A model generated the notes under the pieces. It was given only the letters and a program-made list of their open reading frames with translations, did no database searches and was not told the DNA's origin. Shown in pieces: positions 1-64,000 of a DNA stretch of 64,000 nt (its first letter is position 1; each line of letters starts with the position of its first letter). A program made the position numbers and the translations under genes. Where the stretch lies: positions 372,001-436,000 of the forward strand of contig JABXIG010000003.1 in NCBI GenBank assembly GCA_013373205.1. The letters run 5' to 3'. This DNA comes from Methylocystaceae bacterium (lineage in GTDB: Bacteria; Pseudomonadota; Alphaproteobacteria; Rhodospirillales; Terasakiellaceae).

Positions 1-104
1 GAATGGCCTGGTCGCAGGCTGATAAACCGACCTGTCCAAAAGGTGGAACAGGATATGGCGTGCGTCTTTTGGATCAATTGGTTGCCGATTATTATGAAGG
101 CTAA
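1..104 (+). CDS. pepA: Leucyl aminopeptidase, C-terminal end (partial)
   Basis: The first 104 bases encode the last 33 or so residues of a protein that starts outside the window. The tail contains KGGTGYGVRLLDQLV, which matches the extreme C-terminus of M17 leucyl aminopeptidases, cytosolic two-metal enzymes that remove N-terminal residues from peptides. The catalytic core is not visible, so the call rests on this short tail and on the next gene: pepA followed by holC is a common bacterial gene pair. The stop codon is only 11 bases before the holC start, which suggests one transcript. Confidence 0.75.
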   Translation, partial: MAWSQADKPTCPKGGTGYGVRLLDQLVADYYEG

Positions 105-115
105 GGCTTAAAACT

Positions 116-565
116 GTGAGCGAGATTGCGTTTTACCACCTGACCAAATTTTCTTTGGAACAGGCTTTACCCAAATTGCTGGAAAAAACCTTGCAGGTGG
201 GAAAGCGCGCTCATGTTCAGGTCGCCAATGACGACAAGGCCGAAAAATTAACCGACACCTTGTGGACCTATCAGGCTGAGAGCTGGCTCCCCCATGGGGC
301 TAAAAAAGATGGTCATCCAGAAAAGCAACCGATCTGGATTTCACCGGAAGCGGTTAATGAAAACGGGGCGAGTTTTCTCTTTTTAACGGATGGCACGGAT
401 AACCCGGAACTGGCCAGTTTTGAACGCTGTTTTGTTGTGTTTGATGGTCGATCCGATATGGCTGTGCAAAAGGCACGTAGCCAATGGAAAACATTTAAAG
501 AAGATGGACATGACCTGACCTACTGGCAGCAAACCGATACGGGCGGTTGGGAGAAAAAGGCTTAA
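116..565 (+). CDS. holC: DNA polymerase III subunit chi
   Basis: A 149-residue protein of the HolC family. Chi is an accessory subunit of the replicative polymerase clamp loader; it binds psi and the C-terminal tail of single-stranded DNA-binding protein. The family pattern is visible: FYHL near residue 7, a central segment with WLPHG, the PIWIS strand and an FVVFDG strand in the C-terminal half. Length is normal for alphaproteobacterial HolC. The start is GTG at 116, 11 bases after the preceding pepA stop, so the two are probably cotranscribed. A hairpin with a T-run follows the stop (576-602). Confidence 0.9.
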   Translation: MSEIAFYHLTKFSLEQALPKLLEKTLQVGKRAHVQVANDDKAEKLTDTLWTYQAESWLPHGAKKDGHPEKQPIWISPEAVNENGASFLFLTDGTDNPELASFERCFVVFDGRSDMAVQKARSQWKTFKEDGHDLTYWQQTDTGGWEKKA

Positions 566-575
566 AGACCATGTG

Positions 576-602
576 CATCTGCCAAAGCAGGTGTCTTTTT
601 CT
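576..602 (+). terminator. Intrinsic terminator after holC
   Basis: A seven-base-pair stem (one G-U pair) with loop CAAA is followed by TCTTTTTC. It lies 10 bases after the holC stop. Its GCAGG stem core recurs in other hairpins of this window (616-633, 30161-30178, 49030-49047). Confidence 0.6.
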
Positions 603-605
603 TGC

Positions 606-633
606 AAAGAAAAGCTTCCTGCTTGCGCAGGAA
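606..633 (-). terminator. Intrinsic terminator after the metal-receptor gene
   Basis: TTCCTGC-TTGC-GCAGGAA forms a perfect seven-base-pair stem. On the minus strand it is followed by GCTTTTC and lies just downstream of the gene ending at 637. It stands back to back with the holC terminator. Confidence 0.55.
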
Positions 634-636
634 CGC

Positions 637-1431
637 TTAAACCCCCTTCGCAAAATCACTTAAATAACGAAGCCCGGCAATGGCCCGGCTACCATACCAA
701 GACGTCATTTCGCCATCGATGACATGCAGCTTGTCGCGTGCAATGCCATATGTATCAGCAAATTCATCAAGATGGTTTTGCTTAAACAAAAACGGCTCAG
801 ATGAAAAAAGAACCGCATCGACCTCACCCAATATTCCGTTTTCAAGATCAATCTCTGGGTAACGATTATCTGTTTGATCGGGCAATGTGATCATGTTTGC
901 CCCACGTAATGCCTGTGAAATATAGGTGTCTGGCGAGACGCTCATCCATGGGTCTTTCCAGATGAGATAGAGGACCTTTTTTTCCGGCAGATCAAAGGCG
1001 CTCATTTGTGCGTGGGTGCGCGCGGCTTGAAATTCGCTCATCAAGCGGGCTGCCTGATCGCGTCGATCAAAGATATTTCCAAGAAGTTGATATAGACTGA
1101 TATTATCAACAGGGCTTTGCGGGTGGGTGACGATAATATGAGGGATGATCGTTGCCAGTTCATCCACCAGTTCTTTGGGGTTTTCATCCACGTTAACGAT
1201 TAGGTGGGTCGCATTTAAGGCTTTCACCTTATCCATGTTGACTTGCTTGGTTCCGCCAATGCTTTGGATATGTGTGACACGTTCTTTTGGATGAATGCAA
1301 AAAGCGGTTCGCCCGACCAGTTCCTTACCAAGATCAAGATCAAAAAGAAGTTCAGTGATGCTTGGAACTAAAGAGAGAATGCGTGGCTGTGTGCTGGTTT
1401 GATGTTCTTGGCCAATGGCGTCAATAAACAT
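637..1431 (-). CDS. Helical-backbone metal receptor (BtuF/TroA-like), no signal peptide
   Basis: A 264-residue protein of the helical-backbone metal receptor fold (COG0614), the family of periplasmic binding proteins for vitamin B12 and iron chelates. The N-terminal strand-helix ILSLVPSITELLFDL (about residues 18-32), followed by LVGRT and a conserved IGGTKQVN segment, is typical. There is no signal peptide or lipobox: the strand of the first domain begins within 20 residues of the start. No permease or ATPase gene is adjacent. The ATG lies 2 bases after the stop of the upstream STAS gene, so the pair is probably one transcript. It may be a cytoplasmic ligand-binding protein rather than a transporter component. 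The ligand is unknown. Confidence 0.7.
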   Translation of the reverse strand: MFIDAIGQEHQTSTQPRILSLVPSITELLFDLDLGKELVGRTAFCIHPKERVTHIQSIGGTKQVNMDKVKALNATHLIVNVDENPKELVDELATIIPHIIVTHPQSPVDNISLYQLLGNIFDRRDQAARLMSEFQAARTHAQMSAFDLPEKKVLYLIWKDPWMSVSPDTYISQALRGANMITLPDQTDNRYPEIDLENGILGEVDAVLFSSEPFLFKQNHLDEFADTYGIARDKLHVIDGEMTSWYGSRAIAGLRYLSDFAKGV

Positions 1432-1433
1432 GT

Positions 1434-1739
1434 TTAATCGATGATCTCAAATAATTCTTCAAACTTGGACAGTTCAAACATGCGCTTGACCATAGTGTTC
1501 GCGCCTGACAAGGAAACCTTGATCCCATTTTCATTTGCTTTTTCATTCAATTCGATCAGCATGCCAAGTCCGGCTGAATCGATATATTCTAATTCGCCGA
1601 CTTCCAGAACCCATTGTTTTTGAGCGGAGTTCGGAAAATCATTTGTGATTTCCAGGAATTTGCTGCGCGAGGATGGTACGATGTTGCCGTAAAACACCAC
1701 ATGTTTTTTACCCCCCTTGTTAAGCAATGAATATTCCAT
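1434..1739 (-). CDS. STAS-domain protein (anti-sigma-factor antagonist type)
   Basis: A 101-residue single-domain STAS protein. The hallmark YIDSAGLGML is at about residues 52-61, with Ser55 in the position that is phosphorylated in SpoIIAA-type antagonists. Such proteins work in partner-switching pathways with a kinase/anti-sigma protein and a phosphatase; neither is in this window. It starts with ATG after a purine-rich AGAAGGGG. It is the first gene of a pair with the metal-receptor protein (2-base gap) and is divergent from upp. Family is sure from sequence; the regulated process is unknown. Confidence 0.85.
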   Translation of the reverse strand: MEYSLLNKGGKKHVVFYGNIVPSSRSKFLEITNDFPNSAQKQWVLEVGELEYIDSAGLGMLIELNEKANENGIKVSLSGANTMVKRMFELSKFEELFEIID

Positions 1740-1803
1740 ACAGTCCCCCTTCTTTTTTACTTTATTAAGTTTAGTAAGGTTAATTTATGTCATATGCAAT
1801 GAA

Positions 1804-1832
1804 TTGCAATGAGTTATTACTGGTGCTATGAA
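1804..1832 (+). promoter_or_regulatory. Candidate sigma-70-type promoter for upp
   Basis: TTGCAA (1804-1809) and TATGAA (1827-1832) are separated by 17 bases. Transcription would start near 1839, about 30 bases before the upp ATG. The call is from pattern only. Confidence 0.45.
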
Positions 1833-1868
1833 AGAAAAATATTTTGACCAAGCAGACAGGTTCTTTCC

Positions 1869-2522
1869 ATGTTTAAGCATCCCGATTTCAGCAATCTTTT
1901 CGTCGTCAATCATCCTTTGATCCAGCACAAACTGACCCATATGCGTAATAAGAAAACTTCGACCAAGACTTTTAGAGCCTTGTTGATCGAGATTTCCATG
2001 CTGATGGGCTATGAACTGACGCGTGATTTGCCGCTGACAGAAGAACAAATCGACACCCCTGTGGTCCATATGCCGGATGCACCGGTGTTGGAAGGGCGTA
2101 AAGTCGCGATTGTACCGATCTTACGCGCAGGTCAGGGCATGTCTGATGGTTTGTTGCAATTAATGCCGTCTGCACGGGTTGGCCATGTGGGTTTGTACCG
2201 TGATCCTGAAACAAAAAAGCCAGTTGAATATCTGGTGAAATTGCCCGAGGTGGAGGGTCGTACCTTTATTCTATGCGATCCGATGTTGGCAACGGGCCAT
2301 TCTGCGGCTTATGCAGTGGACGTTTTGAATAAAGCAGGTGTCACGGATAAAGATATCCGCCTGTTGGTTCTGGTTGCTGCGCCGGAAGGGATGGACGTTT
2401 TTCAAAAGCAGCACCCGGATGTGCAGGTGTATACGGCCTCATTAGATAGTCACTTAAATGAAAAAGCTTATATCGTTCCCGGCTTGGGGGATGCGGGGGA
2501 CCGCTTGTTTGGTACCCTGTAA
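1869..2522 (+). CDS. upp: Uracil phosphoribosyltransferase
   Basis: A 217-residue enzyme of normal family length that converts uracil and PRPP to UMP (pyrimidine salvage, cytoplasm). The PRPP loop is [11 protein letters not shown] (residues 136-146); most family members have a second glycine where this one has His144. The uracil-binding C-terminal segment [14 protein letters not shown] is intact. The N-terminal [16 protein letters not shown] segment is also typical. It is convergent with the uracil/xanthine permease gene across a shared terminator, so uptake and salvage of uracil are encoded side by side. Confidence 0.97.
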
Positions 2523-2540
2523 AAAGCAGAGTCAGAATAT

Positions 2541-2585
2541 AAAAAAGGCGCTTTGGAAATAATCCAAAGCGCCTTTTCTTTTTAT
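2541..2585. terminator. Bidirectional terminator between upp and uraA
   Basis: A 13-base-pair stem (2545-2557 with 2563-2575, core GGCGCTTTGGA) with loop AATAA has an A-run before it and a T-run after it. It can therefore end both convergent transcripts. Confidence 0.85.
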
Positions 2586-2601
2586 ATCTGGATAGATGCT
2601 T

Positions 2602-3918
2602 TTATTCCGCCGGGTCTTCTTGTGTGAAGATGGACCCACCGGCTTCGGCAGCATCGCGGCCCGGCAGGATCGCGTTCAGGATCAGGCCAACGATAGTCGC
2701 AAGGGCCATGCCTGCGATTTTAAAATCGCCAGAGAATTGAATGAAGGCCCCGCCAATCCCGATGACCAGAATGACCGAAGAAATGATCAGGTTGCGTTTC
2801 ATGCCAAAATCAACGCGACGGTCAATCAGCATGCGCAGACCACTGGAGGCAATCACACCAAACAGCAAAATTGCCACCCCACCCATAACCGGGACAGGAA
2901 TGGTCTGGATCAAGGCACTGACAGTTCCCATAAAGCCAAAGAGAACGGCAATACAAGCAGCCCCGCCCACAACAAAGACGGACATGACACGGGTAATCGC
3001 GATAACGCCAATGTTTTCGCCGTAAGTGGTGTTAGGTGGGCCACCGATAAAGGCTGCGAGAATGGTCGCCAGACCGTCTCCCAGCAGGGAGCGATGTAGG
3101 CCGGGCTCTTCAAGGAAGTTACGCCCTGTCACTTTGGAAAGGACCATTTGGTCACCGATATGTTCCGCAATCGTCACAAATGCTACAGGCGCGATCAGGG
3201 CGATGGCGGTCATGGTCAGCACAGACCCTTCAGCGACAAAGGCAAAAGTGAAGTCCGGCATGACGAACAAGGGGGCTTCGGCCACTTTTGAAAAATCAAT
3301 CAGGCCCAAGGACAGGCTGATGATATAACCTGCGACAATCCCAAACAGGATCGGCACAAGGGCAAAGACACCGCGCATAAAGACGGAACACAGAATCGTG
3401 ACTAGCAAGGTTGCAAGCGCAATTCCGAAATGAAGCGTGCTATATTGACCTGTTGCCGGATCATTCATCGCCATATTAATCGCAACCGATGCCAGACCAA
3501 GGCCAATGACCATAATGACCGGACCAACAACAACAGGCGGTAACAGGCGCATCAGCCATTTAACGCCAAAGAAGTGGATTAAGATGGAAACAACCACATA
3601 GACCAGACCAGCAGAAATACAACCCACCAAAGCACCAGCTGCACCGATCCCTTCGATCTGAGAAGCAGCAATGATCGGGCCGATGAAGGCAAAGCTGGAC
3701 CCCAGATAGGCCGGGATTTTTCCGCGGGTACAAATGATGTAAAGCAAGGTACCAAGACCACTACTGACCAAGGCAACGGATGGGTTCAACCCGGTCAGGA
3801 ACGGGACAAGGATGGTGGCGCCAAACATGGCAAAAAGGTGTTGGGCGCTTAGGATAATCCACAGACCCGGATTGGGTCGTTCGTGAACATCCAGAACAAT
3901 GTGATGATCTTGGCTCAT
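2602..3918 (-). CDS. uraA: Uracil/xanthine permease, NCS2 family
   Basis: A 438-residue inner-membrane transporter of the nucleobase:cation symporter-2 family. QHLFAMFGATILVPFLTG near residue 27 is the usual N-terminal signature of UraA-type uracil permeases, and about 12-14 hydrophobic segments follow. The conserved AEHIGDQ motif (about residue 250) and the GPPNTTYGENIG segment carry the nucleobase-binding glutamate residues in UraA. The neighbouring upp gene argues for uracil as substrate, although xanthine cannot be excluded from sequence alone. Confidence 0.9.
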   Translation of the reverse strand: MSQDHHIVLDVHERPNPGLWIILSAQHLFAMFGATILVPFLTGLNPSVALVSSGLGTLLYIICTRGKIPAYLGSSFAFIGPIIAASQIEGIGAAGALVGCISAGLVYVVVSILIHFFGVKWLMRLLPPVVVGPVIMVIGLGLASVAINMAMNDPATGQYSTLHFGIALATLLVTILCSVFMRGVFALVPILFGIVAGYIISLSLGLIDFSKVAEAPLFVMPDFTFAFVAEGSVLTMTAIALIAPVAFVTIAEHIGDQMVLSKVTGRNFLEEPGLHRSLLGDGLATILAAFIGGPPNTTYGENIGVIAITRVMSVFVVGGAACIAVLFGFMGTVSALIQTIPVPVMGGVAILLFGVIASSGLRMLIDRRVDFGMKRNLIISSVILVIGIGGAFIQFSGDFKIAGMALATIVGLILNAILPGRDAAEAGGSIFTQEDPAE

Positions 3919-4075
3919 CTTCTCTCTCAGAAATTAAACAAAACAGGGACGGATTTAGTCATAAAATTGACCAAGAGGTTAAAATTTTGTGCAGCGCAAG
4001 TAAATAGAGAAGTTCATACCCTCTTGAAAAGATGTAAACTTGTCACAACATGACGCTGATGAAGGGGAGGTAATT

Positions 4076-4765
4076 ATGCACTATGCGATTATAGGTCTGG
4101 GAATTTTGTTTTTTATGACTTCTGCATGGGCTCAAGAGGCCCCCAATGACCCAATGTTGCGTGCAGATGGCTGGTTGGAATTAAAGTTTGACGGCAAGAC
4201 ACCTAACCAGTTTGCAGCGCAAAGTGATGGGGCTATTTTGGTGGTGAGCGATAAAAGTGTCTCCCTTCTTTATAAACCGCTTGAGGTCAATCTCGAGCAT
4301 ACACCAAAACTGAGATGGTCGTGGAAGGTGGATCGAACGGTTCCTGCAACTGATCTTAGCACCAAGGGGCGGGATGACCGAAGTCTTGCGATTTATGTCA
4401 GTTTCCCTTTTGATTATGAACGTGCCGGCTTTTGGGAACGGTTTATCCGCGATATCGTGGTGGCCTTTAAAGGCGAAGACACACCGGGTCGGGTGATCTC
4501 TTATGTTTGGGGCGGAAATTACCCACAAGGCAGTGTGATTGAAAGCCCGTATCTGAAATCTGCTGGCGCGTTGATTGCGCTGAAACAGGCTACAAGTACT
4601 ACGGGACAATGGATGGATGAAACTGTTGATATCGCCAAGGATTATGAACGTATCTTTGGCGAACCGCCTAACCAGCCTTATCAGATTGCCATCTCGGCAG
4701 ACAGTGATGATACCGAAAAGAAAACGATTGGATGGGTAAAAGATATTCGGTTTATTAAGAATTAG
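4076..4765 (+). CDS. DUF3047-family exported protein
   Basis: A protein of about 229 residues with a clear signal peptide (hydrophobic run IIGLGILFFMTSAWA, cleavage before QEAP). I chose the ATG at 4076 rather than the upstream one at 4040 because GGGGAGG lies just before it and it puts the signal peptide at the N-terminus. The mature part matches DUF3047: LRWSWKVD, DDRSLAIYVSF and a late YVWGGNYPQGSV segment. The function of DUF3047 is not established; it is probably a periplasmic beta-rich protein. The stop overlaps the stop of the convergent histidine kinase gene by 3 bases. Confidence 0.85.
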   Translation: MHYAIIGLGILFFMTSAWAQEAPNDPMLRADGWLELKFDGKTPNQFAAQSDGAILVVSDKSVSLLYKPLEVNLEHTPKLRWSWKVDRTVPATDLSTKGRDDRSLAIYVSFPFDYERAGFWERFIRDIVVAFKGEDTPGRVISYVWGGNYPQGSVIESPYLKSAGALIALKQATSTTGQWMDETVDIAKDYERIFGEPPNQPYQIAISADSDDTEKKTIGWVKDIRFIKN

Positions 4766-6504
4766 ATGGACTGTTTTAGGTCAATCCAGAAGGTACTGCC
4801 TTTATTGACCTTGCTTTCAAAACCGATGCGCCCGCCCATTTCTTGGATCAGGTGGCGTGAAATTGTAAGGCCGATACCTGCACCTTCGATATGGCTGTTT
4901 TCAAGGCCTAAACGTTCAAACGGTTCAAATAGTTTTTCCTGTAAGGATGGTTTGATGCCACTGCCTGTATCGCTGATGGAAATACGGATATAGCCATCTG
5001 TGGTGATCTTGGGGATCACTGAAATGCTTCCATTTTCTCTGTTGTATTTGACGGCATTGGACAGCAGGTTTAACAACACCTGTTTCACACGGGTTGCATC
5101 CATATGGGCAATCAGGGGCTGCACTGACTTGTGAAAGCTGTCAATGGTGATGTTTTTTTCTTTGCGGCGGCTTTCAACCATATGCAGACATTCTTCGATA
5201 CATTGGGCCACATCACCATTGTCCATCTCTATCTGTAGCTTTCCGCTTTCGATTTGGGAAAGATCGAGCACTTTTTCAATCAAGCTTAACAGATATTCGC
5301 CGCTTTGCTGAATATGGCGGACATAATTCTGCTGTGTTTCGTTTAGCTTGTTTTTGTCATAGCTACCAAGCAGCTGACTAAATCCGAGGATAGCATTTAG
5401 GGGCGTTCTTAATTCATGGCTCATCTGTGACATGAAAGCGGTATGAGTCTCGTTGGCTTTTTGCGAGAGCATGATTTCATGGCGCAATTGTTCTTCCAGC
5501 CTGACATGGTTGCCGATTTCGCTATTGAGCGCGGCGATATTGACTTCCCGGACGACCAGAAAAGATAAAATGCTTAAAATCAGAATTGATAGGGTCGCAA
5601 GTGCTATGGTGCTGTTGCGATAAAGGATATTCTCTTTTTCAATATCCTGTGTTGCAACGGAAAGCATCGTGATTAGCCCAAAGTTTTTGATTGCGTTATA
5701 ATGCCAATAATGCTCGGTCCCATCAACGAGACTAGTCTGTGCGAAGCTGCCAGATGGAGATTGCTCAAGTGCCTGCCACACTTTGGATTTAGATAGATCC
5801 TGTCCAATTCCGCTAAAACCTTCTTTGGACTTATGAAAACGAATAATTTTGTCCGTGCCAAGCAAAGTCGTCGTACTATTTTCACCAATCTGTGTGATAT
5901 TTAAAAATTGCGTGATTTGTTTCTCATGAATGGCTGCAAAGAGAATGCCTAAAAACTTATTGTCTGGCGTGACAATCGGTCGGACCAACCGTACGGTCAC
6001 CAATCCAGTGGAACGCCCCTTCTTCGCTTTTGAAATGTAAGGTGTATCTTCTAGGAAATGTTTGTGCTGGAAACGAAAATAGTCACGGTCAAGGGCATGA
6101 GCACCCGGTTTTAAATCTGTTTCTTCAAGACCGGATGAGATCAGGATGGGGACAGCCTGTTTGTCCATGATGGTTATATGAGACAGGATTTCGGTGTTAG
6201 GCGGAATATCGTGCATATAACGCCGTACATCTTCCAGATTTTGCGATTGTAAAAAGATTTTACGCACGGTTTTAATATAATCATCAGCATAGCGGGTCGT
6301 GTCGCTGATGTGGCGATTAAAAAAGGCCGATGCCTGTTTTGCCTGCCCCTGAATCTGCGTAAATGTCTTTTCCCTGTTATTTTCCAGCAGCCAGAGTGTT
6401 AAGCTGATAATCACGCAGACGAGCACGGCCCAAATGCTGAAAACCAGCGTTCGAGATATTCCCTTTTTAGGGGTGAGTTCCACTTGTGTGAATGAAATAG
6501 ACAT
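4762..6504 (-). CDS. Membrane sensor histidine kinase with periplasmic sensor domain
   Basis: A 580-residue kinase. Segments in order: transmembrane helix at about 19-40, an extracytoplasmic double-Cache/PDC-like domain (about 45-295, including DRDYFRF near 139 and a later GILFAAIHE strand), a second transmembrane helix at about 299-318, a short coiled linker, HisKA with MSHELRTPLNAILGF (phosphoacceptor His363), and a HATPase domain with N-box NLLSNAVKYN and DTGSGI. There is no receiver domain and no response regulator next to it, so it is an orphan kinase. PDC domains bind small organic ligands in general; the ligand here is unknown. Confidence 0.9.
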   Translation of the reverse strand: MSISFTQVELTPKKGISRTLVFSIWAVLVCVIISLTLWLLENNREKTFTQIQGQAKQASAFFNRHISDTTRYADDYIKTVRKIFLQSQNLEDVRRYMHDIPPNTEILSHITIMDKQAVPILISSGLEETDLKPGAHALDRDYFRFQHKHFLEDTPYISKAKKGRSTGLVTVRLVRPIVTPDNKFLGILFAAIHEKQITQFLNITQIGENSTTTLLGTDKIIRFHKSKEGFSGIGQDLSKSKVWQALEQSPSGSFAQTSLVDGTEHYWHYNAIKNFGLITMLSVATQDIEKENILYRNSTIALATLSILILSILSFLVVREVNIAALNSEIGNHVRLEEQLRHEIMLSQKANETHTAFMSQMSHELRTPLNAILGFSQLLGSYDKNKLNETQQNYVRHIQQSGEYLLSLIEKVLDLSQIESGKLQIEMDNGDVAQCIEECLHMVESRRKEKNITIDSFHKSVQPLIAHMDATRVKQVLLNLLSNAVKYNRENGSISVIPKITTDGYIRISISDTGSGIKPSLQEKLFEPFERLGLENSHIEGAGIGLTISRHLIQEMGGRIGFESKVNKGSTFWIDLKQSI

Positions 6505-6559
6505 TAATTTTTCATTTATTAAACGAGTGGTTTACTATGCGTAGATAACGATTAATAAA

Positions 6560-8437
6560 TCAAGCTTCTTCCAACATTTCTGCCGCTTCTAGCCAAGCTA
6601 TTTCAGCTTCTTCCAGCTTATTGTTGATCTCCCCGAGTTTAATCTGCAAATCCTGCAACTTGTCTGACGGGCCTTCGTAAATTTTCGGGTCTGCCATTTT
6701 GGCTTCCAGCTTTTCTTTTTCAGCTGTTAGTTTTTCGACCTGTTTTTCAGCCTCTTTTGCGGCCTTTCTCAAGGGGGCTTGGGCGGCACGTTGGGCGGCG
6801 CGGTCCTGGCGACTGGCTTTTTTCTGGTTGGTCTGGCTGCTATTGGAATCCACATTGTTTTTTTTGTCGCTCTTGCGGCTTTCAATCAATTGACGTTTAT
6901 ATTCTTCCAGATCCCCTTCAAAAGATTTGCAGCACCCATTTTCAACAATCCACAAACGATCACAGGTCAGTTCCAGCAAGTGCGGGTCGTGGCTGACCAT
7001 GACAACGGCACCATCATAGGTATTGATGGCTTGAACCAAGGCTTCGCGGCTATCCACATCCAAGTGGTTGGTCGGTTCATCCAAGAACATCAGATGCGGG
7101 GCTTCATAGCTCATGAGTGCAAATAAAAGCCGGGCTTTTTCGCCCCCGGAAAGTTTTTCGATTTTATTGTCGGCCTTGTCGCCTTCAAAACCAAAGCGAC
7201 CCAGTTGGGCGCGCACTTTCGATTCGATTGCATCCGGCATCAGCGCTGCCATATGGTCATAAGGTGTTTTTTGCACATTCAGTTCATCTGTCTGATGCTG
7301 GGCGAAATAGCCGACTTTTAGCTTGGATGATTTATTGACCTTACCTTCCAGCGGCGCAAGGCGGGAAGATAACAGCTTGATTAGGGTGGATTTACCGTTA
7401 CCGTTAGCCCCTAACAAAGCAATCCGGTCATCCATATCAATACGCAAGGACAGGTTTTTCAGGATCGGTTTACCTTCTTCATAACCGACCGAGGTTTCTT
7501 CCATGGAAACCAGCGGGGACGACAGAGGTTCGGGGTCGGGGAAGTTAAAGGAATAGGTCTTTTCTTCCATCACAGATGCAATGGGTTCCATGCGTTCTAG
7601 CATCTTCAAGCGGCTTTGGGCTTGTTTTGCCTTACTGGCTTTGGCGCGGAAACGGTCCACAAAGCTTTGCAGGTGTTTGCGCTGGGCCAATTGTTTGGAC
7701 TGGGCCTTGGCTTGCAGTTCCAGCTTTTCACGCCGTGTTTTCTCAAAGGTGTCGTAATTGCCGCCGTAGCGGGTGAGCTTGCAATGTTCCAGATGGATGA
7801 TTTCATCAACCACATTATTTAATAGGGTGCGTTCGTGGCTAATAACCAGAATCGTACCTTGATAGCGTTTTAAGTAATCCTCCAGCCACATCACTGCTTC
7901 CAGATCCAGGTGGTTGGTCGGCTCATCCAGCAGTAACAGGTCTGGGCTGGCAAAAAGCGCAGCGGCCAAGGCCACACGCATCTGCCAACCGCCTGAAAAA
8001 TCTGAACAGGGGCGTTGCTGCGCTTCATGATCAAATCCAAGGCCGCCCAGAATAGTGGCCGCACGGGCTTCGGCTGTATGGGCATCAATATCGGCCAAAC
8101 GGGCGTGGATTTCACCAATGCGATTGGGATCGGTTGCGGTTTCGGCCTCTTGTAAAAGCGCATCACGTTCCAGATCGGCTTTAAGAACGGTTTCCAAAAG
8201 GGTGTCGCTGCCCGTCGGGGCTTCCTGGGCGACTCGTCCCACGCGGGCGCGTTTTTGCACCGTGAGGCTGCCATCATCGGGGCTGACTTCTTCAAGGATC
8301 AATTTAAACAGGGTAGACTTGCCTGTGCCGTTTTTGCCCACAAGTCCTACTTTATGCCCGGCGGGCACCACGACGGTGGCCTGCTCAAACAATATACGCC
8401 CGCCAATGCGGTATGTCAGATCATTGATATGTAACAT
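6560..8437 (-). CDS. ABC-F family ATPase (translation-factor type, YheS/Uup-like)
   Basis: A 625-residue protein with two ABC ATPase domains and no membrane segments. First domain: Walker A GKNGTGKST (residues 35-43), signature SGGWQ, Walker B LLLLDEPTNHLD. Second domain: GANGNGKST, LSGGEKARL and MFLDEPTNHLD. Between them is the charged interdomain linker typical of ABC-F proteins, and the last 90 residues form a charged coiled coil as in the Uup/YheS branches. Known ABC-F proteins bind the ribosomal E site and relieve stalled translation. Which subfamily it belongs to cannot be settled by eye. It is divergent from ndk. Confidence 0.9.
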   Translation of the reverse strand: MLHINDLTYRIGGRILFEQATVVVPAGHKVGLVGKNGTGKSTLFKLILEEVSPDDGSLTVQKRARVGRVAQEAPTGSDTLLETVLKADLERDALLQEAETATDPNRIGEIHARLADIDAHTAEARAATILGGLGFDHEAQQRPCSDFSGGWQMRVALAAALFASPDLLLLDEPTNHLDLEAVMWLEDYLKRYQGTILVISHERTLLNNVVDEIIHLEHCKLTRYGGNYDTFEKTRREKLELQAKAQSKQLAQRKHLQSFVDRFRAKASKAKQAQSRLKMLERMEPIASVMEEKTYSFNFPDPEPLSSPLVSMEETSVGYEEGKPILKNLSLRIDMDDRIALLGANGNGKSTLIKLLSSRLAPLEGKVNKSSKLKVGYFAQHQTDELNVQKTPYDHMAALMPDAIESKVRAQLGRFGFEGDKADNKIEKLSGGEKARLLFALMSYEAPHLMFLDEPTNHLDVDSREALVQAINTYDGAVVMVSHDPHLLELTCDRLWIVENGCCKSFEGDLEEYKRQLIESRKSDKKNNVDSNSSQTNQKKASRQDRAAQRAAQAPLRKAAKEAEKQVEKLTAEKEKLEAKMADPKIYEGPSDKLQDLQIKLGEINNKLEEAEIAWLEAAEMLEEA

Positions 8438-8501
8438 AGGGCGCTAAATAGCATATTTTGGCGGCTTTTCACCATGAAAGTTGAATTTAATAATTGTGCA
8501 G

Positions 8502-8530
8502 TTGCAAAATTTGTTTCCACGCTGTATAAG
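8502..8530 (+). promoter_or_regulatory. Candidate sigma-70-type promoter for ndk
   Basis: TTGCAA (8502-8507), a 17-base spacer and TATAAG (8525-8530) give a start near 8537 and a leader of about 67 bases before the ndk ATG. The -35 hexamer is the same as in the upp promoter candidate. Confidence 0.55.
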
Positions 8531-8603
8531 GCGCGCACTTTTGTCTCTAGGCATGGCGCTTAGGGGCTTCACAGAGATTTTTATTAAAAGGGGTTTCCCT
8601 GTT

Positions 8604-9026
8604 ATGGCTATCGAACAAACACTGTCTATCATCAAGCCGGACGCAACACGTCGTAACTTGACTGGTCAAATCATCGCACGTTTTGAAGAAAAAGGCCTGC
8701 GCGTCGTTGCTTCTAAACGCATCCACCTGACAAAGAAACAAGCTGAAGGCTTCTACGCTGTTCACGCTGAACGTTCTTTCTTCGGTGAATTGGTTGACTA
8801 CATGATCTCCGAACCTGTTGTTGTACAAGTTCTGGAAGGCGAAAACGCCATCCTCGCAAACCGCGAAATCATGGGCGCAACAAACCCGGCAAACGCTGAA
8901 GAAGGCACAATCCGTAAAGATTTCGCCATCGACGTTCAAGAAAACTCCGTACACGGTTCTGACGCACCAGAAACCGCAGCAGAAGAAATCGCTTACTTCT
9001 TCTCTAAATGCGAACTGGTCGGCTAA
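8604..9026 (+). CDS. ndk: Nucleoside diphosphate kinase
   Basis: A 140-residue enzyme that transfers the gamma phosphate of ATP to NDPs. It is full length: [14 protein letters not shown] at the N-terminus, the Kpn loop region, and the active-site ENSVHGSDA with His117, the residue that carries the phosphate. The start at 8604 is preferred over the in-frame ATG at 8481 because it gives the family length and has AAAAGGGG before it. Codon use is strongly restricted (GCA, CGT, AAA, GAA), as expected for a highly expressed gene. It is monocistronic with its own promoter and terminator. Confidence 0.98.
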
Positions 9027-9056
9027 TCTGACATTTCAGATAACCGTTAAAGTTAG

Positions 9057-9096
9057 AAACGGCGCTTCTCACACAGGGGAGGCGCCGTTTTTTGTT
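9057..9096 (+). terminator. Intrinsic terminator after ndk
   Basis: AAACGGCGC (9057-9065) pairs with GCGCCGTTT (9082-9090) and runs into a T-tract. It is 30 bases after the ndk stop. Confidence 0.85.
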
Positions 9097-9173
9097 TCTT
9101 TTCACAATAACAAGCTGTCATGGCGCACCTGTTGCGCCATAATGGGGAAGGGCAAGGAAATGGAGTTTAATCC

Positions 9174-10949
9174 TTAGTCCGAAATGGGTGCGTTCGGCTC
9201 ACTAATCCCGTTCCAGTTTTTGATATGATCGACGGCTTGTTTCAGCATGTCATGCAGATCAATGTCATTTTCAATGTCTTCAAAGGTTATATGCTCGCAA
9301 ATCAGATGGGCATATTCAACTTTCTGTGTGGAATATTTTTTACCTTCGCCTGCGACGAGAGTATCAAGATAGTCCCAATATGTGTCGTAGGTTCCTGATC
9401 TCTCAGGCATTTCTTCAAGTTCATGAAGTCGTTGAACTGCTGAAGGCGGGATGTAATTTTCAATTTCCCGTCTTGCTGTAACCCAAGGCAGTGCATTCAT
9501 AGATGTTAATTCTTCAAAGATACGCTGTTTGGTAACGTTTATCGTCTCTCCAGCCTTTTTGTTATCGCTATCCATGATTAAAATAGAATTGCGATTAATA
9601 TTATTGAGATTGATCAGCAAATCAGCGGCTTCAGGATCATTTGCCTCAAGGTGAGACAGCAAGCGTCCCCCATAGAAAACGCACTGGTAATGAAGACCTT
9701 CCTGAAGGCGTTTGTCATTTTCAGTCATAAGTTTGATCCAGTGATTGAAATAAATTCGATCACTTGGGCCTTCAAGCCAGACCAGACCATTAGATTGCAA
9801 GATATCACTGGCACGTACATCTAGGTCATCCAGAACGTTCTTTTGATTTACATAGGTGTTGACAGTTTCCACGGTGGATAGCCCATCTTTATGTTTGACA
9901 TGCACGATCTGCGCGTTTTCTTTGCGGGCAAACATATCAATGGCGACACTGGAGTGGGTGGTTAGGAAGAAATAGGTGTTTTCATCTTTTGCTTTCTCTT
10001 CGATATATGCAAGAAGACGTCGAAGCATTGCTGGGTGCATTTGGTTTTCTGGTTCTTCGATGCAATAGAATGTGTTTTTGCTTTTGTGTTCATGCAGAGG
10101 CAGCACCTCACACAGGAAGACTATGAGAAGCACTGTTTTAACCCCACTCCCAATATCGCTTAAAGGAATGTCGTACTTACCTTCTTCACTTAAGTGGACT
10201 TCCCATTCTTCATTTTTTTTTCGAACTTTAATTGAATTGAACGAAGCCTCGGGTTCAACAATTTGATTAACCAAAGTTAGAAGGTTGTGTTCTATTACTC
10301 TAGGAGAATAGCCTTCTGTATGAAGATAGTTCCGTATCGAATTAGTAAAGCCTTCACCCAAATGATTTAGAGAAATGTCTGTATTATTACTACTATAGTC
10401 GTCGAGATCGTTATTTATTTTTTGATCAGGTTCATTGAAGATATCTCGGTTCACTGAAAGAGGTTTAACAGCCAGATCATCAAAATAATTTGGGAGGTGT
10501 CTTAGGAAAGATTCTAGTGCTTTCGGGTCAAATGTTTTGAAGTTAAAATTGTTTCCATTGTTTGCAGTTACTGAGACGATTTTTTGAATTGGACCATAGC
10601 CGTTAAAGTAGCCAGAGAATTTCACATGTTCTGTCTTTTGGTCTAAAGCCCATTCTATGACTTTTTGCGCAAGTTCTTTCGTTTTGCGACCAGTAATTTT
10701 ATTCTCTATCCCAATTAGTTGCTGCTGGTGCAAAGAGACGGAAGTTAGGAGAATATTCCTTTGGTTGCCGGTTGGTATGTCAAAAAGATCATTTTCAAGC
10801 TTTAGGAGCATGCGCAATAGCGTTGTTTTTCCGGAATTATTTTTCCCAACTATGATGTTCACAGGTAATATTTTTTCAAAACCTTGTGGCTCATCTTTAA
10901 AGCAATAAAAATCTTTTATTTTTACAGATGCGTGTTCCATTTTTTGCAC
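9174..10949 (-). CDS. OLD-family ATP-dependent nuclease (AAA ATPase plus TOPRIM)
   Basis: A protein of about 590 residues. The N-terminal ABC/RecF-like ATPase has Walker A GKNNSGKTT (residues 35-43) and, after a helical insertion, a signature-like SDIGSGVKT, Walker B FYCIEEPENQMHP and H-loop THSS. The C-terminal TOPRIM domain has VWLEGPSDRIYF and LIMDSDNKKAG, matching the E and DxD metal-binding motifs. This is the overcoming-lysogenization-defect (class 1) layout; relatives act in phage defence or DNA processing. The start is GTG at 10949 or ATG at 10940; neither has a strong ribosome-binding site. No helicase partner (as in Gabija) is adjacent. It is more AT-rich than its neighbours and sits alone between ndk and purN, which suggests acquisition by transfer. 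Confidence 0.85.
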   Translation of the reverse strand: MQKMEHASVKIKDFYCFKDEPQGFEKILPVNIIVGKNNSGKTTLLRMLLKLENDLFDIPTGNQRNILLTSVSLHQQQLIGIENKITGRKTKELAQKVIEWALDQKTEHVKFSGYFNGYGPIQKIVSVTANNGNNFNFKTFDPKALESFLRHLPNYFDDLAVKPLSVNRDIFNEPDQKINNDLDDYSSNNTDISLNHLGEGFTNSIRNYLHTEGYSPRVIEHNLLTLVNQIVEPEASFNSIKVRKKNEEWEVHLSEEGKYDIPLSDIGSGVKTVLLIVFLCEVLPLHEHKSKNTFYCIEEPENQMHPAMLRRLLAYIEEKAKDENTYFFLTTHSSVAIDMFARKENAQIVHVKHKDGLSTVETVNTYVNQKNVLDDLDVRASDILQSNGLVWLEGPSDRIYFNHWIKLMTENDKRLQEGLHYQCVFYGGRLLSHLEANDPEAADLLINLNNINRNSILIMDSDNKKAGETINVTKQRIFEELTSMNALPWVTARREIENYIPPSAVQRLHELEEMPERSGTYDTYWDYLDTLVAGEGKKYSTQKVEYAHLICEHITFEDIENDIDLHDMLKQAVDHIKNWNGISEPNAPISD

Positions 10950-11116
10950 ATTCTATGGTTTTCTTTAGTTGGTATAAAACCATGAAAGGAATTTTATGTA
11001 TATGGGGTATTTTAGGCTTATTGTTTTTGTAAAATGAAGACGAACGCCAATCACCCCATAGCCAGCAACAGGTGCGGGCTGACGACATTTTTATTTCGGA
11101 AAATAACTTTAGATGA

Positions 11117-11767
11117 TCACCCTTCCGGGTTGATCACGCTGTCCATTAGGTTATCGACCCCGTTATAGACCACCTTTTCACCGGAGACACGGACCTTTCG
11201 TTCTGCGATGAGCTTGAGGGCCAGCGGGTAGATTTTATGTTCTTGTTCTAAAACACGTTTGCCCAATTCATCTGCGGTGTCATTGGGTAGGACAGGCACG
11301 CAGGCTTGCACGATGATGGGGCCTTCATCCATGGCGGGGCGCACATAATGCACGGTTGCCCCATGGAACTTGACGCCTTCTTCGATGGCGCGTTCATGGG
11401 TGTGCAGGCCTTTAAAGGAGGGCAAAAGGGCTGGGTGGATGTTGATCAGGCGATCTTTCCACTTTTGCACAAAGGTATCGGTCAGCAAGCGCATAAAGCC
11501 AGCCAAGCAGATCAGCTCAACCTTTTCGCTATCAAGTACCTGATGGAGCGCATCTTCAAAGCTTTCACGCCCATCATAGTCTTTATGGTTTACAACCGTG
11601 GTGGCAACACCAGCTTCTTTGGCACGTTCCAACCCGTAAGCCGTGGGTACGTTGGAAATAACGCGTACGATTTCAGCCGGGGAGTCTTCATGTCCACACA
11701 TATCCAACAGAGCTTGTAGATTGCTGCCACTGCCGGAGATGAGAACGCCAACTCTTAGCTTTGCCAT
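11117..11767 (-). CDS. purN: Phosphoribosylglycinamide formyltransferase (10-formyl-THF dependent)
   Basis: A 216-residue GART enzyme that adds the first formyl group in purine synthesis. N-terminal [12 protein letters not shown] is the phosphate-binding loop. The catalytic triad is visible: Asn109 and His111 in [11 protein letters not shown] and Asp147 in MDEGPII. It overlaps purM by 13 bases and is translated after it, which indicates translational coupling of two steps of the same pathway. Confidence 0.97.
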
Positions 11768-12822
11768 GTGTCGATCCCTGTGATTTCAACCAGTTCACCC
11801 GCATCGCGTTTAACCACGGTGCCGATGTTGGTCACGGTTTCACCACCGTCTTCTAAAGTTTTGGTCAGCGCATCAACTTTATCGGCATCCACGATCACGC
11901 ACATGCCGATGCCACAGTTAAAGGTGCGTGCCAGTTCATGGTTGGCAATGCCACCAGCTTTTGCAAGCCAGCTAAAGACTGCCGGAAGCTGCCATGTGGA
12001 AGCATCGATATCCACGCCCAGACCATCGGGCAAAACGCGCGGAATATTTTCAACCAGACCACCGCCTGTAATGTGGGCAAGGGCATTTACGCCACCGGCT
12101 TTAATGGCTGCGAGTGTGGATTTAACATAAATCTTTGTGGGATCGAGCAAGGCTTCAGCGAGGCTGCGGCTTTCATCAAAGGGAGCCTTAACGGCATAAT
12201 CCAAGCCAGCAGCGTCGACGACGCGGCGAACCAGTGAAAATCCGTTGGAATGTAAACCGTTGGAGGCCAGACCAAGAACAACGTCGCCTTCTTTAACATT
12301 AGCGCCTGTCAGTTCTTGCCCGCGTTCAACCGCACCGACGCAGAAGCCAGCAAGGTCATAATCACCTTCGGAATACATGCCCGGCATTTCGGCCGTTTCC
12401 CCACCGATCAGGGCGGAGCCAGCTTGTGTGCAGCCTTCGGCAATGCCTTTGATGATATCGCGCCCGGCAGCTACATCAAGCTTGCCTGTCGCGTAGTAAT
12501 CAAGGAATAAAAGAGGTTCGGCCCCTTGCACCACAAGGTCGTTCACGCACATGGCAACAAGGTCGATTCCCACCGTGTCATGTTTGTCCGCCAAAATCGC
12601 GACTTTTAGTTTGGTGCCGACACCGTCCGTGCCAGACACAAGGATCGGGTCCTGATAGCCTGCGGCGCGCAAGTCAAAAAATGCGCCAAAACCGCCGAGG
12701 CCATCCATGACACCCGCACGTTTTGTGGATTTTGCAAGCGGTTTGATCTCGTCGACCAAATCATTCCCGGCATCAATATCGACGCCTGCATCTTTATAGG
12801 TGAGACCTTTTTGATCGGACAT
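11755..12822 (-). CDS. purM: Phosphoribosylformylglycinamidine cyclo-ligase (AIR synthetase)
   Basis: A 355-residue enzyme that closes the imidazole ring of AIR with ATP in purine synthesis. Family marks: [14 protein letters not shown] at the N-terminus, [10 protein letters not shown] (nucleotide/metal binding), [12 protein letters not shown], and [11 protein letters not shown] and HITGGGL in the C-terminal half. Length is typical. It overlaps purN. A long hairpin lies in its upstream region (12854-12884). Confidence 0.97.
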
Positions 12823-12853
12823 GACCTAACCTTTATCTAGTGGCACGTAAATA

Positions 12854-12884
12854 GGGCGTCCAACATACATCATGTAGGACGCCC
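12854..12884. other. Long hairpin upstream of purM
   Basis: A 13-base stem with one mismatch (core GGGCGTCC/GGACGCCC) around loop ACATC, centred about 47 bases upstream of the purM start. No T-run follows on either strand, so it is not a standard terminator. It could end the small gene upstream, act in the purM leader, or be a protein-binding site. Confidence 0.5.
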
Positions 12885-12977
12885 CGAACATACTGAATTC
12901 CGCCCTGTTTGCAACGAAGAAATGGGAGAAGACATTGCAAATTGGAAATAAAAGGCTAGGGAGGGCGAGTTTAGGCT

Positions 12978-13160
12978 TTAATGACGATGTTCTGGGAGGG
13001 GGTAAGTTTCCAGAACCTGACCGATATTGCTCCAGATCCCGGCCGTTTCGGGGCTATAGCAACGACCAAGATGATGGCGGCAGGTTTCCAACGCTTTTTG
13101 GTGGCCGAGTTCTTCAACAAGATGTTCTGCAATTTCACGCGGGGTAACACTCATTTTCAT
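12978..13160 (-). CDS. Conserved-looking small protein, 60 residues
   Basis: A predicted soluble helical protein beginning MKMSVTPREIAEHLVEELG, with a central CRHHLGRCYSP segment (two Cys, two His) and a tail LETYPLPEHRH. An AGGAG sequence lies at correct distance before the ATG, and the codon pattern looks coding, which is why I keep it despite its size. It reads toward purM, about 155 bases away. Two cysteines and clustered histidines could bind a metal, but nothing proves it. Function unknown. Confidence 0.6.
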   Translation of the reverse strand: MKMSVTPREIAEHLVEELGHQKALETCRHHLGRCYSPETAGIWSNIGQVLETYPLPEHRH

Positions 13161-13325
13161 GGCAAACTCCTATCTATGTTGCAGTGCAATGCTCTCATGC
13201 TGCACCGCAGCGGTCAAGGAAATAGCAATTATCTTTTTGTGACAGACCGCTTTCTGTGGCCAATGCCTTGCATCGATTTGAAAAACAGGGCAAAACTACG
13301 GGCAAGCTTTGATGTTTGGTGAAAG

Positions 13326-14441
13326 ATGACGGTAAAAATGCGCGCGTTTCTGTTTTTGGCTCTTATGATGGCTGCCCTTTGGGGTAGCCACAATTCGGCA
13401 CATGCAAGTAACCCCTTTGAAATTAAAGGCGTTTATGTGGATGTAACGGCAGATAATGTCACCGAGGCACGCAAGCAGGCCATGCGGGAGGGACAGAACA
13501 GGGCTTTTGAAATCCTGCTCAGGCGCCTGACCTTGAAAGCAGATCGGGACTTTCTGCCTTGGGTAGAACCTGCAAATCAAGCACAATATATCCGCGATTT
13601 TTCCATTGCTGATGAAAAAACATCAGCGGTGCGTTATCTGGCGCGTTTGACTTACCACTTTAAACCCGATGCGATTCGCAATTTGTTGAAGGCACGCAGC
13701 ATTCCGTTTGCCGAAACCATCAGCAAACCTGTTTTGGTACTGCCGTTGTTCGATGATGGCGGGCAGTTGTCCTTGTGGGATGAGCCTAATCCCTGGAGCG
13801 CAGCCTGGAGCAACCTATCCCTGCAAAATGGTTTGGTCCCTGTGGTCTTGCCGTTGGGGGATCTGGAAGATATCTCCGGCGTTTCGGCGCAGCAGGCGGG
13901 GGCTTTAGATGAGAGTGCCTTGTTGAATATGGCCAATCGTTACGGGGTCAATGGGGCTGTTGTGCCCCGTCTGGTGGTGGCTGGACGCAATCAGGCAGGG
14001 CAACCCACGGATGTGGATTTGATCGTCAATCGTGTGGGGGGATCATATGCCGGGCGCACAACAAGTCTTGGTATTACGCGCCTTGAAAATGAAGACCTGA
14101 TGACTTTCTTGCAGCGGGTGGCTGTTGTTGTGACAGAAGGCATTGAAGAAAGCTGGAAGCGTGACAATTTGTTGCAGTTTGGTGTGGATGGGGTTTTACC
14201 TGTTAATTTGACCATCGATGGATTATCTGAATGGATCGACGTGCAAAAACGTCTTTCCACAGTGGCAGTCGTGCGCCGAGTTGAATTGGCGTTATTGTCG
14301 CGCGATACGGTTCAGTTGAATTTGCATTTTATTGGTAATCTGGACCAGTTGATTGGATCCTTGCGTCAGGTCGATCTGGATTTGACCGTCAGCGGCGAAA
14401 GCTGGGCGCTGGTTAATTTGGCAGAAGGTAATCCTTCGTGA
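13326..14441 (+). CDS. DUF2066 exported protein
   Basis: A 371-residue protein with a signal peptide (hydrophobic FLFLALMMAALWG, cleavage near SAHA-SNPF). The mature part begins FEIKGVYVDVTADNVTEARKQ, the start of DUF2066, with repeated alpha/beta segments such as VLVLPLFDDGGQ. The family is uncharacterised and found in proteobacteria near hda and purMN, as here. It is probably periplasmic. It is the first gene of a tight four-gene operon: the next start overlaps its stop by 4 bases (GTGA). Confidence 0.85.
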   Translation: MTVKMRAFLFLALMMAALWGSHNSAHASNPFEIKGVYVDVTADNVTEARKQAMREGQNRAFEILLRRLTLKADRDFLPWVEPANQAQYIRDFSIADEKTSAVRYLARLTYHFKPDAIRNLLKARSIPFAETISKPVLVLPLFDDGGQLSLWDEPNPWSAAWSNLSLQNGLVPVVLPLGDLEDISGVSAQQAGALDESALLNMANRYGVNGAVVPRLVVAGRNQAGQPTDVDLIVNRVGGSYAGRTTSLGITRLENEDLMTFLQRVAVVVTEGIEESWKRDNLLQFGVDGVLPVNLTIDGLSEWIDVQKRLSTVAVVRRVELALLSRDTVQLNLHFIGNLDQLIGSLRQVDLDLTVSGESWALVNLAEGNPS

Positions 14442-15004
14442 GCCAGACAATCTGGTTGAATATCCCCAATCTTATTACGTTGGGGCGCATTATTGCGGTG
14501 CCGTTTCTGGTCTGGCTGGTTTTGATCCATCAATTGGATTGGGCCTTTTGGGTCTTCGTTGGTGCCGGGATCAGTGACGGGCTGGATGGTTATCTGGCCA
14601 AAAAGATGGGGGCGGCAAGCAAGATCGGGGCGTTTTTGGATCCGCTGGCTGATAAATTTATGCTGGTCAGTATCTTTGTGATCTTGGGCGTACAGGATTT
14701 TTTGCCGCTTTGGCTGGTCATTATGGTGGTCTTTCGTGATTTTGCCATTGTGGTCGGGGCGTCGCTGATTGAAATCGTGACCCATACATTGGAAATGGCC
14801 CCGAATATGAGCAGTAAGATCAACACCACCGTTCAGATTGTTCTCGCCTCCCTTGTGCTGGGCGTGCAGGGGCTTGATGTGGTCGGTATGGACCTCTATA
14901 TCGAGATTATGATCTACACTGTCGGCTTGACAACGGTGTGGTCCGGGGCAATCTACCTCTATCAATGGGGGAACATGATATCACAAGCGAATGGGGAGGG
15001 ATAA
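14438..15004 (+). CDS. CDP-alcohol phosphatidyltransferase family protein
   Basis: A 188-residue membrane enzyme of the PgsA-like family, which makes phospholipid headgroups from CDP-diacylglycerol. N-terminal NIPNLITLGRI is typical of PgsA. The catalytic motif is SDGLDGYLAKKMGAASKIG followed by AFLDPLADK; all four aspartates are present but the usual Arg after Ala is Lys here. About five hydrophobic helices follow. The start is GTG at 14438, overlapping DUF2066 by 4 bases. Many alphaproteobacteria carry this second PgsA-like gene beside hda; whether it makes phosphatidylglycerophosphate is not certain. Confidence 0.85.
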   Translation: MSQTIWLNIPNLITLGRIIAVPFLVWLVLIHQLDWAFWVFVGAGISDGLDGYLAKKMGAASKIGAFLDPLADKFMLVSIFVILGVQDFLPLWLVIMVVFRDFAIVVGASLIEIVTHTLEMAPNMSSKINTTVQIVLASLVLGVQGLDVVGMDLYIEIMIYTVGLTTVWSGAIYLYQWGNMISQANGEG

Positions 15005-16078
15005 ATGACACCAGCACGACAGTTACAATTCTGGGGATTGGGTTTTCTGGTCTTTATCCTGTTGCTTTATCTTTTAAATGACGTGCTGACGCCTTTTGTC
15101 GCCGGGATGTTGATTGCCTATTTTGTTGATCCTGTGGCGGATCGTTTGGAAGAGGCCGGCTTGTCGCGTACGCTTGCAACAAGTGTAATCACGGTCTTGT
15201 TTTTTATGATGAGTATTGGTGTCTTGTCACTGATCCTGCCTGTGTTGACCACGCAGGTGTTGGGATTTGCAGAACGGGTCCCGAGTTATTATGAATATTT
15301 GCGCGATTTCACCGAACCTTTTATTACGCAAATTTTCAGTGATGTATCACAACAAAATTTACAGGATATAGGCGCAACTGCGGCGTCTGTGACCAAGCAG
15401 GCCTTTGATGTGATCGCGAAATTGCTACAACGGTTGATTAGTGGTGGCGCCGCCTTTTTTGACCTGATCTCTATTCTTGTCTTAACGCCCTTGGTGACGT
15501 TTTATATGTTGCGTGACTGGGATGTAATGGTCGCCCGTATTGATGGGTGGTTGCCCCGTCGCCACGTGGGCACCATCCGCGAACAGTTTACCTTGATTGA
15601 TCAGACCTTGGCTGGGTTTGTCCGTGGACAGGCGAGTGTCTGTCTGATCCTGGGCAGCTTTTATGCATTGGGGTTGAGCATCCTCGGCCTGGAGTTCGGT
15701 TTGCTGGTCGGGCTTGGGGCTGGGCTTATTTCTTTTATTCCGTATTTTGGCTCAATCATTGGGTTCGGGGTCTCTATCGCCATTGCCCTTGTGCAGTTTA
15801 GTGACTGGACGCAAATTGCTATGGTTGCAGGTGTCTTTGCCATTGGTCAGATGGTGGAAGGAAATTTCCTCACCCCAAAACTGGTCGGGGAAAAGGTTGG
15901 TTTGCATCCGGTCTGGGTCATCTTTGCTTTGATGGCGGGGGGATCACTGGCCGGATTTACCGGGGTGTTGCTGGCCGTCCCTGTGGCGGCTGTCATCGGT
16001 GTTCTGGTGCGTTTTGGCTTGCGGCAATATTTAAACAGTATGCTCTATAAATCTGCCCATGGCGATGATGAAGTGTGA
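15005..16078 (+). CDS. AI-2E family (PerM-type) transporter
   Basis: A 357-residue polytopic membrane protein. Two N-terminal helices begin WGLGFLVFILLLYLLND; ADRLEEAGLSR, a long periplasmic/cytoplasmic helical domain (about 85-150), and the C-terminal GLGAGLISFIPYFGSIIGF and GNFLTPKLVG motifs are characteristic. Members export varied small solutes or ions; the substrate here is unknown. The ATG directly follows the stop of the previous gene, so translation is coupled. It is immediately upstream of hda, a conserved alphaproteobacterial arrangement. Confidence 0.9.
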   Translation: MTPARQLQFWGLGFLVFILLLYLLNDVLTPFVAGMLIAYFVDPVADRLEEAGLSRTLATSVITVLFFMMSIGVLSLILPVLTTQVLGFAERVPSYYEYLRDFTEPFITQIFSDVSQQNLQDIGATAASVTKQAFDVIAKLLQRLISGGAAFFDLISILVLTPLVTFYMLRDWDVMVARIDGWLPRRHVGTIREQFTLIDQTLAGFVRGQASVCLILGSFYALGLSILGLEFGLLVGLGAGLISFIPYFGSIIGFGVSIAIALVQFSDWTQIAMVAGVFAIGQMVEGNFLTPKLVGEKVGLHPVWVIFALMAGGSLAGFTGVLLAVPVAAVIGVLVRFGLRQYLNSMLYKSAHGDDEV

Positions 16079-16085
16079 GGGTAGA

Positions 16086-16754
16086 ATGACCCAAAGCCCA
16101 CAACTTTCATTGGATTTTGATTTTCGCCCTTCCATGTCTGGCGAAGATTATCTGGTGAGTGACTGTAACGCCGCAGCTGTGGCCTGGCTGGATCGATGGC
16201 CGGACTGGCCTGCACCTTTTGTGGTGATTTATGGGGAAAGTGGATGTGGTAAAACCCATCTGGCGGAAGTCTTTCGTCAAGCCACGGGGGCCAAACTGGT
16301 TAAGCTTGAAAATGATGATCCATATGAAATGATGGGACAGGCCACAAGCGGGGTCATTGATGATGTGCAAGAGTGTGTGCAGGAAAATGAACGTGCACTT
16401 TTCCATCTCTATAATTATGCCAAAGAAAATAATGCCCATATCCTGATTACGGCCAACAAGGCCCCCGCCTATTGGAACATCAATCTGGCGGATTTGAAAT
16501 CCCGTCTGGGTACGGCCCCTGCGATTGAAATAGGGCAACCGGATGACCGTTTGATGCAGGCGATTGTAATCAAGCTGTTTAATGATCGCCAAATCCAGCT
16601 GGAACCGGATGTTATCACCTATATGGTGAGCCGGATGGAACGATCATTTGAACAGGTCAGAAGACTGGTTGCCGAGATTGACCGCCAGTCTTTATCTCAA
16701 AAACGCCGAATTACTATTCCGTTGGTACGTTCTGTTCTTCAAACAGACGATTAG
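16086..16754 (+). CDS. hda: DnaA-like regulatory ATPase Hda
   Basis: A 222-residue AAA+ protein related to DnaA domain III. The N-terminal QLSLDFDF fits the beta-clamp-binding motif of Hda, and Walker A is GESGCGKTH. DnaA's DNA-binding domain IV is absent, as expected. Hda with the clamp stimulates hydrolysis of DnaA-bound ATP and prevents re-initiation of replication. I use the ATG at 16086 rather than the in-frame ATG at 16059: it has GAGGG before it, does not run far into the upstream gene, and places the clamp motif at the N-terminus. The 3' end overlaps the convergent lipoprotein gene by 41 bases. Confidence 0.9.
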   Translation: MTQSPQLSLDFDFRPSMSGEDYLVSDCNAAAVAWLDRWPDWPAPFVVIYGESGCGKTHLAEVFRQATGAKLVKLENDDPYEMMGQATSGVIDDVQECVQENERALFHLYNYAKENNAHILITANKAPAYWNINLADLKSRLGTAPAIEIGQPDDRLMQAIVIKLFNDRQIQLEPDVITYMVSRMERSFEQVRRLVAEIDRQSLSQKRRITIPLVRSVLQTDD

Positions 16755-16995
16755 GGTCTTCTTCTTTTTCATCCTGACAGATATCCTCTTTCTGAAAGGT
16801 GCGTAGCATCTTGCAGTCTTTTTGCGCAATAACGGACAGCCCATGATCGGCCACCGTCTTGTCGGTTGCGATATAAGAAATCCCGTCTATTGCCAAAGAA
16901 AGAATTTGCAGGGCAGGCGGGGCGGCACATCCACTTAAAAAAAAGGATGTGGCCAAAAGGCACAAAAGCGCCTTTTGTTTATGTAGGTTCGGCAT
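16714..16995 (-). CDS. Small lipoprotein, conserved in alphaproteobacteria
   Basis: About 93 residues from the ATG at 16995; an upstream in-frame GTG at 17028 would add 11. The lipoprotein signal is clear: positively charged HKQK, hydrophobic ALLCLLATSFF and lipobox LSGC. The mature part SLAIDGISYIATDKTVADHGLS, followed by QKDCKMLR and EDIC, resembles small hypothetical lipoproteins I recall from related bacteria, with two conserved cysteines that could pair. Function unknown. It is convergent with hda and overlaps its end. Confidence 0.75.
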   Translation of the reverse strand: MPNLHKQKALLCLLATSFFLSGCAAPPALQILSLAIDGISYIATDKTVADHGLSVIAQKDCKMLRTFQKEDICQDEKEEDPNRLFEEQNVPTE

Positions 16996-17004
16996 ATAGT
17001 TCTT

Positions 17005-17044
17005 ATTATTAAAAGGCAACGCGGCCACCCGATAGGATGACCGC
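17005..17044 (-). terminator. Probable intrinsic terminator after aspS
   Basis: On the minus strand a 10-base-pair stem with two G-U pairs (17035-17044 with 17021-17030, loop TATC) is followed by GTTGCCTTTTAAT. It lies 35 bases after the aspS stop. The T-run is short and slightly distant. Confidence 0.5.
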
Positions 17045-17078
17045 GCTGCTCATCATTTATTAAGGTCGTTCTTGCTTC

Positions 17079-18902
17079 TTATTTTGAAGCTTCGTCAGTG
17101 TTTTGTGTTTTCTCAACCTTTACCTTTTCTTTCGGCAGGTTCAGCTTGATATGCAATTCACGCAATTGTTCAATGGACACTTCGCTTGGGGCCTGCATCA
17201 ACAGGTCTTCGGCACGTTGGTTCATCGGGAAGGCGATAACTTCACGAATGTTCGGTTCATCCGCGAGCAGCATAACCATACGGTCAATACCCGGGGCACA
17301 ACCACCGTGAGGCGGGGCACCGAATTTAAACGCACGCAGCATGCCGCCAAATTCTTTTTCAACGACTTCTGCATCATAACCAGCCAGACCGAAGGCTTTA
17401 TACATAATTTCCGGTTTGTGGTTACGAACCGCACCAGAAGAAAGTTCGATACCGTTACAAACGATGTCGTACTGCCATGCCAAGATGTCCAGCGGATCTT
17501 GATTTTCCAACGCATCCATGCCGCCTTGTGGCATAGAGAACGGGTTGTGGGAGAAGTCGATCTTGCCTGTTTCTTCATTCAGTTCATACATCGGGAAGTC
17601 AACAACCCAGCAGAAATCAAACTTGTTAGCATCCAGCAATTCAAGTTCATCACAAACGCGGGTACGAACAACGCCAGCAAAAGAGGCAGCGTCATGTTCT
17701 TTACCACATACAAAGAAGACAGCATCGCCGTTTTCAAGGCCGCATGTTTCCATGATGGCGTTTATGCGGTCGTCATCCAAGTTTTTGGCAATCGGGCCTT
17801 TTTTGGTGCCATCTTCAGCAATAGCGATATAACCGAGACCACCTTTACCTTCTTCGCGTGCCCAGTTATTCAGCTTGTCAAAGAAAGAACGCGGACGGCT
17901 TGCTGCACCCGGTGCCGGGATGGCGCGAACCACGTTGCCTTGGTCAACAAGTTTGGCAAACAGGCCGAAGCTGGAGCCACGGAAGGGCTCAGTCGTATCG
18001 GCAATCAGGATCGGGTTACGCAGGTCAGGTTTGTCGCAACCATATTTCAGCATAGATTCTTTGTAAGGAATACGCGGGAAGGGAAGGGGTGTTACTTCAC
18101 GCCCGCCACCAAACTTGGTGAAGATTTCATGCATGATCGGCTCAATCGCGTTAAAGACATCGTCTTGTGTCGCATAGGCCATTTCGAAATCAAGTTGGTA
18201 AAATTCCCCAGGGGAACGGTCCGCACGGGCATCTTCATCCCGGAAACACGGCGCGATCTGAAAATATTTGTCAAAGCCAGAAACCATCAACAATTGTTTG
18301 AACTGTTGTGGGGCTTGCGGCAGGGCATAGAATTTGCCGGGGTGGTTACGTGCGGGTACCAGATAGTCACGCGCCCCTTCGGGGGAAGAAGCGGTCAGGA
18401 TCGGTGTCTGGATTTCCATGAAATCTTGCGCAGTCATCAAACGACGGATTTCCGAGATCACTTGTGAACGCAGCATGATGTTGTTGTGCAATTGCTCGCG
18501 GCGCAAATCCAAGAAACGGTGACGCAGGCGAATTTCTTCACCAGCTTCTTCGTTACCCGCTACCTGCATCGGCAATACGTCACAAGCTGATTCCAAAACC
18601 AGTTCGCTCATGTATAGTTCGATCTCCCCGGTTTCCATGTCCGGGTTGATGGTTTCAGCCGTCCTTTTGACGACTTTACCTGTGACAGTCAGAACACTTT
18701 CTACACGTGCGTTTTCTGCAATCTGGAAGAGATCGGAAGATACGTCGATCACACATTGGGTCATGCCATAGTGGTCACGCAGGTCGATGAACAACAGGTT
18801 ACCGTGGTCGCGTTTGGAGTGAATCCAGCCGGAAAGGCGAACCACTTCACCTTCGTTTTCAGCGCGCAGTTCGTTACATTTATGGGTGCGATAGGGATGC
18901 AT
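17079..18902 (-). CDS. aspS: Aspartyl-tRNA synthetase, probably non-discriminating (Asp/Asn)
   Basis: A 607-residue bacterial-type class II synthetase. Order: OB-fold anticodon-binding domain (1-110), catalytic core with motif 2 [10 protein letters not shown], the bacterial GAD insertion, and motif 3 [13 protein letters not shown] near the C-terminus. In the anticodon domain the segment KRDHGNLLF has His33, and [10 protein letters not shown] has a small residue where discriminating enzymes differ. His at this site is the mark of AspRS enzymes that also charge tRNA-Asn, as shown for Pseudomonas aeruginosa. If so, the cell would need GatCAB to make Asn-tRNA. That gene is not in this window. Confidence 0.97.
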
Positions 18903-19071
18903 CTTTCGCTCGTCTCTTTATAAAAGGGATTTCATGGATATTTAGAGAGGTGAAATCGCATTTAAGGGGGGCAAATGTCAAGCAATATGGTGAGAAATCG
19001 ACATGGTTTCTCTATATTTCTTGTTGATTGCGACATAAACCTCTTAATCGGGCAATTTCAATAGGTGAGGG

Positions 19072-19680
19072 TCAGAGCCCAATGGTGATGGCTTTTCGCA
19101 CCAAATCAGGCAGGTTAGGAGCATCCATTTTACGCATGACGGTGGCGCGGTAGATTTCAACCGTGCGGGGGCTGATATCCAGTGATTGCGCCGCTTCTTT
19201 GTTGGACGCACCCTGAACAATGAGGTGCATGACTTCGCGTTCACGCGGGGTCAGGCCATCCATAGTTTTTTTGACCACTTCAGCTTCTTCTTGATTGGAT
19301 TGGCTTGTTTGTGGATTGTTCAGTATCCGGTCAATGGAAGCAGAAAGTTCATCCGGCTGAACCGGTTTTTCAATAAAGTCAACCGCGCCAGCCTGCATGG
19401 CTTTGACGGCCATGGGGACATCAGCATGGGCTGTCAGGAAAATAACCGGCATAGTAAAGTTCATTTCGTTGAGTTTTGCCTGCAACTCCAACCCGGACAT
19501 TTGCGGCATGTTTACATCCAGCACGACACAACCGTTACCCGTTATTTCCTCAGCTTGTTTCAGAAAGTCTTGGGCAGAGGGGGTGGTTACAACCTTGCGA
19601 TCATCTGTCGTCATGGCAGTTGCAAGGTAGTTCAGCAAATCCTGATCATCATCGACAAGGTAAATTGTAATCTGGCTCAC
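19072..19680 (-). CDS. FixJ/TodT-type response regulator (REC plus LuxR HTH)
   Basis: A 202-residue two-domain regulator. The receiver has the acidic pocket DDD (10-12), phosphoacceptor Asp55 in VVLDVNMP, Thr83 in LTAHAD and Lys105 in EKPV. After a Gln/Ser-rich linker, the C-terminal LuxR-type helix-turn-helix begins LTPREREVMHLIVQGASNKE. This matches FixJ-type regulators. No kinase is adjacent; the orphan kinase at 4762-6504 is too far to assign. It is separated from the divergent sulfite reductase operon by an AT-rich region of about 230 bases, so regulation of that operon is possible but unproven. Confidence 0.9.
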   Translation of the reverse strand: MSQITIYLVDDDQDLLNYLATAMTTDDRKVVTTPSAQDFLKQAEEITGNGCVVLDVNMPQMSGLELQAKLNEMNFTMPVIFLTAHADVPMAVKAMQAGAVDFIEKPVQPDELSASIDRILNNPQTSQSNQEEAEVVKKTMDGLTPREREVMHLIVQGASNKEAAQSLDISPRTVEIYRATVMRKMDAPNLPDLVRKAITIGL

Positions 19681-19822
19681 GAAAAGTGTCCTCAGTAAAT
19701 ATCCTTAAGGGGAGCGATTAGATTCATACAAATCAGTTGAAGAATCAAGGTTCTTATTCAATGTGGCAGCAATTTTATAAAACATAAAAAATATGTAAAT
19801 AAAATTTAAATAACAAAAAATA

Positions 19823-19851
19823 TTGACTATTTATAAAAACGAGGCCATATA
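19823..19851 (+). promoter_or_regulatory. Candidate promoter of the sulfite reductase operon
   Basis: TTGACT (19823-19828), 17 bases and CATATA (19846-19851; TATAAG two bases later is an alternative) lie in a strongly AT-rich stretch 57 bases before the first gene. The whole gap 19681-19907 holds no gene. Confidence 0.45.
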
Positions 19852-19907
19852 AGGACCAGTTTAGCGTTCAGCGCAATGTAATAATTAAAGGATAGAGGCT
19901 TACGGAT

Positions 19908-20201
19908 ATGACGAAGCAAGTCATTACAGCCAATCGCTTGGATGATGGTTTGGCGGTGTTTTATGGCCTGGATGGCCAATGGCACTCCAGCGTTTCTCAA
20001 GCGGCATGTGTAGAAAAAGGAGAGGCTGCGGAAAATCTTCTCGCAAATGCCTCGAACGAGGAAAACCAGCTTGTGGTTGTTGGTCCCTATCTGATTGATG
20101 TCTGTGGCGAAACAGGGACACTTGAGCCGGTTCGCTACCGGGAATTGATCCGCACCAAAGGTCCATCGGTTCGCCCGGATCTGGGCTATCAGTCCAATTA
20201 A
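19908..20201 (+). CDS. DUF2849 protein of the sulfite reductase operon
   Basis: A 97-residue soluble protein. It begins MTKQVITANRLDDGLAVFY and contains VVVGPYLIDV and PVRYRELIRTKGPSVRPDLG, the pattern of DUF2849. In alphaproteobacteria this small gene lies directly before the siroheme sulfite reductase, as here (14-base gap). It has been proposed only by association to serve sulfite reduction; no activity is established. Strand and spacing indicate one transcript with cysI and the DUF934 gene. Confidence 0.9.
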   Translation: MTKQVITANRLDDGLAVFYGLDGQWHSSVSQAACVEKGEAAENLLANASNEENQLVVVGPYLIDVCGETGTLEPVRYRELIRTKGPSVRPDLGYQSN

Positions 20202-20215
20202 AGGAATTTGAATCT

Positions 20216-21880
20216 ATGTATAAATATGATGATTACGACCAGCAGCTTGTTGATGAACGTATTGAACAGTTTCGCGATCAGGTCAACCGCCGCTTAAGCG
20301 GGGATCTTAGTGAAGAAGAATTCCGCCCTTTGCGTCTGATGAATGGTGTTTATCTGCAACTTCATGCCTATATGCTGCGTGTTGCCGTGCCCTATGGGAC
20401 GATGAATTCTGCGCAGATGCGCCAGTTTGCCTATATTGCGCGTAAATACGATAAGGGATACGGCCATTTTACCACCCGTCAGAACATCCAGTTCAACTGG
20501 CCTAAATTAGTGGATTTGCCCGATATCCTGACGGACCTTTCTAAAGTGCAGATGCATGCAATTCAAACAAGCGGGAACTGTATTCGCAATACCACGACCG
20601 ATCAATTTGCCGGTGCCTCTTATGATGAACTGGAAGACCCGCGCCCGTGGTGTGAGATTATCCGTCAATGGTCGACGATGCATCCAGAATTCACTTACTT
20701 GCCACGCAAGTTCAAGATGGCTGTAACAGGCGCGCCTAATGACCGTGCAGCTGTTGCCATTCATGATATCGGCCTGCGTATCCGACGCGATGATCAGGGT
20801 GATCTCGGGTTTGAAGTCATGGTCGGCGGCGGTCTGGGGCGCACACCTATGATCGGTAAAACCATCTGCGAATTTTTGCCCAAAGAAGACTTGCTGTCTT
20901 ATTTGGAAGCGATTTTACGCGTCTATAATCAGTTTGGTCGTCGCGACAATAAATATAAAGCACGGATTAAAATCCTGGTCCATGAGATCGGCGCCGAAAA
21001 ATTTGCCGAGCTTGTGGAAAAAGAATGGGAAGAAATTCGCGATAGTGTGTTGCATCTGCCCGCAGAGGAAATTGAAGAAATTCAGGCGCACTTTAATCCG
21101 CCTGCCTTTGAGGTTTTGCCTGCGCATAGTTCGGCATATTCAGAAAAAGTGTCAAGCGATCAGAAGTTTGCCTATTGGGTGCAAAACAATGTGCGTGAAC
21201 ATAAACAGCAAGGCTATGCCATCGCCAATATTTCATTAAAACCAATTGGTGGCATTCCTGGTGATATCAATCATCAGCAGATGGATCTGGTCGCAGATCT
21301 GGCCGATCAATTTAGCTTTGGTGAAATTCGTTCCACGCATGAGCAAAATCTGGTTTTGGCCCATGTGAAACGTGATGATCTTTATGACTTGTGGCAAAGG
21401 TTGGATGAATATGGTTTGGCAACACCAAATTCTGGCCTGATTACCGACCTGATTGCATGCCCGGGGTTGGATTACTGTGCCTTGGCTAATTCACGCTCGA
21501 TCCCATTGGCTCAACGTATTTCTGAACGGTTTGGCGAGCTGGATCGTCAGCATGATATTGGTAAAATTCAAATCAAGATTTCTGGTTGTATTAATGCCTG
21601 TACCCACCACCACGTTGGTCATATCGGTATTTTGGGTGTGGATAAGAAAGGTCAGGAATTTTATCAGATTACTTTGGGGGGGCGTGCAGATGAAAATGCC
21701 AAAATTGGCAAGATCGTTGGCGCCGGCCTGTCCACAGATGAAGTCGTGGATGCGGTGGAAACTCTGATTAATACATATTTGGATTTGCGTGAAAACGCAG
21801 ATGAAACTTTTCTTGACGCGTTTAACCGTGTTGGCGAAACCCCGTTTAAGGAGGCCCTCTATGGCGCTGGTAAAAAATAA
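20216..21880 (+). CDS. cysI: Assimilatory sulfite reductase, siroheme [4Fe-4S] subunit
   Basis: A 554-residue protein of the nitrite/sulfite reductase family, which reduces sulfite to sulfide with six electrons in the cytoplasm. Two ferredoxin-like half-domains and two siroheme-binding domains are arranged as usual. N-terminal FTTRQNIQFNW is the siroheme-contact segment. Cluster ligands are Cys415 and Cys421 (CPGLDYC) and Cys458 and Cys462 (CINAC), the last linking cluster to siroheme. There is no flavoprotein subunit gene nearby, so a ferredoxin or other donor is likely. It overlaps the next gene by 20 bases. The siroheme genes cobA and cbiX are 9 kb away. Confidence 0.93.
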   Translation: MYKYDDYDQQLVDERIEQFRDQVNRRLSGDLSEEEFRPLRLMNGVYLQLHAYMLRVAVPYGTMNSAQMRQFAYIARKYDKGYGHFTTRQNIQFNWPKLVDLPDILTDLSKVQMHAIQTSGNCIRNTTTDQFAGASYDELEDPRPWCEIIRQWSTMHPEFTYLPRKFKMAVTGAPNDRAAVAIHDIGLRIRRDDQGDLGFEVMVGGGLGRTPMIGKTICEFLPKEDLLSYLEAILRVYNQFGRRDNKYKARIKILVHEIGAEKFAELVEKEWEEIRDSVLHLPAEEIEEIQAHFNPPAFEVLPAHSSAYSEKVSSDQKFAYWVQNNVREHKQQGYAIANISLKPIGGIPGDINHQQMDLVADLADQFSFGEIRSTHEQNLVLAHVKRDDLYDLWQRLDEYGLATPNSGLITDLIACPGLDYCALANSRSIPLAQRISERFGELDRQHDIGKIQIKISGCINACTHHHVGHIGILGVDKKGQEFYQITLGGRADENAKIGKIVGAGLSTDEVVDAVETLINTYLDLRENADETFLDAFNRVGETPFKEALYGAGKK

Positions 21881-22376
21881 TCTGGTCATCAAGGATGCAT
21901 GGATCAATCTGGATGATGAACAGGACTTGCCCACGGGCGATGTAATTGTTTCATTGGAACGCTGGAAGACAGAGCGCGAAACATTGTTGGCACGCTCTGG
22001 TCAATTGGGTATTCGCTTAAACAGTGATGAAAATCCGGATCAAATTATAGAAGATCTTGCGGTTTTTCAGGTGATTGCCTTGAATTTCCCGACCTTTATG
22101 GATGGCCGCGCCTATAGCTATGCACGTTTGTTGCGCGAACGTCACGGTTTTGACGGGGAATTGCGTGCCACGGGAAATGTGCTTCGCGATCAGGTGTTTT
22201 TGATGCATCGCTGTGGTTTTGATGCGTTTGAAATTGCAGCGGGCGATAACAAGGCCTTGCAAATCTGGCTGGATGCGCAAAAAGAAATGACCACCTTTTA
22301 CCAGCCAACAGGCGATGGTCGTAAAACGGCCATGTCCTTAAGGCAGCGAAAACGTCTGGCGAAGGCTGTCTCTTGA
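21861..22376 (+). CDS. DUF934 protein of the sulfite reductase operon
   Basis: A 171-residue protein that starts inside the end of cysI, with AAGGAGG placed 7 bases before the ATG. NFPTFMDGRAYSYARLLRER and DQVFLMHRCGFDAFEI are the characteristic DUF934 segments (family formerly labelled CysX or oxidoreductase-like). It is always near cysI in alpha- and betaproteobacteria. The role is unproven; it may support sulfite reductase function. The in-frame ATG at 21789 lies deep in cysI and has no ribosome-binding site. A strong terminator follows. No cysH gene follows, unlike in many relatives. Confidence 0.9.
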   Translation: MALVKNNLVIKDAWINLDDEQDLPTGDVIVSLERWKTERETLLARSGQLGIRLNSDENPDQIIEDLAVFQVIALNFPTFMDGRAYSYARLLRERHGFDGELRATGNVLRDQVFLMHRCGFDAFEIAAGDNKALQIWLDAQKEMTTFYQPTGDGRKTAMSLRQRKRLAKAVS

Positions 22377-22395
22377 TCGTCGTTCAATTGAAATG

Positions 22396-22436
22396 AAAAA
22401 AAGCCATTGCAGTTAGATCATGCAATGGCTTTTTTA
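22396..22436. terminator. Bidirectional terminator after the sulfite reductase operon
   Basis: AGCCATTGCA pairs with TGCAATGGCT, with seven A bases before and six T bases after. It separates the convergent operon and the proline-rich protein gene. Confidence 0.85.
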
Positions 22437-22458
22437 TAAAGAGGATTATGGCTTGGAT

Positions 22459-24072
22459 TTACTTCAATTCCATATAATCCAGATCAGATGTTATAGAGAA
22501 AATCTGGCGGGATCCTTCAAAATAAATACGGATAGAACCGCGTTGTAAATCAGGGATACTACCACGGGTATCTGCGATTTTACGAATTTCAAAGACCTCG
22601 GTTAAGCCTTCATCCGGCTTTTCACGTCGCCAGATATAGGTCGGGTTGGGCAGGGTGCCTTGTTTGACGGTGCGGGTTTTGCGCTCAAACTTGTGGGTGG
22701 CCGGTCCAAAATTTTTCTCGTAATAAGCGACAATTGTATCAAAGCCTTCCTGATTAAACAGAGTGTACAGGCGTGTTGCAATATCACCATCATACTGGGT
22801 AATCCCCTGTGCACCTTTGTAAAGGTGGGTGGAAACATCAAAATGACGGGCAATTCGCACAGGCCAGCGTGTTGGGGTGATACAATAGGCAACGGTCCCC
22901 CGGTTCTTCGTAAAGCACCGGGCCTCGCTACTCAGGTCGTCATCGCTTTGTCCAAGTGAGATATCTTCGCCAAGGGCAAACCGGGCCTTGAGCAGACGGG
23001 GATCAAGTGGGGCTTTGGGTTTTTCTTCCTGTGACGGGATTTTATCAACAGGATCAACTTTTTCGATTACAGGCAGAGGCTTGGCTTTTTGTTCTGTTTC
23101 TTTATCGCTGCCTAACATATTGCCAAAGAAATTGCCGATTGTATCAAATAGCCCCCCTTCATCCGGGACGGACTGGGCTTCAAGTACGCGTGGTTTAATG
23201 GTTTTTTCCACGGCAGTTTCTTTTGGTGCGGGTTCCGCTTCGACAACAATGCTGCGAACAGGTTTTTCCTCACTTGAAAAAAGCCGTTCCAGTATGCCGG
23301 GTGAAGACGACGTGTCTTCAGCTTTTGGGGCTACAGTTTCAATGTTGGTCACTTCAGCCGGGCTTTCCACCGGGGTGGTGGGGGCAAGCTGTTGGGGTTC
23401 AAACGGTTGTGCGTTTGGATTGACGGAAAAAGGCTGGGGCTGTGGTTCGGGTGCGACTTCCGCAACAGGTGTGGGTTTAACCTTGATTGGCGTCGTTTCC
23501 TCAACCGACTGGGGAGGAAGGTCAGGAACAGATGGGACTTGTTTTACCTCTTTCATAACAGGTTTTTCAACTGTTTCGGCTTTTACAGGCGGGGCCTCTT
23601 TGACGGGGTCAACATTTTTCTCCTGTGCAGGCTTATCTTCTGTGCTGAAAAAATTTGCCAGACGATCAAAGAAGGAGCTGTCTTCCTGTGGCGGCGTTTC
23701 TGTATTTTGACCGTCCTTCATTTTGAACATTTTGGCCTCAGACGGCGTTGGCTGTGGCGCGGGTGATTCTTTGACTATTTCCTGAGTGATTGGAGTTTCA
23801 ACAGATGTAGGGGCAGGCACAGGTGCTTGTTGGACCACAGGTGCAGGTGTGGGGGCCGGTTCAGGAAGAGGTGGAAGTTGTGGGGCTACAGGTGTTGGCG
23901 CTGTGGGGCTGGCCGTTGGTTCTGTTGGGGCCACGGCATTGGGGGAAAACGGATCAAATGGTGTGGTCTGCGCATGGGTAGGCAGGTTTAATAAAAGACA
24001 GGCACCAAGAAAAAGGTGAAAACGAAAACCCTTTTGTCTCGTATTAGCTGTCAGCCGTTTTCCCATCATCAT
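22459..24072 (-). CDS. Secreted proline-rich protein with three amphipathic repeats and a C-terminal domain
   Basis: A 537-residue protein of no family I recognise. An N-terminal signal peptide (FHLFLGACLLLNLPTHA-Q) is followed by about 320 residues rich in Pro, Val, Glu, Ala and Thr, probably disordered. Within it are three spaced hydrophobic/acidic modules: SFFDRLANFFSTEDKP (about 135), GILERLFSSEEKP (about 258) and GLFDTIGNFFGNMLGSDKE (about 305). The last 180 residues look folded, with two cysteines in CFTKNRGTVAYCITP and a terminal IRIYFEGSRQIFSITSDLDY. This is consistent with a periplasmic or envelope protein whose linker spans a distance. It is followed downstream of a subtilisin gene on the same strand. 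Confidence 0.8.
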   Translation of the reverse strand: MMMGKRLTANTRQKGFRFHLFLGACLLLNLPTHAQTTPFDPFSPNAVAPTEPTASPTAPTPVAPQLPPLPEPAPTPAPVVQQAPVPAPTSVETPITQEIVKESPAPQPTPSEAKMFKMKDGQNTETPPQEDSSFFDRLANFFSTEDKPAQEKNVDPVKEAPPVKAETVEKPVMKEVKQVPSVPDLPPQSVEETTPIKVKPTPVAEVAPEPQPQPFSVNPNAQPFEPQQLAPTTPVESPAEVTNIETVAPKAEDTSSSPGILERLFSSEEKPVRSIVVEAEPAPKETAVEKTIKPRVLEAQSVPDEGGLFDTIGNFFGNMLGSDKETEQKAKPLPVIEKVDPVDKIPSQEEKPKAPLDPRLLKARFALGEDISLGQSDDDLSSEARCFTKNRGTVAYCITPTRWPVRIARHFDVSTHLYKGAQGITQYDGDIATRLYTLFNQEGFDTIVAYYEKNFGPATHKFERKTRTVKQGTLPNPTYIWRREKPDEGLTEVFEIRKIADTRGSIPDLQRGSIRIYFEGSRQIFSITSDLDYMELK

Positions 24073-24142
24073 TTGCGCCTTGTTTTAGATAATCCTTTAA
24101 GGCGGGATATTGCGATTTCCCTTGGCGTCTTGCAAGTAAAAA

Positions 24143-25729
24143 CTACCATTTCTGGCGATCTTCGCGGTGATCAAAGATGCGAATACCGCCGACGGAATCC
24201 TCGTGTCTGGCCGTCGGTATAGGTGATTTTTCGTTTCGATCAGGTTTTTGCACGATGACGTGACGCTGGTTAAGGGCTTTAAAGATGTTTAATCGTCCAC
24301 CCGAAGCGACTTTGTCTCTAAAGGCGGGTGATTTATCAACACTTGCCATCAAACGGGCTTTGAGTTCCAGATTAGTCAGGCTTGGGTTTTGCGCCAACAA
24401 AAGGGCGGCGGTCCCGCTAACGATGGGGGCAGCCATGGATGTGCCCTGTGAGGCTTTATATTCATTTCTTGGAATGGGATCATGACCTGCAGGTATGGTG
24501 CTGACAATATTTACGCCGGGGGAGGCAAGGTCAACGTACCTTTTTCCAAAATTTGAAAAACGGGCAAGCTCATCAGATTCATTACTTGCTGCGACAGACA
24601 AAATGCCGTCAGAAGGGTAGCTTGCAGGATATGAACGATGGCGCCCATCATTGTCGTTTGCATTGTTCCCCGCCGCTGCCACAATGAGAACGCCCCGATC
24701 TGTCAGGGCTTTGTACATCCGTTCGGCTAAGGGACTATGACCATACCCACCGAGACTCATATTGACGACTTTCGCCCCGTTGTCCACGGCATATTGCACG
24801 GCTTTCAGAATGGAAACAGTATCACCACCGCCGCAGGTGCCGCCCAATGCTTTAAGGGGCATGATTTTTACTTTTTCGGCAATGCCGACAATGCCTTTAT
24901 TGTTGTTTTTGACCGCAGCGATCGTTCCGGCCACATGGGTGCCGTGGGTTTCATAAATTTTGATGGTTGGGTGTGGTGTGCAGAGGTAGCGGCCCGTATC
25001 AGGGTCATGCCCAAGAACAGGAAGAGCATTTAAATAAGCATAGGGCAAGTGGTTATTGTCTACGAAATTCCAGCCGACCACATCATCGACATAACCGTTT
25101 TTATCATCATCAATTTGATTGTCCGGGATTTCATCTTCGTTTTTCCAGATGTGGCCGCGCAGGTCTTCGTGATTGTATTGTATGCCCGTATCGACAACAG
25201 CAACGATGACGTCATCAGCATTTGTATTGGGCAGGCTGTCCCAGGCTTTGAAGGCTTCGATCCGGTTCAAAAACCACATGCTGTCAACCAGACTGTCATT
25301 GGGCTTGCCCCCCAAAGCATGGACCATATAGTTGGGGGAGACATATTCCACATTGGCATCGCTGGACATTATGTCGGCTAAATTTTGCCACTTGCCTGTG
25401 CTTGCCGGGTTGGCGAGTCTGACATGAGCGATGTTGAACATTTGCAAAGATGTGTCGACCTGAACGTCTTTTCCCAGTTTTTGAAACCATGCGGGTGCAG
25501 CTTGAGTCGCTAATGAATTCAATGACTTATTGGTTTTAAACTGGACTAGGAACTCCCCTTCAATCGCTTGTGGCTGCAAAGGCGCTTTTAGGAGTTTTAT
25601 CTCAGAGCCTGCCTCTTCGCCAAAAGCCTTGGAAAGCTGCGGAGTCGCATAAGGAAATAAAAATAAAAAAATGAGTGCAAAACTGTGTATTTTTGCTAAA
25701 AATCCTGTATATTTTCTTAATGTTCGCAT
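24143..25729 (-). CDS. Secreted subtilisin-like serine protease (S8 family)
   Basis: A 528-residue protease. A hydrophobic signal segment (FALIFLFLFPYA) is followed by an inhibitor-I9-like propeptide ending NVEYVSPNYMVHAL. The catalytic triad is complete: Asp in VAVVDTGIQYNHEDL, His in ETHGTHVAGTIAA, Ser in GTSMAAPIVSG, with the oxyanion Asn in VAAAGNNAND. A charged C-terminal tail of about 50 residues (VIVQKPDRNEKSP) follows the fold. It is upstream of the proline-rich protein gene with a 70-base gap, so they may share a transcript. Whether it acts on that neighbour is a guess. Confidence 0.93.
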   Translation of the reverse strand: MRTLRKYTGFLAKIHSFALIFLFLFPYATPQLSKAFGEEAGSEIKLLKAPLQPQAIEGEFLVQFKTNKSLNSLATQAAPAWFQKLGKDVQVDTSLQMFNIAHVRLANPASTGKWQNLADIMSSDANVEYVSPNYMVHALGGKPNDSLVDSMWFLNRIEAFKAWDSLPNTNADDVIVAVVDTGIQYNHEDLRGHIWKNEDEIPDNQIDDDKNGYVDDVVGWNFVDNNHLPYAYLNALPVLGHDPDTGRYLCTPHPTIKIYETHGTHVAGTIAAVKNNNKGIVGIAEKVKIMPLKALGGTCGGGDTVSILKAVQYAVDNGAKVVNMSLGGYGHSPLAERMYKALTDRGVLIVAAAGNNANDNDGRHRSYPASYPSDGILSVAASNESDELARFSNFGKRYVDLASPGVNIVSTIPAGHDPIPRNEYKASQGTSMAAPIVSGTAALLLAQNPSLTNLELKARLMASVDKSPAFRDKVASGGRLNIFKALNQRHVIVQKPDRNEKSPIPTARHEDSVGGIRIFDHREDRQKW

Positions 25730-25872
25730 TTTTCTAAAGCTTTTATGGTTTCGTAAAAGTTGTTGAGTGTTTTTTGTTTGATCGTAAATGACGATCTCTT
25801 AACACGCAAAGGCTTTATGAAAAGGCGAGGGGAATTTTTTGAACGATCCAGTTTCGGGTGTAAGTTAACGAT

Positions 25873-28800
25873 ATGAGCAATGATGGTTCCAAGCGCGAAG
25901 GCCCTTCGATAGAAGTTGCTTTTGATGCAGAAAATCAAACAGATCAAGCAAGCGCAGATAAAAACAGCGCTAAAAAACCATTGCCGGAACTTTCGCCCCT
26001 GCAAAAAGATTATTTGCTTGATGGCGGGGATCGTATGGTCGATGTGGAAGCATTGGCAGCAGAAGATTGGACGCCGCCTGCGTATGTACGTTATCGCCTG
26101 TTAACCATCGCGGCTGTTTTGCTGTCTGTCGGCTGGGTCTATGGTGCTTATGATTATATCGAAACCTATTTTGGCTGGTCTAATGTCAGCGAACTGATGC
26201 CCCATGAAATAGGTGGTCTCGCTGCGGGGCTGGTCACGCCTTTGGCGCTATTGTGGCTGGTCGCGGCTTATCTGGAACGCAGCCGCTTGCTGGAAAATGA
26301 AAGTCAGGCCTTGCGCTGGTATTTGCGCCGCATGGTCTATCCATCTGAAACCGCCGAAGAACGTGTGCGTTCTATCACAGATGCTATTCGTGGTCAGACA
26401 CGCGAACTTACCCAGGCATCCGAAGATGCGCTTGTCAGATCGCGCGCCATCCATGATATGTTGCGCGAACGCAGTGTGGATTTGGCTGAAGTTTCAAGCA
26501 CGGCGGATATTAAGGCACGTGAAGCCGAAGATACATTGCGCCGTCAGGCCGAAGGCTTGCTGGATGTCTCAGATCGCGCCATTGATCGGGCACGTGAAGT
26601 CGGCAACGTGCTTCATCATCAGGCCCATGATTTAGTGAATGTGTCAGAACGTGCCTCCAGTCGGACCGAAGGTATTGCCGAAACATTGAAGCGTCGTTCC
26701 ATGGATTTGGAACGGGTGTCCGATGCATTGGTTGATAAAACCAAGGAAACTGCCTCTATCTTCCAACGCGAAGGTAAATCTTTACAGACGATTTATGAAG
26801 ATGCCAAGTTGCGAAGCGGCGAAATCGGTGATCTACTTGCCATGACAATGGGGGGGGTATCTTCGGCAGCAGAAGAAGCGGCGGATAATCTCTCTAAAAA
26901 TGCTATTTTGCTCGAAAAACAGACCGTTACCCTGAAACAGCATTCCGAAGATGCGCGTGTGCAGGGTGACAAAATGGGTAAAGCTTTTGCCGGTCAGCTC
27001 AGTCAGTTGAATGCCACAGCTGAACTGGTCAAAAATCAGACCCAGCAAATTCAGGAAAACCTGTCTTCACAGACCAGCCAGCTTAACCAGACCGCGGACC
27101 ATGTGAGTGATCGGGTCCGTGATATGCGCGATACGTTGAAAGAAAGTGCCAACGATCTGCGTAATGCGACAGATAATTCCCTGATGGGGATGCGCAGTAC
27201 ATCTGATGCGTTTCGCCAGCAGGTGCGCGAACTGGATGCAGCGACAGAACGCGGGATGGAACGGACAAATAAACTGAGTGATGAAATTCAGCAGGCAGCA
27301 CAAGAAACCGTTTCCTCCAGTCATCGTGTGCATGAAGAATTAAAACAGATTCAAGACCAGATCAAAGAAGCCGGTCAGGATGTCGAAATGATTGGTGGGG
27401 AAGCGCGTCAACAACTGGATAGTACGGGCGAAGTTTTGCGTAGCCGTATGGATGAACTTGAAGAACTGTCCAGCCTGTCCGAACAACGTTTGCAAAATGC
27501 CGGAAACCGTTTACAGAAACGTTCCCTTGATTTGATTGATGCATCGACAAATGCAGCAAGCCGTATTCAGGCGGTCACAACTGCTTTGCATGATGGTTCG
27601 CAGACCTTAACAGTCTTGTCTGATAAAGGGGTGTCGAGCATTGATCAGGCAACAGAAAGCCTGCGCCGGTCTGCACAGGAAGTCACTTTGTTGGGTGAGA
27701 AAGCGCAAGGCCAAAGTGATCAGATGGTCGAACGTCTGGATGAAATGCGCGAAAGTGCCGATGATGCAGAAACATCTATCAAGGCGTTGGGGCATACGTT
27801 ATCCGATCAGCATGAACGTCTGCAAAAAACATCTTTGGCTTCTCGCGATGCCTTGGCGGAAGCGGGTCGTCGTCTTTCCCACCATGCCCAAAATCTGGAT
27901 CAGGCCTCCAGTGAAGCCGCTTCGCGCATGGAATCCGTCAGTACGACCTTGCATGACCGAACAGACGAGCTGGATCAGGTAAGCCAACGCACAGCCGAAC
28001 GACTGCATCAGATGGATGGCACATTACAGACCAGCACACGGTCTTTGAAAAATACAGCCGATGCAGCGGCGCGTCAGATGGAAAACTATTCTGAACGTCT
28101 GGATCAGCAAACCGCAGTCTTAAGCACGACGGCAGATCAAACCGCAAGCCAGCTGGAACAGGCACAAGCTGCGATCCGACAAAGTGGCATGGAAATGTCC
28201 AGTACATCTGATCGTGCGGCCAAATTGATGGCGCTTGTTGGGTCTGGATTTAAACGTCAGCGCGATGCGGTCATGGCTGCAACGGATGAAGCGGGAAAGA
28301 AAGTCTTTTCTATTGGTGAAGAACTTGAAACCCATGCCCTGCGCTTGAATGAAGTTGCAGATCAAGCGGGCGGTACATTGGCCGAAACCATCACAGAGAT
28401 GGAAAACCGTGTCGAAGATGCCGGGGTGAATTTGACCAAACGTGTCCAACGGGTGGGCACGCAAGCACAGTCTGTTATTGAATCAGTCGATCAGGCTGCC
28501 CTTGCCTTGGATAGTCAGGCACAAAAATTGGCCGAACATGCTGTACGTGCCAACCAAGACATCGTTTCGGTTGGGGAAACAACGCAAAGTATTTCGCGCG
28601 AAACTTTTGAAGAAACCGAAAAGACAGCCGCCCGTCTCGGCCAGATTGGTGACACGTTGAAATCCCATGTGGCAACACTGGATGGGGTGACGCAAAATGC
28701 CCAAGGCACCTTGTTTGATATGGGTGAATTGTTGTCAAAACGCAGTGAAGACATGGCACGCGCGGCAGGTGATGCACGCAATCAGGTTCATCTGGTGGGT

Positions 28801-30096
28801 GAAGAATTAAGCCGACAGTCTGCAAAATTGAATGATGTGGCAGATTATGCGCTTTCTCGTGTTAATCAGTTGGGTGATACGTTGGATGAACGTACCGATA
28901 CGGTGGCAAACTCTATGGATCGCGCGGCCAAGATGATGACGCAAATCGCAGAAAATATGCAAAAAGCCAGCCGTGATGCTCAAGCCGCCACCGAGCAGGC
29001 CAATAGCCAACTCAGCAGCGTAACCCATAACATGGAACGCAGCGGTGATCAGGTGGAACAGGTGACCCATCAGACTGTGTCACAATTAAAAGAAGCCATT
29101 CTGGCCATGCAGGAATTTGTTGGTCAGTTGGAAGGGCGTTCCGAAAAAGCAGCACAACGGCTTAATAAAGCTGGTGAACTGGTGCGTGAACGTTCCGATC
29201 TAGTGGCGGGTGCTGCACAGCAAATTCACGATGATATCTATCAGGCGGCTGAACGCTTGGAAGAACGCACGAAAGAAGTTCTGGCCGCCGGTGAGAAAAG
29301 CGCCTTGCAACTGGACGCGGTGGGTAAATCGCTGGAACGCAAAACCAAGGCAGCGCAAGCGGGCACACAAGAAGTACGTAAAGGCTTTGAAGTGGCAGGG
29401 GCTGCTGCGCGTCAACAGATGGACGAACTGTCTGGTACATTGAACAAATCCATCAAGGATATTAATTCAGCGACCGATAGTTTGGAAAACCGGGCACAGG
29501 ATGTTCAACAAGTCTCCGACCTTGCGATGGAAAAACTTGGGGCCTGGGATGATAATTTGAAAAAACGTTCTGAATTATTACGCAAAACATGGTCGGATGC
29601 GGCCCATGAAGCCCATGATGCGGCCAAGGCGATGGAACAACAAACCAAGTCCATGGGTGAACTTAACCGCCATGCCCTTGATTTGACTAAGGATTTGAAA
29701 CAGGTTGATGCCAAGGTTGGTACTGAAGAATTCATGCGCCGCCATGCCTTTGTTGTGGAATCTTTACAGTCACTGGGCGTGGATATCACCCGTGAACTTG
29801 AAATTGGCATTACGGAAGAAGAATGGCGTCGTTTTACCCGTGGGGATCGTTCTATCTTCATTCGCAAGCTTGCGGCCCTCAAAGATCGCAGTAAGTTGAA
29901 TGCGCTGAAAGATGCATACCGCGATCATGAAGCCTTTAGGACCTATACCAACCGATATTTCCAGGAATTTGAACAGCTGATCCTGCAAGCCAAAGATAAA
30001 GATCCCCATGGCATTTTGGCCAATACATTCTATGGATCGGATGTGGGTAAGGTCTATTTGTCTCTGTGTCAGGGCTTGGGGCGTGAACCAAAGTAA
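25873..30096 (+). CDS. Giant membrane-anchored protein of about forty 25-residue helical repeats
   Basis: A 1407-residue protein. A cytoplasmic N-terminal tail (1-70) is followed by two transmembrane helices (about 73-93 and 113-133). From about residue 170 to 1290 runs a nearly uninterrupted tandem array of 25-residue units, roughly 43 copies. Position 3 is usually Leu, 10 Leu, 13 hydrophobic, 17 Ala, 21 and 24 hydrophobic and 25 Gly or small; examples are DTLRRQAEGLLDVSDRA and EELSRQSAKLNDVADYA. Two copies are shortened, by four and three residues. Twenty-five residues in seven turns predicts a long, only weakly twisted coiled coil. The last 115 residues are a separate domain (EEEWRRFTRGDRSIFIRKL, then GSDVGKVYLSLCQGLGRE). 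Two N-terminal membrane helices plus a long coiled coil resemble polarity factors such as Caulobacter TipN, but homology is not established. Function unknown. Confidence 0.9.
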   Translation: MSNDGSKREGPSIEVAFDAENQTDQASADKNSAKKPLPELSPLQKDYLLDGGDRMVDVEALAAEDWTPPAYVRYRLLTIAAVLLSVGWVYGAYDYIETYFGWSNVSELMPHEIGGLAAGLVTPLALLWLVAAYLERSRLLENESQALRWYLRRMVYPSETAEERVRSITDAIRGQTRELTQASEDALVRSRAIHDMLRERSVDLAEVSSTADIKAREAEDTLRRQAEGLLDVSDRAIDRAREVGNVLHHQAHDLVNVSERASSRTEGIAETLKRRSMDLERVSDALVDKTKETASIFQREGKSLQTIYEDAKLRSGEIGDLLAMTMGGVSSAAEEAADNLSKNAILLEKQTVTLKQHSEDARVQGDKMGKAFAGQLSQLNATAELVKNQTQQIQENLSSQTSQLNQTADHVSDRVRDMRDTLKESANDLRNATDNSLMGMRSTSDAFRQQVRELDAATERGMERTNKLSDEIQQAAQETVSSSHRVHEELKQIQDQIKEAGQDVEMIGGEARQQLDSTGEVLRSRMDELEELSSLSEQRLQNAGNRLQKRSLDLIDASTNAASRIQAVTTALHDGSQTLTVLSDKGVSSIDQATESLRRSAQEVTLLGEKAQGQSDQMVERLDEMRESADDAETSIKALGHTLSDQHERLQKTSLASRDALAEAGRRLSHHAQNLDQASSEAASRMESVSTTLHDRTDELDQVSQRTAERLHQMDGTLQTSTRSLKNTADAAARQMENYSERLDQQTAVLSTTADQTASQLEQAQAAIRQSGMEMSSTSDRAAKLMALVGSGFKRQRDAVMAATDEAGKKVFSIGEELETHALRLNEVADQAGGTLAETITEMENRVEDAGVNLTKRVQRVGTQAQSVIESVDQAALALDSQAQKLAEHAVRANQDIVSVGETTQSISRETFEETEKTAARLGQIGDTLKSHVATLDGVTQNAQGTLFDMGELLSKRSEDMARAAGDARNQVHLVGEELSRQSAKLNDVADYALSRVNQLGDTLDERTDTVANSMDRAAKMMTQIAENMQKASRDAQAATEQANSQLSSVTHNMERSGDQVEQVTHQTVSQLKEAILAMQEFVGQLEGRSEKAAQRLNKAGELVRERSDLVAGAAQQIHDDIYQAAERLEERTKEVLAAGEKSALQLDAVGKSLERKTKAAQAGTQEVRKGFEVAGAAARQQMDELSGTLNKSIKDINSATDSLENRAQDVQQVSDLAMEKLGAWDDNLKKRSELLRKTWSDAAHEAHDAAKAMEQQTKSMGELNRHALDLTKDLKQVDAKVGTEEFMRRHAFVVESLQSLGVDITRELEIGITEEEWRRFTRGDRSIFIRKLAALKDRSKLNALKDAYRDHEAFRTYTNRYFQEFEQLILQAKDKDPHGILANTFYGSDVGKVYLSLCQGLGREPK

Positions 30097-30108
30097 AATA
30101 TGTCCTGT

Positions 30109-30133
30109 GTCCCTGTGAAAACAGGGACCTTTT
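30109..30133 (+). terminator. Intrinsic terminator after the repeat-protein gene
   Basis: GTCCCTGT-GAAA-ACAGGGAC is a perfect eight-base-pair stem with a GNRA-type loop, followed by CTTTTAG, 12 bases after the stop. Confidence 0.6.
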
Positions 30134-30152
30134 AGACGTCAGAGTAACGGTT

Positions 30153-30178
30153 GAAAAAGACACCTGCTTTCGCAGGTG
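30153..30178 (-). terminator. Intrinsic terminator after cbiX
   Basis: On the minus strand CACCTGC-GAAA-GCAGGTG is followed by TCTTTTTC, just after the cbiX stop. Its arm and tail (GCAGGTGTCTTTTTC) are identical to the holC terminator at 587-601. Confidence 0.7.
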
Positions 30179-30185
30179 AATAGTT

Positions 30186-30998
30186 TTAGCTCAACTGTGT
30201 CTTGGCAATATCAATGATGAAATCAGCAATGGCGGGATGGGAGCCCATGGCGCGCATCAGCCATATGTTTTGATCTCCTACTTTAAACGGTCCAGCAGGT
30301 GTGCCGTTTTCGCGCATATCCTCGGCTTGTTCTTCGCCTGGTTCAATCCCTATAAAGTTGGGGATGTCTTTTGCTCCATGAACTCCGGCTGCGATCATAA
30401 AAGGAAGCACGATAACATTCGGGCTTTGGGTACGTTTCTGCCAGCCATGTAAGAAAGGCTTTTCTTCGATAAAGGCAGGCAGGATAGCCTTGGTCTGATA
30501 ATGCTGATAAATGCGAGTTGCCATCATGACCGTTGTATCGTGGGAAACCGGGCGGTCCGGGTTGGGGTTTCCATGCGCAACCAGAAACACGGTGGTCTCT
30601 TCAGGGGCGAGGTTGCGTTCTTCCATCACGACCTTTAAGCGATCCGCAATCAGTTTGGGCAGGTTCGGGTGATCCCCGACAGGCGGGCAGAGGTGGACTT
30701 TTTGTTTGCCGCGAAGGGTTAATTCACCATCCAGTTTCATCTCGCGTGGGATCACGACTTGGTTGATATAGCCTGAACAGGCAAGGTTGGGCACGATCAC
30801 AACTTCGTCTGTGTCGACACCGACCAAGGCCTCTTTTAGGGGCACGTCTTCTTTCCAAAAAGATGTGCGCACGTCGGCAAAGATATTTTTATCGCGAATA
30901 TATTGTGCGTGTTTGCGCGCAGGTCTTGCCATGTTGGGGCTTTTACTGGACCCATGCCCTGCAATAATTAATGTGGTTTTGCGCAAACGATCACTCAT
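30186..30998 (-). CDS. cbiX: Sirohydrochlorin chelatase (CbiX family)
   Basis: A 270-residue cytoplasmic protein with two tandem chelatase halves. The first half has IIAGHGSSKSP with the metal-binding His near residue 15; the second has VFLVAHGNPNPDRP and a later AAGVHGAKDIP. CbiX/SirB enzymes insert Co2+ or Fe2+ into sirohydrochlorin. Next to cobA, and with a siroheme sulfite reductase in the window but no cobalamin genes, iron insertion for siroheme is the likelier role. It overlaps the cobA stop by 4 bases. Metal choice cannot be read from sequence. Confidence 0.8.
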   Translation of the reverse strand: MSDRLRKTTLIIAGHGSSKSPNMARPARKHAQYIRDKNIFADVRTSFWKEDVPLKEALVGVDTDEVVIVPNLACSGYINQVVIPREMKLDGELTLRGKQKVHLCPPVGDHPNLPKLIADRLKVVMEERNLAPEETTVFLVAHGNPNPDRPVSHDTTVMMATRIYQHYQTKAILPAFIEEKPFLHGWQKRTQSPNVIVLPFMIAAGVHGAKDIPNFIGIEPGEEQAEDMRENGTPAGPFKVGDQNIWLMRAMGSHPAIADFIIDIAKTQLS

Positions 30999-31747
30999 TG
31001 GTTTAAAACCTTTGCAACTTCGATCACCTGACCGACAATCAGCAGGGAAGGCGGCTTGAAGTTAGCGTCATGGCAGGTTTGGGGTAAGTCTTTTAATGTT
31101 GTATAGGCGATGCGTTGTTTATCTGTGGCACCATTTTCAACAATGGCCGCAGGCGTGTTGCCATCGCGTCCGGCCTCGATCATTTTCTCAATGATATTGT
31201 CCAGATTTTTCAGCCCCATATAGATGACGACGGTCATTTCCGGATCACTAAGCGAGGCCCACTCGATATCCAGTCCTTGCCCTTCTTTATGGTGTCCGGT
31301 AATGAAACGGACACTACGTGCAAGCCCACGGTGTGTCAAGGGAATGCGCGCGGCTGCCCCGCATCCTGCCGCAGCCGTAATGCCGGGGACTACATCGTAA
31401 CTAATGCCGGCTTTAATCAGATGTTCGGCTTCTTCACTGCCCCGGCCAAAGACGAAAGGATCACCACCTTTTAAGCGGATGATCAGCTTGTGTGTTTGCG
31501 CCAGTTCGACCAGCAACTGATTAATTTCATCTTGTTTCAGGATATGATGCCCTGGGGCTTTGCCGACGAAAATTTTTTCTACACCGTCGGGAACCAGACT
31601 TAAAATCTCGTCACTAACCAGCCGATCATGGACAATAACGTCCCCACTTTGGATATATCGCAAGGCCCGCAAGGTCAAAAGCTCCGGATCACCCGGACCA
31701 GCACCAACTAGCACCACATGGCCTTTTTCTTGTAGATCAGACGGCAT
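30995..31747 (-). CDS. cobA: Uroporphyrinogen-III C-methyltransferase
   Basis: A 250-residue SAM-dependent enzyme that makes precorrin-2. N-terminal VVLVGAGPGDPELLTLRAL is the family signature; LKGGDPFVFGRGSEEAEHL and VVPGITAAAGCGA complete the SAM site. It is the single-domain form: the dehydrogenase/ferrochelatase domain of CysG is absent, so a separate Met8/SirC-type dehydrogenase is needed and is not in the window. It overlaps the upstream gene by 11 bases and cbiX by 4, which indicates a three-gene operon. In the pathway it feeds CysI. Confidence 0.95.
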   Translation of the reverse strand: MPSDLQEKGHVVLVGAGPGDPELLTLRALRYIQSGDVIVHDRLVSDEILSLVPDGVEKIFVGKAPGHHILKQDEINQLLVELAQTHKLIIRLKGGDPFVFGRGSEEAEHLIKAGISYDVVPGITAAAGCGAAARIPLTHRGLARSVRFITGHHKEGQGLDIEWASLSDPEMTVVIYMGLKNLDNIIEKMIEAGRDGNTPAAIVENGATDKQRIAYTTLKDLPQTCHDANFKPPSLLIVGQVIEVAKVLNQ

Positions 31748-32741
31748 AAGGGATCATTTCCTTATTGCGCGATGCCCAGATGTTCTGGGCATGTGTCATA
31801 GCCGCAACCGGTGCGCCGGCTTTTCCCATTAGTCGCAGGGCTATGGCCATGGTGCCTGTGATGGCAGCAATCGCATAAGGATGGCGATCTTCACCTTTCC
31901 AGATGGCACTTAAACGTTCTGTGTCCATTTCTTCATCATGGGCCGCATGTTTGCTTTCCACAAAAGCAGGCCATTCTTCTTCGGATTTTTCACCATCAAT
32001 CAGATATTGCACGGTAACAGGCTTGGCCGGGCGGCGTTCAATCTCGCCGCCTTCGCCTTTAAAGACGCACATGCGTTTCTGGCCCAACAACTTTGCGCAA
32101 TCGCGGTGGATTTCACGGTAGGCTGTGTGCGTAATACATTGAAAGACAGATGGGGCATCAAAGGCATTAATCATGCGGGCAAAAGTATTCACCGGGGTGC
32201 GAACCCCCAAAGTGGATTTCAGATCAATGATGTCCTGCAAGACCGGGCTGATTTCTTTTAAACTGAGATAGGCGAAGTTCCCTGTGGTGAGTTGCTCCGC
32301 GGCATCATCCAGTGAGCTGGCAAGCGGGATGCCCAGTTTGCGCAACGTTTCAGCTGTATAAAGGCGGCCTTCTGTATGACCTTCGACCCCGTGCATAAAA
32401 ATTTTGATCCCGCTTTCTGCCATGGCAAGAGCTGCAAGCAGATAATAAGGCAGCTGACGGACTTTACCCGCATAGCTTGGCCAATCCAGATCAATGGCGG
32501 GGATGCTGTCCGGGCGATTTAAGTTATCGCGAACCGCATCAATGAAACCAGCCCCTTCGCCTGCATCTTCGGTCCGTACGCGCAAGATACATAAAAAGGC
32601 ACCCAGTTGAACAGGATCAACCTTTTTGTTCAAAATCATGGTGGCGGCTTCTTTGGCTTCTTCGCGGGTCAGTGGACGTGACAGGCGCGGGCCTTTACCG
32701 ATGATGCGGATATAGGGCGCAAAGGGATGTTCTTGCGACAT
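31737..32741 (-). CDS. TrpD2-like protein (anthranilate phosphoribosyltransferase homologue)
   Basis: A 334-residue protein of the glycosyltransferase family 3 fold. The N-terminal helical domain (LTREEAKEAATMILNKKVDPVQLGAFLCILRVR) matches TrpD, but the PRPP loop motifs of true TrpD (GTGGD) are missing: the corresponding region is MHGVEGHTEGR. This fits the TrpD2/YbiB group, whose Escherichia coli member binds nucleic acid rather than PRPP. In alphaproteobacteria the gene commonly lies beside cobA and siroheme or nitrate assimilation genes, as here. It is unlikely to act in tryptophan synthesis. Confidence 0.8.
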   Translation of the reverse strand: MSQEHPFAPYIRIIGKGPRLSRPLTREEAKEAATMILNKKVDPVQLGAFLCILRVRTEDAGEGAGFIDAVRDNLNRPDSIPAIDLDWPSYAGKVRQLPYYLLAALAMAESGIKIFMHGVEGHTEGRLYTAETLRKLGIPLASSLDDAAEQLTTGNFAYLSLKEISPVLQDIIDLKSTLGVRTPVNTFARMINAFDAPSVFQCITHTAYREIHRDCAKLLGQKRMCVFKGEGGEIERRPAKPVTVQYLIDGEKSEEEWPAFVESKHAAHDEEMDTERLSAIWKGEDRHPYAIAAITGTMAIALRLMGKAGAPVAAMTHAQNIWASRNKEMIPYAV

Positions 32742-32857
32742 GGTGGTAACTTTCTCATGCTGAATTTATATAGGGTTTTAGCAGGTGCAATAATTAGAGG
32801 TCGAGAAAATTTGTCACTCTTCCTGTAAAAAGATTGTGAACAGCTTGGTACTTAAGT

Positions 32858-32934
32858 TCCAAATATCATGTTTGGACAATAGTTTTAACAGGTTAATAAT
32901 GAATGTCATTCTAAACCGTTTATATGAGGTTTAG
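32858..32934. other. Two inverted repeats in the gap between rsmA and the trpD2-cobA-cbiX operon
   Basis: The 236-base gap holds no gene. TCCAAA-N7-TTTGGA (32858-32876) is a symmetric operator-like site upstream of the trpD2 gene. CTAAACC-N10-GGTTTAG (32911-32934) lies closer to rsmA and has no T-run on either side. Either may be a regulator site. The evidence is symmetry only. Confidence 0.3.
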
Positions 32935-32977
32935 CGGGGAGAATTGTAGTGGATTATTTTTAACTTTGAGGAATCGG

Positions 32978-33805
32978 TTAGTTCTCTAGTGCCTGAACAA
33001 GGGCACAGAAATCTTCTACGCTTAGTTCTTCTGCCCGTTTTGTAGGTTCAATCCCGGCTTTGATTGCCAGTTCTTCACCATTGACGCCCAGTGATTTCAA
33101 GCTCGCACGCAGCATTTTACGGCGTTGGCCAAAGGCAGCTTGGGTGACTTTTTCCAACTGATTTCGCGGGACATCGACGAGAGGTTTCCCTCGTGGCACA
33201 AGGGTTGCGACCGTGGACATGACTTTTGGGGGCGGGGTAAAGGCCGTTGGCTTGATATTAAAGTTGGATCGCACCTCGCACAGCCATTGGGTCAGAACCG
33301 ACAGACGGCCATAATCTTTGGTGCGTGGACTGGCGGCCAGACGGTCGGCCACTTCTTTTTGAAACATCAGGGTTAGGCATTCATAATCCGTGATATTCTC
33401 CAACCAGTTTAATACCAGTTGGGTAGAGATATTATATGGCAGGTTCGCAACAATTTTGCGCGAGCCTTCACATAGGTTTGCCGGGTTAATCTCCAACGCA
33501 TCGCCTTCGATGATTTCCAGACGACCGGGGTAGGCGGCTGCAATTTCTTTCAGGGCTGCGATGGGGCGTTCATCACGTTCAATAGCAATGACTTTTTTAG
33601 CCCCTTCTGCCAACAAGGCGCGCGTCAGGCCACCGGGGCCGGGGCCGATTTCAATCACAGTGCATTGCCTAAGGTCCCCTGCAGCACGTGCCACCCGTCC
33701 GGTGAGGTTAAGGTCAAAGAGAAAGTGCTGACCCAATGATTTTTTTGCAGCCAAATCATATTTGGCAATTACGTCACGCAAAGGCGGCAGATGATCCGTG
33801 GTCAT
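32978..33805 (-). CDS. rsmA: 16S rRNA dimethyladenosine transferase
   Basis: A 275-residue enzyme that dimethylates two adjacent adenosines near the 3' end of 16S r[14 protein letters not shown] is the N-terminal signature, [16 protein letters not shown] the SAM loop and [10 protein letters not shown] the NLPY catalytic motif. It overlaps pdxA by 4 bases. pdxA-rsmA(ksgA) pairing after surA is conserved widely in proteobacteria. Confidence 0.97.
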
Positions 33806-34800
33806 GAGATGCTCTGTTGTTTTTGGGCCATTTGTGCAGCCATTTTTATGGCGGCCACAAGGCTGGTTTCACTGGCTGTCCCTGTTCCGGCAATATTAAG
33901 CGCGGTCCCATGATCTGGTGATGTGCGAATGAATGGCAAGCCAAGTGTGACGTTGACGCCCAGATCAAAGGCCAAGGTCTTGATCGGGATCAAGGCCTGA
34001 TCGTGATACATGCACATGGCGACATCATATTGATCGCGCGCGGCTTTATGGAACATGGTATCCGGCGGCAGAGGACCAACCACATCAAGGCCCAAATCTT
34101 TCAAGCGGTTGATGGCTGGGGTAATGATTTCAATTTCTTCACGGCCCATATCCCCATTTTCCCCTGCGTGGGGATTGAGACCTGAAATTGCCAGACGCGG
34201 CTTTTCAATCCCAGCCCGTTCCTTTAGAGCGTTGTTGGTGATGATGCATTTCTCAACGATTAAATCTTCACTTAATTGCACGATGGCATCTTTTAAGGAA
34301 ACGTGCACCGTCAGCGGCACGACATTTAATTCATCGCAAGCCAGCATCATGATGGGTGGTGTGGCAATGCCTGCCAGTTCTGCCAGAAATTCCGTATGAC
34401 CGGGAAAAGAAAAACCGCATTCATGCAAGGCGTGTTTATGGATCGGGTTTGTGACAACACCAGATGCCTGTTCTGAGCGGGTCAATTCAACAGCGCGTTC
34501 AATGGAGCATATAACTGATTTGCCTGTATATTTGCTCAATACGCCCGGTGTGCCTACTGTGACAGGATGGTCCAGAACGGGCAGGGCATCCTGAAAGACA
34601 TCTCCCACTTCGGTTGGGTCTGAAATGGGGCATATGGGAACCGTCCATTTCAGGCTGCTTGCCAGAAGGCTTAAACGTTCAGGGCTATCAATCAGGAAAA
34701 AAGCAGGCAGGTCTGATCTGTGATCTCGCCATGCTTTCATGGCGATTTCCCCACCGATCCCTGCAGGTTCACCCATGGTCACGGCAAGTGGCTTGATCAT
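33802..34800 (-). CDS. pdxA: 4-hydroxythreonine-4-phosphate dehydrogenase
   Basis: A 332-residue NAD-dependent enzyme of pyridoxal phosphate synthesis. N-terminal [14 protein letters not shown], the metal/substrate segment [22 protein letters not shown] and late [11 protein letters not shown] are all characteristic; the histidines bind the divalent metal. It overlaps surA and rsmA by 4 bases on each side, so it is translated in one coupled operon with them. Confidence 0.97.
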
Positions 34801-36077
34801 AAACGGATATCCACAAAAGCAGAGCGACGTTCCTGCTGGATAAGGCGGCGGTTTTCCCTGCCGATCTTTTCTTGACGCAGACGCTGCTGGATGGCTTTGC
34901 GTTTGGCAATCTCAGGTGATTTTGCAACTTCCTGACGTTTACAGACCATCAATATCATGATGGAAACACCATTGCGTTCAAAAATAGTAATTTGCCCTTC
35001 ATTAAGGTTTTGCAAAGTCTGACGCAATTCCGGTGCAGTTTTGGATATGCGCAGATCATTAATGATGGTGCTTTGAGTGCCGGGAACCTCTTCAGAAGCT
35101 GTTTTCAAATCAGCACAGCTTTTGATTTGATACGCGATGTTTGTTGCTTGCTGTTTCTTTGGTGCAATATCGGCCCCGCCTTGTTGAGGGTCCAGTGGGA
35201 AGGAAATCTGGCCAAGATCAATTATTGCATCCGGTTTGCTTTGTCCTGAGATACGTTTGTCATTGAGTTTGACAATAAAATATCCGGCAGGCGTGCGGAC
35301 CGGGTTTGACAGTCCCCCAACATTTAATCGGCTCAGTACGTTTTCCAGTTCCGGGTCTAAATTACCTGACTGGACCCAGCCGAGATTACCCCCTTCTGTG
35401 GCCGATGGGCTTTGTGAAAAATCACGGGCCAGATCTTCAAAGGAGGCACCTTGGCCCGCATGTCCGACCAAGCGTTCAGCCATTTGTCGTGCACTCGATT
35501 CCTGATCCGGACTTTCGACAGGGATAAATATCTCTGCATAATTATATTCAGGTTTGCCTTTGTTAGCTTCCTCTGCGGCTATAGCCGCGTCGATTTCATT
35601 TTCGCTCACCCGAAGGCGTTGGGAACTGACCTGATTACGATAAAACGTCCAGGCAATCTCGGCCTCAGCCTGCTCTTTTACGACTTCAATATCAATCCCA
35701 CTTTGGCCTAAAGCGATCGCGAGTTTATCGACTGGAATTTTTAGAGATTGTGCAAATCTGTTTAATCCGTTTTGGATTTGATCATCCGTGACCTCTATGC
35801 CCAGCTTTTCTGCGGCCTGTCGCTTCAAACGCTCATCAATCATAGTGCGCAGAATCGTTGATGTCAGGCGTCTTCTGACTTCAGGCGTATTTGGCAGGCG
35901 TGAAGTAGCAATGGTCAGGCGAATACGTTGGGCGAGATCATGGGCGGAAATAACATCATCATTGACCACTGCAGCAATACGCATCACCCCTTGGGCAGCA
36001 CTGGGATTGGGCAAAAGAAACAGGCAGACCAGTAAAGAAAGGGCGGCCGTTTTTGTCAGTGTAAAAAGTTTCAACAT
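34797..36077 (-). CDS. surA: Periplasmic chaperone / peptidyl-prolyl isomerase SurA
   Basis: A 426-residue protein with a signal peptide (LSLLVCLFLLPNPSAAQ), an N-terminal SurA-type helical chaperone domain (VNDDVISAHDLAQRIRL, about 38-150) and a parvulin domain at about 170-280 (YAEIFIPV, GGNLGWVQSG, SNPVRTPAGYFIVKL). A second, degenerate parvulin-like region precedes the basic C-terminal helix. SurA assists outer-membrane protein folding, including LptD in well-studied species. It lies directly after lptG, where the lptD gene normally stands. Confidence 0.9.
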   Translation of the reverse strand: MLKLFTLTKTAALSLLVCLFLLPNPSAAQGVMRIAAVVNDDVISAHDLAQRIRLTIATSRLPNTPEVRRRLTSTILRTMIDERLKRQAAEKLGIEVTDDQIQNGLNRFAQSLKIPVDKLAIALGQSGIDIEVVKEQAEAEIAWTFYRNQVSSQRLRVSENEIDAAIAAEEANKGKPEYNYAEIFIPVESPDQESSARQMAERLVGHAGQGASFEDLARDFSQSPSATEGGNLGWVQSGNLDPELENVLSRLNVGGLSNPVRTPAGYFIVKLNDKRISGQSKPDAIIDLGQISFPLDPQQGGADIAPKKQQATNIAYQIKSCADLKTASEEVPGTQSTIINDLRISKTAPELRQTLQNLNEGQITIFERNGVSIMILMVCKRQEVAKSPEIAKRKAIQQRLRQEKIGRENRRLIQQERRSAFVDIRL

Positions 36078-36143
36078 GTCCGATCAATTTATGATTTCCA
36101 AGGGTGCTAACAATGTAACCTGATTTTACAAAATGTACAGACC

Positions 36144-37247
36144 CTAACCATCTTCAAGGTGTAGAATCATGGTTGAGCCTAAAAGCAGGCAAATGCAGGC
36201 TGGTGCCCAAGCGGCAAGCAAGACAGGGATGCTGCCTGATAACGCCAGAGCCATAGAAATATCTGTGAAGAAATAAAGGACAAACCCACAAAGCATCCCC
36301 CCACTGACCACAAAGGTTGTCCCACCTTTGCGGGTGTGACGCAACGTAAAGGTTGCGGCGATCAGGATCATGGCTGCTAGCAACAAGGGGGCTGAGAGAA
36401 GGCTATGGAAATGTAGTTTGTGGCGCTTTCCGCTAAAGCCCGCTTTTTCCATCGTATCAATAAATTCAGGCAGGGACCAAAAAGACATGGTTTCTGGCGG
36501 GGCAAAGCTATCCTGAATTTTATTTAGCGTAAGGTCGGTTTCAAACCAAAGTTCGTCATTATATTCCGTCGGTTTTTCTGCAATATGGACCTGCACGTTA
36601 TATAGGTGCCAGAACCCATCTTCCAGACTAGCCCGATCGGCTTCAATTCTATGGGAGAAATGGTCGGCGTCTTTATACACAAAGATGGAAACATCATTCA
36701 AATCAACATGCTCCCCCTGTTGTAATACAAAGCGTGAATGCAGAACGGATTGGCCTTCAAGATTGCTTTGGCGCAGCCATAAGCCGTTTGCGGACAGACT
36801 TAAAAGACTTGATTTACCATCAAAATACCGACTTTCCATTTGCTCAAAGGCACTTAATGTGGCTGACCCTAAGGGGTTGATTACCATAATCTGTATCAAG
36901 CCAAGAGCAAATGCGGCCAAAATCGCAGGCGTCATAAAGCGCCATGCCGATACACCAGCAGCGCGCGTCACTACTAGTTCATGTGATTTTGTTAGGCGGC
37001 TAAAGGCGGACATACCGGCAAAGAGTACCGCAAAAGGAAAGGTTTCCTGCCCCAAGTGCGGCAGTTTCATTAGGGCCATTTGCAAGGCGATCAGGGCGGA
37101 AATGCCTTCGCGATTGGCCGCACGGCGTAACATTTCAATCGCATCGATCAGAAAGATCAATCCTAAAAAGACTGTCATCAGAATCGCAAAATGCATCAGG
37201 AAATGACGACCGATATAAAGTGAAAGGGTGGGTGCAAGTCTAATCAT
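36144..37247 (-). CDS. lptG: LPS export ABC transporter permease LptG
   Basis: About 367 residues from the ATG at 37247; an upstream in-frame start at 37313 would run into lptF. TLSLYIGRHFLMHFAILM begins the first membrane helix, GISALIALQMALMKLPHL follows and LVVTRAAGVSAWRFM is the coupling-helix region. A periplasmic beta-jellyroll domain and three C-terminal helices complete the fold. LptF, LptG and LptB2 extract lipopolysaccharide from the inner membrane. The start comes one base after the lptF stop. Downstream, 66 bases separate it from surA. Confidence 0.93.
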   Translation of the reverse strand: MIRLAPTLSLYIGRHFLMHFAILMTVFLGLIFLIDAIEMLRRAANREGISALIALQMALMKLPHLGQETFPFAVLFAGMSAFSRLTKSHELVVTRAAGVSAWRFMTPAILAAFALGLIQIMVINPLGSATLSAFEQMESRYFDGKSSLLSLSANGLWLRQSNLEGQSVLHSRFVLQQGEHVDLNDVSIFVYKDADHFSHRIEADRASLEDGFWHLYNVQVHIAEKPTEYNDELWFETDLTLNKIQDSFAPPETMSFWSLPEFIDTMEKAGFSGKRHKLHFHSLLSAPLLLAAMILIAATFTLRHTRKGGTTFVVSGGMLCGFVLYFFTDISMALALSGSIPVLLAAWAPACICLLLGSTMILHLEDG

Positions 37248-37248
37248 T

Positions 37249-38400
37249 CTAGGCCGCCCCTTCACTTTGGTGTTGTCTGGCAAATTCAAGTTCGCGCGCG
37301 ACTCTTTTTGCATTGCGTTTGGGGTGCCATGTCATAAAGAAACTACAGACAGGGATTGGCAGTAGGGTCCCAAAATACAGTAGGGGGATTAATGTCAGGT
37401 TTTTCGCAGCAATATTTGCCATACCTAAAGAGGCTACTTGTAACAGAATTACGCCCGCAATCGCTAACATGATACGTTTGGCTTGCCCTCGTCGGCTGAA
37501 CTGTCCTGCTGTCAGGAAAAGAAGGGCTGCAAGGGCATTGGATAGGCACAAGAATGGGGTTAGCAGCCGTTGATGGCCTTCGATAATATGTTTGCCGAAA
37601 TCGTGGATACTTAGGCCTACGGTAGTTTCCGGGTGCAGCAATTCAGGGACCATCAGTTCGCGTGCTTCGGGTACGCGTGCACTATCATTGCCCTTCTTGA
37701 TCGGTACATCATGGGTGTAACGATCAAAATGCAGCATGGAAAATTTACCCGTGGTCGGTTCTACCACCTGACGATTACCCTGGAACATGATGACACGAGC
37801 GGACCCGTCGACTTCGACCAAGGCGCCCCGCTGCGCCATCAGGGTGACCGGGCGTTCCGGGTCGGTTTCATCATGCACCAGAATGCCAAGCAATTGACCT
37901 TCTTGGGTGCGTTCGCGCACATAAACGGTTACTTTACCACCCAGTTCGTTAAAAGCCCCTTCGCGCAATAATAAATGCGACATGCTATGGCGAAGTTCCC
38001 ATTGTAATTCGCGGAAAAGTTCATAGGATTTGGGCACCAGATAGAGATTGAGCGCATAAGACGCCATCATCACCACAAAGGTCAGCACAAGGGCAGGCTT
38101 GGCGATCATCCAGTTGCTCATGCCACACGCGCGCATGACCGGAAGTTCACGGTCCATATTCAGGCGGCTGTAGGTAAAAGTGACCACGGCAAAAAGCGCA
38201 ATAGGTAGGATGATAGTCAAAAAGTTGGGCAGTAACAGGGCGGTGAAATAGATGAACATACCGATACCCAAGCCCCGATTCACAATCATTTCCACAAAAC
38301 GTAACGATTGTGTCAGCCACAGCACACAGACAAGAGCAAGTGCAACCAGCACAAAGCCTGCAAAAAGCTGTCGAAAGAGGTATCTGTCCAAACTTTTCAT
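37249..38400 (-). CDS. lptF: LPS export ABC transporter permease LptF
   Basis: A 383-residue partner of LptG. MKSLDRYLFRQLFAGFVLV starts the first helix; ELPVMRACGMSNWMIAKPAL is the coupling helix that contacts LptB. The periplasmic jellyroll spans about 130-270, and three helices follow. It is the first gene of lptF-lptG-surA-pdxA-rsmA, and reads away from the deaminase gene. The AT-rich 80-base gap upstream must contain both promoters. Confidence 0.93.
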   Translation of the reverse strand: MKSLDRYLFRQLFAGFVLVALALVCVLWLTQSLRFVEMIVNRGLGIGMFIYFTALLLPNFLTIILPIALFAVVTFTYSRLNMDRELPVMRACGMSNWMIAKPALVLTFVVMMASYALNLYLVPKSYELFRELQWELRHSMSHLLLREGAFNELGGKVTVYVRERTQEGQLLGILVHDETDPERPVTLMAQRGALVEVDGSARVIMFQGNRQVVEPTTGKFSMLHFDRYTHDVPIKKGNDSARVPEARELMVPELLHPETTVGLSIHDFGKHIIEGHQRLLTPFLCLSNALAALLFLTAGQFSRRGQAKRIMLAIAGVILLQVASLGMANIAAKNLTLIPLLYFGTLLPIPVCSFFMTWHPKRNAKRVARELEFARQHQSEGAA

Positions 38401-38480
38401 GATCGGGGAAGTATAATCCTTGATGCAACAAAAGAAAGCAATATGATCGTCCTTGTGAAAATTGCAAGCAGGGAGTCATC

Positions 38481-38933
38481 ATGGCGGGAAATAAATGGAA
38501 TATGCGCGGCATCGAAGTGGCCCGCACAGTCGCAAAATGGTCCAAAGACAAAAGCACACAAGTCGGTGCTGTGGTCTTGATGGAAGACGGCACACCCCTG
38601 ACGTTTGCCTATAACGGCTTTGCCCGCGGCGTTGATGACGATGTACCCGAACGCCACGAACGTCCCGAAAAATACAAATGGACTAGCCACGCCGAAGAAA
38701 ACGCTATTGCTAACTTGGCACGGACCGGACAAATGGCACGCGGTGCAACTTTGTATGTTACCCATTTCCCCTGTGCCGGTTGTGCCAGAAAAATCATTCA
38801 GGCTGGAATCGCCCGCGTGGTCGTGGATGCGGCTTCCATGAACGAAGATTTTATTGCACGCTGGGAAGAAGACATGTCTTGTTCCAAAGAGATGTTCGCC
38901 GAAGGTGGGGTTGAGGTGATTATCCACGAATAA
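38481..38933 (+). CDS. Deoxycytidylate deaminase-family zinc enzyme
   Basis: A 150-residue cytidine-deaminase-fold protein. The zinc site is intact: His70 and proton-shuttle Glu72 in SHAEENAIANLA, Cys98 and Cys101 in FPCAGCARKI. Size and the FAYNGFARGVDDD insertion before the His motif fit the dCMP deaminase (ComEB-like) group more than tRNA adenosine deaminase. Its likely reaction is dCMP to dUMP in thymidylate supply, although related proteins act on other nucleotides. GCAGGGAG lies before the ATG. Confidence 0.8.
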   Translation: MAGNKWNMRGIEVARTVAKWSKDKSTQVGAVVLMEDGTPLTFAYNGFARGVDDDVPERHERPEKYKWTSHAEENAIANLARTGQMARGATLYVTHFPCAGCARKIIQAGIARVVVDAASMNEDFIARWEEDMSCSKEMFAEGGVEVIIHE

Positions 38934-38937
38934 CGGC

Positions 38938-39003
38938 TCGTCATTCCCGCGAAAGCGGGAGCCCAAACTGCGTGATATTGGATCCTCGTTTTCACAGGGA
39001 TAA
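38938..39003. repeat. Degenerate intergenic palindromic repeat
   Basis: The unit contains CATTCCCGCGAAAGCGGGAG, a typical interspersed palindrome of proteobacterial genomes, then a partly symmetric second half ending TTTTCACAGGGATAACC. It has no T-run on the hairpin. Only one such full unit is visible in the window. The shorter hairpins elsewhere share the C/G-rich arm with a GAAA-type loop. Confidence 0.6.
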
Positions 39004-39013
39004 CCACTACAAC

Positions 39014-39053
39014 AAAAAAGGCCCGTCGCCTGTTCCAGCGAAGGGCCTTTTTT
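39014..39053. terminator. Bidirectional terminator between deaminase and acyl-CoA dehydrogenase genes
   Basis: AAAAAAGGCCC pairs with GGGCCTTTTTT (39043-39053) around an inner TCGC/GCGA stem. Both flanks are suitable A- and T-runs. Confidence 0.8.
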
Positions 39054-39071
39054 ACATTCACTTTTAATGAC

Positions 39072-40856
39072 TTATAGGTACTCGTCTGCGCAATCGAGAA
39101 CGGCACCATAGCCTTTGGTGAACATGTCAGCCAACGCACCACTTGCAGGCAGAATTTGTTCTGCAAAGAAGCGTGCTGTGTTGATTTTGGCTTTCATGAA
39201 GGTTGGGTCGCCTTCGCCTGCATCCAGTTTGGCTTGTGCAACAACTGCGGATTTGGTCAGTAACCAGCCGCCACAGACGTTACCCATCAGGCGCAGGAAG
39301 TGAACAGAGCCGGTTGCAGCTTGTTTCGGGTCTTCCTTGAAGCTTTCCACCAACCAGGCAGCAGCTTCTTCAACCTTGGCGACACCGATTTCAACTTCTG
39401 CTGCCATGTCGGCAAAGACGCCGCCTTTCGCTTTAGCAGTTTCAATATCAGCTTTGACCATCGGAAGCAGGATATCCAAATAGGCCCCGCCGTTCATAGC
39501 GACTTTACGCCCGATCAGGTCATTACATTGAATGCCGTTTGTACCTTCGTAGATGGAGGTAATACGCACATCGCGCAGCCATTGTGGGGCACCACTTTCT
39601 TCGATAAAGCCCATACCACCATGGACCTGAATGCCATCATCGGCGACTTCTTTACCAATGTCGGTGCTGTAAGCTTTCACAATCGGGGTCAGAAGCTGGA
39701 TCAATGCATCTGCCTTGGCGCGATCTTCATCAGTTGCACCTTTCGCAAAGAAGTCTTGCTGACGTGCGGCAAAGTAAGAAATGGCGCGCGCTGCTTCTGT
39801 TTTGGATTTCATCGTTAACAGCATTCGACGCACATCGGGGTGCTTGTCGATGGAAACAGATGATTTGTCTTTAGACCCGATCAATGGGCTTTGAATACGG
39901 TCGCGCGCATATTCACGGGCACATTGATATGCACGTTCAGCTGCCGCGAAACCTTCATTCCCGACGTTCAGACGCGCATTGTTCATCATGGTGAACATGC
40001 AGGCGAGACCTTTGTTTTCTTCTTTTACAAGATAGCCTGTGGCTTCTTCGAAAGACATGGTTGCGGTGGGGGAACCATGGATACCCATTTTATGTTCCAG
40101 CGAAATGCAATAAGCCGGGTTACGTTCCCCCAAGGAGCCATCTTCATTCACCAGGAATTTAGGTACGATGAACAATGAAATCCCGCGTGATCCGGCAGGC
40201 GCATCGGGTGTGCGCGCCAGAACAAGGTGGACGATGTTTTCGGTCATGTCATGTTCACCAAAGGTGATGAAAATCTTTTGACCTGTGATTTTATAAGTGC
40301 CGTCTTCTTGCTTGACTGCTTTTGTGCTGACGGCTGCAAGGTCAGAACCCGCAGAGGGTTCTGTCAGGTTCATGGTACCTGTCCATTCGCCGGAGGTCAT
40401 CTTTTCAAGGAAGATCGCTTTTTGTTCATCAGAGGCATGTTTTTCCATGGCGTCAATGGCACCCGCTGTCAGCATGGGGCATAGACCAAAGGCGATGGAA
40501 GAGGCGTTCCAAATTTCGCTAACCGCATTTGACAGAACAAATGGCAGACCCATGCCGCCAAATTCCGGATCACAACCGATCCCTTGCCAGCCACCTTCAA
40601 TGAATTGGGCATAGGCTTCTTTAAAGCCGGGGGCCGTTGTGACGGTATTGTCTTTCCAAACCGGGTTTTCCGTGTCGGACACGCGGGCCAATGGGGCAAT
40701 AACATCACGACCAAGTTTGCCAGCTTCTTCCAAAATGGCGTCCACCATATCTTCAGTTGCTTCTTCATATCCGGGCAGGGCCGTGATAGTTTCTAGATCA
40801 AAGACATCCTTGATGAGAAATTCCATCTCGGTGATCGGTGCGTTATATACAGTCAT
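39072..40856 (-). CDS. Acyl-CoA dehydrogenase with C-terminal extension
   Basis: About 594 residues from the ATG at 40856, chosen because AAAGGGG precedes it; the frame is open 24 bases further. N-terminal extension MTVYNAPITEMEFLI and the long C-terminal domain (about 470-594) are typical of the 600-residue branch that includes DmdC-like enzymes and many long-chain dehydrogenases. FAD-binding segment MNLTEPSAGSDLAAV and catalytic Glu in SIYEGTNGIQ are present. It oxidises an acyl-CoA to the enoyl form and passes electrons to ETF. The acyl chain, or methylthiopropionyl-CoA, cannot be told from sequence. It is monocistronic. Confidence 0.9.
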   Translation of the reverse strand: MTVYNAPITEMEFLIKDVFDLETITALPGYEEATEDMVDAILEEAGKLGRDVIAPLARVSDTENPVWKDNTVTTAPGFKEAYAQFIEGGWQGIGCDPEFGGMGLPFVLSNAVSEIWNASSIAFGLCPMLTAGAIDAMEKHASDEQKAIFLEKMTSGEWTGTMNLTEPSAGSDLAAVSTKAVKQEDGTYKITGQKIFITFGEHDMTENIVHLVLARTPDAPAGSRGISLFIVPKFLVNEDGSLGERNPAYCISLEHKMGIHGSPTATMSFEEATGYLVKEENKGLACMFTMMNNARLNVGNEGFAAAERAYQCAREYARDRIQSPLIGSKDKSSVSIDKHPDVRRMLLTMKSKTEAARAISYFAARQQDFFAKGATDEDRAKADALIQLLTPIVKAYSTDIGKEVADDGIQVHGGMGFIEESGAPQWLRDVRITSIYEGTNGIQCNDLIGRKVAMNGGAYLDILLPMVKADIETAKAKGGVFADMAAEVEIGVAKVEEAAAWLVESFKEDPKQAATGSVHFLRLMGNVCGGWLLTKSAVVAQAKLDAGEGDPTFMKAKINTARFFAEQILPASGALADMFTKGYGAVLDCADEYL

Positions 40857-41020
40857 GATAAACCCCTTTGGTTTAGGCAAAGTTCGTGATTTTTTTAGCT
40901 GTTTTGACTATAGTCGATATGTCTTCGCAAGTGCCACATAAATGTGTGCAGCGCGAATTAATTTTTTGTGACGAAGGAGCAAAAGATTGTTTTATTCCTT
41001 AAAGATACAATAGGAAGTTT

Positions 41021-41845
41021 ATGCATATTATCCGGCTGCTTCTATCCATCGATCATCAGAAAAAGAAAACGTATGGATTAAATCTTCCATTTTTTATTTA
41101 TCTTCATTTTGTCACCAGTAAAGAATTTGAAACGGTACTGCCTGAGGGCTTGCAAGAAAAATGTTTAACAGCCAAAAAACATTTCTATCAGGAGAACAAG
41201 TTTTTCAGCGAAGAGTATATGGTGGATTACAAGCGCAGCCCCTATATCCGTTTCTTGACAGGGCCTGATGTCCATAAATTTTTTGCCAAACTTCTATCGT
41301 TAAATTATCAGCCCCATCGCCATCTCTTGAGAGAGAACGCGGGATCATTTACCGAGTTCTTTGCGGATCTTGATCTGTTCTGGGCAGATAAATATCGAAA
41401 GAAGGGGGACGGTATCGATGAACAAACTTTACGTGACGTTCTGTTCTGTCAGGCTTGTTTACAAACACATTATCAACGTATCTTTGACAAGAAAAACCTG
41501 CGTGACAAACTGGATGATTTTGCAAAATCTGAATTGATTGCACGGGAAGAAGAAATAGCTGTGCTGCGTCAGGAAATGGCAGATCTTAAGAGGCATTTAA
41601 AGCGTAAGGAACATCACTGCAAAACGTTACAACAGCAGTTGGATCAGGCACAGGAAGAAAAGATCGTTCTTGTGCCCGGCGATCCGCATCATATGTTAGG
41701 CTTGGCTTCAGATGAAAAAGGCCGTGTCGAAAAGCGGGCCAAGGCACTGTTGAAGGCATTGCATCCAGATAAATCCGGTACATCTGAAACCGCATACCTG
41801 TTTGATTTAATCGTAAAGTCTCGTGACCTTGCCTTGAAAGACTAA
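41021..41845 (+). CDS. Unusual J-domain protein with C-terminal J domain
   Basis: A 274-residue protein. The N-terminal 165 residues are an unknown domain (MHIIRLLLSIDHQKKKTYG, later FFADLDLFWADKYRKKG). Residues about 170-215 are a charged coiled coil (IAREEEIAVLRQEMADLKR). The last 55 form a J domain, DPHHMLGLASDEKG, helix II rich in Lys/Arg and the HPD motif at 248-250 (KALHPDKSG). J domains stimulate DnaK-type Hsp70 ATPases; most bacterial ones are N-terminal. The client-binding part here would be N-terminal. AGGAAG precedes the ATG. It overlaps the end of convergent hemN by 4 bases. Confidence 0.75.
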   Translation: MHIIRLLLSIDHQKKKTYGLNLPFFIYLHFVTSKEFETVLPEGLQEKCLTAKKHFYQENKFFSEEYMVDYKRSPYIRFLTGPDVHKFFAKLLSLNYQPHRHLLRENAGSFTEFFADLDLFWADKYRKKGDGIDEQTLRDVLFCQACLQTHYQRIFDKKNLRDKLDDFAKSELIAREEEIAVLRQEMADLKRHLKRKEHHCKTLQQQLDQAQEEKIVLVPGDPHHMLGLASDEKGRVEKRAKALLKALHPDKSGTSETAYLFDLIVKSRDLALKD

Positions 41846-43200
41846 ACCGCGCGGGAGTGTTTTTTCTGACCTTTTTGCAGATAGGTATCAAAGGTGGCGG
41901 CAACCATTCGCATCAAGGGTCTGCCTTCTTCCGGCAAGGTCAGGACGCCGTTTGACAGGGTGCAGATGTCATCTTCGATCAAGACCTGAAGCTTTTCTTC
42001 TTCTGAGGCAAAGAAGTCTTCATCAAAGCCGTGTTCACGACAGAGTTTGGGGAGGTCCACTTTCATATTGCACATGATTTGTTCAATGACTGCGCGGCGC
42101 AGGATGTCTTCTTCGGTTAGGGAACGGGTGCGACCAACGGGGAGCTGGCCGTTATCAATCATGCGTTTGTAATCGCGCAAAGGCTGAACATTGGCAACAT
42201 ATCCATCGGGTGTCTGACCAATGCTGGAGGCCCCAAGTGGCAGCATGACTGGGTTGTTATCAACCGTGTAGCCTTGAAAATTGCGATGTAAGCGTTCTTC
42301 CTTCATCGCGCGGGTCATTTCATCATCGGGGCGGGCATAATGGTCCAGGCCGATTTTGACAAACCCGTGTTCTTCCAGACGACTTGCCGCAGCTTCCATC
42401 TGTTCCCAGCGTTCTTTAGCATTGGGCAAGGCTTCTTCCGGGATTAATTTCATGTGGCTTTTCATCCACGGTACATGAGCATATCCAAAGACCGCAAACC
42501 GTTTGGGTTCCAGACTGACAGCTTTATCCACCATATCCAAAACCCGTTCCGTACTTTGGAAAGGAAGCCCATAGAGCAAGTCAAAGTTGATAGAGGTAAT
42601 GCCGTATTTTTTCAGCCAGCCTACCACATCTTTTGTGACCCCAAATGGTTGAATACGGTTGATGGCGACCTGAACTTCCTCATGAAAATCCTGCACCCCG
42701 ATGGACGCACGATTGATCCCGGCTTCTGCGATGGCTTTGACATAGTCTTCCGTCGCTGTGCGCGGGTCAAGTTCAACCGCGAGTTCGGAACTGTCATCAA
42801 TGTCAAACAGGCTTTTCAGTTTTTCAATGATGGATTTCCAGTCTTCTGCCTTCAACATGGTGGGCGACCCACCGCCCCAATGGACGTGTTTGGCTGTCAT
42901 GCGTGCAGGCAGGGCTTCGGCAAGAAGTTCGATTTCTCTATGGACATATTTCAGGTAGTCTGTGATCGGATCATAACGTTTGACGATCTTGGTATAACAA
43001 CCACAGAAAGAACACATCTCGTCACAAAAAGGGATGTGAATATAAAGCGATACCCCAACTTTTGGATCTAAATTCTTTAACCAGTCACGATAGTCCTGAT
43101 CGGTGTCTGTCTCCAGAAAATGCGGCGAGGTCGGATAGCTGGTGTAGCGTGGTACCCGCAGGTCGTATTTTTCAGATTTTTCGGCAATGGAAACAGTCAT
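41842..43200 (-). CDS. hemN: Oxygen-independent coproporphyrinogen-III oxidase
   Basis: A 452-residue radical-SAM enzyme that decarboxylates coproporphyrinogen III under low oxygen. The cluster motif is HIPFCDEMCSFCGC with Cys59, Cys63 and Cys66, plus the Cys68 typical of true HemN. N-terminal PRYTSYPTSPHF and HWGGGSPT are also HemN-specific, which separates it from the HemW chaperone. The upstream region has a partial FNR-type site (43245-43258). The presence suggests growth under microaerobic or anaerobic conditions. Confidence 0.95.
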   Translation of the reverse strand: MTVSIAEKSEKYDLRVPRYTSYPTSPHFLETDTDQDYRDWLKNLDPKVGVSLYIHIPFCDEMCSFCGCYTKIVKRYDPITDYLKYVHREIELLAEALPARMTAKHVHWGGGSPTMLKAEDWKSIIEKLKSLFDIDDSSELAVELDPRTATEDYVKAIAEAGINRASIGVQDFHEEVQVAINRIQPFGVTKDVVGWLKKYGITSINFDLLYGLPFQSTERVLDMVDKAVSLEPKRFAVFGYAHVPWMKSHMKLIPEEALPNAKERWEQMEAAASRLEEHGFVKIGLDHYARPDDEMTRAMKEERLHRNFQGYTVDNNPVMLPLGASSIGQTPDGYVANVQPLRDYKRMIDNGQLPVGRTRSLTEEDILRRAVIEQIMCNMKVDLPKLCREHGFDEDFFASEEEKLQVLIEDDICTLSNGVLTLPEEGRPLMRMVAATFDTYLQKGQKKHSRAV

Positions 43201-43244
43201 GATATTTGAATCCGAACATAATAAATTAAAGGCTAATCATACGC

Positions 43245-43258
43245 TATATGGCGATCAA
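43245..43258 (-). promoter_or_regulatory. Weak FNR/FixK-type box upstream of hemN
   Basis: TATAT-GGCG-ATCAA matches the TTGAT-N4-ATCAA consensus fully on one arm and three of five bases on the other. It lies about 45-58 bases before the hemN ATG. hemN is a known FnrL target in related bacteria. The match alone is weak. Confidence 0.3.
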
Positions 43259-43366
43259 ATGTGGTCATTATGGGGCAGTGATAAATATTTTCCCACAAGT
43301 TGAATTGTCTGGACCAATTGTGTGCACTTCGCTATAGATACAGATAAAGTGATATAAGAGGAATCT

Positions 43367-44176
43367 ATGTCAAAATGCTGTCTATCCTGGGTTGTTTTTC
43401 TTTGTCTAGGGTTGTTAAATAGTCTGAATGTTCAGGCCGCCGGACTGGAAGGGATAACGATCCGGTTTTGTGGCGATGGTTCTGGCTGGCCACCCTATAC
43501 CTACATTGACCCCAAAGAACCCGGTGTGGTTAAGGGCTATGATGTTGATGTTATAAAAGAAATTCTGGAATCCCATGGCATTATTGCTGAATTTAGCATG
43601 CCATCTTGGAAACAGTGTCTGGAACGTGCCAAGGATGGTCATGCATTTCAAGTGGCCTTGAGCTCGTCTTATAATGATAAACGTGCACATGATTTTATTT
43701 TTACACGCAAATATTATTCTTCGGTGCAAAGCTACTTTTATTCAACAGAACGTTTTAAGGTGCGCCCTGACATCAAGAAAGCAAGTGATCTGTTTTTGTT
43801 TGGTCAGGTCTGTGGGCGCTATTCCTACAATTATGAAGGAACAGGCGTTTTAAAAAATGATCAGATTAATATGGCGGCAAAGTCTTACACGGCACTCGTT
43901 TCACGAACTTTAAATGATGATTGCGCCTTCTTTATTGGTCGTCCCAGCATCTTGTTGGGCTTTCGCCTAATGGAAGCGAAATTGATTAACGCGAACGAAA
44001 TCTCTTATGCCCCGATCCCCAATGCAAAGCATGATGATTTTTATATGCTGATTTCGCGCAATTCCCCTTATGCGGATGAATTGAAGCGTATCCTGGATGA
44101 GGGCATTGAACGACTTGAAAAATCAGGTCGTCTAAAAGAAATCTTGGATAGCTACTACATAAAAATGCAAAGTTAA
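43367..44176 (+). CDS. Solitary periplasmic solute-binding protein (family 3)
   Basis: A 269-residue protein with a signal peptide (WVVFLCLGLLNSLNVQAAG) and the SBP_bac_3 fold: RFCGDGSGWPPYTYID, VKGYDVDVIKEILESHG, and a terminal LKRILDEGIERLEKSGRLKEI. These proteins bind polar amino acids or other small polar solutes. No ABC permease or ATPase is adjacent, so it may feed a distant transporter or a sensor. TAAGAGGAA precedes the ATG. A terminator follows 10 bases after the stop. Confidence 0.85.
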   Translation: MSKCCLSWVVFLCLGLLNSLNVQAAGLEGITIRFCGDGSGWPPYTYIDPKEPGVVKGYDVDVIKEILESHGIIAEFSMPSWKQCLERAKDGHAFQVALSSSYNDKRAHDFIFTRKYYSSVQSYFYSTERFKVRPDIKKASDLFLFGQVCGRYSYNYEGTGVLKNDQINMAAKSYTALVSRTLNDDCAFFIGRPSILLGFRLMEAKLINANEISYAPIPNAKHDDFYMLISRNSPYADELKRILDEGIERLEKSGRLKEILDSYYIKMQS

Positions 44177-44186
44177 GACGGCTCAG

Positions 44187-44225
44187 AAAAAAGCTCCGAA
44201 CCTTGAAGGGACGGAGCTTTTTTTA
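44187..44225. terminator. Bidirectional terminator between the solute-binding protein and cyclophilin genes
   Basis: AAAAAAGCTCCG pairs with CGGAGCTTTTTT around an inner CCTT/AAGG stem. A- and T-runs flank both sides. Confidence 0.8.
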
Positions 44226-44231
44226 TTGAAG

Positions 44232-44777
44232 TTACTTGGCGTCAGCGGCAACTTGCATTTTGATAATTTTATCAGGATTGGTGACTTGACCGTTTTTAAA
44301 GCTGCTGCCTTTTTTGATACGGTTTACAAACTCCATTCCTTCAACCACATGACCCCAGACGGTATATTGTCCATCCAGATGTGCTGCCTTTTTAAAGACA
44401 ATAAAGAATTGGCTGTTGGCGCTGTTCGGGCTGGAAGAACGTGCCATGGAAACTGTGCCGGTGACATGTTTTTCGTTGGAAAATTCTGCCGGAAGATCAG
44501 GATATTTGCTACCGCCCATACCTGTTCCGGTTGGATCGCCGCCCTGTGCCATAAAACCACGGATCACGCGGTGAAAGACAGTCCCATCATAAAAACCTTC
44601 GCGGGTTAATTGTTTGATGCGGGCCACGTGTTGCGGGGCAATGTCCGGGCGCATTTTAATGACCACACGGCCATTTTTCAGGTCCATATAAAGGGTGTTT
44701 TCCAAATCATAATCCTGGGCTTGGGCTGATATATTCAGACCGATCAGAACCAGTAGGCTAAGAATAAAGCGTTTCAT
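44232..44777 (-). CDS. Periplasmic cyclophilin-type peptidyl-prolyl isomerase
   Basis: A 181-residue protein with a signal peptide (MKRFILSLLVLIGLNISAQA-Q). The cyclophilin core is complete: FHRVIRGFMAQGGDPTGTG with the catalytic Arg and Phe, then SANSQFFIVF and a HLDGQYTVWGHV loop. It catalyses proline isomerisation in the periplasm. It follows the gene of a cytoplasmic paralogue by 20 bases on the same strand, so the pair arose by duplication and differs in location. The pairing is common in alphaproteobacteria. Confidence 0.95.
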   Translation of the reverse strand: MKRFILSLLVLIGLNISAQAQDYDLENTLYMDLKNGRVVIKMRPDIAPQHVARIKQLTREGFYDGTVFHRVIRGFMAQGGDPTGTGMGGSKYPDLPAEFSNEKHVTGTVSMARSSSPNSANSQFFIVFKKAAHLDGQYTVWGHVVEGMEFVNRIKKGSSFKNGQVTNPDKIIKMQVAADAK

Positions 44778-44797
44778 TAAATCTTCTACCTTGGTTT

Positions 44798-45286
44798 TTA
44801 TACGTCAGCTGCAACTTGCATCTTGATGATGCTGTCGGGCACATCAACAGAACCGTTGTTGAACGGGCTGCCTTTTTTAATGGCATGGACATGTTCCATG
44901 CCGTCAGTGATCTGACCCCAGAAGGTATATTGGTTATCCAGATGTGGGGCGCGGTCAAAGCACAGGAAAAATTGGCTATTTGCGCTGTCCGGGTCCATGG
45001 AACGCGCCATGGAACAGGATCCTTCAATATGCGGTTCATCTGAAAATTCAGCTTCCAGATTTGGATAATCACTGCCGCCCATACCTGTCCCGGTTGGGTC
45101 ACCGCCCTGTGCCATAAAACCATCGATCACACGGTGGAAAACAACCCCGTCATAAAAGCCTTCACGCGCCAGCATCTTGATGCGTTCGCAATGTTTAGGG
45201 GCCAGATCGGGGCGAAGTTCAATGGTGACGCGCCCGTCTTTGAGGTCCAGATAGAGGGTGTTTTCAGGATCTTTTATATCGACCAT
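44798..45286 (-). CDS. Cytoplasmic cyclophilin-type peptidyl-prolyl isomerase
   Basis: A 162-residue cyclophilin without signal peptide (MVDIKDPENTLYLDLKDG). Core motifs FHRVIDGFMAQGGDPTGTG, SANSQFFLCF and HLDNQYTFWGQI are intact. It is the first gene of the cyclophilin pair and differs from the periplasmic copy mainly in the N-terminus and more acidic surface. Confidence 0.95.
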   Translation of the reverse strand: MVDIKDPENTLYLDLKDGRVTIELRPDLAPKHCERIKMLAREGFYDGVVFHRVIDGFMAQGGDPTGTGMGGSDYPNLEAEFSDEPHIEGSCSMARSMDPDSANSQFFLCFDRAPHLDNQYTFWGQITDGMEHVHAIKKGSPFNNGSVDVPDSIIKMQVAADV

Positions 45287-45365
45287 GTTGCAGCTGCCTT
45301 GTTTTCTTTACATTCAAAATGGGCGACAGAGTAACATAATTTGGATATGGGAAAAGGCCGTATTT

Positions 45366-45914
45366 TTAAGCAACGAAATCCAGAGGGCGTTCCAGGCTTT
45401 GCAGTACCCCTAAAATCCGGTCAATTTGCTTGAGAGTTTTTTCATTATCCGACGGATAGCGCCGTTCAAAATCGTAACGGTCTTCCCATTCCGCGATATA
45501 ATCGCGGGGGCGATCCGGTTCAGCCCTCTCACCGGTTAAGGCACCGATGGTGGCGTCAAAGCCGGGGTGGAGTTCGGATTGAAAGGCCAGCATTGAATAT
45601 TCGTCATAAGACAGGGACCCATCGATATAGAGGTCGAGGCTCAGTTCTGCCATTTCGCGTGGTGTTGTGGTGCGAACATCCAGAATATCTTCGTCGTCGC
45701 CGCTTTCGTTGTTTAAGGTCTCAAGATCAATTTCGATCCCGTTAAATTCGACAATATCTTGTGGGGCAGTGCGTTTAGCCTGTTCTATGCGTTCGAGATC
45801 TTGGTCGCTTGGTGGTGGGGTGATCAGGGCTTGATTTTGCGTATAGGCAGTTTGACGAGACAGATTTTCCTGTTCATGCAACAAGACGTGCGAAAGGTTT
45901 GAATCAATATGCAT
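45366..45914 (-). CDS. Acidic protein of unknown function, 182 residues
   Basis: No family recognised. The start at 45914 is chosen for the strong GAGGGAGG before it; an upstream GTG-type frame would add six residues. The N-terminal part (MHIDSNLSHVLLHEQEN) looks helical, the middle is acidic (NNESGDDEDILDV), and a conserved-looking segment, MAELSLDLYIDGSLSYDEY, precedes a Pro/Arg patch and a final amphipathic helix LKQIDRILGVLQSL. No signal peptide or membrane segment. It lies 42 bases after the diguanylate cyclase gene on the same strand, so a link to c-di-GMP signalling is possible but unproven. Confidence 0.75.
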   Translation of the reverse strand: MHIDSNLSHVLLHEQENLSRQTAYTQNQALITPPPSDQDLERIEQAKRTAPQDIVEFNGIEIDLETLNNESGDDEDILDVRTTTPREMAELSLDLYIDGSLSYDEYSMLAFQSELHPGFDATIGALTGERAEPDRPRDYIAEWEDRYDFERRYPSDNEKTLKQIDRILGVLQSLERPLDFVA

Positions 45915-45956
45915 GATACAAACCTCCCTCAAATGCTAAAATGTTGATGACTGGCG

Positions 45957-46661
45957 TTATTCTGCCGCGCTTAATGTGCATTCTTCCTGCTTTTGCTGAA
46001 TTTTGAATTTCTTGATGGCATACATCGATTCATCAGCTGCATCCATCAACTTGTGGGTCATACTGTTATGATCGTAGAACTGTAAACCCACACTGGCATT
46101 TAACGAAATGGTTTGGTCTTGCCAACGCATGGTGGTGGTGTTGAGCTCGTGGGCGATTTTTTCAACTCGCATTTGACCGTCATCCCAGCCACTGCGGACC
46201 AGTAGAACCGCAAATTCATCCCCGCCTAGTCGCGCCACATAATCCATGCCGCGGGTCATGCGCTCCAATACGCGCGAGACATGGCAAAGAACTTCATCTC
46301 CACAGGCATGGCCAAATTTATCGTTGATGGGTTTAAAGTCGTCCAGATCAATATAGGCCAGAACACCGGTTTCCTTAAATCGGCGGGCAGAGGCAAGAAC
46401 GCGCTGCATTTCAGCCTGAAAACCACGCCTGTTTAATATCCCTGTCAAACTGTCTGTCATAGCCAGACAATCCAGATAGGCGATCCGTTCATTTTGTTGA
46501 TTAAGCACTTCTTCGATCTGATAGGCGAGCTTCAGCGTATCGTGCAGGGCTTCTTCCCTGTCGGTTGCGCTGGCGCGTCCTTCCAGACATCCGGCAAGCT
46601 TGCAAATCCCAGCCACCAATTGACTGACATGGGTATCGGGCTGCTTTACGTTATCAAACAT
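45957..46661 (-). CDS. Diguanylate cyclase (GGDEF) with inhibitory site
   Basis: A 234-residue soluble protein. The N-terminal 65 residues form a helical region with no recognised sensor. The GGDEF domain spans about 70-225: LTGILNRRGF, AYIDLDDFKPINDKFGH and the active-site RLGGDEFAVLL at 144-154. An RxxD inhibitory site (RGMD, 137-140) stands five residues before GGDEF, so product feedback by c-di-GMP is expected. It should make c-di-GMP from two GTP. It shares a strand with the acidic unknown gene downstream. Confidence 0.93.
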   Translation of the reverse strand: MFDNVKQPDTHVSQLVAGICKLAGCLEGRASATDREEALHDTLKLAYQIEEVLNQQNERIAYLDCLAMTDSLTGILNRRGFQAEMQRVLASARRFKETGVLAYIDLDDFKPINDKFGHACGDEVLCHVSRVLERMTRGMDYVARLGGDEFAVLLVRSGWDDGQMRVEKIAHELNTTTMRWQDQTISLNASVGLQFYDHNSMTHKLMDAADESMYAIKKFKIQQKQEECTLSAAE

Positions 46662-46850
46662 GGGCGGTTCTCCGCTTTTGTTTCAAGTTCCAACATTCCC
46701 CAAGTCTTATCCTTCGTTCGAGTGTTTTAAATTTATCAACCTTGGATCATGTTTCTTTTTGTCCCGGCCTTTGGCAGAACATCGCAAAGCCTATGCCAGA
46801 AAAAAGGTGCTTAATTTATAACGATTCGAAGGTGTTAGGGTAAAATCTGC

Positions 46851-46880
46851 CTAGGCAAAAATTGCCGCACTAGGCAAAAA
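46851..46880. promoter_or_regulatory. Direct-repeat site upstream of eipB
   Basis: CTAGGCAAAAA occurs twice (46851-46861 and 46870-46880), 19 bases apart, 21-50 bases before the eipB start, in a 236-base gap with no gene. Spacing near two helical turns suggests two regulator subunits on one DNA face. A related TTTGCCTAG occurs at 50117-50125. Confidence 0.4.
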
Positions 46881-46900
46881 GGTTCTATTGGGGCATAGTG

Positions 46901-47713
46901 ATGGTTATGAGATATTTTTTGATTATAGTGATCGCTGTGGGGGCGTTTCTTTCCTTTGAAACGGCCTCTGCTGATCCGTCGGCCTTTCGGTCCCATGAAG
47001 CAACCTATCTGATGACCCAGGTGCGAAAGTATGAACGTGACTGGTCATCGGTGGAGCGTGCTGAAGGTTTGTTGCGTTATAAATTTAATCAAACATGTGA
47101 CGGCTGGACGACGGAACATCAGATGGCGCTGGATATTGTTTATGAAAGCGGTCAACAGGCGCAGATGGTATGGCATTATACCAGTTGGGAAGCCAAAGAT
47201 GGATCAAAACTGCGTTTTCGCACTCGTACTCTGACCAATGGACAGGAAACTGAAAAACTGAATGGTGAAGCGCGCAAGGAAGGCGACCAAACCGTGGTCG
47301 TCTATAGCCAACCCAGTGGAAAACGCCTTATTTTACCCCAAGATACCTTTTTCCCGACCCGTCATATGCATGAAAGTTTTCTGCGAGCTGAAAAAGGCGA
47401 GATCGTTTTTAACGCCCCTTATTTTGATGGCAGTAGCGTGGATGAAGGTTTTAATCTGGATACGGTTATGACGCGTTTTAAAGGTAAGGCCTTGGCAAAG
47501 GTAGAAGATCAGTCCTTGCCCAAAGCCCCTACGTGGGACATGCAGCTTGCGTTTTTTAAACGTGATACAAATGAAAGTGTCCCGCATATGGAAATCACAG
47601 CGCGGTATCGCAAAGACGGGGTAACGACACGTATTCTTCAAGACTTTGGTGATTTTTTGCTGCAGGGGCGTTTGGTGGATTTTTCATATGTTGAAGAACC
47701 CAATTGTCATTAG
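46901..47713 (+). CDS. eipB: Cell-envelope integrity protein EipB (DUF1849)
   Basis: About 270 residues; start options are GTG 46898, ATG 46901 and ATG 46907. A signal peptide (YFLIIVIAVGAFLSF, cleavage near ASA-DPSA) precedes the DUF1849 beta-barrel-like domain: SHEATYLMTQVR, the CDGWTTEHQ segment and LPQDTFFPTRHMHESF. One Cys near residue 67 and one three residues from the end (EEPNCH) match the conserved disulfide of the Brucella protein. EipB is a periplasmic factor needed for envelope integrity. The promoter region has a direct repeat. Confidence 0.85.
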   Translation: MVMRYFLIIVIAVGAFLSFETASADPSAFRSHEATYLMTQVRKYERDWSSVERAEGLLRYKFNQTCDGWTTEHQMALDIVYESGQQAQMVWHYTSWEAKDGSKLRFRTRTLTNGQETEKLNGEARKEGDQTVVVYSQPSGKRLILPQDTFFPTRHMHESFLRAEKGEIVFNAPYFDGSSVDEGFNLDTVMTRFKGKALAKVEDQSLPKAPTWDMQLAFFKRDTNESVPHMEITARYRKDGVTTRILQDFGDFLLQGRLVDFSYVEEPNCH

Positions 47714-47735
47714 GTTGGGGACCCTATGGCCGCAG

Positions 47736-49016
47736 CTATAAAAGGCGTCCTTTAAAAATTGCATCGCCGCCGTATTTCTGGCGGATTTCTTCAATAGCTT
47801 TTTCGGAACGGGCATCTTTTTGCTGTTCGGCCAGTTCAAATAAGTCTGGCGGGGCAGGGGTGACTTTATCGGCATCTTCCAACATGGAAAAACCACTGCC
47901 GATTAGTCGATAACTGCGCCCATCACATAAAGGTTCTAACAATTCACACGAGGTTTTGAAAAGAACCTCACCGGATTGTGTGGGGTGGGGCAACTGGCGC
48001 GAGCGAGTGATATTTCGAAAACCAGTGGTTTTGACCTTTAAGGTTACAGTGCGCCCGGCAAGGTTAGCCTTTTTCATACGCTGACCGATTTTTTCGCATA
48101 AGGGATAAAGAATGTCTGATAGTTCTTTGTAGCTGTGGAGGTTCTCGTCCAGCGTGGTTTCGTTGGAGATGCTCTTGGTTTCAGATTCTGGTGTGACAGG
48201 TCGTTCATCTTCTGCGCGGCAGAAATGATAAAGTCTTGCCCCAATGGCCCCATAGGCCCGCATCAAATCGACCTTTTCAAAGGCGCGCAGCTGACCAATC
48301 GTGGCAATCCCGTCAGAAGCCAATTTCTTTTCCATCGCAGCCCCGACACCAAAGATCATTTTAACTGGTTTGTCTTCGAGATAATCTTTGGCTTCTGCGC
48401 GCCCCAAGATAGCAAAACCGCGCGGTTTGTCCAGATCAGATGCCAGTTTTGCAAGGGATTTATTGTAGCTTAAGCCCACAGAAGCCGTGACGCCGATTTC
48501 GGTTTCTATTCGCTTGATCAGCCGTACCAGCGTGCGGGCAGGACTACCGCCATGAAGGGCCTCAGTTCCGCTTAAATCCAGAAATGCTTCATCGATGGAA
48601 AGCGGCTCGACCATGGGGGTGGCTTCAAACATCAGGTTTCTGACTTCACGTCCCACTTCACCATACTTACCTTTGGAAGGCGGCACTACGACCAGATCGG
48701 GGCACAATTTTAAGGCCTGCATCATCGGCATGGCAGAACGCACTCCATAAATTCGTGCGATATAACAGGCAGCAGCCACTACACCACGATGACGCCCGCC
48801 TACTGCAATGGGTTTGTCTTTCAGTTCTGGGTTATCACGTTTTTCAATGGTGGCGAAAAAGGAATCGCAATCAATATGGGCGATATGCAGATCGTTTAAT
48901 TCCGGGTGTGACAGCAGACGCACCGACCCACAGACCGGACAGCGTTGTGTTTCCGGTCGATCATCGAAACTATGCGCGCAATCGCGACATAAAGTGGGTA
49001 GGGTCTTTTCTGTCAT
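47736..49016 (-). CDS. dinB: DNA polymerase IV with N-terminal zinc-ribbon-like extension
   Basis: A 426-residue Y-family translesion polymerase. Residues 10-29 hold CRDC and CPVC (Cys10, 13, 26, 29), a likely zinc ribbon not found in Escherichia coli DinB. The polymerase follows: HIDCDSFFATIE with the first metal-binding Asp, VAAACYIARIYGVRSAMP, and the catalytic SIDEAFLDLSG. The little-finger domain (about 280-390) ends the protein. It bypasses lesions during replication. No recA/lexA-type box was looked for in detail. Similar zinc-extended DinB proteins occur in other alphaproteobacteria. Confidence 0.93.
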   Translation of the reverse strand: MTEKTLPTLCRDCAHSFDDRPETQRCPVCGSVRLLSHPELNDLHIAHIDCDSFFATIEKRDNPELKDKPIAVGGRHRGVVAAACYIARIYGVRSAMPMMQALKLCPDLVVVPPSKGKYGEVGREVRNLMFEATPMVEPLSIDEAFLDLSGTEALHGGSPARTLVRLIKRIETEIGVTASVGLSYNKSLAKLASDLDKPRGFAILGRAEAKDYLEDKPVKMIFGVGAAMEKKLASDGIATIGQLRAFEKVDLMRAYGAIGARLYHFCRAEDERPVTPESETKSISNETTLDENLHSYKELSDILYPLCEKIGQRMKKANLAGRTVTLKVKTTGFRNITRSRQLPHPTQSGEVLFKTSCELLEPLCDGRSYRLIGSGFSMLEDADKVTPAPPDLFELAEQQKDARSEKAIEEIRQKYGGDAIFKGRLL

Positions 49017-49029
49017 TCATTCAATCGTT

Positions 49030-49047
49030 TTCCTGCGAAGGCAGGAA
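49030..49047. repeat. Short palindrome of the CCTGC/GCAGG type
   Basis: TTCCTGC-GAAG-GCAGGAA is identical in both arms to the hairpin at 616-633 but has no T-run on either side. It lies between dinB and the ROK kinase gene. Confidence 0.5.
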
Positions 49048-49068
49048 ACTTTATATTGCTACTGGAAA

Positions 49069-49095
49069 TGAAAAGGTCCCTGTCTGCGCAGGGAC
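49069..49095 (-). terminator. Probable terminator after the ROK kinase gene
   Basis: GTCCCTG (49076-49082) pairs with CAGGGAC (49089-49095). On the minus strand it is followed by CTTTTCATTTCC, about 50 bases after the stop at 49146. Confidence 0.5.
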
Positions 49096-49145
49096 ACAGT
49101 CTATTTAGAATATAGCCCGATACCATCAGAACAAAAAGAGAATAT

Positions 49146-50039
49146 TTAAGCTGTTTTATCCCACAACCAGGCCGCCCCGCGCACACCGCTTGAATCCCCA
49201 TGTTTGGCTTTGACCAGTTTGGTGTCGCATTCATTGCCAAAAACCCATTTGTCCCAGAGTTTTGGCACCGTGTCATACCAGCGATCAATGTTGGAAACAC
49301 CACCTCCTAACACAATCGTATCAGGGTCAAATGTGTTGATGATGCTGGCAAGGGCGCGTGCCAGACGGTTTTCATATATGGTAAATACCGGTTCTGTAAT
49401 TTCGTCAGGGAAGGTTGGGATGTCTTTGGCTTCGATTTTTGTCCCGCAGATATTTTCAAAGGTACGCGCAAGCGCCGGGCCACTGAGAAAAGTTTCAATA
49501 CATCCATTATGATGGCAATAACAGGGGTGGCCTGGGCGTTCGCCATCTTGGGGCCAAGGCAGGCTGTTATGACCCCATTCACCGGCAACACCATTGGCAC
49601 CATTCAAAATCTGTTTCTTAACGACGAGCCCGCCACCGACGCCTGTGCCCAAAATAACACCAAAGACGCTTTCTGCATCGGCGGCAGACCCATCCACTGC
49701 TTCGGACAAGGCAAAGCAATTGGCATCGTTGGCCATGCGCACATCGCGGTTTAAAGCTTCGGATAGATCATCTTTAAAAGGGTGCCCGATGAGCCAGACA
49801 GAATTCGCATTTTTAACTTTTTGGGTATGTCTTGAAATGCTGCCCGGTATGCCAATACCAACACTGCCTTTTTGTCCCACCTCGGCTTCAACTTCTTCTA
49901 CAAGGGTGCGAATCGTATCAACGGTTTTTTGGTAATTGCCTTGTGGGCTTGGGATTCTTTTTCTTAAAACTTCGTCACCACTCTCGCTTAAACACAGGAT
50001 TTCAATCTTGGTGCCGCCCAGGTCGATTCCGATTCGCAT
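49146..50039 (-). CDS. ROK-family sugar kinase (fructokinase/GlcNAc kinase-like)
   Basis: About 297 residues from the ATG at 50039. RIGIDLGGTKIEIL is the phosphate-1 loop, NDANCFALSEAVDG carries the catalytic Asp, and GHPCYCHHNGCIETFLSGPA is the ROK signature with the zinc-binding Cys/His cluster. NDANCFALSE resembles fructokinase (Mak) and N-acetylglucosamine kinase. It phosphorylates a hexose with ATP. No sugar transporter or regulator is adjacent, so substrate assignment is open. Confidence 0.9.
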   Translation of the reverse strand: MRIGIDLGGTKIEILCLSESGDEVLRKRIPSPQGNYQKTVDTIRTLVEEVEAEVGQKGSVGIGIPGSISRHTQKVKNANSVWLIGHPFKDDLSEALNRDVRMANDANCFALSEAVDGSAADAESVFGVILGTGVGGGLVVKKQILNGANGVAGEWGHNSLPWPQDGERPGHPCYCHHNGCIETFLSGPALARTFENICGTKIEAKDIPTFPDEITEPVFTIYENRLARALASIINTFDPDTIVLGGGVSNIDRWYDTVPKLWDKWVFGNECDTKLVKAKHGDSSGVRGAAWLWDKTA

Positions 50040-50179
50040 AAGAAATTCCAATAAGTTACGAAGTGTTAATCAATTGCAGGCATTGTATCACAAGTTCGGG
50101 TCTGTCAATGGGCATAATTTGCCTAGCGGCTAATGTACGAAACTCCTTTGCAGATCAGGGAGTTTGAGAGTAACTTACA

Positions 50180-50208
50180 GGTTCGATATTTTATTGTTTG
50201 ATCGAACC
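50180..50208. promoter_or_regulatory. Perfect inverted repeat upstream of the helical unknown gene
   Basis: GGTTCGAT-N13-ATCGAACC is a perfect eight-base inverted repeat with an AT-rich spacer, ending 19 bases before the ATG at 50228. It may be an operator or a leader hairpin. A second weaker one (AAACTCC-N12-GGAGTTT, 50140-50165) lies just upstream. Confidence 0.45.
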
Positions 50209-50227
50209 GCATTCGGGGAAACCGTTC

Positions 50228-50992
50228 ATGGTTGATAACGTGGAAAACAAATTGGGCATCACGAAAGCAGGTATTTCGTGCGCACTGGACCTTAAAGAAA
50301 AATATAAGGACAGCCAGCCGATTTGCGTGCCCGGCGAAAAGACAAAAATTCTGATGCCGGAACATCTGTTGAATATCAATCTTAATCTGGAAACGCTGGA
50401 AGATCCCATGCCGTTGTCTTTGATGGCAACGCGTGATCCAGAAAGCCCCATGTCTATGGCCGCAGCGGCACGATTAAGCCCACAAGCAGGCAAAAATAAA
50501 TTTGTCGGTGAAGTCATGCGCATTGTAGCGGATGCCAGCAAGCATGATAATGTGGCTCATGCGATCAATATGCTGCATGAAAATGATTTCCACCCCAAGG
50601 CGATTGGCGAAGTTGTACGCCAGACCAACCGGGTGATTGTCCAGACCCGCAAGCAGTTTTCCTCAGCGTTACGCCAAAATCTGCATGCTTTGCTGGAAGG
50701 GGAGATGGCACCGCGTAAGTTTGTGCAGGAATTTTTCCATCTGACGGAAAATGGAAACCTGCGTCATGATATCCGCAAGCGCCTGGTGACCAGTCTGTTG
50801 CTGTCAACAACCATGCGTCCCTCCATTAAGTTTTTGTTCCTGGAAAACTTTGATCGTCTGCCTGAAGCTGTGCGTATGACCATCATTAAAGATGTACTTA
50901 ACGCCCCTGAAAATCACCATACCGAGGTGATTAAAGAAGAACTGGCTTGGATCGTTAACAATGAAAAAGGTGGTTCTTTCAAGTACCACTAA
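50228..50992 (+). CDS. Unknown helical protein, about 254 residues
   Basis: No family recognised. The ATG at 50228 has GGGGAAA before it; an earlier in-frame ATG at 50198 would start inside the inverted repeat. The first 90 residues are mixed, and the rest (VGEVMRIVADASKHDNVAHA to the end) is almost all alpha-helical with many Arg/Lys, including a repeated pattern of short helices (RQTNRVIVQTRKQFSSALRQ; LRHDIRKRLVTSLLLSTTMR). No signal peptide, membrane segment or catalytic motif. The following MBL gene starts 12 bases later, so both are probably cotranscribed. Confidence 0.75.
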   Translation: MVDNVENKLGITKAGISCALDLKEKYKDSQPICVPGEKTKILMPEHLLNINLNLETLEDPMPLSLMATRDPESPMSMAAAARLSPQAGKNKFVGEVMRIVADASKHDNVAHAINMLHENDFHPKAIGEVVRQTNRVIVQTRKQFSSALRQNLHALLEGEMAPRKFVQEFFHLTENGNLRHDIRKRLVTSLLLSTTMRPSIKFLFLENFDRLPEAVRMTIIKDVLNAPENHHTEVIKEELAWIVNNEKGGSFKYH

Positions 50993-51004
50993 GTTCCCAA
51001 TCTC

Positions 51005-52033
51005 ATGAATAATTTAATTTCTTATCCTCTTAAGGATCAACTGCCTGAACCGGGCAAGACGATTGAGGTCGCCCCCGGTGTCTTTTGGCTGCGTATGCCT
51101 CTGCCGTTCAAACTGGACCATATCAATTTATGGGTGATTGACGAAGGTGATGGTTGGACGATTGTCGATACGGGCATCAACCTGCCCGAGGTTCGTGAAC
51201 GGTGGCAGATGTTGCTGGATGGTCAGTTGGCGGGCAAGCCTGTGAAGCGTTTGATCGTTACGCATTTTCATCCGGACCATGTCGGCCTTGCCGGATGGTT
51301 TGAAGAAACGCTCGGGCTACAATTGTGGATGACCCTGGGCGAATGGGGCATGGCACGTAATCTTAAGCTGGAAACCAAAGAACGGTCATCAGGGTATCTT
51401 AATAAATTTTATCATGCGACCGGGTTTGATGAGGATTTGTTGTCTATTATCCCGGAACGCAGCGAGTCCTATCCGTCACGTATTACCGTCCCACCGGCGG
51501 GTATGCGACGCATTCAGGACGGTGAAGTGATCAAGATGGGGCAACATGACTGGAAAGTGATGATCGGCACCGGTCATAGCCCGGAACATGCCTGTCTTTA
51601 TTGTGAAAGCCTGAATGTGATGATTTCCGGCGATCAGATTTTGCCGCGCATCAGCCCTAATATCAGTATATGGCCGCAAGAACCGACGGCTGACCCGTTA
51701 TCGCAGTTCTTGGATAGTCTGATTAAATTTAAAGACCTGCCAGATGACCTTTTGGTGCTGCCGTCCCATGATTATCCGTTCCATGGGCTTCATGCCCGTC
51801 TTGATGATCTTGCCCATCACCATGATGAACGTTTGGAAGAGACATGGAATTTGTGCGAAACACCGGTCACGGCTTATCAGGTCTTAAAAGGCCTGTTCAC
51901 CCGCAAGCTTGACAGTCATCAGGTGTTCTTTGCCATTGGGGAATCTTTGGCCCATCTGCATCATCTGGAAGCCAAGGGGCGACTGAAGAGAACGCAGCAA
52001 GACAATGGCGTTTATTTGTTTAGTCAGTTGTGA
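51005..52033 (+). CDS. MBL-fold metallo-hydrolase
   Basis: A 342-residue protein of the glyoxalase-II/LACTB2-like branch. The metal motif is THFHPDHVGLAGW, with a further His in GTGHSPEH and Asp in SGDQILPRI, and SHDYPFHGL near residue 260. The C-terminal 80 residues look like a winged-helix extension (LKGLFTRKLDSHQVFFAIGE). Such enzymes hydrolyse thioesters, lactones or RNA; the substrate is not evident. It lacks the short persulfide-dioxygenase layout of ETHE1. It overlaps the convergent methyltransferase gene by 14 bases. Confidence 0.88.
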   Translation: MNNLISYPLKDQLPEPGKTIEVAPGVFWLRMPLPFKLDHINLWVIDEGDGWTIVDTGINLPEVRERWQMLLDGQLAGKPVKRLIVTHFHPDHVGLAGWFEETLGLQLWMTLGEWGMARNLKLETKERSSGYLNKFYHATGFDEDLLSIIPERSESYPSRITVPPAGMRRIQDGEVIKMGQHDWKVMIGTGHSPEHACLYCESLNVMISGDQILPRISPNISIWPQEPTADPLSQFLDSLIKFKDLPDDLLVLPSHDYPFHGLHARLDDLAHHHDERLEETWNLCETPVTAYQVLKGLFTRKLDSHQVFFAIGESLAHLHHLEAKGRLKRTQQDNGVYLFSQL

Positions 52034-52877
52034 TTGCAGCTGCAATGACGTGGATCCAGCCGAGGTAGCCATCTTCGGCAGCCAGTTTCCATAATTTCAT
52101 GCCGTCGTAAGCATGGTCATAGGCATCCTGTCCAATGCGTGGGATGATATCATCCTGTCTGCGTTCCAGTTGTTTGAGTGTCCAGCCATAGGTGCGTGCG
52201 ACATTTTCAGACCAGTCATCCCACTTTTCGACCTGAAAACCACAGTCTTTCAAGTGGATCTCATATTCATGTTTGGACCACATGGAGGGGGATTTGACCC
52301 GCTTTAAAACCTGTTCGCGCAAAGAAGGCGGCGTAGAACGGCGTAGGGTAACTTCTGAAAAAGCCAACAGGCCAAATGGTTCCAGCACGCGATGGGCTTC
52401 GTTGAGAACCTGCACGCGATCCCCGGCATGGAGGAAGCTTTCCTGACTCCAATAGACTTCAAAACTGTCATCGTTATAGGGCAGGTTATGAAAGTCTGCT
52501 TTTTCAAATTTGACCTTATCTGAAAGGCCTTCGGCCTCTGTCAGCTCTGCTGCGCGACCTAATTGTTTTTGCGAGATGTTGGTCGCCAGAACAGAACAGT
52601 GAAAATTTCGTGAAAGTTGGCGTGCCAGCGTGCCATAACCGCAGCCAACTTCAAGAACTTTACTGTTTTCATGAAGCGCGATGCCGTCAATCATCGTGTC
52701 TTTGGCGCGCTGCATGGCAGAAGGCAAAGCCTCGTCTTCACGTTCAAACAAACCCAGATGGATGCTGTTGCCCCATATATCACGATAAATATCGTCTGCG
52801 GTCCCATCATAATAGTTTTGCGCATATTCAACAGCTTGTTGAATATGGTGGCTTGTGGCCAGCGACAGGTTGTTCAT
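52020..52877 (-). CDS. SAM-dependent methyltransferase, sarcosine/dimethylglycine type
   Basis: A 285-residue class I methyltransferase. N-terminal YYDGTADDIYRDIWGNSIHLGLFE closely follows the pattern of sarcosine/dimethylglycine N-methyltransferases that make glycine betaine; written motifs here are YYDGTADD and IHLGLFE. SAM loop LEVGCGYGTLARQL, then QESFLHAGDR and a cap with YGWTLKQLERRQ. The family suggests small-amine methylation, perhaps osmoprotectant synthesis, but other substrates are known for the fold. No glycine methyltransferase partner is adjacent. Confidence 0.8.
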   Translation of the reverse strand: MNNLSLATSHHIQQAVEYAQNYYDGTADDIYRDIWGNSIHLGLFEREDEALPSAMQRAKDTMIDGIALHENSKVLEVGCGYGTLARQLSRNFHCSVLATNISQKQLGRAAELTEAEGLSDKVKFEKADFHNLPYNDDSFEVYWSQESFLHAGDRVQVLNEAHRVLEPFGLLAFSEVTLRRSTPPSLREQVLKRVKSPSMWSKHEYEIHLKDCGFQVEKWDDWSENVARTYGWTLKQLERRQDDIIPRIGQDAYDHAYDGMKLWKLAAEDGYLGWIHVIAAAITTD

Positions 52878-52966
52878 TGTTCTACCAAATGTTGGATAAA
52901 CCCATGTAGGAAGCTACCCAGTTTATGAGTAGTTTTCTAATATACAATATGTAGTTTAATCAGGGG

Positions 52967-53290
52967 TTATGCGCAAGCGGGACTTTCACCCTGTGCGCAA
53001 TAAAGATTATAGAGCGTGTCAATAATCGTAAATGCTTCCTCGCCTTTAAGCGAATAATAGATGGTTTGTGCATCGCGTCGCGTCTGAACCAAATTGTCAC
53101 GACGCAGGCGCGCCAAATGTTGGGACAGGGCCGATTGGCTTAGACCAATAATTTCTTCCAGTTCCCCAACGGACTTTTCCGTATTGGAGATTTGGCATAA
53201 AATCATCAGACGGTGCTGGTTGCTCATGGCTTTAAGAAGAGTGCTAGCACGGCGGGCATTTTCTTCGAGTTTTTGAAGGTCTAAATCCAT
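52967..53290 (-). CDS. ArsR-family repressor of the SqrR/BigR persulfide-sensor type
   Basis: A 107-residue winged-helix regulator: KAMSNQHRLMILCQI, then the recognition helix SQSALSQHLARLRRDNLV and the wing TRRDAQTIYYSL. Cys32 (MILCQI) and Cys98 (NLYCAQ) are 66 residues apart, the same separation and helix positions as the two cysteines that form a polysulfide bridge in Rhodobacter SqrR and Xylella BigR. Metal-binding motifs of arsenic sensors are absent. It is divergent from a TusA-like sulfur-carrier gene. A GAATATTC palindrome stands directly before its start (53294-53301). It is likely a repressor released by persulfide. Confidence 0.85.
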   Translation of the reverse strand: MDLDLQKLEENARRASTLLKAMSNQHRLMILCQISNTEKSVGELEEIIGLSQSALSQHLARLRRDNLVQTRRDAQTIYYSLKGEEAFTIIDTLYNLYCAQGESPACA

Positions 53291-53515
53291 TGGGAATATT
53301 CGCTCTTAGGTATTTCAAGGCTTCTTTATAACCATTTTGTCATATAAGAAGATAACATAAACGGAATATAAGCAAACATCTTGTTAAATTCCACACAAAA
53401 ATTTAAAATTACGAAAAATTTAAGTAATAGATTTTATATCTCCTATAATTTTGTTTAGTTTAAAAATAAGTTTGGTTATAAGCTATTGAAGATTATGAAA
53501 AATTAGGATCTTAAG

Positions 53516-53743
53516 ATGCAGACTGATCGACAAATTAACACTATTGGAATGAAGTGCCCTATTCCTGTTTTACGTGCTTCCAAAGAGTTGCGCCTTATGG
53601 AAAGTGGTGAAACGATTGAAATTCAGGCGTCAGACTCGCAGGCTCCGCGTGATTTTGTAGATCTGTGCGAGTCCATGGGGCATGAGATTTTGCGTAATGA
53701 CGAAGTTGACGGCACCTATTTTATTGTTATCAAGAAAGGCTAA
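53516..53743 (+). CDS. TusA-family sulfur-carrier protein
   Basis: A 75-residue protein with the family CPxP motif, MKCPIPVLRASKELRLM, with Cys14 as the persulfide carrier. The rest is the small alpha/beta TusA fold ending TYFIVIKKG. TusA proteins carry sulfane sulfur for tRNA thiolation or for sulfur oxidation. Divergent placement from a persulfide-sensing repressor suggests a role in sulfide or persulfide handling rather than tRNA modification. The upstream gap of 225 bases is very AT-rich and holds no gene. A terminator follows. Confidence 0.88.
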   Translation: MQTDRQINTIGMKCPIPVLRASKELRLMESGETIEIQASDSQAPRDFVDLCESMGHEILRNDEVDGTYFIVIKKG

Positions 53744-53824
53744 TCCCTTCTTTCCCTAATGAAGGTCAGGGGGAATAGCTCTGCGTATTGGTCCTTTTTG
53801 TAATTGATACTTATCAGTGCATAA

Positions 53825-53863
53825 GAAAAGCCAACCTGTCATAAAAAATTGGCTTTTTCGTTT
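53825..53863 (+). terminator. Intrinsic terminator after the TusA-like gene
   Basis: GAAAAGCCAA pairs with TTGGCTTTTTC and ends in a T-rich tail. It lies 80 bases after the stop and before the deacetylase gene. Confidence 0.7.
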
Positions 53864-53916
53864 ATATTTCATATGATGCATCTACAAAAAGATAAGAAAT
53901 ACAGACAGGGACACTC

Positions 53917-54855
53917 ATGACCACATTGCTGCTGACGCATCCAGCTTGCCTGAAACATGACACGGGGGAACACCATCCGGAAACGACATCTCGTCTTCGT
54001 ACGGTTTTACGTCATCTGGATCGCGAAGAATTTCATTTCCTGCATCGCGATCAGGCACCACGGGCAACGCATTCTCAATTGGAACTGGCGCATCCGACCA
54101 AATATATCGAAGCTATTGAACGCGCGGTCCCTACACAAGATGGCCATTTAAATGCAATAGATGGGGATACAATTGTGTCACCCGGCACGTGGGAAGCCGC
54201 GCTTCGTTCGGTCGGGGGTGTATGTTTTGGTGTCGATGAAGTCATGGCAAAGAAGGCCCGAAATGTTTTTTGCGCTACTCGACCGCCTGGCCATCATGCA
54301 GAAACGACCAAGGCTATGGGCTTTTGCTTTTTTAATAATGCGGCGATCGGGGCCATTCATGCGGTCGCGCGCTATCCAGAGGTAAAACGCGCCGCTGTTA
54401 TCGATTTTGATGTGCATCATGGGAACGGCACACAGGAAATTTTCTATAACAGTCCCAATCTGTTTTATGGTTCCAGCCACCAATCACCCGGTTATCCGGA
54501 AACGGGCAAGGAAAGTGAAACGGGTGTTGCTCATAATATCTGTAATGTGGAATTGGCCCCGGGTTCCAAACCAAAAGAATTCCGCGCGGCTTATGAAGAC
54601 AGGATTTTGCCGGCCTTACGGGCCTTCAATCCGGATTTCCTAATTATCTCTGCCGGATTCGATGCGCATGCACGTGATCCATTGGCCCATTTGCGTCTTT
54701 CTACACAGGATTTTATCTGGGTCACGGAAGAATTGCTGAAGGTTGCCAATGAATGCTGTGACGGGCGCGTGGTCTCTGTCATGGAAGGTGGCTATGATGT
54801 GGATGCGCTGGCCTCTAGTGTCGCGGCACACGTAAAAACGCTGATGCACGCCTAA
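53917..54855 (+). CDS. Histone deacetylase-family (class II-like) amidohydrolase
   Basis: A 312-residue zinc hydrolase. HPETTSRLRTVLRHLD, the active-site RPPGHHAETTKAMGFCFFN with the two catalytic His, and the zinc-binding DFDVHHGNGTQE are present; a further zinc Asp lies in SAGFDAHARDPL. Bacterial members deacetylate polyamines, acetyl-lysines or small amides. The same gene next to xseB-ispA-dxs is common in alphaproteobacteria, but its substrate there is unknown. The next gene starts 70 bases later. Confidence 0.93.
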   Translation: MTTLLLTHPACLKHDTGEHHPETTSRLRTVLRHLDREEFHFLHRDQAPRATHSQLELAHPTKYIEAIERAVPTQDGHLNAIDGDTIVSPGTWEAALRSVGGVCFGVDEVMAKKARNVFCATRPPGHHAETTKAMGFCFFNNAAIGAIHAVARYPEVKRAAVIDFDVHHGNGTQEIFYNSPNLFYGSSHQSPGYPETGKESETGVAHNICNVELAPGSKPKEFRAAYEDRILPALRAFNPDFLIISAGFDAHARDPLAHLRLSTQDFIWVTEELLKVANECCDGRVVSVMEGGYDVDALASSVAAHVKTLMHA

Positions 54856-54925
54856 AGGCCTTGCTCTGACTATGGCTGGGGGCTACATTGGGGGCCGTTT
54901 TTATTTAGAAATTTTTGAGTGATAA

Positions 54926-55165
54926 ATGTCTCAGTCCGAAATTGAACAGCTCTCCTTTGAAGAAGCGCTCGCCCAACTGGAAGAAATTGTCCGTCAATTG
55001 GAAAGCGGCTCCGGCAAACTGGATGATGCGATTTCCGCTTATGAAAAAGGCGCGCATTTAAAACGTCACTGCGAAGCCAAACTGGCCGAAGCCAAAGCCA
55101 AGGTCGATAAAATTTCTTTGGCCCCGGATGGGAGTGTTTCTGCACAGCCCACTGAAATTTCCTAA
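54926..55165 (+). CDS. xseB: Exodeoxyribonuclease VII small subunit
   Basis: A 79-residue helical protein, LSFEEALAQLEEIVRQLESG being the family signature, followed by a second helix to AEAKAKVDKI. XseB binds XseA, encoded elsewhere, to form the single-strand exonuclease. Length and context (xseB before ispA) are typical. 16 bases separate it from ispA. Confidence 0.95.
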   Translation: MSQSEIEQLSFEEALAQLEEIVRQLESGSGKLDDAISAYEKGAHLKRHCEAKLAEAKAKVDKISLAPDGSVSAQPTEIS

Positions 55166-55181
55166 AAAGAAATTAGAAATC

Positions 55182-56069
55182 ATGACGGATTTAAAAGCGG
55201 CATTACAAGAACAGGCAGACGCGGTTGAAGACGTGCTGGATCGCTTGCTCGAAGAACCCGAAGGTCCCGAAGCCCAGGTCGTCAAGGCCATGCGCTATAG
55301 TGCGCTGGGGGGCGGCAAGCGGGTGCGCCCATTTTTGGTGGTTATGTCATCGCGCCTGTTTGGCGTATCGGACAGCAGTGCCCAGCGTGTCGCAGCTGCC
55401 CTTGAAATGGTACATTGTTATTCTTTAATCCATGATGATCTGCCTGCAATGGATGATGATAATCTGCGTCGGGGCCGTCCGACCTGTCATATCGCTTTTG
55501 ACGAAGCAACGGCCATTTTGGCAGGGGATGCGTTATTGACCCGGGCATTTGAAGTATTGGCCCATGAAGACACACACGCGGACCCGAAGGTGCGGTGCGA
55601 GTTGGTGGCTGAACTGGCAAAAGCGTCCGGCATGAATGGGATGGTCGGGGGACAGATGATCGACCTTATGGCTGAAAGCCGTGATCTCGATATTCCGGAA
55701 ATTACCCGCCTGCAACGTCTCAAAACCGGTGCCTTGATTGTCTTTGCCTGTAAGGCTGGGGCCATTTTGGGCAAAACGGGCGAGGTCAAACGCCACGCCT
55801 TGCGCAATTACGGTCATGACTTGGGACTGGCTTTTCAGATCGCTGATGATTTGCTGGATGTGGAAGCATCTGTTGAAGAAACAGGGAAACAGGTTGGCAA
55901 GGATGCTGATCGTGGCAAAGCGACCTTTGTCTCTTTGATGGGTGTTGAACGTGCGCGCGAACAGGCCCATATCTTGTCTGAGCAGGCTTGCAAGCACCTT
56001 GAGGTGTTTGACAAGGAAACAGAATTATTGCGCGCCATGGCCCAATATGTGGTAAATCGCCGTAGTTAA
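55182..56069 (+). CDS. ispA: Farnesyl diphosphate synthase (polyprenyl synthetase)
   Basis: About 295 residues from the ATG at 55182; the open frame begins earlier inside xseB. First aspartate-rich motif [17 protein letters not shown], second [20 protein letters not shown], with GGGKRVRP before and LKTGALI between. These bind Mg-diphosphate and set chain length; the five residues before the first motif (CYSLI) fit a C15 product. It joins IPP with DMAPP and GPP in the cytoplasm. Direct coupling to dxs gives an isoprenoid operon. Confidence 0.95.
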
Positions 56070-56095
56070 AAGAAAAAGACTTTAAGGAAAACGTC

Positions 56096-58009
56096 GTGTC
56101 TGACACACCATTGCTTGATACCGTAAAATCCCCGGCTGATTTAAAGGGGATGGATATGGACCAGTTGCACCAGTTAACCAAAGAACTGCGTGATGATGTG
56201 GTGCGAAATGTCTCGCGCACGGGCGGGCATCTCGGCGCAAGTCTAGGTGTGATGGAATTGACCGTGGGGTTGCACCATGTGTTCAATACCCCCGATGATC
56301 GCATCGTCTGGGATGTGGGTCATCAGTGTTATCCCCATAAAATCTTGACAGGTCGTCGTGGTGACATGCCGACTTTGCGTCAAGCTGACGGTTTGTCCGG
56401 TTTTACCAAACGAAAAGAAAGCCCTTACGATCCTTTCGGGGCAGGTCACAGTTCCACATCCATTTCTGCCGGATTGGGTATGGCGGTTGCGCGCGATCTT
56501 CAAGGCGGTAAGAACCATGTGATCGCCGTTATTGGGGATGGCTCCATCACGGCGGGTATGGCTTATGAAGCGATGAATAATGCAGGCGCTTTAGACAGTC
56601 GCCTGATCGTTATTTTGAATGATAATGACATGTCCATTGCCCCTCCTGTGGGGGCGATGAGCTATTATCTGTCTGAACTTCTGACTAGCACCACGTTAAA
56701 ATCCTTCCGTCACAACGCAAAAGATATCGTCAATAAACTGCCAAGCACGATTGCGAAAACGGTTAAGGGTGCAGAAAGTGCTGCGCGCAAGATGGTTACA
56801 GGCGGGTCCAACATCTTTAGTGACCTTGGGTTTTATTATGTCGGCCCCATTGATGGGCATAATCTGGATCATGTGGTTTCCGTTCTGGAAAATTTACGTG
56901 ATGATAAAGACCCGGGCCCTGTTTTGCTGCATGTGAAAACCAAAAAAGGTCATGGGTATGCACCGGCTGAACAATCAGCGGATAAATACCACGGTGTATC
57001 TAAGTTTGATGTGGTGACAGGCAAACAGGTTAAAGCAAAATCCAATGCGCCAAGCTATACAGGCGTTTTCGCCAAAGCCTTGATTAAAGAAGCCGAAACG
57101 GACGAAAAAATCGTTGGTATCACAGCGGCTATGCCATCGGGCACCGGGCTTGATAAATTCGGTGAACGTTTCCCTGATCGCTGTTTTGATGTAGGGATTG
57201 CTGAACAACATGCGGTGACCTTTGCAGCCGGGATGGCCACGGAAGGGATGAAACCGTTTTGCGCGATTTATTCCACATTCTTGCAGCGCGGTTATGACCA
57301 GTTGGTACATGATGCGGTCTTGCAGCATCTTCCTGTTCGCTTTGCTATTGATCGTGCGGGTCTGGTTGGGGCCGATGGGCCAACCCATGCGGGAAGCTTT
57401 GATATTGCATATCTTTGCGCTTTGCCTGATATCGTTGTGATGGCACCAAGTGACGAAGCCGAACTGATGCATATGGTTGCGACTTCTGCCCAGATTGATG
57501 ATCGCTCCAGTGCTATGCGCTATCCCCGTGGGGAAGGTGTGGGGGTTGAACTGCCGGAAAAAGGCGATCTACTTGAAATCGGTAAAGGACGCATTATCAA
57601 AGAAGGCGGCAAGGTCGCCATTCTGTCTTATGGCACTCGTTTAAAAGAAGCCCTGCTGGCTGCGGAAAAGCTGGAAGCGATGGGGCTGCCAACCACCGTG
57701 GCCGATGCACGTTTTGCCAAACCAATTGATCGGGACCTCACCCGCCAGTTAGCTGAAAATCACGACGTGCTGATTACGGTGGAAGAAGGCTGTGTCGGTG
57801 GATTTGGCACGCAGGTTGCCCAGTATCTGATGATGAATGGTCTTTTGGATGGTGCCTTGAAATTACGCTGCCTGACCATGGAAGATAAATTCATCGATCA
57901 GGGTAATGTCTATGACCAATATGAACAGGCCGGGATTAATGCTTCCGGCATGGTTGCAACCACATTAAAAGCTTTGGGGCGCACGGCCGAAGATGTCCAG
58001 CACGCCTAA
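56096..58009 (+). CDS. dxs: 1-deoxy-D-xylulose-5-phosphate synthase
   Basis: A 637-residue thiamine-diphosphate enzyme, the first and often rate-limiting step of the MEP pathway. [17 protein letters not shown], the TPP/Mg motif [16 protein letters not shown], and [17 protein letters not shown] in the second domain are intact. The start is GTG at 56096 with AAGGA upstream, 26 bases after ispA. It overlaps tlyA by 17 bases. Confidence 0.97.
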
Positions 58010-58763
58010 AGAAAAAAAAGAAAAAGTCGCAAAGTTGCGACTGGATCAATTGCTGGTGGACCGTGGCCTGATTGAAAGCCGCACGCGCGCACAAGCGATG
58101 ATTATGGCGGGCAATGTGTATTCAGATACCAAGCGCCTCGATAAGGCCGGACAAAAAGTGGCGGCTGATATTCCCGTCGAATTAAAAGGACAGGATCACC
58201 CTTGGGTCTCGCGCGGTGGGTTAAAGCTGGTCAAAGGTCTGGATGAATTTAATATTGATGCCACTGGTTTTATCGCCATTGATGTGGGATCAAGTACAGG
58301 TGGTTTTACCGATGTGCTGTTAACCCGTGGGGCTGATAAAGTTTACAGCGTCGATGTAGGACATGGACAGTTGGCGTGGAAACTTCGCAGTGATGATCGG
58401 GTTGTGGTGATGGAACGCACCAATGCACGTCACATAACCGAAGAAGATATACCTGATCTTGTCGATATCGTTGTCTGTGATGCCAGTTTTATTGGCTTGC
58501 AAACAGTTTTGCCTGCCGCCATGGAGCGGGTAAAAGAAGGGGGGTATTTGCTCGCCCTGATCAAACCGCAATTTGAAGTCGGTAAAGGACGTGTTGGCAA
58601 AGGCGGTGTGGTGCGTGAACCGGAACTGCATCAGGAAGTCTGTGACAAAATCCAAGGCTGGTTGACCGAACTTTCCGATTGGTCAGTGGTGGGCTTGACA
58701 CAAAGTCCGATCAAGGGACCGGAAGGGAATATTGAATTTCTGATTTGTGCGCAAAAGGTGTGA
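57993..58763 (+). CDS. tlyA: TlyA-family rRNA 2'-O-methyltransferase (S4 plus FtsJ domains)
   Basis: A 256-residue protein. An S4 RNA-binding domain ([20 protein letters not shown], 16-75) is followed by an FtsJ-like SAM fold with [15 protein letters not shown]. Late [18 protein letters not shown] is typical. TlyA methylates rRNA riboses in mycobacteria and Campylobacter; the old name hemolysin A is misleading. Translation starts inside the end of dxs, so it is coupled to isoprenoid synthesis genes, a conserved arrangement. Confidence 0.9.
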
Positions 58764-58800
58764 CGAATAGCCTGGCTATATTTTCCCTGGGGGCAGGCCT

Positions 58801-59739
58801 CTAAAAAATCAAACCATGGGCGATGGTGCGCAGGATGATGGCGACACCTGCACCTAATAATGCAGGTTTTAAGACAGCGGCCACACGCGGTCCCGCGGAA
58901 ATCAGAACGGCAATACCTGTGACATCGTAGGGGTGAATCCAGAAACCGGCGAGGCGGTTAAATTCGTCAACGCTCAGTAAACCCTGATTGATGAAATCTG
59001 TCGCAACCCCCATCATCGCTGTGCCGCCCGCAATATATTTTGTGATGGACCCTAAAATCACGCTGCTGGGAAGGTTCAACCAAGCCAACAATGGGGTGAA
59101 TATTTTTTCTAGAAAACCGACGACCCCACTTGCCTGCATCAAGGCAACAAAAACGAGGGCAAGGATCAGCATCGGGATGGCGCTGACGGCAATTTTAAAG
59201 GCCTCTGCCCCGGCTTTGTTGATGACATTTAAAATCCCTTTGGGGCCTTCTGCGTCTTTATGTTTAATCTCCATCGGGTTGTCATCTTCCCGTTCTGGCA
59301 GATTGCGTGCAAAGACATGATAGGTCAATCCGGCCCCGATTAAACCACACAGCGCGGATATGGCCATGACTACAGGTGCATTAAGCCCCAAGGCGGCCAT
59401 GGGGAAGACGACATTAGCCTGTGCCATTCCCAAAACCATGGCTAAGGTTGATGCGATATGACGCCGGGGGGAGCCGCCCTTGTCCATAATGGCGAGGGTT
59501 GCCATGGGGGCTGTAAAGCTGACGAACAGAATTTGAATAAGCGCAAAAACCCCATAGCCGGGCAGACCAAAGGGGCGCAGGATCGGCGCGACCAATATAA
59601 CGATTTTGTCCAGAATACCCTTGGCTTCCAACAAGCGCATGATACTGAGCATGACGACCATGACAGGCAGTAGGACAAATAGGGCGAGTTCTACGCCGCT
59701 ACGTCCGGCATGCAAAATAATAGTGGCAAATTCGCTCAT
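58801..59739 (-). CDS. Gate-domain (nucleoside recognition) membrane protein
   Basis: A 312-residue polytopic protein with two Gate domains, each with several helices: GRSGVELALFVLLPVMVVML near the N-terminus and EAFKIAVSAIPMLILALVFV later. Between them is SFTAPMATLAIMDKGGSPRRH and a hydrophilic loop EREDDNPMEIKHKDAEG. Related to the nucleoside recognition domains of NupC and of spore maturation proteins. Substrate unknown. Its 5' region carries a strong terminator-like hairpin and an upstream promoter (59791-59954), so expression may be controlled by attenuation. Confidence 0.8.
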   Translation of the reverse strand: MSEFATIILHAGRSGVELALFVLLPVMVVMLSIMRLLEAKGILDKIVILVAPILRPFGLPGYGVFALIQILFVSFTAPMATLAIMDKGGSPRRHIASTLAMVLGMAQANVVFPMAALGLNAPVVMAISALCGLIGAGLTYHVFARNLPEREDDNPMEIKHKDAEGPKGILNVINKAGAEAFKIAVSAIPMLILALVFVALMQASGVVGFLEKIFTPLLAWLNLPSSVILGSITKYIAGGTAMMGVATDFINQGLLSVDEFNRLAGFWIHPYDVTGIAVLISAGPRVAAVLKPALLGAGVAIILRTIAHGLIF

Positions 59740-59790
59740 GGATTTACGATCTCTCGATGGTCGGGAGCGTGTCTTGTAACATTTTTTATG

Positions 59791-59851
59791 GAAAAGAAAA
59801 ACCGTCCCGAGCGTGGGGGTAGGAACAGGGGGGGGAAGTCGCTCGGGACGG
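59791..59851 (-). terminator. Strong terminator or attenuator upstream of the Gate-domain gene
   Basis: A perfect 12-base-pair stem (59840-59851 with 59802-59813, arm CCGTCCCGAGCG) encloses a 26-base loop that is very C-rich on the minus strand. On that strand it is followed by TTTTTCTTTTC. It is 52 bases before the Gate-domain ATG. Confidence 0.75.
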
Positions 59852-59918
59852 CAGGAAACGTGGCTGTCTCAATCCAACAAAAAGTAACCTTGGTTACAAT
59901 CGGATATCATCAACTTAG
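59791..59918 (-). ncRNA. Putative small RNA or regulated leader, about 128 nt
   Basis: A promoter pattern (59925-59954) predicts a start near 59918, and a strong terminator ends at 59791. The stretch has no credible reading frame. It contains a perfect palindrome, GTAACC-AA-GGTTAC (59884-59897), and a terminator loop rich in C, like the C-rich loops of several alphaproteobacterial small RNAs that base-pair with Shine-Dalgarno sequences. It could instead be the 5' leader of the Gate-domain gene with an attenuator. Not a family I recognise. The rest of the 59740-60087 gap, from 59955 on, is AT-rich and shows nothing clear. Confidence 0.5.
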
Positions 59919-59954
59919 TGATTTATTATTAATCACTTCAGTCAAATCTGTCAA
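59917..59954 (-). promoter_or_regulatory. Promoter with overlapping operator-like repeat for the putative small RNA
   Basis: On the minus strand TTGACA (59949-59954) is a perfect -35, then 18 bases, then AATAAT (59925-59930). AGTGATT-N7-AATCACT (59917-59937) is a perfect seven-base inverted repeat centred on the -10 element, as in a repressor site. Confidence 0.5.
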
Positions 59955-60087
59955 TGGAAATTAAAACAATTAAAAAGAATAGCTCTTATCTTTGTTTACG
60001 CTGACTATTTTAAATCAACTCGAATTATATAACTGACTGATTTAAAATAACAATAATTTCCCGTATATAATATATGGTTATTGTCGT

Positions 60088-60660
60088 TTAACGTGACTGA
60101 CCATGGTATTCAGGGTTTGGCATCATATCGAGACCATGGGCCATGCGATTGGTATAGTTAAAAAAGGCTGTTGTGTCGGTGATATCGCAAATGGCATCAT
60201 CGTCCCAGCCTGCATCTCTTAATGCTGTGCGGTCATCATCACAGATATCATGGGGGCTTGCTGTTAGTTTCCAGGCATAGTCCAGCATCACACGCTGTTT
60301 TTGCGGCAAGTCAGCTACACGATAATTCATTACCATCATTTCCCCCAGTTGGGGATCACCAGATAGTTCACGCACGGCTTGACCATGCGCGACAAGACAG
60401 TAATAACAGCGGTTGCAGGAAGATACCGCAACAGCGATCATTTCTCGTTCCAATTTGGATAAGGCACTGTCAGCCAGCATTAACTGGTTGTAGAATTTGG
60501 AAAAATTGCGAAACTTATCCTGATTAAAGGTAAAGGCGCGTAAGACATTTGGCACCATGCCCAGCTTTTCTTCACATATGTTGAAGTAGCTTTTGATATC
60601 TTCATCCAAGGTATCCTGATCGGGCAGGGCGACCTTAACGATATGATCTGGTTGCGGCAT
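60088..60660 (-). CDS. Carboxymuconolactone-decarboxylase/AhpD-like peroxidase-related protein
   Basis: About 190 residues from the ATG at 60660, which has GGGAGAG before it; an upstream frame start at 60702 lacks a site. The CMD fold is shown by LEREMIAVAVSSCNRCYYCLVAHG, with the CxxC-type redox cysteines (CNRC and YYC) and His. Similar to the uncharacterised peroxidase-related family. It may reduce peroxides or act as a disulfide oxidoreductase. It is separated from aroC by a 130-base gap on the same strand. Confidence 0.85.
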   Translation of the reverse strand: MPQPDHIVKVALPDQDTLDEDIKSYFNICEEKLGMVPNVLRAFTFNQDKFRNFSKFYNQLMLADSALSKLEREMIAVAVSSCNRCYYCLVAHGQAVRELSGDPQLGEMMVMNYRVADLPQKQRVMLDYAWKLTASPHDICDDDRTALRDAGWDDDAICDITDTTAFFNYTNRMAHGLDMMPNPEYHGQSR

Positions 60661-60789
60661 TTTACTCTCCCTATTGTAAATTTTTGTTCTGATACCAAAC
60701 AATATAGAGCAAAAATCTAAAGTAGGGAAAGAAGCAGATTGTAAAGTTTTGTGAAGTGTTTGAATTCACGTATAAGGGGTGGTTCGGTT

Positions 60790-61863
60790 TTACCCTTGTT
60801 GCGCGCGATGCAGCATCATATGATCCGCCAGTACGCAAGCCATCATGGCTTCGGCAACAGGGACGCCACGAATGCCCACACATGGGTCATGACGGCCCTT
60901 GGTGATGAGGTTACATTCATTACCTTGGGTATCAATCGTCTTGCGTTCAACCAATATGGAACTTGTCGGTTTGATCGCAACGCGCACGACAATATCCTGC
61001 CCGCTGGAAATGCCACCTAGGATGCCACCTGCGTGGTTGGACAGAAAAACAGGTTTGCCATCTTCACCCATGCGGATTTCATCGGCATTTTCAACACCAG
61101 TCAGGGCAGCTGCTTCAAACCCGTCACCAATTTCAACGCCTTTGACCGCATTGATGGACATCATGGCTTTGGCTAGGTCTGCATCCAGTTTGTCATAAAC
61201 CGGTTGCCCCCAACCGACAGGGATGCCTTTTGCCACAATTTCAAGCACAGCCCCAATAGAGGAGCCGTCTTTGCGGATACCATCAAGATAGGTTTCCCAT
61301 TCTTTAGCGGCGACGGTATCGGGGCAGAAGAAGGGGTTTTTATCGATTTCAGCTTCATCAAAGCGGTTACGATCAATTTTATGTGGACCGATTTGAACAA
61401 GATAGCCTTTGATATCAATACCACCGCCTAGGACTTTGCGGGCAACGGCGCCAGCGGCTACACGCATGGCGGTTTCGCGTGCACTGGACCGTCCACCGCC
61501 GCGATAATCGCGGATACCGTATTTTTCCCAGTAGGTATAATCTGCGTGACCGGGGCGGAACTTGTCCTTGATATCCCCATAATCCTTGGAACGCTGATCC
61601 GTATTGATGATTTCAAGCCCGATCGGGGTGCCTGTGGTTTTCCCTTCAAACACACCGGATAAAATGCGAACTTCGTCTGGCTCCTTGCGCTGGGTGGTAA
61701 AGCGGCTTGTGCCGGGTTTGCGTTTTTCCAGCCAGATCTGAATATCTTCTTCACTGAGGTCAATCATGGAGGGCACGCCATCGACAATACAGCCGATCGC
61801 AGGACCGTGACTTTCCCCAAAAGTGGTGAAGCTGAAAAGATGACCGAAACGGTTACCGGACAT
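60790..61863 (-). CDS. aroC: Chorismate synthase
   Basis: A 357-residue FMN-dependent enzyme, last step of the shikimate pathway. N-terminal [14 protein letters not shown], the [20 protein letters not shown] segment that binds FMN and EPSP, and late [18 protein letters not shown] are family signatures. It follows fabI by 31 bases and is probably cotranscribed. Confidence 0.97.
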
Positions 61864-61894
61864 GGTGTTTACCTTAAGTGATGTTCTTTAGTCT

Positions 61895-62704
61895 TTAAGA
61901 AGTTGCGATATCAGGAGCATCAACGGCTTTCATGCCGACGATGTGATAGCCGCAATCCACATGATGTGTTTCCCCTGTCACGCCTGATGACAGGTTGGAC
62001 AGGAGATAAAGACCAGCCCCACCCACATCATCCAAGGTCACGTTACGACGCAACGGTGAATTCAGCTCGTTCCATTTCAGGATATAGCGGAAATCACCAA
62101 TACCGGATGCAGCCAGCGTTTTCATCGGACCAGCGGATAGGGAGTTGACACGAATACCATCTTTACCCAAGTCTTCGGCGAGGTAACGAACCGAAGCTTC
62201 AAGGGCAGCTTTGGCCACACCCATAACATTATAATGCGGTGTGACACGTTCTGCGCCATAATACGTCAGCGTCACCATTGAACCGCCTTCGTTCATCATC
62301 GCCGCAGCGCGTTTGGCAACAGCGGTGAAAGAGAAGCAGGAAATATCCATGGTTTGCAGGAAGTTATCACGGGTCGTGTCAACGTAACGACCTTTAAGTT
62401 CGGATTTGTCGGAATAGGCAATCCCGTGCAGGATAAAGTCCAGCTTGCCCCATTTTTCTTCCAACGCATCAAAGACAGCATCAATACTAGCCTGATCGGT
62501 AACATCACAAGGCAGCAAAATGTCAGAGCCCACAGACTCGGCCAATGGTGCAACACGTTTTAACAAGGCCTCACCCTGATAGGTGAAAGCCAGCTCGGCT
62601 CCTTGTTCTTGTAATGCCTTGGTAATGCCCCAAGCGATTGAACGCTCGTTGGCGACCCCCATGATCAGACCTTTTTTTCCAGCCATAATTCCAGCCGCAG
62701 TCAT
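61895..62704 (-). CDS. fabI: Enoyl-[acyl-carrier-protein] reductase (NADH)
   Basis: A 269-residue SDR-family enzyme of fatty acid elongation. GLIMGVANERSIAWGITKAL is the modified Rossmann loop of FabI, and HYNVMGVAK holds the catalytic Tyr-x6-Lys pair that sets FabI apart from ordinary SDRs. Residue MTAAGIM precedes the fold; a second ATG for MAGKKG is possible. It lies before aroC on the same strand. The product is a target of triclosan in other species. Confidence 0.95.
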   Translation of the reverse strand: MTAAGIMAGKKGLIMGVANERSIAWGITKALQEQGAELAFTYQGEALLKRVAPLAESVGSDILLPCDVTDQASIDAVFDALEEKWGKLDFILHGIAYSDKSELKGRYVDTTRDNFLQTMDISCFSFTAVAKRAAAMMNEGGSMVTLTYYGAERVTPHYNVMGVAKAALEASVRYLAEDLGKDGIRVNSLSAGPMKTLAASGIGDFRYILKWNELNSPLRRNVTLDDVGGAGLYLLSNLSSGVTGETHHVDCGYHIVGMKAVDAPDIATS

Positions 62705-62871
62705 GACACCCTCACTTCAATAATCATCGCATGTGTGAATTCAGAAACCTTTTTTGCATTTTTTTAAAGAAGGCTTCAATATTTCTTTGAACTTTGTATA
62801 GGATAATATCATCAAAGGGGAAAGGATTCTCTCCTCACATTTTACAGATTTTTGGAAATATTTGGTAACAA

Positions 62872-64000
62872 ATGATGGAACAGGCCCGGAAAATGACCTT
62901 CGATAAGCAAGCCCTTGGCGAAATCTGGAAGATTATCCTGCGTCGTTTTGGCGAAGACCAGTGCATGCGCATTGCCGCTTCGCTTAGTTATACGTCGTTA
63001 CTCTCCCTCGTTCCCTTGATGGCGATCAGCTTTGCTATTTTCGCAGCTTTCCCGGCTTTTGATGGGGTGCAAAAAGAATTGCAGACCTATGTGTTCCAGA
63101 ACTTTGTGCCTGCTGCAGGCGATGCAGTGGCGCAATATCTCGATAAATTCATGGCGAAAACGGGCGGCATGACCACGCTGGGCATCGTCGGTCTGGGCGT
63201 GACGGCGATTATGTTATTAGCCACCATTGAAGATGCGTTAAACCGAATCTTTCGCGTGCGCGTCAAACGCCATTTTGTCTCTCGCCTGTTGATGTTTTGG
63301 GCGCTTTTGACTTTGGGTCCGCTTTTGATGGGGGTGAGCCTGTCGCTATCAACGTATTTTTACGCCTTGTCCAACTGGGTTGGTGTCGATCAGGTGGGCG
63401 GTCAACATATTTCATCTTTTGTCGGGGTTGTACTGCCGAACATTATGGTGATGGCGGGACTGACTTTTTTTTATATCTTTGTGCCCAACCGCACGATTTC
63501 CTGGAAAAATGGAGTCATCGGCGGGGTGACAGCTGGGGTTTTATTCGCTGTTTTAAAACAGCTCTTTGGGCTTTATATCTCAAACTTCCCGTCCTATCAG
63601 GCGCTTTATGGCGTGCTGGCGGCGATTCCGATCTTTTTGATCTGGATGTATCTAACATGGGCGGTGGTGCTGATGGGGGCCTTGCTCACGTCTTGCCTGG
63701 AAGACTGGGGCCGTCATGAAGGGGACAAAAAGAAAGATGTCACCCCGGCCGAACGCATGATGGGGGCCTTGGAAGCCTTGCGTCTTTTAAAAGCCCAGCA
63801 TGTGGTTGGCGGGGCCTTGCCGGATAAAGCCATTACACAGGAAATTGGTGCCCATGTCGCCGTAGATGTGATGAAAATCCTGCATGAAGCCGGGATTGTT
63901 GCGGTGGCCGAGGAAGATAAATGGGTTTTGGCACGTGATTTACACGCAACCGAACTGGCCGAGCTTCACAAAATCCTCGGCCTGGATTTGACAGAAGCGA
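62872..64000 (+). CDS. YihY/BrkB-family inner-membrane protein (3' end outside window)
   Basis: The frame stays open to the window end, at least 376 residues. EIWKIILRRFGEDQCMRIAASLSYTSLLSLVPLMAI is the family's N-terminus (key parts FGEDQC and AASLSYTSLLSLVP), with about six helices to residue 275, including TTLGIVGLGVTAIMLLATIEDALNRIF and YGVLAAIPIFLIWMYLTW. A cytoplasmic C-terminal domain (PAERMMGALEALRLLKAQ onward) looks like a winged helix. Family members were once called ribonuclease BN; that is not supported. The role is unclear. Starts are ATG at 62872 or 62875 with a weak ribosome-binding site. Confidence 0.88.
   Translation, partial: MMEQARKMTFDKQALGEIWKIILRRFGEDQCMRIAASLSYTSLLSLVPLMAISFAIFAAFPAFDGVQKELQTYVFQNFVPAAGDAVAQYLDKFMAKTGGMTTLGIVGLGVTAIMLLATIEDALNRIFRVRVKRHFVSRLLMFWALLTLGPLLMGVSLSLSTYFYALSNWVGVDQVGGQHISSFVGVVLPNIMVMAGLTFFYIFVPNRTISWKNGVIGGVTAGVLFAVLKQLFGLYISNFPSYQALYGVLAAIPIFLIWMYLTWAVVLMGALLTSCLEDWGRHEGDKKKDVTPAERMMGALEALRLLKAQHVVGGALPDKAITQEIGAHVAVDVMKILHEAGIVAVAEEDKWVLARDLHATELAELHKILGLDLTEA

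Follow-up and report, generated by a model that had tools for sequence, protein, structure and literature searches.

A Terasakiella-type member of the GPR/RgsE family with a two-helix anchor, a rod of 25-residue period and a conserved C-terminal domain

Organization of the locus

The window is the whole analysed stretch of 64,000 nucleotides (contig JABXIG010000003.1, positions 372,001 to 436,000; Methylocystaceae bacterium, Terasakiellaceae, a marine organism). One of its open reading frames encodes a long rod protein, which was its own sole match in its genome at E <= 0.001. The following features were assigned.

25873..30096, plus strand: ORF of the RgsE/GPR-family rod protein, 1,407 aa, ATG start
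25873..26082, plus strand: acidic N-terminal tail, residues 1-70, net charge -8, variable among relatives
26098..26166, plus strand: predicted membrane helix 1, residues about 76-98 (AlphaFold2)
26206..26274, plus strand: membrane helix 2, residues about 112-134, the helix continuing to about 155 (AlphaFold2; anchor homology)
26368..29742, plus strand: rod, residues 166-1290 (42 full 25-residue units and five odd ones), proline-free
27718..27855, plus strand: irregular zone 1, residues 616-661, units of 14, 20 and 12 residues (cyclic 25-state profile)
28231..28392, plus strand: irregular zone 2, residues 787-840, units of 18, 25 and 11 residues (cyclic 25-state profile)
29719..30093, plus strand: all-helical conserved C-terminal domain, residues 1283-1407 (conservation among relatives; AlphaFold2)

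This is, as a whole, the architecture described in the initial annotation: two membrane helices, a rod of 25-residue period and a C-terminal domain. Both N-terminal helices were drawn by AlphaFold2, at positions 15-39 and 49-94 of a model of residues 62-300. When membrane helices were called from hydropathy (19-residue mean over 1.6), two were found in some relatives and one in others, including both Terasakiella relatives. The cut misses helix 1 in the closest relatives, and the predicted membrane helix 1 rests on the AlphaFold2 model, on reading of the sequence and on the relatives.

The rod and its 25-residue period

Hydropathy autocorrelation was calculated over residues 170-1290. Peaks were obtained at lags 25, 75 and 50 (0.46, 0.45 and 0.45), and no lag in any of 500 shuffles exceeded 0.124. 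Fourier power reached 153 at 25/7 residues per turn; at 3.5 and 11/3 it was 0.03 and 0.98, respectively. With a cyclic 25-state profile, the rod scored 787 and 30 shuffles scored at most 331. This confirms the repeat array noticed initially, as a very strong periodic signal. In the register used here, unit 1 begins at residue 166 and the seven core positions are 3, 7, 11, 14, 18, 21 and 25; Leu 3, Leu 10 and Ala 17 of the earlier register are core positions 7, 14 and 21. Within the stretch 166-615, charged and polar residues account for 0.8% of the core positions, against 60.8% elsewhere. The narrow hydrophobic seam takes up 7 of the 25 positions; it holds hardly any polar residues, and half of its residues are small. 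Proline is absent from residues 166-1290.

Only two short units, lacking 4 and 3 residues, had been counted initially; the profile gave instead 42 full units and five odd ones lying in two zones. The final unit overlaps the beginning of the C-terminal domain (rod to 1290, domain from 1283). An 11-residue insertion relative to Magnetovibrio was located at Magnetovibrio position 827 (numbering 2 below that of the window protein), in agreement with unit 830-840, the last of irregular zone 2. Tandem Repeats Finder detected no tandem repeat in the DNA of the gene, which indicates old, diverged units. At 0.148-0.150 nm per residue, the 1,125 residues of the rod would span 167-169 nm if it is continuous, in line with the initial estimate of over 150 nm; as first proposed, the rod is probably nearly straight. 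Scy and FilP, polarity coiled coils of Streptomyces, also mix heptads and hendecads but have a 51-residue repeat and no membrane anchor.

A weak match to Apolipoprotein A1/A4/E (PF01442; 25.2 bits, E 1.5e-5) and the published classification of GPR as an apolipoprotein (PMC8262873) would fit a lipid binder with its repeats resting on a membrane or lipid-droplet surface. The PF01442 score is however below the curated cut-off of 90 bits, and such hits are unspecific, because 12 of 14 control genomes also gave them at E <= 0.01, none above the cut-off. Three PF01442 hits in the protein's own genome fall in other genes. The models for SMC (33.1 bits, cut-off 567.35), ZorA (29.7 bits, cut-off 190) and MCE (23.5 bits, cut-off 140.5) score similarly as generic coiled-coil matches, and membership of all four families was rejected. 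The narrow seam, half of small residues, also argues against lipid binding, as does the period: 25 residues here, 11 or 22 in apolipoprotein repeats. A lipid-binding rod is therefore considered very improbable.

Homology to RgsE and GPR

The C-terminal domain was aligned to RgsE of Sinorhizobium meliloti over 115 residues with 40.9% identity (E 5.5e-25), and was recovered at E 2e-19 in a search of a plasmid collection. It carries the signature ESLxSLxVDI...W..F.RGdr.vF.RkL...FR..v.RY...F...L...SDxGKvY..L...GR. Residues 1255-1407 were modelled by AlphaFold2 with a pLDDT of 85.4 and a pTM of 0.74, and the domain lies, as initially placed, at the rod end far from the membrane. The domain hit no Pfam family and no PDB sequence at E <= 1. 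Foldseek against the PDB likewise gave nothing at E <= 0.001 (the top hit had E 0.067 and a TM-score of 0.24), so the fold does not point to a function.

The anchors were compared as profiles. That of the window group matched the Rhizobiales anchor with a probability of 94% (hhalign, E 1.4e-7, 112 columns); an unrelated control pair gave 0.1%. Plain blastp of the window anchor against that of RgsE was not significant (E 2.7 for the corresponding region). Sphingomonad anchors showed weak similarity to those of the window group (28.6%) and none to the Rhizobiales anchor (0.4%).

By homology of anchor and C-terminal domain, the window protein is assigned to the described GPR/RgsE family; distant RgsE relatives in Rhodospirillales have already been published. 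RgsE (gene SMc00190, 2,089 aa, as published; PMC7327166) has the same two-helix anchor, a long helical rod and the homologous domain at its very C-terminus. PhoA fusions indicate that it is membrane-anchored with its bulk in the cytoplasm (PMC7327166). GPR of Agrobacterium (Atu1348), its published homolog (PMC7327166, PMC8262873) and compared here via the RgsE sequence, likewise has two N-terminal membrane helices and about 1,700 aa of helix, and requires its C-terminus for function (PMC8262873). GPR differs in its length (2,115 aa), in a proline-rich region near the C-terminus and in forming a ring at the growth pole. Both are found at the growing pole, and overproduction of either leads to extra poles or branches (PMC7327166, PMC8262873).

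The window protein has the long continuous helical rod of the family, but neither an apolipoprotein-like 11/22-residue period nor PF01442 domains above the cut-off. The RgsE rod mostly follows that period, with segments at 3.630-3.675 residues per turn and one exception, stretch 1401-1650, near 3.585. Among relatives, the period is 25 residues in Rhodospirillales-type sequences and Sneathiella and 11/22 in Rhizobiales. As anchor and C-terminal domain are common to both, the 11/22 period is taken here as a trait of the Rhizobiales branch that does not define the family.

Relation to TipN

Caulobacter TipN has 882 aa (PMC13170164), and its overproduction is reported to yield ectopic poles (PMC5347347). 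The Caulobacter-like family f82 contains ORFs of 830-881 aa that share the anchor (profile-profile probability 95.8%, E 7.9e-9) and the C-terminal domain (97.9%, E 3.5e-13) with the window protein. The holdfast gene HfaD was above cut-off in two sampled genomes of that family; one of the two, G090, has no copy of the rod protein even at E 0.1. From their size, their anatomy and the HfaD gene of the family, these TipN-sized proteins are probably TipN. The 25-residue period occurs in three of four of them. They differ from the window protein in a shorter rod (analysed over segments of 350-387 residues), a strongly diverged C-terminal domain and, by reading, a proline-rich stretch after the rod. 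Because both ends match, the TipN likeness, initially taken as architectural only, is probably homology. L107, a separate weak hit (E 0.004) from a genome that bears holdfast genes, was dropped as a TipN candidate; by reading, this 658-aa ORF has a different, ZorA/MotA-like membrane part.

Rod length across relatives

In 19 of 44 non-redundant relatives, anchor and tip are exactly 1,173 residues apart; in the genus of the window protein the distance is 1,184. This statistic covers Rhodospirillales-type and Sneathiella-type sequences. Two of 46 rows (L138 and L143) were excluded for a misplaced anchor residue, and L024 (+200) was left out as redundant (88% identical to L010). Among the 19 distinct differences from 1,173, seven are multiples of 11 (P 0.00096; 7/21, P 0.0019, with L138 and L143), a modulus expected from hendecads although moduli 3 to 30 were also scanned, the lineages being related and the differences partly non-independent. 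Multiples of 7 account for five of the 19, a number without statistical significance (P 0.12); multiples of 25 do not occur. No simple unit explains the six large negative differences (-171, -276, -279, -290, -410 and -414) or the difference of -1. Short forms having the anchor and the C-terminal domain without the long rod were also found.

The architecture taken alone, and the equal rod length in 19 of 44 relatives, would also suit a spacer or filament protein that is tethered to the membrane and plays no part in polarity. The conserved anchor and C-terminal domain, tied to polar proteins, speak against this reading, to which we give the least credence. It is possible, if doubtful, that the rod is a molecular ruler, with selection fixing the number of residues from membrane to tip and rod length setting the depth or diameter of a polar zone. 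Recurrence of one exact length makes the idea directly testable, with the naturally occurring short form serving as a ready-made control. Where lengths differ, the step is often one that leaves the hydrophobic seam in register (7, multiples of 11, 8 x 25, tandem blocks of 196 residues). On this view, one alphaproteobacterial polar-landmark family would have conserved its two ends, anchor and tip, and varied the rod between them from almost no residues to about 2,000. No description of lineage-specific rod geometry, of a 25-residue rod in this family, of the fixed 1,173-residue distance or of rodless short forms was found in the literature searched.

Distribution and genomic context

The window protein had matches in 35 of 40 related genomes, and 154 of 387 genomes from the class carried the C-terminal domain. 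A3 comprised all prepared references but L023 (52 of 53), A4 seven of ten loci (L113, L119 and L121 left out) and A5 the window and 33 loci. In 13 loci a minus-strand gene of sirohydrochlorin type follows downstream, with CobA-type genes adjoining; these siroheme-type neighbours were rejected as partners, the arrangement looking like mere synteny that is uninformative on polarity. A glycosyltransferase/TPR-like ORF of about 870-1,170 aa precedes the gene in seven loci, the window not among them (four were identified by reading). No Hpt gene lies upstream of the window gene, unlike RgsE, the Rhizobiales and many sphingomonads.

Proposed function

The genome encodes MreB (504 bits) and a PopZ-family protein (84 bits). 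Homology to RgsE at both ends, together with the functional requirement for the GPR C-terminus, would suit a scaffold gathering envelope synthesis at one growing pole. However, Rgs proteins and MreB are reported to exclude each other in the Rhizobiales, which mostly lack MreB, and RgsE and RgsF are the only Rgs proteins with reported homologs beyond that order (PMC7327166). The clients of the window protein must therefore differ, and a growth-zone scaffold is unlikely. Since the organism keeps MreB, a polarity landmark, like TipN at the new pole, is more likely than a growth-zone scaffold like GPR and RgsE.

The protein is probably a polar landmark scaffold: a Terasakiella-type member of the GPR/RgsE (and probably TipN) family built as a membrane-anchored coiled-coil rod. 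Its two N-terminal helices would fix it in the inner membrane, both termini facing the cytoplasm. From the membrane a single helix would emerge and pair with its own kind along the narrow Ala/Leu-rich seam. Each unit, one hendecad and two heptads (25 residues in 7 turns), would give a nearly straight coiled coil of about 168 nm, whose tip may display the compact helical domain, conserved across orders, for client recruitment. Many rods could form a polar cap or ring marking one cell pole.

Of the initial interpretation, the long rod, the tip domain and the candidate polarity role were retained, the last through family membership, with a predicted polar localization. The protein does belong to a described family, whose function is known in Rhizobiales only and, if TipN belongs to it, in Caulobacter. 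No localization or knock-out of a member with a 25-residue rod was found in the literature searched. Polarity proteins that have mostly been studied apart (GPR, RgsE and probably TipN) are joined by one anchor and one C-terminal domain, and this shared pair offers a defined target in the search for a client that they have in common.

Rod gene and repeat period

The rod protein is encoded by one uninterrupted reading frame:

25873-30096, + strand, rod protein of 1,407 aa

No second copy was found in its own 4.09-Mb genome, where the protein matched solely itself. The regular array of 25-residue repeats claimed in the initial annotation was borne out: the periodicity of the rod lay far above the chance level, with a peak at 3.570 residues per turn in 5/5 of the 250-residue segments examined. 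The core of the unit (the positions facing the seam) comprises positions 3, 7, 11, 14, 18, 21 and 25, and the 4-4-3-4-3-4-3 spacing of these seven equals one hendecad plus two heptads. Between residues 166 and 615, charged or polar residues made up 0.8% of the core vs 60.8% of the other positions; half of the core residues are Ala, Gly, Ser or Thr.

The period was measured in 55 of the 80 named loci, three of the 55 being too short. Lags of 25, 50 and 75 were the top three in 37/37 Rhodospirillales-type and Sneathiella loci. Lags of 11 and 22 were among the highest in 7/7 Rhizobiales rods (peak 3.654-3.666), and the eight sphingomonad rods gave a weak, mixed signal. Segment scans of three Rhizobiales rods each revealed a stretch near the C-terminus that peaked at 3.585-3.600 and showed some signal at lag 25 (0.20-0.30). 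This stretch would fit a 25-residue ancestor to which hendecads were added later. Neither a 25-residue repeat nor a constant rod length was seen for this family in the literature searched, outside which most subscription papers lay.

Predicted structure and family membership

The two N-terminal membrane helices recognized initially are both present in the AlphaFold2 model of the N-terminal piece (pLDDT 80.9, pTM 0.33). They are followed by a predicted break at a Tyr-Pro-Ser motif and a single 141-residue helix running without interruption to the end of the piece. The C-terminal domain is confidently predicted to be helical (AlphaFold2, pLDDT 85.4, pTM 0.74). No Pfam family and no sequence relative in the PDB were found for it, and Foldseek with its model gave no match at E <= 0.001.

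The closest named relatives are from Terasakiella: T. brassicae is 91% identical in the C-terminal domain and 73% across the whole protein, and T. pusilla 88% and 84%. When the domain was searched in a plasmid collection, six records were matched, four of them from Sinorhizobium. The S. meliloti Ak57 match sits in a 2,089-aa gene annotated 'kinesin', equal in product length to published RgsE (PMC7327166). The window and RgsE domains share 40.9% identity over 115 residues (E 5.5e-25). Window and Rhizobiales anchors matched with 94% probability in profile comparison; by plain blastp, the window anchor gave E 2e-4 against Shinella and no significant match to RgsE (corresponding region E 2.7). Since RgsE and GPR are homologs (PMC7327166), the window protein is placed, on sequence grounds, in the GPR/RgsE family. 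Emcibacterales and Rhodospirillales were previously reported to have distant homologs of RgsE, for which a different role was raised as a possibility (PMC7327166).

Rod length and insertions

Length was measured between residue 134, where membrane helix 2 ends, and Trp 1318, in window numbering. The starting set was 64 sequences; 17 were left out for sharing >=80% identity with another member, one for lack of a usable ORF and two for misanchoring (n = 44). The distance was exactly 1,173 in 19/44, one of which has Leu in place of Trp, and 1,184 in the window genus. Further offsets from 1,173 were +7, +22, +44, +55, +110, +121, +196, +220, +588 and +784, and -1, -7, -171, -276, -279, -290, -410 and -414. 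Multiples of 11 accounted for 7 of the 19 distinct length differences (binomial P 0.001).

With a gap opening of 14, 15 of the 36 sequences compared (13 once two identical pairs were removed) aligned without gaps to the Magnetovibrio blakemorei protein along the entire rod. In this alignment, insertions of 7 and 200 were located near position 300, those of 22 and 220 near 650, and those of 11, 44, 55, 110 and 121 between 827 and 894. The 11-residue insertion of the window protein was placed at about residue 829, and register analysis independently gave an 11-residue unit at 830-840. In the segment of locus L043 carrying the 220-residue insert, the 25-residue signal was gone and the peak was at 3.650.

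The added length in loci L134 and L052 is a 588-bp tandem repeat (4.0 and 4.7 copies, respectively). These rods are longer by the equivalent of three and four additional copies of a 196-residue block, with copies up to 89% identical to one another, and their enlargement is a recent expansion through tandem duplication. Locus L024 has 200 additional residues and a 600-bp repeat in 1.8 copies. From these tandem repeats, at least some rods have therefore grown by whole blocks. The constant rod length may point to a ruler, or it may simply follow from the cost of breaking the seam.

Probable relation to TipN

The holdfast gene HfaD, for which a control on 14 genomes gave a signal in Caulobacter only, reached E 0.001 in 9/387 genomes and passed the cut-off in two, both of bacterial family f82. 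At E <= 0.1, 46/60 f82 genomes had a diverged version of the C-terminal domain, mostly within ORFs of ~800-1,050 aa. Of the HfaD-positive genomes, G270 had a copy (E 1.2e-6) and G090 had none at E <= 0.1. Family f133, with HfaD matches under the cut-off, had a clear copy (40-41% identity).

In profile comparison, the f82 domain matched that of the window group with 97.9% probability; f82 anchors matched those of the window group with 95.8% and those of Rhizobiales with 72.6% (control pair, 0.1%). Sphingomonad anchors gave 28.6% vs the window group and 0.4% vs Rhizobiales. Two membrane helices were found in 4/4 complete f82 ORFs examined (830-881 aa). Lag 25 was top or joint-top in three of the four rods (0.26, 0.26, 0.32; shuffle maxima 0.22, 0.20, 0.19) and was not the top lag in the fourth (0.21; shuffle 0.20). 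TipN has 882 residues (PMC13170164), and GPR has been called similar to TipN (PMC8546619, citing another paper). We infer that the f82 proteins are probably TipN orthologs; no record carries that name. The resemblance to TipN, initially described as architectural only, probably extends to homology at both ends of the protein, which match these putative orthologs.

Distribution and short forms

The C-terminal profile matched in 154/387 genomes sampled across the class, in ORFs of up to 2,752 aa among the matches listed, some lengths being shortened by contig ends. In family f49, five genomes of five genera (L100-L104) contain ORFs of 330-377 aa with a match (E 1.5e-5 to 2.7e-10). By reading, each has a pair of hydrophobic segments and a diverged C-terminal domain, with a short linker in place of the long rod. 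They are natural short forms. ORFs of 317-420 aa in genomes G001, G005 and G008 matched the window protein solely at the anchor and the stretch after it; these short proteins may be paralogs from within the same genus and order.

Neighbouring genes

Two divergent genes lie upstream of the rod gene:

24143-25729, - strand, S8 (subtilisin-like) protease
22459-24072, - strand, proline-rich protein of 537 aa

The best match of the protease was a mycosin model, under its cut-off, and the proline-rich protein had no NCBIfam match. In 23/74 loci, the family gene had a small divergent ORF of the Hpt (histidine phosphotransfer) type no more than 1.2 kb upstream of it, as counted with search models derived from seven of these very ORFs. 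Examples are:

L016:5087-5455, Hpt-type ORF
L017:7628-7921, Hpt-type ORF

It was found in 11/11 Rhizobiales and 12/22 sphingomonads examined and in 0/41 other loci, including the window (8/41 with <1.2 kb of upstream sequence). The Pfam Hpt cut-off was passed by 3/3 Rhizobiales and 0/3 sphingomonad copies tested. This is a lead towards a phosphorelay connection to the GPR/RgsE polar family.

Role

Deletions in GPR indicated that its C-terminus is required for function and dispensable for ring formation, and removal of the last 10 residues already impaired complementation (PMC8262873). Through RgsE homology, these 10 residues would map inside the conserved C-terminal domain. Overproduction gives ectopic poles or branches for GPR (PMC8262873), RgsE (PMC7327166) and TipN (PMC5347347). 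The window protein is most likely a polar landmark scaffold; a scaffold of a polar growth zone, as GPR is, is less probable. Because MreB and PopZ are both present in the window genome, the landmark role would fit this protein better than a role in a polar growth zone.
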